Assembly (NCBI GenBank): GCA_937873395.1
Contig: CALMYH010000094.1
Coordinates: 1 to 42,655 of the forward strand
DNA length: 42,655 nucleotides
Reading direction: 5' to 3'
DNA from: an uncultured Burkholderiales bacterium
GTDB lineage: Bacteria > Pseudomonadota > Gammaproteobacteria > Burkholderiales > Burkholderiaceae_C
Part shown: piece by piece, positions 1 to 42,655 of the stretch
Layout: every line of letters begins with the position of its first letter
How positions within the stretch are numbered: the stretch's first letter is position 1
Translations under genes and position numbers: made by a program
The notes under the pieces: model-generated
Database searches by the model: none
Seen by the model: the letters and a program-made list of their open reading frames with translations, nothing else
What the model was told of the DNA's origin: nothing

Positions 1-42
1 CGTCGGTGGGTGCGCGCATGGTACTGGATATATCATCAGTTC

Positions 43-858
43 ATGAGCGAGCCCCTTGTCCCTCTCGTCCCGGTGCTGACCCGGCATCACCACCGGCGCC
101 TGCGCGAGGTCTACCGTTCGGCCGGCTGGCCCTGCCAGGACATGCTCGAGGTGGAGTTGCTGGCCGCCGGGCAGATCGAGCGCATGCGCTGGCCCGAGGG
201 CCACGAGACCCTGCGGGTGACCGATGCGGGCATCGCCACGCTGGCGCGCGTGTTTGCCACGAACAAGGCCGCGCGCAGCCCGCACGAGGCGCTGGTGGAG
301 CAGGTGGCGCTGGCCATGGAACGTGCGGGGCGCCTGGCCTGGCGCGGTCTCAGCCTCCGTGCCCGGGTGCCCATCTCGCTGACCGAAGACGCCGAGGTGC
401 CCCCCTGCCATGCGGTTTCCGAGCCCTTGCCGGGCAGCGGGTGGGCTGACGGCGCGGTGGCCGGACCCGGCCACGCCTGGGTCATGGCCTGTCCGGACGT
501 GTTTTCCATCCGGCGCAGCACGGTCGAGGCCTACCTGGAGCCTGTGGTGCACGAGATCAAGGTCAGCCGGGCCGACCTGCTGGGTGACCTCAGGAAGCCC
601 GCCAAGCGTGCGGCCTACCTGGACATGGCCAGTGCCTGCTGGTACGTGCTGGGGCAAGACGCCCGGGGCCGCCCGATCGGCACGGCCGACGATGTGCCAC
701 CCGAGTGCGGTGTCCTGCTGGTGCAGGAGGGCCGGCTGGTGGTGGCCCGCGAGGCACCTCGGCGTGCGCTGGAACGCCTGCCTCTGCAGGTGTGGATGGC
801 GCTGGCCCAGGCAGGCGCTCCGCTGCGGGCCGACAACAGCGGGCAGGCCGCCTTCTGA
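43..858 (+). CDS. MmcB-like PD-(D/E)XK nuclease-fold protein
   Basis: A 271-residue protein of uncertain function. The second half carries a PD-(D/E)XK-like pattern. A PDVFSI strand is followed by VVHEIKVSRADLLGDL, where the E-x-K pair sits, and then by a helix and strand ending in ACWYVL. This order resembles the MmcB family of putative DNA-repair nucleases, but the match is by pattern only. The first ~90 residues have no feature I recognise. The ATG at 43 is chosen. An in-frame GTG at 10 would add 11 residues, and the frame stays open to the window edge, so the true start could lie further upstream. The gene ends 20 bp from the stop of the convergent msrB. Confidence 0.6.
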   Translation: MSEPLVPLVPVLTRHHHRRLREVYRSAGWPCQDMLEVELLAAGQIERMRWPEGHETLRVTDAGIATLARVFATNKAARSPHEALVEQVALAMERAGRLAWRGLSLRARVPISLTEDAEVPPCHAVSEPLPGSGWADGAVAGPGHAWVMACPDVFSIRRSTVEAYLEPVVHEIKVSRADLLGDLRKPAKRAAYLDMASACWYVLGQDARGRPIGTADDVPPECGVLLVQEGRLVVAREAPRRALERLPLQVWMALAQAGAPLRADNSGQAAF

Positions 859-878
859 GCACCGCGGGGTCGCCGGCC

Positions 879-1289
879 TCAGCGCGGCTGATGCTCGATC
901 GAGGCCGAGTTCATGCAGTAGCGCAGGCCGGTGGGGGCGGGCCCGTCCTCGAACACGTGGCCCAGGTGGGCGCCGCACTGGCTGCACACCGTCTCGGTGC
1001 GGACCATGCCGTGGCTGCGGTCGACGATTTCGGTGATGGCGCCGGGCACGGCCTGCGAGAAACTGGGCCAGCCGCAGCCGGCGTCGAATTTGGTGCCGGC
1101 ATCGAACAGGTGGTTGCCGCAGCAGATGCAGTGGTAGCTGCCGTCGGCCCAGACCTGCTCGTACTTGCCGGTGAAGGGGCGTTCGGTGTGGGCACGCCGG
1201 GTGACCTCGAAGGCCAGCGGCTCGGCACCCTTGGCGGCCAGCAGCTCACGCCATTCGATGTCGGTCTTGCTGACGGGAAACTGGGGCAT
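879..1289 (-). CDS. msrB: peptide-methionine (R)-S-oxide reductase MsrB
   Basis: A cytosolic repair enzyme that reduces methionine-R-sulfoxide in proteins using thioredoxin. The 136-residue length is normal for a single-domain MsrB. The zinc site is visible as Cys54/Cys57 (CICC) and Cys102/Cys105 (CSQC). The nucleophile is Cys125 in RYCMNSAS, and Cys72 in GCGWPSF is the likely resolving cysteine. The start at 1289 is preceded by AGGAG at normal spacing. The frame is open further upstream to 1424, but that extension has no family similarity and would run into the operator of the neighbouring operon. The gene is divergent from the acyl-CoA ligase operon and convergent with the MmcB-like gene. 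Confidence 0.95.
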
Positions 1290-1419
1290 GAAGGACTCCT
1301 CTGGCAGGTGGTTGGGTCCATTGTCGCGTGAACGACTGAGGCATGACGGGCAGGAGGATATTCGGGTCCGCCCGCTGGGAAGATGCCCGCAGTTTGGTGC
1401 ATGATGGAGCTTGAATTTC

Positions 1420-1433
1420 CGCACGATCGTTCG
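1420..1433. promoter_or_regulatory. TetR-type operator candidate, copy 1
   Basis: A 14-bp imperfect palindrome, CGCACGATCGTTCG, follows the pattern CGnACGnnCGTnCG. It lies 27 bp upstream of the acyl-CoA ligase start. A nearly identical copy occurs at 9895-9908 in front of the hydratase/dehydrogenase gene, and similarity continues into the T-rich 3' flank. Two copies at the heads of the two halves of one catabolic cluster suggest a shared local regulator. TetR-family repressors of fatty-acid catabolism in Proteobacteria (for example the PsrA and FadP types) act on similar palindromes, but the regulator is not in this window. Confidence 0.6.
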
Positions 1434-1459
1434 ATTTATCGCTTCACCAGGAGACTTTC

Positions 1460-3099
<1,640 letters not shown>

Positions 3100-3103
<4 letters not shown>

Positions 3104-4347
3104 AGCTGCCGCGCCGACGCGTCCTGCTGGCCGGGCTGGGTGCCGGTGCGCTGGCGGCGCGTGCTCTGGGCGCCCAGCCTCGGCGGGAGACGGTGCGGAT
3201 TGCCTTCATCGACCCCCTGTCGGGACCGGCGGCCGACATCGGTCGCAACGGACTGCGCAGCTGGCAGTTCATGGCCGAGCGTGTCGGTGCCCGGTTCGGT
3301 GCTTCGGTGCCGCGTATTCTGGTGGCCGGTTTCGACAACAAGGCCTCGCCGCGCGAAAGCGTCAATATGCTCAGGGTTGCCATTGACCAGGGCTTCCGTT
3401 ACATCGTGCAGGGCAACGGGTCCGGCGTGGCGGCGGCCCTGTCGGCAGCGATCACCCGCCACAACCAGCAGCACCCGGAGCGCTCGGTGCTGTTCATCAA
3501 CTATGCGGCCATGGATCCGGCGCTGACCGCCGAGCGGTGCAGCTTCTGGCACTTTCGCATCGATGCCGACACAGCGATGAAGATGCGTGCTCTGGTCGGT
3601 TTCATGAGTTCCATGCCGGACCTGCGCAAGGTCTACCTGCTCAACCAGAACTACGCCCACGGTCAGCAGTTCTCACGTTACTTCCGTGAAGAGGTGGCGC
3701 TGCAGCAGCCCAGCATGGAGATTGTCGGAGACGAGCTCCACCCGCTGTTTCAGGGCTTGGACTTCCGCCCTTATGTCCAGCGCATGCGAGAGTCCGGGGC
3801 ACAAGCCCTGGTGACCGGCAACTGGGGTGCCGACATGCGAGGTCTCATCCAGGCCTTGCATGTCGAAGACATGCGCATCCCGCTGTTCGCGTATTACCCG
3901 GCACTGAAGGGGACGCCGACCCTGCTGGCGCGGAACGGGGATCGGATGCCCGTCTACCAGGTGGCCTACAACCACGGCAACCAGGCGGGGGAGGTGGGCG
4001 AACTCGCCGTGGCGTTCCGGGCGCGTTTCGGAGAAGACCTGGTGGTCTATGCCGCCTATGACGGTATCGTGATGCTGACCCAGGCGTTTGTGTTCACCGG
4101 GTCGACCGATCCGAGGCAGGTCGGCGCGCGCCTGAGCGGCATGATCTTTCCCGGGTTCAGCGGCCCGGTCCAGATCCGGGCCGACGACCACCAGTTGCAG
4201 AAAGGGCTCTACATCTCGCGCTGGCAGCCGGTCGATCAGACCCATCCGCGCGATGCCGAGGGCACCGGTTTCACCTTTGTGCCTGTGAAGTACCTCTCGG
4301 GCGCCGATCTCGCCACGCCGGTGCGCTGCCAGATGGTGAGGCCCTGA
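3100..4347 (+). CDS. ABC transporter substrate-binding protein, HAAT/LivK-like (paralogue 1)
   Basis: A periplasmic binding protein of the Leu/Ile/Val-binding type I fold, 415 residues. It starts at a GTG overlapping the ligase stop. The N-terminus PRRRVLLAG followed by an Ala/Gly/Leu-rich segment ending ALGAQ looks like a twin-arginine signal. Conserved blocks include FIDPLSG, GFDNK, AIDQG, QGNGSG, LNQNYAHG, VTGNWG and VYQVAYNHG. The next gene encodes a clear paralogue sharing most of these blocks. Such proteins in betaproteobacterial catabolic clusters bind many carboxylates, so leucine-type specificity should not be assumed. Alternative upstream starts would lie inside the ligase gene in another frame and are unlikely. 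Confidence 0.88.
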
Positions 4348-4487
4348 GCGGCCAAGGTGCCCGGGGGCGGTCCTGCGGGCGACAGTCGCCTGCGCGATAG
4401 CCGCTAGGGCAATCCCTGAGTGCTGTGCAGCATTGGACTTGTAAGCTGTGCGTAATCGGATCACCCACCCAACCACAGGAGACAGCG

Positions 4488-5717
4488 ATGAAAGCAGTGT
4501 TTCGAATCGTGGCCGGCGCCGCCGTGCTGGTGTGCGCCTTTGCAGCCCATGCCCAGAAGGGCGAAACGGTCAAGATCGCCTGGATCGACCCCCAGACCGG
4601 ACTGATGGGGCCGGTGGGCAACAACCAGCTCAAGAGCTGGCAGTTCCTGGCGGAAAGGTTTTCCCGGAACAACCCGGCCGGCGTCAGGTTCGAGGTGGTG
4701 GGTTTCGACAACAAGCTCAGTCCGGCCGAGAGCGTGACCGCCATGCAGGCCGCCATCGACCAGGGCATCCGCTACATCGCCCAGGGCAACGGCTCCTCGG
4801 TGGCCGGAGCGCTGATCGACGCGGTCAACCGCCACAACAGCCGCAACCCGGGCAAGGAGGTGGTGTTCCTGAACTACGCGGCGGTGGATCCCGATTTCAC
4901 CAACAGCAAGTGCAGCTACTGGCACTTCCGCTTTGACGCCGACACGTCCATGAAAATGGAGGCCCTGACCTCTTACATGAAGGACAAGACCGATGTCAAG
5001 AAGGTCTATCTGTTCAACCAGAACTACTCGCACGGTCACCAGGTGGCCAAGTTCGCGAAGGACAACCTCAAGCGCAAGCGCCCCGACATCGAGATTGTGG
5101 GCGAGGAACTGCACCCGCTGGCCCAGGTGCGTGACTTTGCGCCCTACATCGCCAAGATCCGCGCCTCCGGCGCCGACACGGTCATCACCGGCAACTGGGG
5201 TTCTGACCTGGCCCTGCTGGTCAAGGCAGCCAACGAAGCCGGTTACAACGGCAAGTTCTACACCTTCTACACCGGTGTGACCGGCACCCCCACCGCCCTG
5301 GGTACGGGCGGCGAGGGCCGTGTCTACCAGGTCGCCTACAACCACTACAACATGGGTGAACCGCTCAAGGGCTGGATGGCCGAGTTCAAGCAGCGCTTCA
5401 ATGACGACCTGTACACGGCTGCCATCGGCAACATCTACTATGCACTCGGAGATGCCATGGCCAAGGCCAAGTCCACCGATCCTGTGAAGGTCGCCGCGGC
5501 CCTGTCCGGATTGAAGTTCAAGGGCTTCAACGGCGAGGTCGAGATGCGACGGCTCGATCATCAGCTGCAGCAGCCCCTGTACATCACCCGCTGGCAGAAG
5601 ACCGATGCCAAGCATCCCTACAGTGCCGAAAACACCGGCATGACCCTGGTGCCGGTGGCCGAGTACCCGGCCTACGTCGCCAGCACACCGACCAGCTGCC
5701 AGATGCGCCGCCCCTGA
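4488..5717 (+). CDS. ABC transporter substrate-binding protein, HAAT/LivK-like (paralogue 2)
   Basis: A 409-residue periplasmic binding protein with a Sec-type signal peptide that probably ends at AHA before QKGET. It is paralogous to the preceding gene along its whole length: shared blocks are IDPQTG, GFDNK, AIDQG, QGNGSS, FNQNYSHG, VITGNWGSD, VYQVAYNHYN and a C-terminal SCQMRRP. The ATG at 4488 follows CAGGAGAC, and a longer in-frame start at 4425 has no ribosome site and no similarity. A 140-bp gap separates it from paralogue 1. A hairpin 9 bp after its stop may raise its mRNA level relative to the permeases. It is the more conventional binding protein of the pair. Confidence 0.9.
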   Translation: MKAVFRIVAGAAVLVCAFAAHAQKGETVKIAWIDPQTGLMGPVGNNQLKSWQFLAERFSRNNPAGVRFEVVGFDNKLSPAESVTAMQAAIDQGIRYIAQGNGSSVAGALIDAVNRHNSRNPGKEVVFLNYAAVDPDFTNSKCSYWHFRFDADTSMKMEALTSYMKDKTDVKKVYLFNQNYSHGHQVAKFAKDNLKRKRPDIEIVGEELHPLAQVRDFAPYIAKIRASGADTVITGNWGSDLALLVKAANEAGYNGKFYTFYTGVTGTPTALGTGGEGRVYQVAYNHYNMGEPLKGWMAEFKQRFNDDLYTAAIGNIYYALGDAMAKAKSTDPVKVAAALSGLKFKGFNGEVEMRRLDHQLQQPLYITRWQKTDAKHPYSAENTGMTLVPVAEYPAYVASTPTSCQMRRP

Positions 5718-5726
5718 GTCGGACGT

Positions 5727-5747
5727 GGGCAGGTGCCCCGCCTGCCC
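5727..5747 (+). other. intercistronic stem-loop after binding-protein gene
   Basis: GGGCAGG (5727-5733) and CCTGCCC (5741-5747) form a perfect 7-bp GC stem with a 7-nt loop. No T-tract follows, so a strong intrinsic terminator is unlikely. Hairpins after periplasmic binding-protein genes often stabilise the upstream transcript or cause partial termination, giving an excess of binding protein over membrane components. That role is inferred here. Confidence 0.45.
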
Positions 5748-5880
5748 CCATCAAGATGGCGGCACAATGACCGCCTAAGCACTGTCTGAACCGCGAGCCA
5801 GACCACCCACGGCCTGTGGGGGGCTGGCATCGCACGTATGCCAACCAAGGGCCACCACCAGGCCCGGAGAGAGACCACCC

Positions 5881-6906
5881 ATGGAGTTCTACATCATCTC
5901 CATGCTCAACGGACTGAGCTACGGCCTGCTCCTGTTCATGTTGAGCTCGGGCCTGACCCTCATCTTCAGCATGATGGGCGTGCTCAATTTTGCTCACGCC
6001 AGCTTCTACATGGTCGGGGCCTACCTGGGCTACACGCTGACCCAGGTGGTGGGTTTCTGGCCGGCGCTGTTCATTGCGCCCATTCTTGTGGGACTGATGG
6101 GGGCGCTGTTCGAGCGTCTGAGCCTGCGCAAGGTGCACAAGTACGGTCACGTGCCCGAGCTGCTGGTGACCTTCGGCCTGTCCTACATCATCCTGGAGCT
6201 GGTGCAACTGGTCTGGGGGCGCACGGCGGTCGAATTCCGTCCGCCCGAGATCCTGCGCGGCCCGGCCTTCACCCTCATCCATCATGCCGACGACAGCATG
6301 GGCTTCACCTGGGGCGCAGCACCGGTCGAGGTCTGCCAGGCGGCGGCGCAGAGTTTCTGTTCGCCGTTTCCGGCCACGCGGGCCTTCATGATGCTGGTGG
6401 CCGTGGTCATGCTCGTGAGCGTCTGGCTTCTCCTCACCCGCACCCGCATCGGCCTGGTGATTCAGGCGGCACTCACCCACCCCGAGACGGTCGAGACGCT
6501 GGGCCACAACGTGCCCCGCGTGTTCATGCTGGTGTTCGGCGCCGGGACCGGTCTGGCCGGTCTGGCCGGTGTCATCGGGGGCAGCACCTTCATCACCGAG
6601 CCGGCCATGGCGCTCACGCTGGGCTCGCTCATCTTTGTGGTGGTGGTGGTGGGCGGGCTGGGCTCCCTCTCGGGCGCCTTCCTGGCCTCGCTGATCATCG
6701 GTGTGGTGCAGACCTTCGCGGTGGCCTTTGACCACTCGCTCATCGGCCTCGTCCAGGGTCTGGGTCTGCAACTGTCCGAGAGCTGGCAGCAGAACAGCTT
6801 CATGCGCCTGACCATTTCGCAGGTGGCACCCATCCTGCCTTACCTGTTTCTGGTCCTCATCCTGATCTTCCGGCCCAAAGGCCTGCTCGGCACGCGGGAG
6901 ACTTGA
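5881..6906 (+). CDS. branched-chain amino acid-type ABC transporter permease, LivH-like
   Basis: An integral inner-membrane permease of 341 residues, with about eight hydrophobic segments starting at the N-terminus (FYIISMLNGLSYGLLLFM). The family signature NFAHASFYMVGAYLGY appears in the first third. The cytoplasmic coupling region around ALTHPETVETLGHN is followed by GTGLAGLAGVIGG, as in LivH proteins. A ~30-residue periplasmic insertion (about residues 120-165, with two cysteines) is larger than in E. coli LivH. The start is preceded by CCGGAGAGAG. It lies 1 bp from the LivM-like gene. With LivM it should form the translocation path of the importer. Confidence 0.9.
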   Translation: MEFYIISMLNGLSYGLLLFMLSSGLTLIFSMMGVLNFAHASFYMVGAYLGYTLTQVVGFWPALFIAPILVGLMGALFERLSLRKVHKYGHVPELLVTFGLSYIILELVQLVWGRTAVEFRPPEILRGPAFTLIHHADDSMGFTWGAAPVEVCQAAAQSFCSPFPATRAFMMLVAVVMLVSVWLLLTRTRIGLVIQAALTHPETVETLGHNVPRVFMLVFGAGTGLAGLAGVIGGSTFITEPAMALTLGSLIFVVVVVGGLGSLSGAFLASLIIGVVQTFAVAFDHSLIGLVQGLGLQLSESWQQNSFMRLTISQVAPILPYLFLVLILIFRPKGLLGTRET

Positions 6907-6907
6907 C

Positions 6908-8200
6908 ATGGCAGCGACACACTTCCGTTTCAAACCCTACAACGTCGGCCGCTGGGTCATCTGGACGCTGTTCGCCCTGGTGCTGCTGATGGCGCCCAAG
7001 GTGTTCACCAGCAACCTGTCGATCTCGATGCTCGCGCAGATGGGCATTGCCATCATCGCCTGCCTGTCCTACAACATGCTGCTGGGGCAGGGCGGCATGC
7101 TCAGTTTCGGGCATGCGGTGTACACCGGCCTGGGCTCCTACATGGCCATCCACGCGCTGCTGCGCGTGTCCGAGGGCATGATGAACATGCCGGTCAGCCT
7201 GATCCCGATCGTGGGCGGCCTGGCCGGGCTGGGCTTTGCCATCCTGTTCGGCTATGTGACGACCAAGAAGGCTGGCACCACCTTCGCCATGATCACCCTG
7301 GGCATCGGCGAACTGGTGTTTGCCATGTCGCTGATGTTCTCCGAGTTCTTCGGCGGCGAGGCCGGCATCACCGCCGACCGGGTGGTGGGTGATCCGGTCA
7401 TGGGCATCAGCTACGGACCGAACGTCCAGGTCTATTACCTGATCGCCGTCTACACCTTCGTCTGCGTCGCGCTGATGTACGCCTTCACCCGCACCCCGCT
7501 CGGTCGCATCCTGAATGCGGTTCGCGACAACCCGGAGCGCGTCGAGTTCATCGGCTACAACACCCAGATGGTGCGCTACCTGGCGTTCATCATCGCGGGC
7601 TTCTTCGCCGGCATTTCCGGTGGCCTGGCGGCGATCCAGTTCGAGATCGTCACCGCCGAGGTGGTGGGCCCGATCCGTTCGGGTGGGTACCTGCTGTTCA
7701 CCTTCCTGGGCGGCGCCACCTTCTTCTTCGGCCCCATCATCGGCGGTGTTCTGATGGTGCTGGCCTTCGTGCTGTTCTCCGAGATCACCAAGGCCTGGCT
7801 GCTCTACCTGGGCCTGATCTTCCTGTTCATGGTGATGTATGCGCCTGGCGGCATCGCCAGCCTGATCATGATGAATCTGCGGGTGGCCGCCTTTGGCCGG
7901 CTGCGCGAGCTGTGGGTGAGCTATCTGGCCATGGCCGGCAGTGCCCTGGTCATGCTGGCCGGGGCCGGAGCGCTGATCGAGATGGTCTACCACCTGCAGC
8001 TGAGCACCGCCATGGGTGACACCGTGCGATTCCTGGGGGTGCCGCTGGACACCACCCGGGCCGACAGCTGGTTCGGCGGCGCTTTTGTCATGCTCACCGG
8101 CCTGGGCATCTTCGAACTGGTGCGGCGTCGCTTCATGGTGCACTGGTCCGAAATCCAGACCGACATCGAAAAAGAGATCAAGCGCCGGGAGACCGAATGA
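6908..8200 (+). CDS. branched-chain amino acid-type ABC transporter permease, LivM-like, with C-terminal extension
   Basis: The second permease subunit, 430 residues. The core carries the LivM signatures LSYNMLLGQGGMLSFGHA, ITLGIGELVFA and the coupling loop AVRDNPERVEFIGYN. The conserved family end, YAPGGIASL, falls at about residues 311-320. About 110 further residues follow, with two more hydrophobic segments (AMAGSALVMLAGAGALIEMV and GGAFVMLTGLGIFELV) and a charged tail. Most LivM-like subunits end near the YAPGG motif or a short way after it. The stop overlaps the next ATG (ATGA), indicating translational coupling to the ATPase gene. Confidence 0.9.
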   Translation: MAATHFRFKPYNVGRWVIWTLFALVLLMAPKVFTSNLSISMLAQMGIAIIACLSYNMLLGQGGMLSFGHAVYTGLGSYMAIHALLRVSEGMMNMPVSLIPIVGGLAGLGFAILFGYVTTKKAGTTFAMITLGIGELVFAMSLMFSEFFGGEAGITADRVVGDPVMGISYGPNVQVYYLIAVYTFVCVALMYAFTRTPLGRILNAVRDNPERVEFIGYNTQMVRYLAFIIAGFFAGISGGLAAIQFEIVTAEVVGPIRSGGYLLFTFLGGATFFFGPIIGGVLMVLAFVLFSEITKAWLLYLGLIFLFMVMYAPGGIASLIMMNLRVAAFGRLRELWVSYLAMAGSALVMLAGAGALIEMVYHLQLSTAMGDTVRFLGVPLDTTRADSWFGGAFVMLTGLGIFELVRRRFMVHWSEIQTDIEKEIKRRETE

Positions 8201-9039
8201 GTCACGTGCACCCCGAACCGACGCCGCAGGCGCGGCACTACGACGAGTCCATCAGCCATGTGGCCCCGGGTGGCTATGCGCTGGAGCTGCGCAACCTGCG
8301 CAAGAGTTTCGGCAAGACCGAGATCATCCGCGGTGTCGACCTGGCGGTGCGTCGGGGCGAGCGTGTGGCCATCATCGGCCCCAACGGCGCCGGCAAGTCC
8401 ACCCTGTTCAACCTGATCTCGGGCCGCTTTGCACCCACCAGCGGCGAGGTGCTGCTGGAGGGCCGGCGCATTGACGGCAAGAAGCCCTACCAGATCAACC
8501 GCCTGGGTCTGTCGCGCAGCTTCCAGATCACCAACATCTTCCCCAAGCTCAGCGTGTTCGAGAACCTTCGCTGCGGCGTGCTCTGGAGCCTCGGGTACCG
8601 CTACACGCTGTTCCGTTTCCTGGCCGACCTGGACGACGCCAACGAGCGCGCCGAGCAGCTCATGCGCATGATCCGGCTGGACAAGAAGCGCGACACCCTG
8701 GCCATGAACCTGACCTATGCCGAGCAGCGCGCGCTGGAGGTGGGGATCACCATCGGCGGGGGGGCGGGTGTGGTGTTGCTGGACGAGCCCACGGCCGGCA
8801 TGAGCAAGAGCGAGACGGGTCGTTTCATCGACCTGATCCGCGAGGTGACCGTGGGCAAGACCCTGCTGACGGTGGAGCACGACATGGGGGTGGTGTTCGG
8901 CCTGGCCGACAAGATCGCGGTGGTGGTCTATGGCGAGGTCATCGCCTTCGACACACCCGAGGCGGTCCGTGCGAACGACAAGGTACAGGAAGCCTACCTG
9001 GGCTCCGTGCTGGCCGACCAGCAGGCGGCAGGCCACTGA
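8197..9039 (+). CDS. ABC transporter ATPase, LivG-like, with altered signature motif
   Basis: A cytoplasmic ATPase subunit of the importer, 280 residues, about 25 longer at the N-terminus than usual. Walker A is intact (GPNGAGKST, 61-69). Walker B ends in Asp196-Glu197 (LLDEPTAG) and the H-loop has His228 (TVEHD). The ABC signature is unusual: LTYAEQ at 172-177. LivG proteins normally have Y-G at this point (for example LAYGDQ), so the conserved glycine is Ala175 here. Its own ATP site therefore has all catalytic residues, while the signature it offers to its partner is degraded. It overlaps the permease gene by 4 bp and is followed 10 bp later by the LivF-like gene. Confidence 0.92.
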   Translation: MSHVHPEPTPQARHYDESISHVAPGGYALELRNLRKSFGKTEIIRGVDLAVRRGERVAIIGPNGAGKSTLFNLISGRFAPTSGEVLLEGRRIDGKKPYQINRLGLSRSFQITNIFPKLSVFENLRCGVLWSLGYRYTLFRFLADLDDANERAEQLMRMIRLDKKRDTLAMNLTYAEQRALEVGITIGGGAGVVLLDEPTAGMSKSETGRFIDLIREVTVGKTLLTVEHDMGVVFGLADKIAVVVYGEVIAFDTPEAVRANDKVQEAYLGSVLADQQAAGH

Positions 9040-9049
9040 AGGAGACACC

Positions 9050-9745
9050 ATGCTCGATATCCACAACCTGCAAGCCTATTACGGCAAAAGCCACGTCCTG
9101 CACGGCGTGTCTTTCAAGGTCGGCAAGGGCGAGATCGTCGCCCTGCTGGGTCGCAACGGCTCGGGCCGCTCCACCACCGCCAAGGCCATCATGGGCCTGG
9201 TGGACGCCACCGGTGACATCCAGTGGCAGGGCAAGAACATCCTGGGGAAAAAGCCGTTCGAGGTGGCCCATATGGGGCTGGGTTATGTGCCCGAGAACCG
9301 AGACATCTTTCCCAAGCTCACCGTGCACCAGAACCTGCTGCTGGGTCAGAAGGGCACTGGCAAGGGCAGCCGCTGGAGCTTCGACGACATGTACGGCATG
9401 TTTCCCCGGCTCAAAGAACGGCAGCACACCGAGGCCGGTGTGTTGTCGGGTGGCGAGCAGCAGATGCTCACCTTGTGCCGCACCCTCATGGGCGATCCGG
9501 ATCTGATCATCATCGACGAGCCGACCGAGGGTCTGGCCCCCAAGATCGTCGAACAGGTGGCCGAGTACCTGCAGCAGCTGAAGGCGCGAGGCGTTTCGGT
9601 GCTGCTGATCGAGCAGAAACTGACGATAGCCATGAGCATTTCCGACCGGGTGCTGGTCATGGGACACGGCAGCATTGTTTTTGAAGGCACACCCGAGAGC
9701 CTGCGGGCCGATCCGTACACCCGCAAAGAATGGCTGGAGGTGTGA
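9050..9745 (+). CDS. ABC transporter ATPase, LivF-like, with Walker A Lys to Arg
   Basis: The second ATPase subunit, 231 residues, normal length. The Walker A loop reads GRNGSGRST (34-42), so the usual invariant lysine is Arg40 (codon CGC at 9167). The signature LSGGEQ (132-137) is intact, and Walker B ends in Asp156-Glu157 (IIIDEPTEG). The H-loop position is Gln189 (LIEQK), as is common in LivF. By comparison with other ABC ATPases, its own ATP site should hydrolyse poorly while its signature can serve the LivG-like partner. A GGAGA ribosome site precedes the ATG at 9050. It is the last transporter gene and is followed by repeat copy 1. Confidence 0.92.
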   Translation: MLDIHNLQAYYGKSHVLHGVSFKVGKGEIVALLGRNGSGRSTTAKAIMGLVDATGDIQWQGKNILGKKPFEVAHMGLGYVPENRDIFPKLTVHQNLLLGQKGTGKGSRWSFDDMYGMFPRLKERQHTEAGVLSGGEQQMLTLCRTLMGDPDLIIIDEPTEGLAPKIVEQVAEYLQQLKARGVSVLLIEQKLTIAMSISDRVLVMGHGSIVFEGTPESLRADPYTRKEWLEV

Positions 9746-9748
9746 TGA

Positions 9749-9823
9749 CCCCCACGCTTCGCCGCTGCGCGGGTCGCTTCCCCCCGAGGGGGCTGATCGG
9801 CCTTGGGGCGGCCCGGCGGCGGA
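9749..9823 (+). repeat. dispersed intergenic multi-hairpin repeat, copy 1 (divergent)
   Basis: The most diverged member of a six-copy family. It starts 4 bp after the LivF-like stop. The G-rich hairpin CCCCCGAGGGGG is at 9781-9792. The second hairpin is degenerate (GGCCCGGCGGCGG). It has the same order of blocks and the same orientation relative to the upstream gene as the other copies. Confidence 0.6.
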
Positions 9824-9866
9824 TCGTCGCTTCCCGCGCCTATGACTCACTCGCGACAGGCGGCCC

Positions 9867-9894
9867 TTGCCGCAGCGCACAAACTTTCTAAAAT
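9867..9894 (+). promoter_or_regulatory. sigma70-type promoter for the beta-oxidation genes
   Basis: TTGCCG (9867-9872) and TAAAAT (9889-9894) are separated by 16 bp. The candidate operator at 9895-9908 directly follows the -10 box and would cover the transcription start, a typical arrangement for repression. The hydratase/dehydrogenase ATG is at 9954. Confidence 0.6.
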
Positions 9895-9908
9895 CGCACG
9901 ACCGTTCG
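9895..9908. promoter_or_regulatory. TetR-type operator candidate, copy 2
   Basis: CGCACGACCGTTCG differs from the copy at 1420 in one base (T to C in the centre) and is likewise followed by a T-rich stretch. It abuts the -10 box TAAAAT. The two sites together define a small regulon covering the ligase/transporter genes and the beta-oxidation genes. Confidence 0.65.
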
Positions 9909-9953
9909 TTTTTATGTCGATGCCTTGCCGTCGATCCACACCGAGGAGATTTC

Positions 9954-12062
9954 ATGACCGCTGAGTACCAGGTTCACGGCGACGTGGCCGTCATCACGCT
10001 GAACAACCCGCCGGTCAACGGCCTGGGGCTGGACACCCGTCGTGCCGTCGTCGAAGGCCTGGAAAAGGCCGAGAACGACGCCGCTGTCAAGGCCATCGTT
10101 CTGACCGGCGCCGGCAAGGCCTTCTCGGGCGGGGCCGACATCCGCGAGTTCGGCACACCCAAGGCTGTGCAGGAGCCCAATCTGCTGTCGGTCATCCTGC
10201 GGGTGGAAAACACCACCAAGCCGGTCATTGCCGCCATCCACAGCGTCTGCATGGGCGGTGGCCTGGAACTGGCGTTGGGTGCGCACTACCGCATGGCGGC
10301 CCCTGGTTGCAACGTGGCCCTGCCCGAGGTCAAGCTGGGCCTGATCCCGGGCGCCGGTGGCACGCAGCGTCTGCCGCGCGTGCTGGGGGTGGAGGCCGCG
10401 CTGAACATGATCGTCAGCGGCGAGCCGGTCAAGAGCGAGATGCTCGCCATGCTGCCCGGCCAGAAGCTGTTCGACAAGCTGGCCGCCTCGCCCGAGTCGC
10501 TGGCCGAAGAAGCCCTGGCCTTCGCCCGCGAGATGGCGGCCAGGCACGCCGACGGTTCGGCCTTCCCGCTGGTGCGCAACCTGCCCTGCAAGCACAAGGA
10601 CGGTGACGCCTATTTCCAGTTTGCCCGGAACATGGTCAAGGGCATGGCCAAGAATTTCCCGGCACCGGCCAAGTGTGTGGACGCGGTGGAAGCCGCCACC
10701 AAGAAAAAATTTGCCGACGGCATGGCCTTCGAGCGCGAGATCTTCATCAACCTGATGTGGACGGCCGAGTGCCGCTCGCTGAGGCACCTGTTCATGGCCG
10801 AGCGCGCTGCCAGCAAGATCCCCGACGTGGCCGAAGACACGCCCAGGCGCGACATCAAGAAAGTGGCGGTCATTGGCGCCGGCACCATGGGCGGCGGCAT
10901 TTCCATGAACTTCCTGAACGCCGGCATCCCGGTGACCATCATCGAGATGAAGCAGGAAGCGCTGGACCGCGGTATCGGCGTCATTCGCAAGAACTACGAG
11001 GCCCAGGTCAAGAAGGGAAAGCTCAAGCAGGACAAGTACGAGCAGCGCATGGCCCTGCTGAGCACCACGCTGAGCTACGACGACATCAAGGACGCCGACC
11101 TGGTGATCGAGGCGGTGTTCGAGGACATGGGCGTCAAGGAATCCGTGTTCAAGAAGCTGGACGAGGTCATGAAGCCCGGTGCCATCCTGGCCTCCAACAC
11201 CTCCACGCTGGACGTCAACAAGATCGCCAGCTTCACCCAGCGTCCGCAGGACGTGGTGGGCCTGCACTTCTTCAGCCCGGCCAACGTGATGAAGCTTCTG
11301 GAAGTGGTGCGCGGCGACGCCACCGCCAAGGACGTGATGGCCACGGTGATGACCATTGCGAAGAAGATCAAAAAGGTGGCGGTGGTCTCGGGTGTCTGCG
11401 ACGGCTTCATCGGCAACCGCATGATCGAACAGTACGGCCGCCAGGGTGGCTTCCTGCTGGACGAGGGTTGCACTCCCGAGCAGGTCGACAAGGCGATCGA
11501 GAAGTTCGGTTTTGCCATGGGCCCGTTCCGCATGGGCGACCTGGCAGGCAATGACATCGGCTGGGCGATCCGCAAGCGCCGCTACGTCGAGAAGCCGGAC
11601 ATGAAGTACAGCAAGACCGCCGACCTGCTGTGCGAGAAAGGCCGCTTCGGCCAGAAGACCGGCGCCGGCTGGTACGACTACGTGCCCGGCAAGCGCGACG
11701 CCATTCCGAACGCCGAGGTGGTGCAGATGATCGAAGAGCACCGCAAGGCGCTGGGCATCACGCCGCGCAAGATTTCCGACGAGGAAATCGTGCAGCGCCT
11801 GGTGTTCAGCCTGGTCAACGAGGCCGCGCACATCCTGGAAGAAGGTATCGCCAACAAGGCCAGCGACATCGACGTGGTCTACATCTTCGGCTACGGCTTC
11901 CCGGTGCACCGGGGTGGCCCGCTGAACTACGCCAACGAGGTGGGCCTGTTCAACGTGGTCGAGGCCATGAAGCGTTTTGCGAAGAACCCGCTGGACGACG
12001 CGAAGTTCTGGGAGCCCGCGCCGATGCTGGCCCGTCTCGCCGCCGAAGGCAAGACCTTCTGA
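9954..12062 (+). CDS. 3-hydroxyacyl-CoA dehydrogenase/enoyl-CoA hydratase fusion (FadB/FadJ-like)
   Basis: A bifunctional beta-oxidation enzyme of 702 residues that hydrates 2-enoyl-CoA and then oxidises the 3-hydroxyacyl-CoA with NAD. The N-terminal crotonase domain (about 1-190) has the oxyanion segment [18 protein letters not shown] and [21 protein letters not shown], containing both catalytic glutamates. The dehydrogenase domain begins near residue 300 with [13 protein letters not shown], and has the catalytic-His motif [15 protein letters not shown] and [14 protein letters not shown]-terminal 3HCDH domain follows, with [11 protein letters not shown]. The ATG at 9954 follows GAGGAG; the frame is open upstream to 9867 but without similarity. 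The length matches monomeric FadJ-type enzymes. Confidence 0.93.
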
Positions 12063-12072
12063 AGAAATGAAC

Positions 12073-12147
12073 GCCCCCCTGCGCCGCTTCGCGTCTTCCC
12101 CCCTTGAGGGGGGACGCTCCCTGTGGCCCGGCAAAGCCGGTTCCACG
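12073..12147 (+). repeat. dispersed intergenic multi-hairpin repeat, copy 2
   Basis: Starts 10 bp after the preceding stop. It has CCCCCCTTGAGGGGGG at 12098-12113 and CCGGCAAAGCCGG at 12128-12140, followed by TTCC. It fills most of the gap before the thiolase gene. Confidence 0.75.
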
Positions 12148-12200
12148 GGAGCCCTGCACGGTGCAGCTTCGCTCAACCAAGATTTCATCAGGACACCATC

Positions 12201-13376
12201 ATGACCAACGCCGTCATCGTTTCCACCGCCCGCACGCCCCTGACCAAGAGCTGGAAGGGCGCTTTCAACATGACCCACGGCGCCACGCTCGGCGGCCACG
12301 CGGTGCAGCACGCCGTGCAGCGCGCCGGCATCGACGCCGCCGAAGTCGAGGACGTGATCATGGGCTGCGCCAACCCCGAAGGCGCGACGGGTGCCAACAT
12401 CGCGCGCCAGATTGCGCTCAAGGCCGGCCTGCCCATCACCGTCTCGGGCATGACCGTCAACCGCTTCTGCTCGTCGGGCCTGCAGACCATCGCCCTGGCC
12501 GCCCAGCGCATCATCGCCGGTGAAGGCTCGGTGTACGTGGCCGGTGGTGTGGAAAGCATCTCCTGTGTGCAGCAGGAGATGAACCAGCACATGCTCAAGG
12601 ACCTGGCGCTGGAGAAGCAGAAGCCCGAAATCTACTGGAACATGCTGCAGACCGCCGAACAGGTGGCCAAGCGCTACAACATCGGCCGCGACCGGATGGA
12701 CGAGTACGGCGCCGCCAGCCAGCAGAAGGCCGCGGCCGCGCTGGAGGCCGGCCTGTTCAAGGCCGAGATCGCGCCCATCACTGTGACTGCGGGCGTGGCC
12801 GACAAGGTGATGGGCCTGATGACCAAACAGGTCACGGTCGAGAACGACGAAGGCATCCGCCCCGGCACCACCTTCGAGGCCATCCACGGCCTGCGCTCGG
12901 CGCTGCCGGGCGGTCTGGTCTCGGCCGGCAACGCCAGCCAGTTTTCTGACGGCGCCGGCGCCTGTGTGCTGATGGACGAAACCCTGGCCGAAAAGAAGGG
13001 CCTGCAGCCGCTGGGCCGCTTCCTGGGTTTTGCCGTCGCCGGCTGCGAGCCGGACGAGATGGGCATCGGCCCGGTGTTCGCCATCCCCAAGGTGCTCTCT
13101 CGCCTGGGCCTGAAGATGGACGACATCGACCTGTGGGAGCTCAACGAGGCCTTCGCGGTGCAGGTGCTGTACTGCCGCGACAAGCTGGGCATCCCGGCCG
13201 ACCGCCTGAACGTCAACGGCGGCGCCATCGCGGTGGGCCATCCTTACGGCGTGTCGGGCCAGCGCCTGACCGGCCATGCGCTGATCGAAGGCAAGCGCCG
13301 CGGTGCCAAGCGCGTCTGCGTGACGATGTGCATCGGCGGCGGCATGGGTGCTGCCGGAGTATTTGAAGTGTTGTAA
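12201..13376 (+). CDS. acetyl-CoA acyltransferase (thiolase)
   Basis: Catalyses thiolytic cleavage of 3-ketoacyl-CoA, the last step of beta-oxidation. The 391 residues carry the full catalytic set: Cys90 in [10 protein letters not shown], His347 in AIAVGHPYG and Cys377 in MCIGGGMG. This spacing matches the classical degradative/biosynthetic thiolase family. The ATG at 12201 follows TCAGGACACC; the frame is open upstream to 12123 but runs through repeat copy 2, so that extension is rejected. It pairs with the upstream hydratase/dehydrogenase, completing a FadB-FadA-like set. Chain-length preference cannot be told from sequence. Confidence 0.94.
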
Positions 13377-13393
13377 CGCCGCGCCGTAACTGC

Positions 13394-13462
13394 TCCCCCC
13401 GCGCCGCCTTCGGCGTCACCCCCCAAGGGGCGCCGTCTGCGGCCCGGCAGAGCCGGTTCCGC
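13394..13462 (+). repeat. dispersed intergenic multi-hairpin repeat, copy 3
   Basis: Starts 17 bp after the thiolase stop. A short GC hairpin (GCCGCCTTCGGCG region) is followed by CCCCAAGGGG at 13421-13430 and CCGGCAGAGCCGG at 13444-13456, then TTCCGCG. Confidence 0.75.
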
Positions 13463-13519
13463 GCCGGCCGCGGATGGGCGCCTCCTCTGACGGCGCGCCA
13501 ATTCTTCTGGAGACGCTTC

Positions 13520-15343
13520 ATGTCCTTGCGCCCCACCGTCGACTTTCTGCTCTACGACTGGTTGTCGGTCGACCGTCTGAACCAGCGTGAGCGGTTTGCG
13601 GACCACAGCCGCGAGACGTTCGACGCCGTGCTCGATACCTGCGAGCGCATCGCCCGCGAGAAGTACGCGCCCTTCAACCGGCTGGTGGACACGCAGGAGC
13701 CGCACTTCGACGGGGAGAAGGTGATCCTGCCGCAGGCCACGCACGACGCGCAGAAGGCTTACGCCGAAAGCGGCATGCTCAGCGCTGCTCAGGACTACGA
13801 GATCGGCGGCATGCAGCTGCCCTACTCGGTGGAGGCCGCCGCCAATGCCTTCTTTGCCATGGCCTCGGTGTCCATCGGCAGCGGCATGCTGACCACCGGC
13901 AACGCCAACCTGCTCATGGCGCACGGGAGCGAGGCGCAGAAGCGCGTGTTCGCGCTCAACGAGTTCAACGGTCGCTGGTCGGGCACCATGTGCCTGAGTG
14001 AACCGCAGGCCGGCTCGTCGCTCAGCGACGTCGCGACGCGCGCCCTGCCCGACGGTGCCGATTTCGAGAGCGACCCGCTCGGTCCGCGCTATCGGCTCAA
14101 GGGCAACAAGATGTGGATCTCGGCCGGCGAACACGAGCTGACCGAGAACATCATTCACCTGGTGCTGGCCAAGATTCCGGGACCGGACGGCAAGCCGGTG
14201 CCGGGCGTCAAGGGCATCTCGCTGTTCATCGTGCCCAAGAAGCTGGTGGACACCGACGGCCAGCTCACCGGTGAGCGCAACGACGTGGCGCTGGCGGGCC
14301 TCAACCACAAGTGCGGCTGGCGCGGCACCACCAACACGCTGTTGAACTTCGGCGAGGGCAAGTACCCCGTCCGAGGCGAGGCGGGCGCCGTGGGTTACCT
14401 GGTCGGCCAGCCGGGCGAAGGCCTCAGGTGCATGTTCCACATGATGAACGAGGCCCGAATCGGGGTCGGCCTGGCCGCCACCATGCTGGGCATGGCGGGT
14501 TACCACGCCAGCCTGGACTACGCGAAGAACCGTCCGCAAGGCCGCCCCATGGGCCCGGCCGGCAAGGACGCATCAGCACCCCAGATCCGCATCATCGAAC
14601 ACGCCGACGTCAAACGCATGCTGCTGGCGCAGAAGAGCTACGCCGAAGGCGCGCTGGCGCTGGAGCTGTACTGCGCCCGCCTGGTCGACGAGCAGCACAC
14701 CGGCGCCCCCGAGGCCGCTGATGACGCGCGCCTGCTGCTGGAGGTGCTGACCCCGATTGCCAAGAGCTGGCCCAGCGAGTGGTGCCTGGAGGCGAACTCG
14801 CTGGCGATTCAGGTGCACGGCGGCTACGGCTACACGCGCGACTTTCCGGTCGAACAGTACTGGCGCGACAACCGCCTGAACATGATCCACGAGGGCACAC
14901 ACGGTATCCAGGGCATGGACCTGCTGGGCCGCAAGGTGCTGATGGAGAACGGCAAGGGCCTGCAACTGCTGGCCGGCCGCATCAACGAGACCATTGAGCG
15001 CGCCATCCAGGTGCCCGACCTCACCACCCACGCCAACGCGCTGGGCAAGGCCCTGCAGGACGTGGGCTCGGCCACCAAGGCCGCCTGGGCCACCGGCCAC
15101 CCGACCGACGCGCTGGCCAACGCCGTGCCCTACCTGCAGGCCTTCGGTCACACGGTGCTGGCCTGGATCTGGCTGGACGTGGCGCTGGCCGCACAGGCGC
15201 AGCCGGGCAGCCACGCCCGCACCGGCAGGCTGGCCGCCGCGCGCTTTTTCTTCCACTACGAGCTGCCCAAGATCGGCGCCTGGCTGCAGGTGGTGCGTGA
15301 GCGCGACCTCACCTGTGCCAGCCTGCCCGAAGACGCTTTCTGA
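13520..15343 (+). CDS. acyl-CoA dehydrogenase, DmdC-like with C-terminal extension domain
   Basis: An FAD enzyme that introduces a 2,3 double bond into an acyl-CoA. At 607 residues it is longer than ordinary acyl-CoA dehydrogenases (~380-400). It has the extra C-terminal domain typical of the 3-methylmercaptopropionyl-CoA dehydrogenase (DmdC)-like subfamily. Visible motifs are CLSEPQAGSSL, the core segment MNEARIGVGLAATMLG, YGYTRDFPVEQYWRD and IHEGTHGIQGMDLLGRK. Glu458 in the last is the probable catalytic base. The ATG follows TTCTGGAGACGC. The subfamily includes many uncharacterised members in fatty-acid and aromatic clusters, so dimethylsulfoniopropionate metabolism is not implied. Confidence 0.9.
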   Translation: MSLRPTVDFLLYDWLSVDRLNQRERFADHSRETFDAVLDTCERIAREKYAPFNRLVDTQEPHFDGEKVILPQATHDAQKAYAESGMLSAAQDYEIGGMQLPYSVEAAANAFFAMASVSIGSGMLTTGNANLLMAHGSEAQKRVFALNEFNGRWSGTMCLSEPQAGSSLSDVATRALPDGADFESDPLGPRYRLKGNKMWISAGEHELTENIIHLVLAKIPGPDGKPVPGVKGISLFIVPKKLVDTDGQLTGERNDVALAGLNHKCGWRGTTNTLLNFGEGKYPVRGEAGAVGYLVGQPGEGLRCMFHMMNEARIGVGLAATMLGMAGYHASLDYAKNRPQGRPMGPAGKDASAPQIRIIEHADVKRMLLAQKSYAEGALALELYCARLVDEQHTGAPEAADDARLLLEVLTPIAKSWPSEWCLEANSLAIQVHGGYGYTRDFPVEQYWRDNRLNMIHEGTHGIQGMDLLGRKVLMENGKGLQLLAGRINETIERAIQVPDLTTHANALGKALQDVGSATKAAWATGHPTDALANAVPYLQAFGHTVLAWIWLDVALAAQAQPGSHARTGRLAAARFFFHYELPKIGAWLQVVRERDLTCASLPEDAF

Positions 15344-15366
15344 ACACCCCTCACCAGGAGACACAC

Positions 15367-16158
15367 ATGACACGCACCATCCAGCAATTGTTCGACCTCA
15401 AGGGCCGCACCGCGCTCGTCACCGGCGGCTCGCGCGGCCTGGGCCTGCAGATGGCCCACGCCCTGGGCGAGGCCGGGGCTCGCGTGCTGATCAGCTCGCG
15501 CAAGGCCGAGGACCTGGAACAGGCCACCGCCGAACTGCAGGCCGCCGGCATCGACGCCCGCTGGATCGCGGCCGACTGCCAGCATGAGGACCAGATCCGC
15601 AAGCTGGCCACCGAGTCGATGGAACGCCTGGGTGACATCGACATCCTGGTCAACAACGCCGGCGCCGCCTGGGGCGCCCCGGCCGAAGACCACCCGCTGG
15701 AGGCCTGGGACAAGGTCATGAACCTGAACGTGCGCAGCTACTTCTTCCTGAGCCAGCTGGTCGCCAAGGGCAGCATGATTCCGCGCAGGAAGGGCAGCAT
15801 CATCAACACCGCGTCCATCGCCGGCCTGGGCGGCAACCCGTCCGGCATGAAGACGATTGCCTACAACACCTCCAAGGGCGCGGTCATCAACTTCACGCGC
15901 GCACTGGCGGCCGAATGGGGTGCGCACGGCATCCGCGTCAACGCCATCTGCCCGGGTTTCTTCCCCAGCAAGATGACGCAGGGCACGCTCAAGGCCATGG
16001 GCGAGGACAAGCTGGCGGCGCACGCGCCGCTGGGCCGGCTGGGTGATGATGAGGACCTCAAGGGCCTGACCCTGCTGTACGCTTCCGACGCCGGCAAGCA
16101 CATCACCGGCCAGTGGCTGGCGGTGGACGGTGGTGTCAGCATCGTCACCGGGGGTTGA
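15367..16158 (+). CDS. SDR-family oxidoreductase (1 of 3)
   Basis: A classical short-chain dehydrogenase of 263 residues. It has the Rossmann glycine motif TGGSRGLG (19-26), NNAG, Ser in NTASIAG and the catalytic pair Tyr166/Lys170 (YNTSK). It ends with GQWLAVDGG, typical of the family. The arginine after the second glycine motif and the SSRK segment suggest NADP(H) preference, which is an inference. The likely role is oxidation or reduction of a hydroxyl/keto group on a CoA-linked or ring substrate. It is spaced 23 bp from the acyl-CoA dehydrogenase with a CAGGAGAC ribosome site, and directly abuts the thioesterase gene, so it sits inside the operon. Confidence 0.92.
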   Translation: MTRTIQQLFDLKGRTALVTGGSRGLGLQMAHALGEAGARVLISSRKAEDLEQATAELQAAGIDARWIAADCQHEDQIRKLATESMERLGDIDILVNNAGAAWGAPAEDHPLEAWDKVMNLNVRSYFFLSQLVAKGSMIPRRKGSIINTASIAGLGGNPSGMKTIAYNTSKGAVINFTRALAAEWGAHGIRVNAICPGFFPSKMTQGTLKAMGEDKLAAHAPLGRLGDDEDLKGLTLLYASDAGKHITGQWLAVDGGVSIVTGG

Positions 16159-16584
16159 GTGAAATTTGAAGTTCATATTCCTTTTGTTGAACACCTGGGC
16201 TTCGAGCTGCAGCGGTTCGAAGGCGGGCAGGCGCAGATCGCCTTCAATCCGCGGCCCGAGCACGAGAACTCGTTCAACGTGGTGCACGGTGGCGCCAGCA
16301 TGACGCTGCTGGACGTGGTCATGGCCCATGCCGCGCGTTCGGTGGAGCCGGCCATGGGCTGCGTCACCATCGAGATGAAGACCAGCTTCATGCGCGCGGC
16401 CAAGGGGCCGCTGGTGGCCCACGGCACGCTGCTTCACCGCACCGCCACCATGGCCTTCACCGAAGGGCGCATCATGGATGCCGAAGGCAAGCTCTGTGCG
16501 CACGCCACCGGCACCTTCAAGTTCGTGCCGCGCCTGCCGGTGGGCAAGGGCACCCAGGCCCTGAATACCTTGAAGACCGACTGA
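16159..16584 (+). CDS. PaaI-family hotdog-fold thioesterase
   Basis: A 141-residue hotdog-fold enzyme expected to hydrolyse acyl-CoA thioesters, probably to rescue trapped CoA during catabolism. The signature NVVHGGASMTLLD contains the HGG turn at residues 43-45, with an Asp on the following helix. The later segment VTIEMKTSFMRAAKGP is also typical. It starts with GTG directly after the SDR stop codon, with GGGGG a few bases upstream as a weak ribosome site. Its stop overlaps the ATG of the next SDR gene (TGATG). This tight packing implies translational coupling of three genes. Confidence 0.88.
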   Translation: MKFEVHIPFVEHLGFELQRFEGGQAQIAFNPRPEHENSFNVVHGGASMTLLDVVMAHAARSVEPAMGCVTIEMKTSFMRAAKGPLVAHGTLLHRTATMAFTEGRIMDAEGKLCAHATGTFKFVPRLPVGKGTQALNTLKTD

Positions 16585-17381
16585 TGAACGCCCCGGACTT
16601 TCCTGTCGCCTTCGTCACCGGCGCCGCCCGTGGCATCGGCCTGGCGATTGCGCGCTGGTTCTTCCAGAACGGCTACCGCGTGGCCATCATCGACAACGAT
16701 GGCGCCACCCTGTCCGCGACCGAAGCCACGCTGCGCGCCGAGCTGGGTCCGCAGGGCGAACGTCTGCTGGTCATTCATGGCGACGTGTCGGTGCCGCACC
16801 AGGTGACCGACGCCGTGCAGCGGGTGCAGCAGGCCTTTGGCCGGCTTGACGCGCTGGTCAACAACGCCGGGGTGGCCACCTTCAAACCCATTGGCGATAC
16901 CACGTTTGACGACTGGCGCTGGGTCATGGCCACCAATCTCGACGGGCCCTTTCTCATGGTGCAGGCCTGCGCCCCGCTCATGCTGGCCTCGGGTGGCGGC
17001 GCGGTGGTCAACATCGCCTCCATCTCGGGCCTGCGTGCCAGTACCCTGCGCGTGGCCTACGGCACGTCCAAGGCCGCGCTCATTCACCTGACCAAACAGC
17101 AGGCGGTGGAGTACGGCAACGCCGGCATCCGCGTCAATGCGGTTGCGCCCGGTCCGGTCGAGACCGAAATGGCCAAGAAGGTCCACACCCCCGCCATCCG
17201 TGCCGACTACCACGACACCATTCCGCTGGCCCGCTACGGCAGCATGGAAGAGATCGCCAACGCGGTCGGCTTCCTGTGCAGCCCGCAGGCCAGCTACATC
17301 AACGGCCAGGTGCTGGCAGTCGACGGCGGCTTCGATGCCGCCGGCGTCGGTCTGCCCACGCTGCGCAAGACACCCGACTGA
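16584..17381 (+). CDS. SDR-family oxidoreductase (2 of 3), 3-ketoacyl reductase-like
   Basis: A 265-residue classical SDR with TGAARGIG (12-19), NNAGV, SISG around the catalytic serine, and Tyr159/Lys163 (YGTSK). The C-terminal GQVLAVDGGFDAAG is typical of FabG-like and related reductases. An Asp at the end of the second beta strand (IIDNDG) suggests NAD(H) use, unlike SDR 1. Its ATG overlaps the thioesterase stop. With SDR 1 and SDR 3, the cluster has more oxidoreductases than straight-chain beta-oxidation needs, hinting at a hydroxylated or cyclic substrate. Confidence 0.9.
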   Translation: MNAPDFPVAFVTGAARGIGLAIARWFFQNGYRVAIIDNDGATLSATEATLRAELGPQGERLLVIHGDVSVPHQVTDAVQRVQQAFGRLDALVNNAGVATFKPIGDTTFDDWRWVMATNLDGPFLMVQACAPLMLASGGGAVVNIASISGLRASTLRVAYGTSKAALIHLTKQQAVEYGNAGIRVNAVAPGPVETEMAKKVHTPAIRADYHDTIPLARYGSMEEIANAVGFLCSPQASYINGQVLAVDGGFDAAGVGLPTLRKTPD

Positions 17382-17407
17382 ACCAAACCCCATCAAGGAG
17401 ACACCCC

Positions 17408-18424
17408 ATGCCCGCCAACCGCCAGATCCTGCTCGACAACCGCCCCCAGGGCGAAGCCACCGTCGACAATTTCAAGCTCGTCACCACCGACACCCCGGCC
17501 CTGGCCGACGGACAGGTGCTGGTCAAGCACCACTACCTCAGCCTCGACCCCTACATGCGGGGCCGCATGAACGACAGCAAGAGCTACGCCGCCTCGCAGC
17601 CGCTGGGCGAGGTGATGATCGGGGGCACCGTGGGGGAGGTGGTCGAGTCGAAGCACCCCAAGTACCAGCCCGGTGACCAGGTGGTCGGCATGGGTGGGTG
17701 GCAGGAATACAGCGTGGTCGATGCCAACCAGCCCGGTGCGCTGCGCAAGGTCGACACCACCCATGTGCCTCTGTCCTACTACCTGGGCGCGGTCGGCATG
17801 CCGGGCGTGACCGCCTGGTATGGCCTGGTGCGCATCATCGAGCCAAAGGCGGGCGAGACCATGGTCATCAGCGCCGCGACCGGCGCGGTGGGCAGCGCGT
17901 TCGCGGCCCTGGCCAAGGCCCGTGGCTGCCGCGTGGTCGGCATTGCCGGCGGCACCGAGAAGTGCGATTACGCGGTCAAGGAGCTGGGCTACGACGCCTG
18001 CATCGACTACCGCCTGCACAAGGACATGTACTCGCTGGCCAAGGCGCTCAAGGAAGCCTGCCCGAGCGGCATCGACGGCTATTTCGAGAACGTCGGCGGC
18101 ATGATCCTGGATGCGGTGCTGCTGCGCATGAACGCCTTCGGCCGCATCGCCGTCTGCGGCATGATCGCCGGCTACGATGGCCAGCCGCTGCCGCTGGCCA
18201 ACCCGGCACTGATCCTGATCAACCGCCTGAAGGTGCAGGGCTTCATCGTCAGCGAGCACATGGAAGACTGGCCGCAGGCGCTCACCGAACTCGGCACCCT
18301 GGTGGCCCAGGGCAAGCTGCGCCCACGCGAGACCGTGTCGCAAGGCATCGCATCGGCGCCCGAGGCTTTCCTGGGCCTGCTCAAGGGCAAGAACTTCGGC
18401 AAGCAGCTGGTCAAACTTGTGTAA
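17408..18424 (+). CDS. NADP-dependent MDR oxidoreductase, CurA/leukotriene B4 dehydrogenase-like
   Basis: A zinc-independent medium-chain dehydrogenase/reductase of 338 residues. Family landmarks are the N-terminal NRQILLDNRPQGEAT, LSLDPYMRGRM, the nucleotide-binding AATGAVGSAFAALAKARGC and YFENVGG. Relatives reduce the double bond of alpha,beta-unsaturated ketones or acyl groups with NADPH (CurA, LTB4 12-hydroxydehydrogenase/15-oxoprostaglandin reductase). In this cluster it could reduce an enone or enoyl intermediate. The ATG at 17408 follows AAGGAGACACC. The frame stays open upstream into the SDR gene, but that part is not similar to the family. It is followed 24 bp later by repeat copy 4. 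Confidence 0.92.
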   Translation: MPANRQILLDNRPQGEATVDNFKLVTTDTPALADGQVLVKHHYLSLDPYMRGRMNDSKSYAASQPLGEVMIGGTVGEVVESKHPKYQPGDQVVGMGGWQEYSVVDANQPGALRKVDTTHVPLSYYLGAVGMPGVTAWYGLVRIIEPKAGETMVISAATGAVGSAFAALAKARGCRVVGIAGGTEKCDYAVKELGYDACIDYRLHKDMYSLAKALKEACPSGIDGYFENVGGMILDAVLLRMNAFGRIAVCGMIAGYDGQPLPLANPALILINRLKVQGFIVSEHMEDWPQALTELGTLVAQGKLRPRETVSQGIASAPEAFLGLLKGKNFGKQLVKLV

Positions 18425-18448
18425 CCCCCCGCGCCGCAGAGCATGGCC

Positions 18449-18519
18449 CACCCCCGCCGCGCTGCGCGCGTCCCCCTCAAGGGGGCGCCACTGGCGGCCC
18501 GGCGGAGCCGGTTCCGCGG
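18449..18519 (+). repeat. dispersed intergenic multi-hairpin repeat, copy 4
   Basis: Contains CCCCCTCAAGGGGG at 18472-18485 and CCGGCGGAGCCGG at 18499-18511, followed by TTCCGCGG. The first block (CCGCGCTGCGCGCG region) can form another small hairpin. It lies 24 bp after the MDR stop. Confidence 0.75.
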
Positions 18520-18560
18520 TGGCCTCGTTCGCTGGCATTGACGCTTTTTGAGGAGTCGTG

Positions 18561-20213
18561 ATGAGTGCCACCCACGAAGTTTTCAACCAGCCCGAGCCGC
18601 TGGTCGATGTGAACCTGTTCGAGGGCAACCGGGCGCTGCAGGACGCGCTGAAGTTCAACGCGCCCACGCTGGTCACCACCCACCTGCAGGCCTTGGGCCA
18701 GCAGGTGGGCAGCGTCGACATGCAGCAGCATGCGCGGCTGGCCAATGTGTTCACGCCGCAGCTCAAGAGCCACAGCCGCTTTGGTCACCGCATCGACCAG
18801 GTCGAGTTCCACCCGAGCTACCACGCGCTGATGATGGCGGCCACCGCCAATGGCTTGCATGGCACGCCGTTCTCCGATGCCGAGCAGGCCAGTGGCACCG
18901 CCCATGTGAACAGAGCCGCGGCCTTCATGCTCTTCACCGAGCTGGAGCCTTCCATCCTGTGCCCCATCTCCATGACCTACGCGGTCACGCCGGCCCTCAA
19001 GGACAACCCGGCCATCTACGCTGACTGGGCGCCGCAGCTGACCAGCCGAGCCTACGACCCGGCGCTGAAGCTCTGGAAGGACAAGCCCGGCGTGACCATG
19101 GGCATGGGCATGACCGAGAAGCAGGGCGGCTCCGACGTGCGCGCCAACACCACGCAGGCCGTACCCGACGGCAGCGATGCCTGGGGCCAGCGCTTCAAGG
19201 TCACCGGCCACAAGTGGTTCTTCTCGGCGCCGATGTGCGACGCCTTCCTGATCCTGGCGCAGACGCCCAGCGGTCTGTCCTGCCTGTTCCTGCCGCGCGT
19301 GCTGCCCGACGGTACCCTCAACGGCCTGTTCATCCAGCGCCTGAAGGACAAGCTGGGCAACAAGGCCAACGCCAGCTCCGAGGTCGAGTTCGTCGGCGCC
19401 ACCGCCTGGCTGGTGGGCGAGGAGGGCCGCGGCGTGCCGCAGATCCTGGCCATGGGCACCATGACGCGGCTGGACTGCGCGCTGGGCACCAGCGCGCTGA
19501 TGCGGCAGGCCCTGTCGATTGCGCTCAACCACACCTCGCAACGCAAGGCCTTCGGGAAGCGGCTCATTGACCAGCCGCTGATGCAAAACGTGCTGGCCGA
19601 CCTGGCGCTGGAGTCCGAGGCGGCCACCGCGCTGGCCTTGCGGCTGGCGCGCAGTTTCGACCGCGCCGCGACCGACGGACACGAGCGTGTCATGCAGCGC
19701 CTGCTCACGCCGGTGGCCAAGTTCTGGATCTGCAAGCGCGGCAGTTACTTTGCCCAGGAAGCGATGGAGTGCCTGGGCGGCAACGGCTATGTGGAAGAGG
19801 GCGGCGAGGGCATCATGGCGCGCATCTACCGAGAGATGCCGGTGAACAGCATCTGGGAAGGCGCGGGCAACATCATGGCGCTGGACCTGCTGCGCGCCCT
19901 GCGCAAGGCCGACGCCGCTGCGGCCCTGGCCCACGAGCTGGCGCCCGCCAAAGGCATGCACCCGGCGCTGGACCACCTGGCCGAGCGGCTGCCGATTCGT
20001 GTGGAAGAGATGGCCACCGAAATGGAAGCCCGCCGCCTGGCGCAGGACGTGGCGCTGGCCGTGCAGGCCGCGCTGCTGGCGCAGACTGCGCCGGCCGCCG
20101 TGTTTGCGGCCTTCTGCGAATCTCGCCTGGCCGGGCACTGGGGCCACAGCTTCGGCTCCCTGGGCTCGGGCGTCGACTTTGCGGCCATCGTGGCGCGCGC
20201 CCAACCCCGTTGA
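18561..20213 (+). CDS. aidB: AidB-family acyl-CoA dehydrogenase
   Basis: A 550-residue flavoprotein closely resembling E. coli AidB. The N-terminal HEVFNQPEPL, the block GMGMTEKQGGSDVRANTT, GHKWFFSAP, KDKLGNKANASSEVEF, CKRG and REMPVNSIWEGAGNIMALD all align with AidB landmarks. Glu433 is the expected acyl-CoA dehydrogenase base position. E. coli AidB has weak isovaleryl-CoA dehydrogenase activity and binds DNA through its C-terminal domain as part of the alkylation response. Here the gene sits in a catabolic cluster with no ada or alkB visible, so a metabolic role is at least as likely. ATG 18561 is preferred over GTG 18558 because of its spacing from GAGGAG. Confidence 0.9.
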   Translation: MSATHEVFNQPEPLVDVNLFEGNRALQDALKFNAPTLVTTHLQALGQQVGSVDMQQHARLANVFTPQLKSHSRFGHRIDQVEFHPSYHALMMAATANGLHGTPFSDAEQASGTAHVNRAAAFMLFTELEPSILCPISMTYAVTPALKDNPAIYADWAPQLTSRAYDPALKLWKDKPGVTMGMGMTEKQGGSDVRANTTQAVPDGSDAWGQRFKVTGHKWFFSAPMCDAFLILAQTPSGLSCLFLPRVLPDGTLNGLFIQRLKDKLGNKANASSEVEFVGATAWLVGEEGRGVPQILAMGTMTRLDCALGTSALMRQALSIALNHTSQRKAFGKRLIDQPLMQNVLADLALESEAATALALRLARSFDRAATDGHERVMQRLLTPVAKFWICKRGSYFAQEAMECLGGNGYVEEGGEGIMARIYREMPVNSIWEGAGNIMALDLLRALRKADAAAALAHELAPAKGMHPALDHLAERLPIRVEEMATEMEARRLAQDVALAVQAALLAQTAPAAVFAAFCESRLAGHWGHSFGSLGSGVDFAAIVARAQPR

Positions 20214-20236
20214 ACCTCGCTCCGGAGCCCAGCACC

Positions 20237-21172
20237 ATGGCCGACCTCATCCTGCACCACTACCCCATGTCGCCCTTTGCCGAGAAGGCGCGGCTGATGC
20301 TGGGTTTCAAGGGTCTGTCGTGGCAGAGCGTGTTCATTCCCAGCGTCATGCCCAAGCCCGACGTGGTGGCGCTGACCGGCGGCTACCGCCGCACGCCGCT
20401 GCTGCAGATCGGCGCCGACATTTACTGCGACACGTCGCTGATTGCGACAGTGCTTGAACACCTGAAGCCGGAGCCAGTTCTTTTTCCGGAGCACCTCAAG
20501 GGCATGGCGCGCATCGTGGCCCAGTGGGCCGACGGTGAGCTTTTCTGGGCCGCCATGGGGTACACGCTCAGTCCCAAGGGCGCGGCGGCCCTGTTTGCCA
20601 ACCAGCCCCCCGAGGCGGCCCAGGCCTTTGCCGCCGACCGCGGCGCCATGCGCACCGGCATGACCAGCTTGCGCCCCGGCGACGCCACCAGTGCCTACCG
20701 CAGCCACCTGCGCCGCCTGGCCCACATGCTGCACGAGCGAGCCTTCCTGCTGGGCGACGCGCCCTGCATCGCCGACTTCGCGGCCTACCACCCGCTGTGG
20801 TTCACGCGGACCATCGTGCCGGGCATGGCCGGCATCCTGGAGGCCACGCCCGGCGTGCTGGCCTGGATGGACCGCATGGCTGCGATCGGCCACGGCAGGC
20901 CGGCCAAGCTCACGTCTACCGAAGCGATTGCCATCGCCGCAGCGGCCGAGCCGGCGCCGCTGCCCAAGGAGGCCTTCCAGGACGACCACGGCATCGCGCT
21001 GGGCAGCCGCGTCACCGTGGCTGCGCAGAGCTTCGGCACCGAGACCACCGAGGGCACACTGGTGGCCGCCACCCGCACCCACTACACCCTCTCGCGCACC
21101 GACGATCGTGCCGGCCACGTGCACGTGCATTTTCCGCGCATCGGCTACGTGCTCAGGGAAGTGCGCGCTTGA
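20237..21172 (+). CDS. glutathione S-transferase-like protein with C-terminal extension
   Basis: A 311-residue cytosolic GST-like protein. The N-terminal thioredoxin-like domain starts LILHHYPMSPFAEKARLML, with Ser12 as the probable glutathione-contacting residue. It contains RRTPLLQIG (cis-Pro) and CDTSLI. An all-helical C-terminal domain follows to about residue 235. About 60 more residues follow (TVAAQSFGTETTEG onward), predicted beta-rich and not part of a normal GST of ~200-230 residues. It starts 23 bp after AidB with a GGAGCCC ribosome site, and its stop overlaps the TTG of the GNAT gene. The substrate is unknown; it could detoxify a reactive intermediate of the pathway. Confidence 0.85.
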   Translation: MADLILHHYPMSPFAEKARLMLGFKGLSWQSVFIPSVMPKPDVVALTGGYRRTPLLQIGADIYCDTSLIATVLEHLKPEPVLFPEHLKGMARIVAQWADGELFWAAMGYTLSPKGAAALFANQPPEAAQAFAADRGAMRTGMTSLRPGDATSAYRSHLRRLAHMLHERAFLLGDAPCIADFAAYHPLWFTRTIVPGMAGILEATPGVLAWMDRMAAIGHGRPAKLTSTEAIAIAAAAEPAPLPKEAFQDDHGIALGSRVTVAAQSFGTETTEGTLVAATRTHYTLSRTDDRAGHVHVHFPRIGYVLREVRA

Positions 21173-21660
21173 TCCCGCCTGAGCTGGCTTCGTTTGTGCC
21201 TGGCCTGCGCTGGCGCTGCCTGCCCTTTGACGCGCTGGACGTGCACACCCTCTACCGCCTGCTGCGCCTGCGATCCGAGGTGTTCGTGGTGGAGCAGAAC
21301 TGCGTGTTCCAGGACATGGACAACGCCGACATGGCCTGCCACCACCTGCTGGGCGAGCAGACCGGTGGCGCCGATGGCGCCCGCCTGCTGGCCTATGCCC
21401 GTCTGGTGCCGGCCGGCCTGAAGTTTCCCGAGGTCAGCATCGGCCGCGTCGTGACCGACCCGGCGACCCGCAGCGCTGGCCTGGGCCACACGCTCATGCA
21501 GGCCGCCGTGCGCGAAGTGCAGCGCCTGTGGGGCCCGCAGCCCATCCGCATCGGTGCCCAGGCGCACCTGGAAGCCTTCTACAACCGGCACGGCTTCGTG
21601 TCGGACGACAAACCCTACATCGAGGACGGCATCCCGCACCTCGAAATGATCAGGAAATGA
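21169..21660 (+). CDS. GNAT acetyltransferase, ElaA family
   Basis: A 163-residue acetyltransferase of the ElaA type. Recognisable blocks are RLRSEVFVVEQNCVFQDMDNAD, LLAYARLVP, VSIGRVVTDPATRSAGLGHTLM (the acetyl-CoA loop, R-x-x-G-L-G) and IRIGAQAHLEAFYNRHGF. No ATG is available. TTG at 21169 overlaps the GST stop and has AGGGAA about 8 bp upstream, so it is preferred to the in-frame GTG at 21196, which has no ribosome site. Function in the cluster is unknown; ElaA-like proteins are often carried as hitch-hiking housekeeping genes. Confidence 0.82.
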   Translation: MIPPELASFVPGLRWRCLPFDALDVHTLYRLLRLRSEVFVVEQNCVFQDMDNADMACHHLLGEQTGGADGARLLAYARLVPAGLKFPEVSIGRVVTDPATRSAGLGHTLMQAAVREVQRLWGPQPIRIGAQAHLEAFYNRHGFVSDDKPYIEDGIPHLEMIRK

Positions 21661-21662
21661 CA

Positions 21663-21733
21663 CCCCCCCTGCGCCGCTGCGCGTCTTCCCCCCAGGGGGA
21701 CCACGCCAGCGGCCCGGCAAAGCCGGTTCCGCG
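21663..21733 (+). repeat. dispersed intergenic multi-hairpin repeat, copy 5
   Basis: Begins only 2 bp after the GNAT stop. It has CCCCCAGGGGG at 21689-21699 and CCGGCAAAGCCGG at 21714-21726, then TTCCGCGG. The 5' block TGCGCCGCTGCGCGTCTT is almost identical to that in copy 2. Confidence 0.75.
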
Positions 21734-21787
21734 GCGTGTGCTGGACGACTCCCCCTCATGAATGACACCCACAAAGGAGACAGACCC

Positions 21788-22693
21788 GTGATTTCAGACT
21801 TCAACGGCAAGACCGCCGTGCTCACCGGCGCCGGCTCCGGCTTCGGCCTGGAGTGCGCCCGCATCGGCGCCAAACTGGGCATGAACCTGGTGCTGGTGGA
21901 TGTGCAGCAGGACGCCCTGGACAAGGCCCAGGCCGAACTCGAAGCCGCTGGCGCCCCGGTGCTGGCCCGCCGGGTCGACGTGTCCAGCGCCGAGCAGATG
22001 GACGCCCTGGCCCAGGCCGTGCAGCAGCGCTTTGGCGCGCCGCACTTTGTCTTCAACAACGCGGGCGTGGGCTCCGGTGGCCTGATCTGGGAAAACTCGG
22101 TCAAGGACTGGGAATGGGTGCTGGGCGTCAACCTCTGGGGCGTGATCCACGGCGTGCGCCTGTTCACCCCCATGATGCTGGCCGCCGCCCAGGCCGACCC
22201 GTCTTACCGGGGCCACATCGTCAACACGGCCAGCATGGCCGGTCTGTTGACCCCGCCCAACATGGGCATCTACAACGTGAGCAAACACGCGGTGGTCAGC
22301 CTGAGCGAGACGCTGTACCAGGACCTCAAGCTGGTGACCGATCAGGTCAGCGCCAGCGTGCTCTGCCCCTACTTCGTGCCCACCGGCATCAGCCAGAGCC
22401 ACCGCAACAAGCCGGCCGCGCTGGCCGACGAGAAGCCCACGCAGAGCCAGATGATCGGCCAGGCCATGAGCGACAAGGCCGTCAGCAGCGGCAAGATCAC
22501 CGCCGCCCAGGTGGCCGAGATGGTGTTCCATGCCATGCAGCGCGAACAGTTCTACATCTACAGCCACCCCAAGGCCCTGGGCAACGCCCAGAGCCGTTTC
22601 GACGCCATCGTCGCCGGCACCAACCCGCCCGACCCCTTTGCCGAGCGGCCGGAGATCGGCGAAGGTTTGCGCAAGGCCTTGCGCGCCGGCTGA
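21788..22693 (+). CDS. SDR-family oxidoreductase (3 of 3)
   Basis: A 301-residue SDR, longer than SDR 1 and 2 because of a C-terminal helix-rich part. It has TGAGSGFG (13-20), NNAGVGSGG, NTASMAG and Tyr162/Lys166 (YNVSK). The LVDVQ segment after the second beta strand favours NAD(H), by inference. The GTG at 21788 is chosen because AAAGGAGA lies 8 bp upstream; an ATG at 21758 would add 10 residues without a good ribosome site. It is the last gene of the catabolic cluster. A 205-bp gap with GC hairpins follows. Confidence 0.87.
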   Translation: MISDFNGKTAVLTGAGSGFGLECARIGAKLGMNLVLVDVQQDALDKAQAELEAAGAPVLARRVDVSSAEQMDALAQAVQQRFGAPHFVFNNAGVGSGGLIWENSVKDWEWVLGVNLWGVIHGVRLFTPMMLAAAQADPSYRGHIVNTASMAGLLTPPNMGIYNVSKHAVVSLSETLYQDLKLVTDQVSASVLCPYFVPTGISQSHRNKPAALADEKPTQSQMIGQAMSDKAVSSGKITAAQVAEMVFHAMQREQFYIYSHPKALGNAQSRFDAIVAGTNPPDPFAERPEIGEGLRKALRAG

Positions 22694-22738
22694 CGCCCGC
22701 AGGCCCGCCATCGGGCGCAGGGCCATCCCCTGTCGGGG
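22694..22738 (+). terminator. GC hairpins at the end of the catabolic cluster
   Basis: CGCCCG (22694-22699) pairs with CGGGCG (22712-22717), and a second small hairpin CCCCTGTCGGGG lies at 22727-22738. There is no T-tract, so intrinsic termination is doubtful. The position directly after the last SDR stop is suggestive. The rest of the gap to 22898 shows no other clear element apart from AGGAG before the next start. Confidence 0.3.
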
Positions 22739-22898
22739 GGAGATTCCGCGCGTCAGGCGGTGCCCCGGCCAGTCTCATCCACCGGGCAGGGGATGAAGGC
22801 TTGCCACTTCTGGCGAACACTGAGGCTGTCCGCACCATGTCGCATGCCGAGTCCGGCAGGGCGGGCCGCTTGTCAGGCTCGGCTTTCAGGAGCGAGCC

Positions 22899-24503
22899 AT
22901 GCCTTTCAGTTTCCCTTTTCCCGAACCCGCCTGGCGCGAACCGTGGCGAGGCTTTCTGGCCCGGCGGTGCGCCCAGCGCATTCTCATCGTCACCGACGCC
23001 TTCGGATCATTCGACCCAGGCAGCGCCATCGGCCTGACCGAACTCATCCGTGTGCTGCAAGGCAATGCCGAGGTCCCCATGGCCATGCCGACGACCATCA
23101 CTCAGGCCTCCACGGCCAGTGGCTTCGATTTTGCCCGCGCGTCGCCGCCGGTCACCACGGCCCACTACGACCAGGTCTGGCTGTTCGGATTCGTTTCGGG
23201 GGCGCCCGGGCTGAGCCCCGCCGAACGCAAGGTGCTGACCCGATTCATGGACGCCGGCGGCGGGGTGTTTGCCACCGGTGACCACAGCAGCATCGGTCAG
23301 GTGCTCTGTGGCGGCCTCCCTCGTGTGCGCAAGATGCGCGAATGGTCTGCGGTTCCCATGAGTGGCCCCAGTCGCATCGACACCGTCAACCATCCGGGGG
23401 TGGACGGCATTGCCAGGGACACGGATCAGGCCGACCACTTCCCGCAGACAACCTACCCGCTGTTGCGTGGCGTTGGCCCCGGCGCCACACCACACCCCTT
23501 GCTGCAAAGCCCGCATGGGGCGATCAATGTGTTGCCCGATCACCCGCACGAAAGCGAGTGTTATGCACCGCGCGGAGCGGATCTCGATGGCAATTACACG
23601 GTGCCGGCTCAGCCGGGGGACCCGGCGCTGAGCATCACCGAATTCCCATTGCTGGCCGGGCAGCGCCACGGGCCCGAGATCGTGGCGATTGCCATGTCGG
23701 CCAGCCTGAATGTGGACAAAGGAGCGGTCAGCCCGCGTTGTTTCGGTGCGATCTCGGCCTACGACGGCCACCTGGTGCAGGTGGGGCGTGTCGTCTGTGA
23801 CGCCACCTGGCACCACTTCGTCAACATGAACCTCAACGGCGCCGGCTATCCTGGCAACGGCTTGCGCGAAGGCATGCCCCTGGCGCCCAATGCGGCCTAC
23901 CTGCAGATACAGCGCTATTTCGCCAACATCGCCGACTGGCTGACGCCACGCACGCGCCGCTGGTGCTTCCTGTTCGACCGCCTGGTCCTCAGCATTTACA
24001 GCTATCCGTTTCTCGAAGAGGTGCTGGCCCTGCCCGACTTGCCCCGTCCTTTGCCGCCCTCGCCGCCCTGGCCCCTGCTGGTGCAGGTGGGCGCGGTGAT
24101 TCGGGACGATTTGCAGCACCGACAGGGACAGGGCGCTTTCAACCGCTTTGGAGACGAGCTCCTGCTGGCCATGGACCTGCCGACGGAGATGTTGCTGCCC
24201 TTGCTTCATGGCGGAGCAGGCGCCGATCAAAGCCCAGACCAGCGGCGCTTGCCTGCGCTGGACCCCGCCGATGCACAGGAGCTGCGTCTGGGCCTGGTGG
24301 GCGGGGTGTTGCTGCGGGCCTGGAGCAGTCTTCCGGCCGATCCGGCGGCCTTGGCCAAGCGGGCCGAGGCGCTGCACAAACAAGGGCCCAAACCCTACCG
24401 CGAAGGACTGGTGCGGGACCTGCGGACCGCCATGGAGGCGTTGCGCACACGGCACGAGTCTCAGGTCAAGGTCCTGGGCGGACTGGCCAAGGTCAAACTC
24501 TGA
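22899..24503 (+). CDS. uncharacterised protein with ThuA/GATase-like N-terminal domain
   Basis: A 534-residue protein I cannot assign to a characterised family. The first ~150 residues look like a flavodoxin/GATase-like alpha-beta fold. RILIVTDAF is a first strand, YDQVWLFGF a strand leading into a loop, and SPAERKVLTRFMDAGGGVFATGDHS resembles the turn of ThuA-like proteins. No GATase nucleophilic Cys is present there; the sequence is GDHSS. A Trp-His-His motif (ATWHHFVNMNL, W304) lies in the middle. The C-terminal ~170 residues are helical and proline-rich at their start. There is no signal peptide or clear membrane segment. The gene has its own AGGAG ribosome site and a terminator after it. 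Confidence 0.75.
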   Translation: MPFSFPFPEPAWREPWRGFLARRCAQRILIVTDAFGSFDPGSAIGLTELIRVLQGNAEVPMAMPTTITQASTASGFDFARASPPVTTAHYDQVWLFGFVSGAPGLSPAERKVLTRFMDAGGGVFATGDHSSIGQVLCGGLPRVRKMREWSAVPMSGPSRIDTVNHPGVDGIARDTDQADHFPQTTYPLLRGVGPGATPHPLLQSPHGAINVLPDHPHESECYAPRGADLDGNYTVPAQPGDPALSITEFPLLAGQRHGPEIVAIAMSASLNVDKGAVSPRCFGAISAYDGHLVQVGRVVCDATWHHFVNMNLNGAGYPGNGLREGMPLAPNAAYLQIQRYFANIADWLTPRTRRWCFLFDRLVLSIYSYPFLEEVLALPDLPRPLPPSPPWPLLVQVGAVIRDDLQHRQGQGAFNRFGDELLLAMDLPTEMLLPLLHGGAGADQSPDQRRLPALDPADAQELRLGLVGGVLLRAWSSLPADPAALAKRAEALHKQGPKPYREGLVRDLRTAMEALRTRHESQVKVLGGLAKVKL

Positions 24504-24570
24504 GCACGCGAGCAGGGCGGGCCTGCCGCTTGCACAGCTGTGGCAAACTTGCCGGCCTTGTGCCGCAACC

Positions 24571-24593
24571 GGCGCCAATGGGCGCCTTTTTTT
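24571..24593 (+). terminator. intrinsic terminator abutting the tex start codon
   Basis: GGCGCC (24571-24576), loop AATG, GGCGCC (24581-24586), then seven T residues (24587-24593). The tex ATG is at 24598, only 4 bp further on. It would terminate the transcript of the upstream orphan gene. It also occupies the place where a ribosome site for tex would be expected. Confidence 0.75.
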
Positions 24594-24597
24594 CGTC

Positions 24598-26958
24598 ATG
24601 CAGAAAATCATCGCGCAGATCGCGCAAGAAATCAGGGTGGAGCCGCGGCAGGTGACGGCCGCCGTGGAGTTGCTGGACGGGGGCGCGACCGTGCCCTTCA
24701 TTGCCCGTTACCGCAAGGAGGTGACCGGCGGGCTGGACGACACCCAGCTGCGGGAGCTGGAGGCCCGGCTGGGTTACCTGCGCGAGCTGGAAGACCGCCG
24801 CGGCGCGGTGCTCAAGGCCATCGACGAGCAGGGCAAGCTGACCGACGCGCTGCGCGCGGCCATTGCCGCTGCGCCGACCAAGCAGGAGCTGGAAGACATC
24901 TACCTGCCGTTCAAGCAGAAGCGCCGCACCAAGGGTCAGATCGCGCGTGAGGCCGGCATCGAACCGCTGGCCGACAAGCTGCTGGCCGACCCCACGCTGG
25001 ACCCGTTGGCCGAGGCGGCGGCCTTCACCCGGCCGGCCGAGGTGCTGGACGATGGCAAACCCGGGCCCGACTTCTCGACCCCGCAGGCCGTGCTGGACGG
25101 CGTGCGCGACATCCTGAGCGAGCGCTGGGCCGAAGACCCGGCGCTGGTGCAGTCGCTGCGCGAATGGCTGTGGGCCGAGGGCCTGCTGCGCAGTTCGCTG
25201 GTGGCGGGCAAGGACGAGAACCACCCCGACGTCGCCAAGTTCCGCGACTACTTCGATTACGACGAACCCATTGGCCGGGTGCCCTCGCACCGGGCCCTGG
25301 CCGTGTTTCGCGGGCGCTCGCTGGAGATCCTGGACGCCAAACTGGTGCAGCCGATCGAGCCCGAGCCGGGCAAACCCTCGCTGGCCGAAGGCCGCATCGC
25401 CGTCCACCTGGGCTGGAGCCACCAGGGCCGCAAGGCCGACGACCTGATCCGCAAGTGCGTGGCCTGGACCTGGCGCGTCAAGCTCAGCCTGTCCACCGAG
25501 CGCGACCTGTTCACCCGCCTGCGCGAGAGCGCCGAGGCGGTGGCCATCAAGGTGTTTGCCGACAACCTGCGCGACCTGTTGCTGGCCGCCCCGGCCGGCC
25601 AGAAGGTGGTGATGGGGCTGGACCCAGGTATCCGCACAGGCGTGAAGGTGGCGGTGGTGGACGCCACCGGCAAGCTGGTCGACACCGCCACCGTCTACCC
25701 GCACGAGCCGCGCCGCGACTGGGAAGGTTCGCTGCACACCCTGGGCCTGCTGTGCCGCAAGCACGGGGTGCAGCTGATCGCCATCGGCAATGGCACGGCC
25801 AGCCGCGAGACCGACAAGCTGGCGGGTGACCTGATCAAGCTGCTGGCCAAGGCCGGCATCGAGGGTGTGCAAAAGGTGGTGGTCAGCGAGGCGGGCGCCT
25901 CGGTCTACTCGGCCAGCGAGTTCGCCGCGCTGGAAATGCCCGATGTGGACGTGAGCCTGCGCGGCGCGGCCTCGATTGCCCGGCGCCTGCAGGACCCGCT
26001 GGCCGAGCTGGTCAAGATCGACCCTAAGAGCATCGGCGTGGGGCAGTACCAGCACGACGTCAACCAGAGCGAGATGGCGCGCACGCTGGATGCGGTGGTC
26101 GAAGACTGTGTGAACGGGGTCGGTGTGGACCTGAACACCGCGAGCGTTCCGCTGCTCTCGCGCGTGTCCGGCCTGTCGGCCAGCGTGGCCAAGGCGGTGG
26201 TGCGCTGGCGTGAGGCCAACGGCGCCTTCCGCAGTCGCCAGCAACTGCTGGATGTGACAGGCCTGGGCGCCAAGACCTTCGAGCAGGCGGCCGGCTTTCT
26301 GCGCATTCGCGGTGGCGACAACCCGCTGGACATGACCGGCGTGCACCCCGAGACCTACCCGGTGGTCGAGCAGATCATCGAGAAGACCGGCCAGCCGGTG
26401 GCGGCGCTGATGGGGCGGGCCGACATGCTCAAGACCCTGCGGCCCGAGCTGTTCGCCAACGAGAAATTCGGTGTGATCACCGTCAAGGACATCCTGGCGG
26501 AACTGGAAAAGCCCGGGCGCGACCCGCGACCCGACTTCCAGGTGGCGCGCTTCAACGAGGGGGTGGAGGACATCGCCGACCTGCGCGAGGGCATGGTGCT
26601 GGAAGGCACGGTGTCCAATGTGGCCCAGTTCGGCGCCTTTGTCGACCTGGGGGTGCACCAGGACGGGCTGGTGCATGTGAGCCAGCTCAGCCACAAGTTC
26701 GTCAACGACGCCCGCGAGGTGGTCAAGACCGGAGACATCGTGAAGGTCAAGGTGCTGGAGGTGGATGCGGCGCGCAAGCGCATCAGCCTGACCATGAAGC
26801 TCGATGCCCCGACCGGACGGCGCGACGCTCCGCGCGAGAACCGCTACGAACCCTCCCGCGGTGGTGCGGGGCGGGGGCAGGGAAGTGGACATCGCCAGCC
26901 CGAGCCAGCCGGTGCCATGGCCTCGGCGTTTGCCAGGCTGCAGGGGCTCAAGCGCTGA
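24598..26958 (+). CDS. tex: Tex-family S1 RNA-binding transcription accessory protein
   Basis: A 786-residue cytosolic nucleic-acid-binding protein of the conserved Tex family, implicated in transcription and stress tolerance. Domain order is complete: Tex N-terminal helical region with VPFIARYRKEVTGGLDD and IYLPFKQKRRTKG; YqgF-like RNase H fold from about 337 (VMGLDPGIRTG); helix-hairpin-helix region near 514-570; S1 domain near 662-735 (VSNVAQFGAFVDLGVHQDGLVHVSQLS). The tail is basic and Gly-rich. The ATG at 24598 matches the family N-terminus, but an intrinsic terminator occupies the leader and no ribosome site is visible. An upstream open frame inside the preceding gene is not similar to Tex. 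Confidence 0.95.
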   Translation: MQKIIAQIAQEIRVEPRQVTAAVELLDGGATVPFIARYRKEVTGGLDDTQLRELEARLGYLRELEDRRGAVLKAIDEQGKLTDALRAAIAAAPTKQELEDIYLPFKQKRRTKGQIAREAGIEPLADKLLADPTLDPLAEAAAFTRPAEVLDDGKPGPDFSTPQAVLDGVRDILSERWAEDPALVQSLREWLWAEGLLRSSLVAGKDENHPDVAKFRDYFDYDEPIGRVPSHRALAVFRGRSLEILDAKLVQPIEPEPGKPSLAEGRIAVHLGWSHQGRKADDLIRKCVAWTWRVKLSLSTERDLFTRLRESAEAVAIKVFADNLRDLLLAAPAGQKVVMGLDPGIRTGVKVAVVDATGKLVDTATVYPHEPRRDWEGSLHTLGLLCRKHGVQLIAIGNGTASRETDKLAGDLIKLLAKAGIEGVQKVVVSEAGASVYSASEFAALEMPDVDVSLRGAASIARRLQDPLAELVKIDPKSIGVGQYQHDVNQSEMARTLDAVVEDCVNGVGVDLNTASVPLLSRVSGLSASVAKAVVRWREANGAFRSRQQLLDVTGLGAKTFEQAAGFLRIRGGDNPLDMTGVHPETYPVVEQIIEKTGQPVAALMGRADMLKTLRPELFANEKFGVITVKDILAELEKPGRDPRPDFQVARFNEGVEDIADLREGMVLEGTVSNVAQFGAFVDLGVHQDGLVHVSQLSHKFVNDAREVVKTGDIVKVKVLEVDAARKRISLTMKLDAPTGRRDAPRENRYEPSRGGAGRGQGSGHRQPEPAGAMASAFARLQGLKR

Positions 26959-26969
26959 AGCCTCGACGG

Positions 26970-26995
26970 CCCGGGTTTCATGGGCTGAAACCGGG
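26970..26995 (+). terminator. hairpin terminator candidate after tex
   Basis: CCCGGGTTTCA (26970-26980) pairs with TGAAACCGGG (26986-26995), with one bulged G and a 5-nt loop. A weak T-rich stretch follows (TCGTTTCGGCGCATTTTT). It lies 11 bp after the tex stop, before the first HDOD gene. Confidence 0.5.
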
Positions 26996-27098
26996 TCGTT
27001 TCGGCGCATTTTTGCACGCTCGGGCGGGCTCAAGTGCAGGTCGGGCGGGTCGATAAAGCGGGGACAGCCCCGAATCGGCCCCAACGTACCTGCCCGTC

Positions 27099-27926
27099 AT
27101 GCAACTTGAAGCCCTGCTCAACTATCCGCGCGCCTTGCCGACCATGCCCCGCAGCGTGTCGGACCTGCTGGCGGAGATGAACAAGGAAGACCCCAGCCCG
27201 AAGCGGGTGGGAGACCTGATTGCCCGTGACCCGGCACTCACCACCCGGGTGCTGCGGCTGTCGAACTCGGCTTTTTTCCGGGTCAGCCGCAAGATCGGCA
27301 ATGCCGACGAGGCAGTGGCGCTGCTGGGCATGACCCATGTGCGCTCGCTGGTGATGGCGGCGGCCCTGGGCGCCAGCTTCAAGAACATCCCGGGCATGGA
27401 TCTCAAGCAGTTCTGGCGCTACAGCCTGCGGGTGGCCGATATTTCCCGTTCGCTGGCGGGCATCTTGCGACAGAACGAAGGCAACGCCTTCACGGCCGGC
27501 CTGATCCATTGCATCGGCGAACTGGTCATGCACATCGCGATGCCCGACGAGATGATGCCCATCGACATGCTCACCTCGCCGCTGGACCTGCAAAGGGGTA
27601 TCGCCGAGCAGAATGCTTTTGGGTACACCTATGCGGACGTCAGCGCCGGCATGGTCGAGAAGTGGCAGTTTCCGCGCGAGATGGTCAGTGCCTTGCGTCA
27701 CCAGATTGCGCCCTTTGAGGGTGAGCACTACGACACCCTGGGCGGCATCATCCACCTCGCGGCCTGGCGTGCACGGGCAGAAGAGATCCACCTGGACAAC
27801 AACGGTCTGGTGGCGACCTTCCCCGACATGGTCGGGCTGTCGCTGGGACTGGATCTGGACAGTGTGCTCGGCAAGGACCCTGCCGAGTGGTCGTTCAGCC
27901 ACGCACTCGGTGCTTTTGTCGACTGA
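27099..27926 (+). CDS. HDOD domain protein (tandem copy 1)
   Basis: A 275-residue protein made almost entirely of an HDOD domain, a non-catalytic relative of HD phosphohydrolases found in signalling proteins. Typical segments are DLIARDPALTTRVLRLSNSAFF, AVALLGMTHVRSLVMAAALG and FWRYSLRVADISR. The HD position reads AGLIHCIGELVMH: the metal-binding Asp of HD enzymes is Cys here, consistent with a non-enzymatic role. It has no fused output domain. It starts ATGCAACTTGAAGCC and lies 84 bp before a second HDOD gene of exactly the same length. A regulatory role in stress, motility or c-di-GMP signalling is known for some relatives; the role here is unknown. Confidence 0.9.
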   Translation: MQLEALLNYPRALPTMPRSVSDLLAEMNKEDPSPKRVGDLIARDPALTTRVLRLSNSAFFRVSRKIGNADEAVALLGMTHVRSLVMAAALGASFKNIPGMDLKQFWRYSLRVADISRSLAGILRQNEGNAFTAGLIHCIGELVMHIAMPDEMMPIDMLTSPLDLQRGIAEQNAFGYTYADVSAGMVEKWQFPREMVSALRHQIAPFEGEHYDTLGGIIHLAAWRARAEEIHLDNNGLVATFPDMVGLSLGLDLDSVLGKDPAEWSFSHALGAFVD

Positions 27927-28010
27927 TGGGCGGGCCCTCAAGTCTGTCTCCCGCGCGACGATAACCCCCATACCTCTCCTCCCCGTTTCCCTCAGCAAGG
28001 CAGGTGCATC

Positions 28011-28838
28011 ATGCAGATCGAGAAACTCCTCAAGCAACCCAACGCGCTGCCTTCGGCCCCCAAGGTGGTGCGCCAGCTGATCGACACCTTCGACCAGGAG
28101 GAGGTCGACATGGTGCGGGTGGCAGCCCTGATCCAGGAAGACCCGGTGCTCACGGCCAAGCTGCTGAAGATGGCCAACTCGGCCTTCTTCGGCCTCACCC
28201 GGTCGGTCACGAACGCCCGCGAGGCGCTCAATGTGATGGGCCTCATGAAGGTGCGGGCGCTGGTGATCGCCGCCTCGCTGGGAGAGGGATTTCACTGTGT
28301 CGGTGGTGTCAACCTGAACCAGTTCTGGCGCTACAGCCTGAATACCGCCAACCTGGCCCGCTACCTGGCCCTGCCGATCCGCATCGACGAGAACACCGCC
28401 TTCACCGCCGGTCTCATCCACTGCGTCGGTGAACTGGTGATGCACGTCGGCATGCCCGAGGCCATGCTCGACCTCGACCGCAGTGTGCCCATGCTAGACC
28501 TCAAACGCGCCCGTGCCGAAAAAGGCCTGTTCGGCTACCACTATGCCGATGTGGGGGCAGCGCTGGCGCGCGAATGGCGTTTTCCCAAGCGAATGATCCA
28601 GGCCATCGAGCACCAGGTCGCTCCGTTCGACAACGACATCTACGAGCCCATTGCCGGCGTCATCCACATCGCCAGCTGGCGCGCCCGTGCGCAGGAACTG
28701 GATCTGCGCAACGAACTGCTGATCAACACCTATCCCGACCCGGTCGGGCTGGTGCTGGGCATCGATCCGGACACGGTGATCGGTGAGGAGATTCCGGCCC
28801 TGACCCGCGAGCATGCGGCCGAGAGCGAATCGGCCTGA
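28011..28838 (+). CDS. HDOD domain protein (tandem copy 2)
   Basis: Also 275 residues and colinear with the preceding protein: MQIEKLLKQPNALPSAPK against MQLEALLNYPRALPTMPR, LIQEDPVLTAKLLKMANSAFF, QFWRYSLNTANLARYL, and AGLIHCVGELVMH with the same His-Cys replacement of His-Asp. The pair clearly arose by tandem duplication. A short acidic tail replaces the last helix of copy 1. The ribosome site is within GCAAGGCAGGTGC. Expression could be shared with copy 1 or separate. No partner domain is fused, so it may act by binding other signalling proteins. Confidence 0.9.
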   Translation: MQIEKLLKQPNALPSAPKVVRQLIDTFDQEEVDMVRVAALIQEDPVLTAKLLKMANSAFFGLTRSVTNAREALNVMGLMKVRALVIAASLGEGFHCVGGVNLNQFWRYSLNTANLARYLALPIRIDENTAFTAGLIHCVGELVMHVGMPEAMLDLDRSVPMLDLKRARAEKGLFGYHYADVGAALAREWRFPKRMIQAIEHQVAPFDNDIYEPIAGVIHIASWRARAQELDLRNELLINTYPDPVGLVLGIDPDTVIGEEIPALTREHAAESESA

Positions 28839-28883
28839 ACCGCTGGCGCCCTGGTTTCCTGCCTGCGCCACAATCGCAGGCTT

Positions 28884-29984
28884 ATGGGAACTCCTGCACT
28901 GCGCCTGTACGCGGGTCCGATCGCCCGGCGTCATATCGAACAGCACGGTCTGCGTCCGCAGGACGTGGGCACCATTCCTGCCGCAGCCGGCGGGCCCAAA
29001 GGTCTGATCCTGGGGCCGCTGGACCGTTTCATCTTCGGTGACTGGCTCGTGGCCAGCCAGCAGCCGGTTCATCTGGTGGGCGCTTCCATCGGTGCCTGGC
29101 GCATGGCCACGGCCTGCCTGGACCGGGCATGTGACGCGTTCGAGCGGCTGGAGCGAGACTACATTGCCCAGCACCACCCGCCGCCCCCCGGCAAGAAGCG
29201 CCCAGCGCCGGAAGCCATCAGTGAGGTGTTTGCGGGCAATCTGAGAGCCTTCTACAGCGGCCGAATCGCCGAGGTGCTCAATCACCCGCGCTACCGGCTT
29301 CATGTCGTCACGTCCCGCGGTCGCCACCTTCTGCACCGGGAAGGTGCGGTCCGCACGCCACTGGGCTACCTGGGTGCTTTCGCCGCCAACGCCCTGCACC
29401 GCCGCGCACTGGGCGCCTGGCTGGAGCGGGTGGTTTTCTCGTCGGCCGATGCTGCCAACGGTCAGGCCTGGCATTTGCCGTTTGCCGTGCAGGACTTTCC
29501 GACCCGCCAGGTGGTGCTGCGCGAGGACAACTTCATGGACGCCTTGCAGGCCAGTTGCTCGATCCCTTTCGTACTGAAACCGGTGCACGGCATTGCCGGT
29601 GCGCCGCCCGGCTCCTACTGGGATGGCGGCATCACCGACTACCACCTGCACCTGCACTACCAGCCGCCACCCACCTCGCCTATCGTGTTGTACCCGCATT
29701 TCCAGCGTGCGGTGGTGCCGGGCTGGCTGGACAAACCCTGGCGATCCCGCCATCGGGCCAGCCCCGCCCTGGACGCCATGCTGGTGCTCGCGCCCGATCT
29801 GAATTGGGTGCAGACCCTGCCCGGTGGCAAACTCCCCGACCGCAACGACTTCACCCGTTTCGCCCACGATCCGCAGACCCGCATGCGGCACTGGAACACG
29901 GCCGTCGGTGCCGCGCGCCAACTGGCCGATGAATTCGCGGCATGGCTGGAGTCCCCGGACCCGGGGCGTGTCGAACCCTTGTGA
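28884..29984 (+). CDS. patatin-like phospholipase family protein
   Basis: A 366-residue protein with a Ser-Asp dyad of the patatin type. The oxyanion loop AAAGGPKG is at 33-40, the nucleophile Ser68 in VGASIGAWR and the catalytic Asp247 in YWDGGITDYH. Patatins cleave acyl groups from phospholipids or other lipids. The serine loop comes unusually early, and the region between it and the Asp is rich in basic and proline residues (QHHPPPPGKKRP), unlike plant patatins, so it belongs to an atypical bacterial branch. No signal peptide is seen, so it should be cytosolic unless it binds membranes. It is convergent with slyX, separated by 42 bp. Confidence 0.82.
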   Translation: MGTPALRLYAGPIARRHIEQHGLRPQDVGTIPAAAGGPKGLILGPLDRFIFGDWLVASQQPVHLVGASIGAWRMATACLDRACDAFERLERDYIAQHHPPPPGKKRPAPEAISEVFAGNLRAFYSGRIAEVLNHPRYRLHVVTSRGRHLLHREGAVRTPLGYLGAFAANALHRRALGAWLERVVFSSADAANGQAWHLPFAVQDFPTRQVVLREDNFMDALQASCSIPFVLKPVHGIAGAPPGSYWDGGITDYHLHLHYQPPPTSPIVLYPHFQRAVVPGWLDKPWRSRHRASPALDAMLVLAPDLNWVQTLPGGKLPDRNDFTRFAHDPQTRMRHWNTAVGAARQLADEFAAWLESPDPGRVEPL

Positions 29985-30026
29985 GGCCCGATCCCTTCCT
30001 GCGTTCGGCGTGCGCAGGGCCGCCGG

Positions 30027-30245
30027 TCAGTAATGGGGTGGCCGTTCGTCCGTTGGTCCGGCCAATGATTCCGGGTCATCGCCGTGCTGTCTCCTGCGCA
30101 GGCGAACCAGCTCGCGCGCCAGCAGTTCGATCTGTTCCTGTTGTCTGGCCACGGTGGCGTTGAGCGTGTCCAGCAAGTCTTCCGCGAAGGCGAGCTTGAC
30201 CTCCAGCTGTGTGATGCGTTCGTCGGCGGGGTGTGTCTGGGGCAT
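30027..30245 (-). CDS. slyX: SlyX family protein
   Basis: A 72-residue acidic coiled-coil protein, the same length as E. coli SlyX. It has a heptad-like helix (RITQLEVKLAFAEDLLDTLN onward), a basic LVRLRRR stretch, and the C-terminal ERPPHY that is the family hallmark. The ATG at 30245 is preferred; the frame is open upstream through the 3' end of cbbR, but those residues are unrelated. It lies 29 bp downstream of cbbR on the same strand and is probably co-transcribed. Its molecular function is not established. Confidence 0.9.
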   Translation of the reverse strand: MPQTHPADERITQLEVKLAFAEDLLDTLNATVARQQEQIELLARELVRLRRRQHGDDPESLAGPTDERPPHY

Positions 30246-30274
30246 GGGGCTGTTCTTGGGTGGAACGCAGATCT

Positions 30275-31216
30275 TCAGGCCGATGGAGGCAGATTCGGCA
30301 GCGACCCGTACCTGTCGGCCAGAAAACTCTCGGCGCGCTCGAGCATGAAATAGCGAAACGCCTCGGCTGCCGGTGAGAGAAGCTTGGACAGGGTGTGTAC
30401 CACATTCCATCCCCGGACGACCGGTGTGCCCTCGACGTCCAGCGTGGCGATCAGGCCGTGCTCCAGTTCCAGGCCGATGGTGTGCAGCGACAGAAAACTG
30501 ATGCCCATGCCGGCCATCACCGCCTGCTTGATGGTCTCGTTGCTTGTCATCTCCATCACGACGCGCGGCTCCATGCGCGACCTTTCCAGGAACTTCTCCA
30601 TGGCGGCCCGCGTGCCGGAGCCCCGCTCGCGCAGGATGAAGCCGTAAGGCCGTAAGGATTCCACCGTCGGGTGGCCGATCTTGAGCAGCGGGTGGTCGGT
30701 GGGCGCCACGAACACGTGGGGGTGGGCCGCGAACGGCTCGGCCCGGGTGGCCAGCTCGGTCGGTGGCCGGCCCATGACGGCGATGTCCACCTCGTTGCCC
30801 TGCAGCATCTTCACCAGCTGTTCCCGGTTGCCCACCACCAGCCGGATTTCGATGCCCTCGTGCTCGTGCTTGAACTCGGCCAGCAGGCGCGGCAGGAAAT
30901 ACTTGGCGGTGCTGACCATGCCGATGGTCAGTTGCCCCACTTCCAGCCGCTGCAGCCGGGCGGCCGCATCTTCGGCGTCCTTGAGCGTGGCCAACATTTT
31001 GCGGGCGTAGACCAGCATGTATTCGCCTGCCGTGGTCAGGGCGACCTGGCGTCCGTTGCGTTCGAACAGCGGCAAGCCCACATGGCCTTCGAGCTCCTTG
31101 ACCTGCATGGTCACGGCGGGAGGAGACAGGTGAAGCACCTCCGCAGCACGCGCAAAACTCAGTTGGCGCGCGACCTCGGAAAACACCCGCAGTTGCCGAA
31201 AGGTGGCGTTTTTCAT
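30275..31216 (-). CDS. cbbR: LysR-type transcriptional regulator CbbR
   Basis: A 313-residue LysR-family regulator. The N-terminal winged helix-turn-helix is at about 1-60 (FARAAEVLHLSPPAVTMQVKELE, GLPLFER). The C-terminal periplasmic-binding-protein-like effector domain contains FVAPTDHPL, RERGSGTRAAMEKF and GISFLSLHTI, all typical of CbbR, which activates Calvin-cycle genes and senses metabolites. The assignment is supported by divergent placement 112 bp from cbbYFPTZA. The start at 31216 fits the family N-terminus MKNATFRQLRVF; the open frame extends far upstream without similarity. The CAT start overlaps a 16-bp palindrome, suggesting autoregulation. Confidence 0.92.
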   Translation of the reverse strand: MKNATFRQLRVFSEVARQLSFARAAEVLHLSPPAVTMQVKELEGHVGLPLFERNGRQVALTTAGEYMLVYARKMLATLKDAEDAAARLQRLEVGQLTIGMVSTAKYFLPRLLAEFKHEHEGIEIRLVVGNREQLVKMLQGNEVDIAVMGRPPTELATRAEPFAAHPHVFVAPTDHPLLKIGHPTVESLRPYGFILRERGSGTRAAMEKFLERSRMEPRVVMEMTSNETIKQAVMAGMGISFLSLHTIGLELEHGLIATLDVEGTPVVRGWNVVHTLSKLLSPAAEAFRYFMLERAESFLADRYGSLPNLPPSA

Positions 31217-31231
31217 TAAGTTAATACTTAA
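31216..31231. promoter_or_regulatory. CbbR operator candidate
   Basis: A perfect 16-bp palindrome, TTAAGT-TAAT-ACTTAA, overlaps the cbbR start codon and lies 22 bp upstream of the predicted -35 of the divergent cbb operon. LysR-type activators bind interrupted palindromes at this kind of position. The whole 112-bp intergenic region is markedly AT-rich compared with its surroundings. Confidence 0.5.
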
Positions 31232-31253
31232 TTGAAGATCAACAAAATGTGAA

Positions 31254-31282
31254 TTTACCTTATTTAATCCATTGCTTATAGT
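31254..31282 (+). promoter_or_regulatory. sigma70-type promoter of the cbb operon
   Basis: TTTACC (31254-31259) and TATAGT (31277-31282) are separated by exactly 17 bp. The cbbY ATG is at 31329. With the palindrome at 31216 upstream, this is the expected layout of a CbbR-activated promoter. Confidence 0.65.
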
Positions 31283-31328
31283 CCCTTCAACCCCGAGCGC
31301 ATTGGGGGCTTCTTGGAAGGTGGACCCC

Positions 31329-32066
31329 ATGCTGCGAGCCCTGATCTTTGATGTCGACGGTACCCTGGCCGACACCGAGAGCGTGCATTTGGCCGCCTTC
31401 AACCACGCGTTCTCACAGGAGGGACTGGGTTGGCACTGGAGCACGGAGCAGTACACCGATCTGCTGGCCATCTCGGGTGGCAAGGAACGCATGATGCACT
31501 TCTGGCGCAGCCAGAACCCCGAGATCACCGAGGTCGAGGGCGGCGCCTTGTCGGCCACGATGGATCGCCTGCACGAGATCAAGACGGCCTGGTACGAGGC
31601 GGCGGTGAACGGTGGGGCCGTGACCCTGCGCCCCGGTGTGCTGGCCCTGATGGACGAAGCCCGTTCGCAGGGACTGCAGCTGGCCATCGCCACCACCACC
31701 TCGCCGGTGAACATTGCCGCGCTGCTGCGCAATGCCATCGGCGCCGACTGGCGCAAGCTGTTCCTGGCTGTGGGTGATGCCTCCACAGCGCCGGTCAAGA
31801 AGCCCCACCCGCAGGTCTACCTGCAGGTGCTGCGCGACATGGGCCTGGCGCCCCAGTCCTGCGTGGCCTTCGAGGATTCGGCCAACGGCCTGAAGGCCGC
31901 CAGCGCCGCAGGCCTGGCCACTGTCATCACACCCAATGGTTTCACGGCACACCATGATTTCCAGGGAGCCTTGCGTGTTGTGCCCGACCTGACCCACGTC
32001 AACCTCGCTCGCCTGCGCGAGTGGCTGTTCGCGGCCAGCGTCCGCCAGCTCAGGACCGCCGCGTGA
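31329..32066 (+). CDS. cbbY: HAD-family hydrolase CbbY
   Basis: A 245-residue haloacid dehalogenase-superfamily phosphatase. CbbY enzymes remove the RuBisCO inhibitor xylulose-1,5-bisphosphate. Motif I is FDVDGTLADTES with nucleophile Asp8 and Asp10. The C1-cap helices follow (about 17-85), then motif II TTTSP, Lys in KKPHPQVYL (motif III) and motif IV FEDSANGLKAA. The start at 31329 gives the family N-terminus MLRALIF; a longer frame from 31272 would include the promoter. It is the first gene of the operon, which is unusual because RuBisCO genes normally come first. Confidence 0.92.
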   Translation: MLRALIFDVDGTLADTESVHLAAFNHAFSQEGLGWHWSTEQYTDLLAISGGKERMMHFWRSQNPEITEVEGGALSATMDRLHEIKTAWYEAAVNGGAVTLRPGVLALMDEARSQGLQLAIATTTSPVNIAALLRNAIGADWRKLFLAVGDASTAPVKKPHPQVYLQVLRDMGLAPQSCVAFEDSANGLKAASAAGLATVITPNGFTAHHDFQGALRVVPDLTHVNLARLREWLFAASVRQLRTAA

Positions 32067-32147
32067 GTGGCCTGGCTACCGGGGTCTTCGCTCCTCCCGC
32101 GCCAGGCACTGAATACCGATCGATTCCCGATTCCTGAGAGAACGAGC

Positions 32148-33242
32148 ATGACCATCCGCCGCCGCTTCACCCTCACGCAGTACCTGATCGAACAGCGTCG
32201 CCGCTTTCCCAGCGCCAGTGGAGACTTCAATGCCCTGCTGCTGGACGTGGCGCTGGCCTGCAAGGCCATCGCCCGCTCTGTTGCACTGGGCGAACTCGGT
32301 GCTGTGCTCAGCCATGTCGATCAGGACGTGGCTGCCACCGTCAATGTGCAGGGTGAAGAGCAGAAGCGCCTGGATGTGATCAGCAACGCCTACTTCACCG
32401 AGATGACCGAGTGGGGCGGGCATCTGGCGGGCATGGCCTCCGAAGAGATGGACCAGCCCTACCAGATTCCGGCGCCACACCAGCGCGGCAAGTACCTGCT
32501 GGTGTTCGACCCGCTCGACGGGTCCGGCAACCTGGACGTCAACGTCACCGTCGGCAGCATCTTCAGCATCCTGCGTGCGCCGCAGGAGGTCGTCGACAGC
32601 GGGCGCGATGTGGTCGAGGCCGACTTTCTGCAGCCCGGTGCGGAACAGATGGCGGCCGGCTACGCGTTGTATGGACCGACCACCATGCTGGTGCTGACCG
32701 TGGGGAACGGCGTGGCGGGCTTCACGCTCGATCCCAACCTGGGTCAGTTCATGCTGACCCACCCCAACATGAAGGTGCCCGAGGAAACCCATGAGTTCGC
32801 CATCAACGCCTCCAACAGCCGCTTCTGGGAAGCCCCCATCAAGCGCTACGTGGACGAGTGCCTGGCCGGCAGGACCGGCCCGCGTGGCAAGGATTTCAAC
32901 ATGCGCTGGATCGCCTCCATGGTGGCCGAAGCCCACCGCATCCTGATGCGCGGTGGGGTCTTCATGTACCCGAAGGACACCAAGGACCCGGCCAAGGCCG
33001 GGCGATTGCGGTTGCTGTATGAAGCCAACCCCGTGGGCATGATCATCGAGCAGGCCGGCGGCCGCGCCAGCACCGGGCGCGAACCGGTGCTGCAGGCCCG
33101 GCCCACCACGCTGCACCAGCGCATCGGCCTGGTGTTCGGCAGCAAGAGCGAGGTCGAGCGCATCGAGCGCTACCACCGTGAGCCCGTGGCCTACAAGGAC
33201 GACAGCCCGCTGTTCGCCGAGCGCTCGCTCTTCCGTGCCTGA
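32148..33242 (+). CDS. cbbF: fructose-1,6-bisphosphatase class 1 CbbF
   Basis: A 364-residue class I FBPase that hydrolyses fructose 1,6-bisphosphate, and in Calvin-cycle bacteria often also sedoheptulose 1,7-bisphosphate. The metal-binding motif [13 protein letters not shown] (Asp121, Asp124) and the later [22 protein letters not shown] and [10 protein letters not shown] blocks are characteristic. The ATG at 32148 follows GAGAGAACGAGC; the upstream open frame is not conserved. It lies 29 bp from cbbP. It is the Calvin-cycle paralogue by context; a gluconeogenic copy may exist elsewhere. Confidence 0.95.
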
Positions 33243-33271
33243 CAAGCATCTGCATTGACCGGAGCCCCTCC

Positions 33272-34156
33272 ATGTCGGAAAGACATCCCATCATCGCCAT
33301 CACCGGTTCGTCCGGGGCCGGTACATCCACCGTCACCCGCACTTTCCAGAACATCTTTCGTCGTGAAGAGATCACAGCCGCCGTGATCGAGGGCGACAGC
33401 TTCCACCGCTTCGACCGCAAGAGCATGAAGGCCCGCATGGCCGAGGAGGAGGCCAGGGGCAACCGGCACTTCAGCCACTTCGGTGCAGAGGGCAACCTGT
33501 TCGAAGACATCGAGGCCCTGTTTCGCCAGTACGCCACCGACGGCACCGGCCGTTGCCGCAAATACCTGCACAACGCCGAAGAGGCCGCGCCCTACGGGCA
33601 GGACCCGGGCACGTTCACGCCCTGGGAGGACATTCCTTCGGGCACCGACGTGCTGTTCTACGAGGGCCTTCACGGCGCGGTCAAGACCGACAAGGTCGAC
33701 ATTGCACAGTACCCCGACCTGCTCATCGGTGTCGTGCCCTCGATCAACCTGGAGTGGATCCAGAAGCTGATCCGCGACAAGACCCAGCGTGGCTACAGCC
33801 AGGAAGCGGTGGTCGACACCATCCTGCGCCGCATGCCCGATTACGTGAACTACATCGTGCCCCAGTTCGGCCTGACGCACGTGAACTTCCAGCGTGTGCC
33901 GGTGGTGGACACCTCCAACCCCTTCATCTCGCGCGACATCCCGACCGCCGACGAGAGCATGGTGGTGATCCGGTTTGCCAAACCCAAGGGCATCGACTTC
34001 CAGTACCTGCTGAACATGATCAACGGTTCCTGGATGAGCCGCGCCAACACCATCGTCGTGCCTGGCGGCAAGATGGAACTGGCGATGCAGCTGATCTTCA
34101 CGCCCTTCATATGGCGCATGATGGAACGGCGCAAGCGCGCCATGGGTCTGGGCTGA
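33272..34156 (+). CDS. cbbP: phosphoribulokinase CbbP
   Basis: A 294-residue prokaryotic class I phosphoribulokinase that makes ribulose 1,5-bisphosphate, the RuBisCO substrate, from ribulose 5-phosphate and ATP. The P-loop is GSSGAGTST (12-20). Downstream are [10 protein letters not shown], with the catalytic acidic residue, and [33 protein letters not shown], all diagnostic. It lies between cbbF and cbbT with short gaps. PRK has no role outside the Calvin pathway, so it is strong evidence that this organism fixes CO2, even though cbbLS/cbbM are not in the window. Confidence 0.97.
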
Positions 34157-34170
34157 ACGGGAGCGACACG

Positions 34171-36195
34171 ATGAAGAACCCTTCACCCGAACTCGCTCGC
34201 CAGATGGCCAACGCCATCCGCATGTTGTCTGTGGATGCGGTGGAAAAGGCCAGAAGCGGCCACCCCGGTGCGCCCATGGGCATGGCCGACATCGCCGAGG
34301 TGCTGTGGAACCGGCACCTGAAGCACAACCCGGCCAATCCGCACTGGCCGGACCGGGACCGCTTCGTGCTGTCCAATGGCCACGGTTCGATGCTGATCTA
34401 CGCGCTGCTGCACCTGACGGGCTATGACCTGCCGATGGAGGAGCTTCAACGTTTCCGGCAGCTGCACAGCAAGACCGCCGGCCACCCCGAGGTGGGCATC
34501 ACGCCGGGTGTGGAAACCACCACCGGGCCGTTGGGGCAGGGCATCGGCAACGCGGTCGGCATGGCGCTGGCCGAGAAGCTGCTGGCTCAGGAGTTCAACC
34601 GTGAGGACGAGGACGTCAGCCACTACATCGTCGACCATTTCACCTATGTGTTCCTGGGTGACGGCTGCATGATGGAGGGCATCAGCCACGAGGCCTGCGC
34701 CCTGGCCGGTACCCTGCGCCTGTCCAAACTGGTGGCCGTGTACGACGACAACGGCATTTCCATCGACGGCCATGTCGAAGGCTGGTTCACCGATGACACA
34801 CCGCAGCGCTTCGAGGCCTATGGCTGGAATGTCATCCGTGGCGTCGACGGCCATGACCCGGCTGCGGTCAATGCAGCGCTCATCGCGGCCCGCCGGCAGG
34901 CGGTCCAGAACGATGGCAAACCCACCCTGATCTGCTGCAAGACGGTGATCGGCCAGGGATCGCCCAACAAGGCCGGCACGCACGACGTCCACGGTGCCGC
35001 ACTGGGCGCCGCCGAGGTGGCAGCCACCCGCGAGGCCCTGGGGTGGACGGCGGCGCCATTCGAGGTCCCGGCCGAGATCGCCGCTGCCTGGGACGCCCGC
35101 GAAGCCGGCGCCGCCGCCGAACGCGACTGGCAGGTGCGCTTCGAGGCCTACCGCCTCCAGTACCCGCTGGAAGCCGCCGAGCTGGAGCGCCGCATGGCGG
35201 GCGACCTGCTGCCGCAGTTCGAAACACGCCTGCCCGAGTGGCTGGCCAGCATCGCTGACCGGGAGGAGGCGGTCGCCACCCGCAAGGCCAGCCAGAACAC
35301 GCTGGATCTGCTGGCGCCGCTGGTGCCCGAGTTCTTCGGTGGCAGCGCCGACCTGACCGGCTCCAACCTCACCAACTTCAAAGGCTGCGTGAAGGCGGGC
35401 CGCGATGCCTGGGGCAACCACCTGAGCTACGGTGTGCGCGAGTTCGGCATGGCGGCCATCATGAACGGCATCGCACTGCATGGCGGCTACATCCCCTACG
35501 GCGGCACCTTCCTGACCTTCAGCGACTACAGCCGTAACGCCATCCGCATGGCGGCCCTGATGAAGCTGCGCGTGGTGCACGTCTTCACCCACGACTCCAT
35601 CGGCCTGGGCGAAGACGGTCCCACCCACCAGTCGGTCGAGCATGTGCCGAGCCTGCGCCTCATTCCCCAGCTGGATGTCTGGCGGCCGGCCGACGGCCTG
35701 GAGACGGCCGTCGCCTGGGTCTGTGCCGTCGAGCGCCGCGACGGACCGAGCGCGCTGTGCCTCTCGCGTCAGAACCTGCCGCGCGTGACCGCTCGCATCA
35801 GCGCCGGCCAGATCCGGCGGGGTGGCTACATCCTGTCCGAGATCGAACATCCTCAGGCCATCATCGTGGCCACCGGATCCGAGGTCGAGATCGCCTTGCA
35901 GGCGCAGGCCGTGCTGGCCGCCGATGGTGTACGCACCCGTGTGGTGTCCATGCCCAGCACCCATGTGTTCGACCGGCAGCCACAGGCCTACCAGGACATG
36001 GTGCTGCCCCTGGCGCTGCAGGTGGTGGCCGTGGAGGCGGCGCATCCGGACTTCTGGCGCAAATACGTCGGTCGCACCGGCGTGGTGATCGGCATCGCCA
36101 GCTTCGGCGAGTCGGCCCCCGCCAAGGACCTGTACCGCCATTTCGGCATCACGCCGACCCGTGTGGCGGATGCGGTGCGCGCCCTCGTGAATTAG
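34171..36195 (+). CDS. cbbT: transketolase CbbT
   Basis: A 674-residue thiamine-diphosphate enzyme transferring two-carbon units in the Calvin and pentose phosphate cycles. [20 protein letters not shown] is near residues 28-47 and the ThDP motif begins GDGCMMEG at 163. A pyrimidine-domain [18 protein letters not shown] segment and LSRQNLP complete the family set. The ATG at 34171 follows ACGGGAGCGAC, 14 bp after cbbP, and the long upstream open frame through cbbP is a shadow. Repeat copy 6 starts 3 bp after its stop, splitting the operon before cbbZ. Confidence 0.96.
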
Positions 36196-36198
36196 GAC

Positions 36199-36266
36199 CA
36201 CCCCCGTCGCGGCGCTCCGCCCCTCAAGGGGCAGCGCCTGCGGCCTGGCAGAGCCAGTTCCGCGGC
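36199..36266 (+). repeat. dispersed intergenic multi-hairpin repeat, copy 6
   Basis: Within the cbb operon, between cbbT and cbbZ. It has CCCCTCAAGGGG at 36220-36231 and CTGGCAGAGCCAG at 36245-36257, then TTCCGCGG. Relative to the other copies the second stem has a C-G pair replaced by T-A, a compensatory change that keeps the hairpin. Confidence 0.75.
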
Positions 36267-36310
36267 GCTCTGGATGAACAGCCCTTCACTCGCAAGGTGT
36301 GCAAATTTTG

Positions 36311-37003
36311 ATGGTGAATGACGTGACCGACCCATATCCCTACGACCTCATCCTGTTCGACCTCGACGGCACGCTCATCGAAACCGCTCCCGAAATTGCC
36401 GATGCGGTCAACGACACGCTGACCCGGTTCAATCTGCCCTCGGTCAGCCAGCAGCAGGTCAACGACTGGATCGGTCATGGCACGCGCGAGCTGCTGATCC
36501 AGGCACTGGCCTTCACCGGCAATACATCCGCAGAGACGGTACGCCACGCCGACAGCTTTCGCCTCGTCGAAGCGGAATTCGCGGTTTTCTATGCGCGCCG
36601 CTGCGGCACCCGAAGCCGTCTCTACCCGCAGGTGCGCGAGACCCTGCTGACCCTGCGTGGCCAAGGGGTGAAACTGGCCGTGGTGACCAACAAGGAAGGG
36701 CGTTACACCGAGACGGTGCTGCGGGCGCATGAACTGTTGCCGCTGTTCGACCGCGTCATCAGTGGCGACACGCTGCCGGTGAAGAAGCCCGATCCGGCCG
36801 GTGTCCACGACTGCATGCAGCGCTTCGGTGTGGCCCCTGAGCGCACGCTGTTCGTGGGCGACTCCAGCATCGACGTGGCCACGGCCCGCCAGGCGGGCGT
36901 CACCGTCTGGGCCTTGCCCTATGGCTACAACATGGGGCAGCCGATCGAGTCCTGCGGGGCCGACCGCGTGATTGCCGACCTGTCCGTCCTGAGCGCCGCC
37001 TGA
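36311..37003 (+). CDS. cbbZ: phosphoglycolate phosphatase CbbZ
   Basis: A 230-residue HAD-family phosphatase that removes 2-phosphoglycolate, the product of RuBisCO oxygenation. Motif I FDLDGTLIETAPEIADAVN has nucleophile Asp17 and Asp19. The cap has WIGHGTRELL; motif II is VVTNKEG, motif III KKPDP and motif IV FVGDSSIDVATARQAG. ATG 36311 is used; a GTG at 36299 would add four residues, and the best ribosome site (AAGGTG at 36294-36299) is slightly far from the ATG, so the start is uncertain by a few codons. It lies 25 bp before cbbA. Confidence 0.93.
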   Translation: MVNDVTDPYPYDLILFDLDGTLIETAPEIADAVNDTLTRFNLPSVSQQQVNDWIGHGTRELLIQALAFTGNTSAETVRHADSFRLVEAEFAVFYARRCGTRSRLYPQVRETLLTLRGQGVKLAVVTNKEGRYTETVLRAHELLPLFDRVISGDTLPVKKPDPAGVHDCMQRFGVAPERTLFVGDSSIDVATARQAGVTVWALPYGYNMGQPIESCGADRVIADLSVLSAA

Positions 37004-37028
37004 ACACCTCCCATCCTGAAAGACAGAC

Positions 37029-38111
37029 ATGGCCCTGATTTCCCTTCGCCAGCTGCTCGACCACGCCGCTGAAAACCACTACGGCCTGCCAGCCTTCAAC
37101 GTCAACAACATGGAGCAGGTGCAGGCCATCATGCAGGCCGCAGCCGCGGTCGACAGCCCGGTCATCCTGCAGGGCTCTGCCGGCGCGCGTTCGTATGCCG
37201 GCGAACCCTTCCTTCGCCACCTGATTGCCGCCGCGATCGAGATGTACCCCCACATTCCCGTCTGCATGCACCAGGACCATGGTGCCTCGCCGGGCGTGTG
37301 CTTCCGCTCCATCCAGTCCGGCTTTTCATCGGTGATGATGGACGGCTCCTTGCTGGAGGATGGCAAGACACCGGCCAGCTACGACTACAACGTCGAGGTG
37401 ACCCGCAAGGTGGTGGACCTGGCACACGCCTGTGGTGTCTCGGTGGAAGGCGAGCTGGGTTGCCTGGGATCGCTGGAAACCGGCAAGGCCGGCGAGGAGG
37501 ATGGCCACGGCGCCGAAGGTGAACTGGACCATTCCATGCTGCTGACCGACCCCGACGAGGCGGCCGACTTCGTGAGCAGGACCCAGGTCGACGCGCTGGC
37601 CATTGCCATCGGCACCAGCCACGGCGCCTACAAGTTCACCAGCAAACCCAGCGGCAAGGTGCTGCGCATCGACCGCGTCAAGGAGATCCATCAGCGCATC
37701 CCCAACGTGCACCTGGTGATGCATGGCAGCTCCAGCGTGCCGGAAGACTGGCTGGCCATCATCAACCGGTACGGCGGTGACATGGGCCAGACCTATGGCG
37801 TGCCGGTGGAGGAGATCGTCGAGGGCATCCGCAACGGGGTGCGCAAGGTCAACATCGACACCGACCTGCGCATGGCCAGCACCGGCGCCATCCGCAGGCA
37901 CCTGGCCGAGGACCGCAAGAACTTCGATCCGCGCAAGTTCTACAAGGAAGCCACCAAGGCCATGCAGGCCATCTGTGCGGCGCGTTACGAGGCCTTCGGT
38001 GCGGCGGGCATGGCCTCGAAGATCACGAAAGTGCACAGCCTCGAAGCCATGCAGACGCGCTACGACAAGGGCGAGCTGGCGGCCCGGGTCGCCGGATCGG
38101 CCGGGCCGTAA
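37029..38111 (+). CDS. cbbA: fructose-bisphosphate aldolase class II CbbA
   Basis: A 360-residue zinc-dependent aldolase of the Calvin-cycle subtype, condensing DHAP with glyceraldehyde 3-phosphate or erythrose 4-phosphate. [14 protein letters not shown] starts the barrel. The HQDHG motif at 81-85 supplies catalytic Asp83 and a zinc His84. Other segments are [53 protein letters not shown] and [11 protein letters not shown]. It is the last cbb gene here; cbbE, cbbG and cbbK are not present. A 45-bp gap leads to the MFS gene, with no obvious terminator. Confidence 0.96.
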
Positions 38112-38156
38112 CCTGAAGGACAGTCGGCAGGGCGCCCATTGCGCTAGATTGCGGGG

Positions 38157-39431
38157 ATGACTCCTTCCCTGCACGCCGATCCGTCGGTCATCGATTCGCG
38201 TCAGGCCGCCTGGCGCCTGCTGGTGGCCCTGGGCCTGGTGGTGCTGGGCAACAGCAGCATGTACGTGGTCTCGGTGGTGTTGCCCACGGTGCAGGATGAG
38301 TTCGGCATCGACCGCGCCAGCGCCTCCTTGCCCTACACCTTCATGATGGTCTGCCTGGGGGTGGGCGGCATCTGGATGGGCCGGCTGGCCGACCGCCATG
38401 GCCTGATGAAGGTGATGTGGCTGGGCGCTTTTGCCGTGGCGGCCGGTTTTGTGGGCGCAGCGCAGGCCAACAGCATCTGGGCTTTCGGGCTGGCCCATGG
38501 CATGCTGGGACTGATTGGTGGTGCGTCCACCTTTGCCCCCCTGCTGGCCGATACCTCGCAATGGTGGAATCGCAGGCGGGGTATCGCGGTGGCCATCTGT
38601 GCCAGTGGCAACTACATCGCCGGCGCGCTGTGGCCGCCGCTGGTGCAACATGGCATCGAGACCATCGGCTGGCGTCCCACCTACACCCTCATGGGCCTGG
38701 TCTGTGGCCTGGGCATGCTGGCCCTGTCGGTCTTCATGCGCCAGCGGCCGCCGCTGGCCCCGCCAGCGCCAGCGACCACCGTGGGGGCGGCACCGGCCAC
38801 CGACCGCAGCCGCCCCTTCGGCCTGAGCCCGTCGCGCGCCCAGTGGTTGCTGTGTGTGGCCGGTGTGGGCTGCTGCGTCGCCATGTCCATGCCCCAGGTG
38901 CACATCGTGGCCTACTGCACCGACCTGGGTTTTGGCGCTGCCCGCGGCGCCGAGATGCTGTCCCTCATGCTGGCCAGCGGCATCATCAGCCGGCTGGTGT
39001 CCGGCTTCATCTGTGACCGCATCGGCGGCATCCGCACCCTGTTGCTCGGCTCGGCCCTGCAGGGTGTGGCCCTGCTGCTGTTCCTGCCCTTCGATGGCAT
39101 GGTGTCGCTGTACGTGATCTCGGCCCTGTTCGGCCTGTTCCAGGGCGGCATCGTGCCGTCCTACGCCATCATCGTCCGCGAGCACTTCCCCCTGCACGAG
39201 GTCGGCGGTCGCGTGGGCGCGGTCATCATGGCCACGCTGGTCGGCATGGCGCTGGGTGGCTGGCTCTCGGGCTGGATCTTCGACATGACCGGCAGCTACG
39301 ACGCCGCCTTCATCAACGGCATTGCCTGGAACCTCTTGAACCTGGCGATTGCCGGCTGGCTGTACTGGCGGCTGCGGCGGCCTGGGGGTGGGGTGGGGCG
39401 GTCTTCGGGTGTGGCGGCGGTTTCTGGTTGA
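38157..39431 (+). CDS. MFS transporter
   Basis: A 424-residue inner-membrane protein with about 12 hydrophobic segments, from LLVALGLVVLGNSSMYVVSVV to the last near INGIAWNLLNLAIAGWLYW. The MFS loop 2-3 motif appears as GRLADRHGLMKVM. Its second-half equivalent is SGFICDRIGGIRTLLLG. A central cytoplasmic loop of Pro/Ala-rich residues (LAPPAPATTVGAAPATDRS) separates the halves. It resembles OxlT/CynX-like carboxylate or anion transporters, but the substrate cannot be assigned. It follows cbbA by 45 bp and could be read from the cbb operon or from its own promoter. It is convergent with the cytochrome operon. Confidence 0.88.
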   Translation: MTPSLHADPSVIDSRQAAWRLLVALGLVVLGNSSMYVVSVVLPTVQDEFGIDRASASLPYTFMMVCLGVGGIWMGRLADRHGLMKVMWLGAFAVAAGFVGAAQANSIWAFGLAHGMLGLIGGASTFAPLLADTSQWWNRRRGIAVAICASGNYIAGALWPPLVQHGIETIGWRPTYTLMGLVCGLGMLALSVFMRQRPPLAPPAPATTVGAAPATDRSRPFGLSPSRAQWLLCVAGVGCCVAMSMPQVHIVAYCTDLGFGAARGAEMLSLMLASGIISRLVSGFICDRIGGIRTLLLGSALQGVALLLFLPFDGMVSLYVISALFGLFQGGIVPSYAIIVREHFPLHEVGGRVGAVIMATLVGMALGGWLSGWIFDMTGSYDAAFINGIAWNLLNLAIAGWLYWRLRRPGGGVGRSSGVAAVSG

Positions 39432-39484
39432 TGGGGGCTGAGGTGGTTGGCCGGGGCGAGACCCGGCACCAGCCCCGTCGAGAG

Positions 39485-39521
39485 AAAAAAGGAAAGGGCG
39501 CCCCAACCGGTAAGCGCCCTT
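39485..39521 (-). terminator. intrinsic terminator of the cytochrome genes
   Basis: On the minus strand AAGGGCGC (39521-39514) pairs with GCGCCCTT (39501-39494) around a 12-nt loop. TCC and six T residues follow. It ends transcription 20 bp after the dihaem cytochrome stop and separates it from the convergent MFS gene. Confidence 0.75.
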
Positions 39522-39540
39522 GGGAAAAAACGAGAACCGC

Positions 39541-40158
39541 TTACTTGCTGCTCAGATACTCCGCCACCGCCGCCATCTCCAGCTCGGTCATCTTCTCGGC
39601 CACCACGTGCATCACCATGTTGTCGTTGGTGCGCTCACGCTTGTTGAACGACTTGAGCTGGTTGAGCGTGTACCCCGAGAACTGGGTGGCCAGACGCGGC
39701 AGGTTGGCCGAACCCTCACCCGCCATGCCATGGCAGCTGGCGCACGAGGGCACGCCGCTGAACTTGTTGCCGTTGTGATAGATGTAGCGTCCCATGCCGG
39801 CCAGCATCGGATCCTTGGCTTCCTCCCGTGGCAGTTCCATTTTTTCGTAGTACCGCCCCAGGGCCAGCATTTCGTCGGGGGTGAGCTGGGTCACCATGCC
39901 GGCCATCGCGGTGCTCTTGCGCTGGCCGGACTTGAAGGCCTCCAGCTGTTTGGCAATGTATTCGGCGTTCTGGCCAGCCAGGCGCGGGAACACCTCGCTG
40001 GTCGATTCGCCGTTCGCGCCGTGGCACAGGAAGCAGGATCCGCCGGCAATGCGCTTGGCCCGTGCCTCGTCGGCCTGGGCATGGGCGGCAGGAAGGGCGC
40101 TGAAGCTGGTTGCCAGCGCCAGGCCTAAGGAGAGCAGCGGGAATCGGAGGGTCTTCAT
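39541..40158 (-). CDS. dihaem cytochrome c4-like protein
   Basis: A 205-residue periplasmic electron carrier with a Sec signal peptide (cleavage likely at AHA-QAD, about residue 28). Two class I cytochrome domains follow. The first haem site is CFLCH (Cys42, Cys45, His46) and the second CASCH (Cys139, Cys142, His143). The repeated PRLAGQ/PRLATQ and YIAKQLEAFKSG/YTLNQLKSFNK segments are typical of cytochrome c4. Methionines near 85-88 and 181-183 are the probable sixth ligands. It lies downstream of the flavoprotein gene but beyond a terminator, so it may be partly independent. It could carry electrons from sulfide oxidation to a terminal oxidase. Confidence 0.92.
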   Translation of the reverse strand: MKTLRFPLLSLGLALATSFSALPAAHAQADEARAKRIAGGSCFLCHGANGESTSEVFPRLAGQNAEYIAKQLEAFKSGQRKSTAMAGMVTQLTPDEMLALGRYYEKMELPREEAKDPMLAGMGRYIYHNGNKFSGVPSCASCHGMAGEGSANLPRLATQFSGYTLNQLKSFNKRERTNDNMVMHVVAEKMTELEMAAVAEYLSSK

Positions 40159-40187
40159 TGCATAACCTCTGACTGATATTCAAGGCG

Positions 40188-40212
40188 AAAAAAACCCCGG
40201 CCAGAGCCGGGG
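40188..40212 (-). terminator. intrinsic terminator between fccB and the dihaem cytochrome gene
   Basis: On the minus strand the stem CCCCGGC-TCTG-GCCGGGG (40212-40195) is followed by seven T residues (40194-40188). It lies 12 bp after the fccB stop. It should strongly reduce read-through into the dihaem cytochrome gene, unless that gene has its own promoter in the remaining ~30 bp or within fccB. Confidence 0.85.
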
Positions 40213-40224
40213 ATGCAGGCAGGA

Positions 40225-41505
40225 TCAGGCCAGGGTGTCGGCCCAGATGTTGCGGGCCCAGCCCATGGCATAGCGGCCTTCCAGTTCGCTGGCCGCTGCC
40301 GAGACGCCACCGGAACCCGGCACGGTCAGCATGGTCTTCTGTGCCGCGTCGTAGCGGTGCACGCTGGCGACATGGACCACGTCTTCTTCGGTGACGAAGC
40401 TGTAGCAGGTGTTGGCGTAGATCGGCAACTGCGGTGGCTCCTTGCCCTGCAGCAGGGAAACCACGGCGGCGGCACAGGTCTTGCCATGCTGGTTGGCCAT
40501 GTGCCCCGACTTGGGCATGCCCGGGGCAATCTGGATGGAGTCGCCCAGCACATGGATGTTCTTGGCGGCTTTGGACTCGAAGGTCAGGAAGTCCACTTCG
40601 CACCACCGGTTGTTGGCGGTGGCCAGCCCGGTTTTCACTGCGATATCGCCGGCCCGCATCATGGGCACGACGTTGGCCACGCCCGCTTTGAAGTCTTCGT
40701 TGAACTCGAACTTCAGGGTGTTGGTGGCGGCATCGACGTCGGTGACGCGGTGCTTCGGCCGGTACTCCAGAATGTCCTTGTAGTGGTCATTCCAGGCCTT
40801 CATGAACAAGCCCTTCTTCGATTGCACGTCGTCGTTGGCATCGAAGATGATGACCTTGCTCTTGGGTTTGGCCTTCTTGAAGTAGTTGGCCACGAGGCAG
40901 GCGCGCTCGTACGGGCCGGGCGGGCAGCGGTAGGGCACCGGCGGAATCGACAGTGCATAGACGCCGCCGTCAGGCATTTCTTCCAGCTGTTTGCGCAGCG
41001 CCACGGTCTGGGCGCCGGCCTTCCACGCATGCAGCACCTTGTCCTTGGCGGCCTGGCTGGCCATGCCGGGCAGCGTCTCCCACATGAAGTCGATACCAGG
41101 CGAGACGATCAGGCGGTCATAGGCCACTTCGCCGCCGCCGGCCAGCTTGACCATGCGTTTCTCAGGATCGATGCTGGCGACCATGTCGCGCACGACCTTC
41201 ACGCCGTGGCGACGGGTCAGGTTGTCGTAGGGCGTGGTGACGTCGGCGATGGTCTTGCTGCCGTGTATCACCAGGTTGGAAATCGGGCAGGACACAAAAG
41301 CGGGGCTCGGCTCGATCAGGGTGACTTCGATGCCGTAGTCGGAGAACATGCGCACGTACTTGGCGGCCGTGGCACCACCGTAACCACCCCCGACCACGAC
41401 CACCTTGCCGCTGGCGCCGCCGATGGCAGCACAGCCCGTCAGGAGACCGAGACCGGCCACTGCGGAGCCGGCACCGAACGTTTGAACGAATTGACGACGT
41501 TTCAT
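40225..41505 (-). CDS. fccB: flavocytochrome c sulfide dehydrogenase flavoprotein subunit (FccB/SoxF-like)
   Basis: A 426-residue periplasmic FAD enzyme expected to oxidise sulfide to sulfur or polysulfide and pass electrons to a cytochrome c. The signal MKRRQFVQTFGAG is twin-arginine type and is followed by a lipobox-like LTGC at residues 22-25. The FAD-binding motif is VVVVGGGYGG (35-44). The redox cysteines are Cys73 (SCPISN) and Cys194 (PYRCPPGPYE), placed as in FCSD. A conserved FADNDD-like segment and a second FAD motif VLGDSIQIAPGMPKSGHMA follow, then the C-terminal FCSD flavin-binding domain. It is preceded 16 bp upstream by a monohaem cytochrome gene, its probable partner subunit. 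Confidence 0.9.
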   Translation of the reverse strand: MKRRQFVQTFGAGSAVAGLGLLTGCAAIGGASGKVVVVGGGYGGATAAKYVRMFSDYGIEVTLIEPSPAFVSCPISNLVIHGSKTIADVTTPYDNLTRRHGVKVVRDMVASIDPEKRMVKLAGGGEVAYDRLIVSPGIDFMWETLPGMASQAAKDKVLHAWKAGAQTVALRKQLEEMPDGGVYALSIPPVPYRCPPGPYERACLVANYFKKAKPKSKVIIFDANDDVQSKKGLFMKAWNDHYKDILEYRPKHRVTDVDAATNTLKFEFNEDFKAGVANVVPMMRAGDIAVKTGLATANNRWCEVDFLTFESKAAKNIHVLGDSIQIAPGMPKSGHMANQHGKTCAAAVVSLLQGKEPPQLPIYANTCYSFVTEEDVVHVASVHRYDAAQKTMLTVPGSGGVSAAASELEGRYAMGWARNIWADTLA

Positions 41506-41521
41506 GGTTCAGGCTCCTGGT

Positions 41522-41824
41522 TTATTTTTTCTGGGCGGCGAAGTAGGCCGCGATCTCGGCCAGCTGCTCGTCGGTGTAGCCCTTGGACAGCTGGTGCATG
41601 ATGGTGGCGGGCTTGCGACCGGACTTGAAGTCCAGCAAGGTCTTGAGCATGTCGTCCTTGTTCTTGCCGGCCAGGGACTCCATGCCCGGCTCGGCGCGCC
41701 CGTCCGTGCCGTGGCAGTTGGCGCAGGCGGCAGCCCAGACGCGCACCTGGTTGACCTGCGCGTGCGCGCTCAGTGCGGCGGCGCAAAGCACGCCGGCGGT
41801 GATCCATTTCATCGATTTCAGCAT
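41522..41824 (-). CDS. monohaem cytochrome c, probable FccA-like partner
   Basis: A 100-residue periplasmic class I cytochrome c. A Sec signal ends around AHA-QVNQ (residue 22). The single haem site is CANCH (Cys34, Cys37, His38), with Met76 (TIMHQLS) as the likely sixth ligand. The C-terminal helix YTDEQLAEIAAYFAAQ is typical. It lies directly upstream of the flavoprotein, so it is probably the haem subunit of the flavocytochrome. Classical FccA from purple bacteria is dihaem, so this is the short form. Two adjacent ATG codons exist; the second (41824) is better spaced from GAGGT, and the frame opens further upstream without similarity. Confidence 0.88.
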   Translation of the reverse strand: MLKSMKWITAGVLCAAALSAHAQVNQVRVWAAACANCHGTDGRAEPGMESLAGKNKDDMLKTLLDFKSGRKPATIMHQLSKGYTDEQLAEIAAYFAAQKK

Positions 41825-41827
41825 CAT

Positions 41828-42226
41828 GACCTCAGGTGATGGGAGAGGGAAGTCGCGACGAACATGCCGAGGGAAGCTGAAGAACCCAGCATCCATAAGT
41901 ATTTTTGCATATTCAGATGCTCATGGTAGCAACCCCTTCCCCTCGCCAAAACCGTGCAAACCCTAGCGAAAAAACACCGTTTCGTCGCGCGCTGAGTCAG
42001 GTCGACGTCAGACAAATGGGCAAGCACGGAGCGTGCGCGGGGTCGGCAACCGAACCGCAAGCCTGCGTACTTTACACGCTGGTCTTTGAAGTGTCGAAAC
42101 GCACCGGCCATGCGCCGATTTTTTGTCAGTTTGGCGTGGCTGTCCGGGTTTACACTGATCACAATATCAGCAATCAATCATATATTTGATTGATCGACAT
42201 CAAGAAACCGGGCCGGAGACTCTCCC
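41828..42226. promoter_or_regulatory. divergent intergenic region between the cytochrome operon and arsR
   Basis: About 400 bp without a supported gene. It is AT-richer than the rest of the window near both ends. It holds the 22-bp palindrome at 42173-42194 and, on the cytochrome side, a weak inverted repeat AGCATC (41888-41893)/GATGCT (41916-41921) around an AT-rich core. A TTTACA box occurs at 42149, but no convincing -10 at proper spacing. Short open frames in both directions look accidental. Confidence 0.5.
42173..42194. promoter_or_regulatory. ArsR-type operator candidate
   Basis: A perfect palindrome ATCAATCA-TATATT-TGATTGAT with 8-bp arms and an AT-only 6-bp centre, 32 bp upstream of the ArsR start. 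ArsR-family proteins bind AT-rich dyads of this size and are commonly autoregulated. The site may also control the divergent cytochrome operon. Confidence 0.65.
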
Positions 42227-42637
42227 TTGGATCGCATGCACGACGTGTTCGAAGCCGTGGCGCGCCAGTTTGGCGTGCTCGGTGAGCCTGCGCGCCTTCG
42301 CATCCTGCATGTGCTGGGTGACCGAGAGCGGTGTGTCAACGAGATCCTGCATCAGACCGGCCTGGCACAGTCGAACGCTTCCCGACACCTGGGTTTGCTC
42401 TACAAGGGGGGCGTGGTCAGCCGCCGGCGCGAGGGCACGCAGGTTTTTTACCGGGTGGCCCATCCTGCCTATGTCAAGCTTTGCCGTGCCATGGCCGTGC
42501 AGGGCGCTGACGCGGCCTTCGGGGCCGTCCGGAGCGAACTGCATCACGTGACTGTCGAACTTTCCCGGCGCCCTGGCGAAAAGGCCGCTGCATCCCCCAC
42601 TCCCCCTGCCAACGAGAAGGAAGAAGCAAGTGTCTAA
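42227..42637 (+). CDS. ArsR-family transcriptional regulator
   Basis: A 136-residue winged helix-turn-helix repressor. The recognition region LAQSNASRHLGLLYKGGVV (46-64) and wing RREGTQVFYRV are typical of ArsR/SmtB proteins. Only two cysteines are seen, Cys36 (RERCVNEI) and Cys86 (VKLCRAM). A thiol pair could sense sulfide/polysulfide or oxidants as in SqrR/BigR relatives, but their positions were not aligned. A Lys/Glu-rich tail follows about residue 115. TTG 42227 is used because GGAG lies 9 bp upstream; ATG 42236 would remove three residues. It is divergent from the sulfide-oxidation genes, and its stop overlaps the next gene. Confidence 0.88.
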   Translation: MDRMHDVFEAVARQFGVLGEPARLRILHVLGDRERCVNEILHQTGLAQSNASRHLGLLYKGGVVSRRREGTQVFYRVAHPAYVKLCRAMAVQGADAAFGAVRSELHHVTVELSRRPGEKAAASPTPPANEKEEASV

Positions 42638-42655
42638 AGACCTGAGTGAAGTCAT
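42630..42655 (+). CDS. start of a downstream gene, cut by the window edge
   Basis: A GTG at 42630 opens a frame reading VSKDLSEV before the window ends. GAAGGAAGAAG lies just upstream as a ribosome site and the start overlaps the ArsR stop by 8 bp, which suggests an operon partner of the regulator. Eight codons are too few to name a product. Confidence 0.45.

Follow-up and report, generated by a model that had tools for sequence, protein, structure and literature searches.

The LivF-like and LivG-like ATPases encoded on contig CALMYH010000094.1 of an uncultured Burkholderiales bacterium (GCA_937873395.1), of which a stretch of 42,655 nt was analysed (hereafter the window), probably form a permanently asymmetric pair of the HAAT type, in which, judged from the residues they carry, one composite site (site B) would hydrolyse ATP and the other (site A) would hydrolyse it slowly or not at all. 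In the proposed mechanism, ATP binding and hydrolysis at site B would power the transport stroke. Site A would place Arg40 in the P-loop, Gln189 and Lys190 of LivF opposite Ala175 of LivG, with the Walker B Glu still there and the Walker A Lys, Q-loop Gln, switch His and signature Gly gone; it most likely holds nucleotide weakly or without turnover and would act as a hinge or clamp. Both the loss of turnover and the hinge or clamp role are what we infer from this pattern, and slow hydrolysis at site A is possible since the LivF Walker B Glu is kept in all 274 pairs sampled. Site A of HAAT systems would already have been non-consensus, and the clade of the window would have degenerated it further and then retained the result.

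The two genes lie in an operon on the forward strand, the conservation of which was counted over 58 relatives with full flanks. It comprises an acyl-CoA ligase (1460..3103; 1017 bits to the NCBIfam model of 3-(methylthio)propionyl-CoA ligase, above the cut-off of 822; matched in 57/58 relatives), a second substrate-binding-protein-like gene (3103..4347; start uncertain, the reading frame opening at 2986; 37/58, which may include cross-matches to the first substrate-binding protein), a substrate-binding protein (4488..5717; Peripla_BP_6; 58/58), a LivH-like permease (5881..6906; PF02653; 58/58), a LivM-like permease (6908..8200; PF02653; 58/58), the LivG-like ATPase (8197..9039; P0001, 280 aa; PF00005 and PF12399), the LivF-like ATPase (9050..9745; P0005, 231 aa; PF00005), a FadB-like hydratase/3-hydroxyacyl-CoA dehydrogenase (9954..12062; below the FadB cut-offs; 56/58) and an acetyl-CoA C-acyltransferase (thiolase; 12201..13376; PRK07108 above cut-off; 54/58). 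The LivF-like protein was read from the ATG at 9050, the listed open reading frame start at 8930 falling within livG. The operon carries the HAAT gene set, with a pair of PF02653 permeases, a pair of ABC ATPases on genes of their own and a substrate-binding protein of the Peripla_BP_6 family, and the LivG-type C-terminal motif BCA_ABC_TP_C (PF12399) was found in the LivG-like protein at 34.4 bits against a cut-off of 25.5. Neither ATPase reached the NCBIfam equivalog cut-offs compared: the LivF-like protein scored 227.9 of the 285.8 required for UrtE, its best match, and 170.6 of 441 for LivF, and the LivG-like protein 164.8 of 362 for LivG and 192.9 of 304.1 for UrtD. Because the operon holds the acyl-CoA ligase, FadB-like and thiolase genes, the predicted cargo is a CoA-activated acid, likely a carboxylate that is turned into its CoA thioester and then beta-oxidised; a branched-chain amino acid is not the expected substrate.

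The make-up of the two sites was taken from known ABC dimers: site A would consist of Walker A and B and the Q- and H-loops of LivF with the signature of LivG, and site B of the same LivG elements with the signature of LivF. On this assignment site A receives the LivF Walker A GRNGSGRST (residues 34-42, 9149..9175, with the Arg40 codon CGC at 9167-9169), Gln189 at the switch-His position followed by the clade-specific Lys190 (9614..9619), and the LivG signature LTYAEQ (residues 172-177, 8710..8727, with the Ala175 codon GCC at 8719-8721). Site B receives the LivG Walker A GPNGAGKST (8377..8403), the catalytic Glu197 (8785..8787), the switch His228 (8878..8880) and the LivF signature LSGGEQ (residues 132-137, 9443..9460), all on the forward strand and intact. 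Consensus residues are thus gone from site A and kept in site B, the sequence pattern of a degenerate nucleotide-binding site. The preliminary description had named Arg40, Gln189, Ala175, Glu197, His228, LSGGEQ and GPNGAGKST, had placed Arg40 and Ala175 in one composite site and had called the other intact, and the translated reading frames agree with it throughout. An AlphaFold model of LivF built from 15 close sequences had a mean pLDDT of 68, with residues 33-39 (P-loop) and 189-215 below 50, and the pocket is uninterpretable in it.

For comparison, 274 LivF/LivG pairs were drawn from 345 loci, after removal of 16 LivF-like open reading frames without an adjacent LivG and of duplicate LivF cores (e.g. 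L272 and L278). The pairs were found by score thresholds against the two proteins of the window, so that very distant HAAT pairs are missed, and the sample leans to relatives of the window LivF and to the phylum of the window. A class-level search over 369 genomes gave matches in 6, of which three were already known, and 8 of 35 plasmid records were read. Matches to the Walker A Arg pattern at L229, L232, L233 and L238-L240 were set aside as chance, the motif lying in no frame of at least 80 aa, and L266-L269 were removed as four exporter-like ATPases. A tree of all 274 pairs was computed with FastTree, and a mixture-model tree with a short search on 96 of them.

Across this sample the switch His is present in LivG in 274/274 pairs and in LivF in none (E. 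coli K-12: EQN in LivF, EHD in LivG). The LivF position is occupied by Gln in 267 pairs, in keeping with its having been called usual there, and by Lys in 7. At the LivF Q-loop position Glu was found in 253 pairs, Gln in 18 and Asp in 3, and LivG has its Q-loop Gln in all 274. The parts of site B are near-invariant: LivG Walker A Lys in 272 pairs (the other two are without that stretch), and LivG catalytic Glu and LivF signature Gly in 274/274. Site A is therefore non-consensus in every sampled HAAT pair, before the changes of the window clade are counted. The asymmetry described for the window pair stands, but it is not peculiar to it: with the switch His lacking in every sampled LivF, HAAT importers as a whole may depart from the usual view of two equivalent sites.

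The window clade was delimited without reference to the trait, as pairs with at least 50% LivG identity to the window LivG; it holds 177 distinct pairs and forms one branch on the 274-pair tree. Walker A Arg together with signature Ala (159) or Ser (18) was found in 177/177 of these pairs, down to a LivF identity of 53%, and Gln189 likewise in 177/177. LivF position 190 is Lys in 174 and Arg in 3, and is Asn in 62 of 76 pairs with Walker A Lys and signature Gly (Lys/Gly) and in 18 of 19 with Arg and Gly (Arg/Gly). Five LivF positions are fixed in the clade yet rare in Lys/Gly pairs, two of them (40 and 190) at the ATP site. Arg40 is written with five codons and the signature residue with eight, so that the amino acids are kept and the DNA is not; median dN/dS against the window gene was 0.15 for LivF (125/177 usable) and 0.26 for LivG (36/177 usable). 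Among near loci, GRNGSGRST occurs in 80/80, bearing out the suggestion that further betaproteobacterial LivF-like proteins may share the Arg, and LTYAEQ in all 79 with LivG on the contig (L032 is without it). A sequencing error or local pseudogene was discarded, both motifs being identical in 79/79 near pairs. Walker A Arg is also no general LivF trait of this genome: the five other adjacent LivF/LivG pairs extracted from it have Lys in LivF, and the Arg plus Ala/Ser combination occurs in 0/5 of them. Taken together, the altered site A appears to have been kept over long evolution.

Chance fixation of both changes in one ancestor, persisting without a function of its own as site A was already dispensable, is the best surviving alternative and is nevertheless unlikely. 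It agrees with the lack of a switch His at site A in all 274 pairs, and with the trees, on which Walker A Arg needs two changes and signature Gly loss two, with a single coincidence; for Gly loss in the Lys pairs the count is one event or two, since the two pairs concerned (L008, ITPSQQ; L342, LTLPNR) are among long branches that meet on the FastTree tree. One origin for both Arg clades was rejected (AU p 3.4e-5, on 47 of the 96 tree rows). A dispensable position should drift, however, yet Arg40 is present in 177/177 pairs with five codons, and the signature residue is restricted to Ala or Ser.

Rather less probable is that the changes are neutral or compensating, and that Arg40, Lys190 and Ala/Ser175 form an alternative, fully catalytic pocket, so that both sites hydrolyse. 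Arg is able in principle to replace the Walker A Lys in part, and the 19 Arg/Gly pairs, which form one branch outside the window clade and all keep the signature Gly, imply that Arg alone need not signal a dead site. The kept LivF Walker B Glu (274/274) and the position of Lys190 next to the switch residue also speak for such a pocket. Against it, Walker A Lys, Q-loop Gln, switch His and signature Gly are jointly missing in 177/177 clade pairs, and, as far as the excerpted text of PMC7756502 reports, ABCG5/G8 became inactive in vivo when the corresponding changes were moved into its intact site.

The earlier proposal that Walker A Arg and loss of the facing signature Gly are coupled and co-evolve in HAAT importers fared worst. 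Their co-occurrence is complete inside the clade (177/177, without exception), and in CUT2 importers, where 22 of 30 loci were parsed by alignment, the second Walker A has Arg in 18/22, the first signature Ala/Ser in 13/22, and both occur in 10/22. Outside the clade the two traits come apart in the 19 Arg/Gly pairs, an independent clade, and in the two Lys pairs without Gly; CUT2 proteins with Arg keep Gly in 8/18, and 3/4 of those with another residue are without Gly. With independent contrasts numbering only two and the changes coinciding once, the coupling as stated is unsupported and quite improbable.

The preferred reading of one hydrolysing site can be widened: all HAAT systems and their fused CUT2 relatives may use a single hydrolysing site, the LivF switch His having been lost in the common ancestor of the family, with the site now serving as a fixed nucleotide clamp. 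The window clade may then independently have arrived at the more extensive degeneration (Walker A Arg, signature Ala/Ser) known from CUT2 and, in part, from ABCG5/G8. We put this forward tentatively, as somewhat short of an even chance. If true, the window clade would be a naturally separable two-gene model of an importer using one ATP per cycle. Independently of this wider reading, Lys/Gly, Arg/Gly and Arg/Ala-Ser pairs form graded steps on a single scaffold, on which the effect of each loss could be studied by itself. Our impression from the literature matches listed is that ATP stoichiometry and the role of the degenerate site have apparently been studied mainly in exporters.

In residue pattern the closest parallels are ABCG5/G8 and the CUT2 importers, rather than TM287/288 or CFTR, to which the layout had first been likened; these two do share with the window pair one consensus and one degenerate site in a heterodimeric or two-domain ATPase, but the nearest likeness lies elsewhere. 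In TM287 the degenerate site is without the Walker B glutamate. In CFTR (ABCC7), Ser replaces this Glu, according to the excerpted text of PMC7756269. Both are exporter or channel, and in the importer of the window the Walker B Glu is kept, as in LivF of 274/274 pairs, and the Walker A Lys is lost.

Excerpts of PMC7756502 and PMC7756269 describe ABCG5/G8 with a Walker A Arg in ABCG8 (GSSGCGRAS) and an altered facing signature in ABCG5 (ISTGE), this site being reported as hydrolysis-inactive and the other as intact. ABCG5/G8 resembles the window pair as a heterodimer with Walker A Arg, an altered facing signature and an intact second site; unlike it, ABCG5/G8 is a human sterol exporter, and the ABCG5 signature retains its fourth-place Gly where Ala/Ser is found here. 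Its membrane fold also differs from that of LivFGHM-type importers.

LivFGHM and UrtBCDE share with the window system the gene set, the Pfam domains, the Gln at the LivF switch position and the LivG His; the window system differs in falling below the NCBIfam cut-offs, in its Walker A Arg and signature Ala/Ser and in the acyl-CoA genes of its operon. The preliminary description knew of no such layout in HAAT importers, and no report of a degenerate site in HAAT was found among the open-licence PMC matches listed, or in the excerpted text of four of them (PMC6703430, PMC3654945, PMC7756269 and PMC11466899). The arrangement with one altered site is already known from related sugar importers and a human sterol pump. 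The second ATPase domain of CUT2 importers has no His at the switch position in the 22 loci parsed, and CUT2 permeases belong to PF02653. A degenerate site is described for RbsA and NupO of B. subtilis in the excerpted text of PMC11466899. CUT2 systems are thus, like that of the window, importers with the same ATP-site layout, but carry both ATPase domains fused in one chain and transport sugars or nucleosides, whereas here the two domains are encoded by two genes.

The LivG-like ATPase (8197-9039, + strand) and the LivF-like ATPase (9050-9745, +) were read as open reading frame translations, and every residue named in the preliminary description was confirmed. The LivF-like protein has Walker A GRNGSGRST with Arg40, LSGGEQ and Gln189, and the LivG-like protein has Walker A GPNGAGKST, LTYAEQ with Ala175, Glu197 and His228. 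In ABC proteins each ATP site is built jointly: one ATPase supplies the Walker A and B motifs, the Q-loop and the H-loop, and its partner the signature (available excerpt of PMC7756269). Because this architecture is established, site A was assigned to LivF plus the LivG signature. As had been proposed, Arg40 and Ala175 lie together in site A, and site B, the reverse combination, is intact. The degenerate site A is real and conserved, and it is more widely spread than had been supposed, but less unprecedented.

At least 80 near loci (LivF at least 80% identical) were recovered from the genome collection, with titles naming Hydrogenophaga, Polaromonas, Variovorax, Acidovorax, Ramlibacter, similar genera and unclassified records. 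Among the matches listed, GRNGSGRST was present in 80/80 near loci and LTYAEQ in 79/79 with LivG on the contig. Overlapping samples of the order (399 genomes, 91 with a match at 1e-60), class (369 genomes, 6 at 1e-63) and phylum (398 genomes, 33 at 1e-66), whose matches include Lys-type LivF, added members from further orders in the window's class and from elsewhere in the phylum; the named alphaproteobacteria with the trait were Paracoccus, Sulfitobacter and Phaeobacter plasmids.

After identical LivF cores were dropped, 274 adjacent LivF/LivG pairs were left, a sample in which the window's phylum and query relatives are over-represented. Scored by the LivF Walker A Lys position and the fourth LivG signature residue, these were Arg/Ala (159), Arg/Ser (18), Arg/Gly (19), Lys/Gly (76), Lys/Ser (1) and Lys/Pro (1). 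The window clade was delimited by LivG identity with the window protein, so that the trait itself was not used in its definition: all 177 pairs at 50% or above were Arg/Ala or Arg/Ser, as were none of the 97 at 45% or below. With trait columns omitted, FastTree placed the 177 on one side of a branch with support 100 (274 pairs). Arg40 is encoded by CGC (111), CGT (35), CGG (17), CGA (11) and AGG (3), and eight different Ala or Ser codons are used for the signature residue, a variation which argues that selection keeps the residues. Five LivF residues (Arg40, Lys190, Ile193, Gly205 and Trp228) were found in 97% or more of the clade and in no more than 10% of Lys/Gly pairs, and the same criterion gave Ile43 and Arg56 in LivG. 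Lys190 directly follows the LivF switch position and could provide the remaining phosphate contacts at site A.

Co-occurrence of the two changes across homologues, the check suggested previously, was complete inside the clade (177/177) but broke down outside it, in the 19 Arg/Gly pairs and two Lys pairs without Gly. The Arg/Gly pairs came to light in a Walker A Arg pattern search, which matched 40 of 299 genomes, chance and non-LivF matches included. These pairs with Arg and an intact LivG Gly (L242, L244-L246, L251, L255, L256, L258-L265, L270, L271, L273, L274) are a second LivF-Arg clade, independent of the first; they form one branch (support 95, 274-pair tree), and all have a CPE Q-loop (CPE[EH]R), with Walker B DEI[ST]EGL. 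Gly was lost beside Lys in L008 (ITPSQQ, on contig C89 of the window's own genome) and, elsewhere, in L342 (LTLPNR). In a mixture-model tree of 96 pairs, Arg required two changes and Gly loss two, with both only in the window clade; the 274-pair tree gave the same counts. Since the 96-pair tree holds just two independent contrasts, significance for coupling is out of reach. The joint state had a single origin in the sample and was then retained.

The H-loop neighbours of the L008 and L342 LivG-like proteins are also altered (EHA, EHL), and the adjoining LivF Walker A is normal. Holding all Arg pairs together as one group was rejected (AU p 3.4e-5, 47 rows). Another Lys-to-Arg case besides LivF was seen in L266-L269, exporter-like ATPases that read GRNGAGRST at Walker A and belong to the same phylum (family code f255).

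Across the 274 pairs, the LivF switch-His position held Gln in 267, Lys in 7 and His in none, and its Q-loop position Glu in 253, Gln in 18 and Asp in 3, whereas LivG had the switch His and the Q-loop Gln in 274/274. E. coli K-12 LivF/LivG agree. The Walker B Glu is retained by LivF and LivG alike (274/274). Site A of HAAT (the LivFGHMJK-type importers) is therefore already non-consensus in the sample, and the window clade shows two further losses on top of this state. Lys replaces Gln, in the context DK[ND], in L002, L280, L296, L306, L307, L311 and L312; these seven LivF-like proteins also share Walker B DEATEGL.

The transporter lies inside a beta-oxidation-like operon (1460-16158); the genes named here are all + strand. 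First comes an acyl-CoA ligase (1460-3103), for which the best-scoring family was 3-(methylthio)propionyl-CoA ligase, followed by two binding-protein-like genes, an extra one (about 3103-4347; matched in 37/58 relatives, with possible cross-match to the usual one) and the usual one (4488-5717), and by PF02653 permeases at 5881-6906 and 6908-8200. The latter, LivM-like, has 430 aa; its PF02653 match stops at residue 311, beyond which come another hydrophobic stretch and a charged tail. Located 3' of the LivF-like gene are a FadB-like enzyme, a thiolase, an acyl-CoA dehydrogenase-like gene (named by eye from its sequence; NCBIfam match absent to 1e-30) and SDR genes. The flanking genes are conserved along with the transporter: the 58 full-flank loci had the ligase in 57, FadB-like in 56, thiolase in 54 and the acyl-CoA dehydrogenase-like gene in 44 (tblastn, at least 45% identity). 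A carboxylic acid is probably imported, not branched-chain amino acids. Remoter Arg/Ser members (Phaeobacter L223, Caballeronia L224) adjoin alpha-ketoacid dehydrogenase genes; the cargo therefore probably varies among clade members, without the site A state being bound to one pathway.

Judged from the motifs, site B would most likely hydrolyse a single ATP in each cycle. Nucleotide would most likely be held or sensed, but not turned over, at site A, in line with descriptions of other transporters that have a degenerate site; because site A retains its Walker B Glu, slow turnover there may occur.

No report of the degenerate-site layout in HAAT was found in a search of open-licence literature, mostly at listing level. 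In the available excerpts on ABCG5/G8, ABCG8 has Walker A GSSGCGRAS and ABCG5 the signature ISTGE, and hydrolysis is inactive at one site (PMC7756502; also PMC7756269); when the intact site carries these changes, the transporter is inactive in vivo (PMC7756502). Walker A Arg with an altered partner signature is shared, as far as those excerpts go, with the window clade. Within the CUT2 group of importers, B. subtilis RbsA and NupO are described in the excerpt of PMC11466899 as having no Lys in the second Walker A and a deviant signature. Among 40 genomes of the window's family, 16 had a CUT2 match, giving 30 loci and 22 parsed proteins, with Arg (18), His (2), Lys (1) or Gln (1) in the second Walker A and Ala (12), Gly (9) or Ser (1) in the first signature; Arg occurred together with Ala/Ser in 10/22. 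By-eye alignment reads SS or ST in domain 2 versus SH or TH in domain 1, so that His is absent at the second switch position. The layout is therefore already known in importers.
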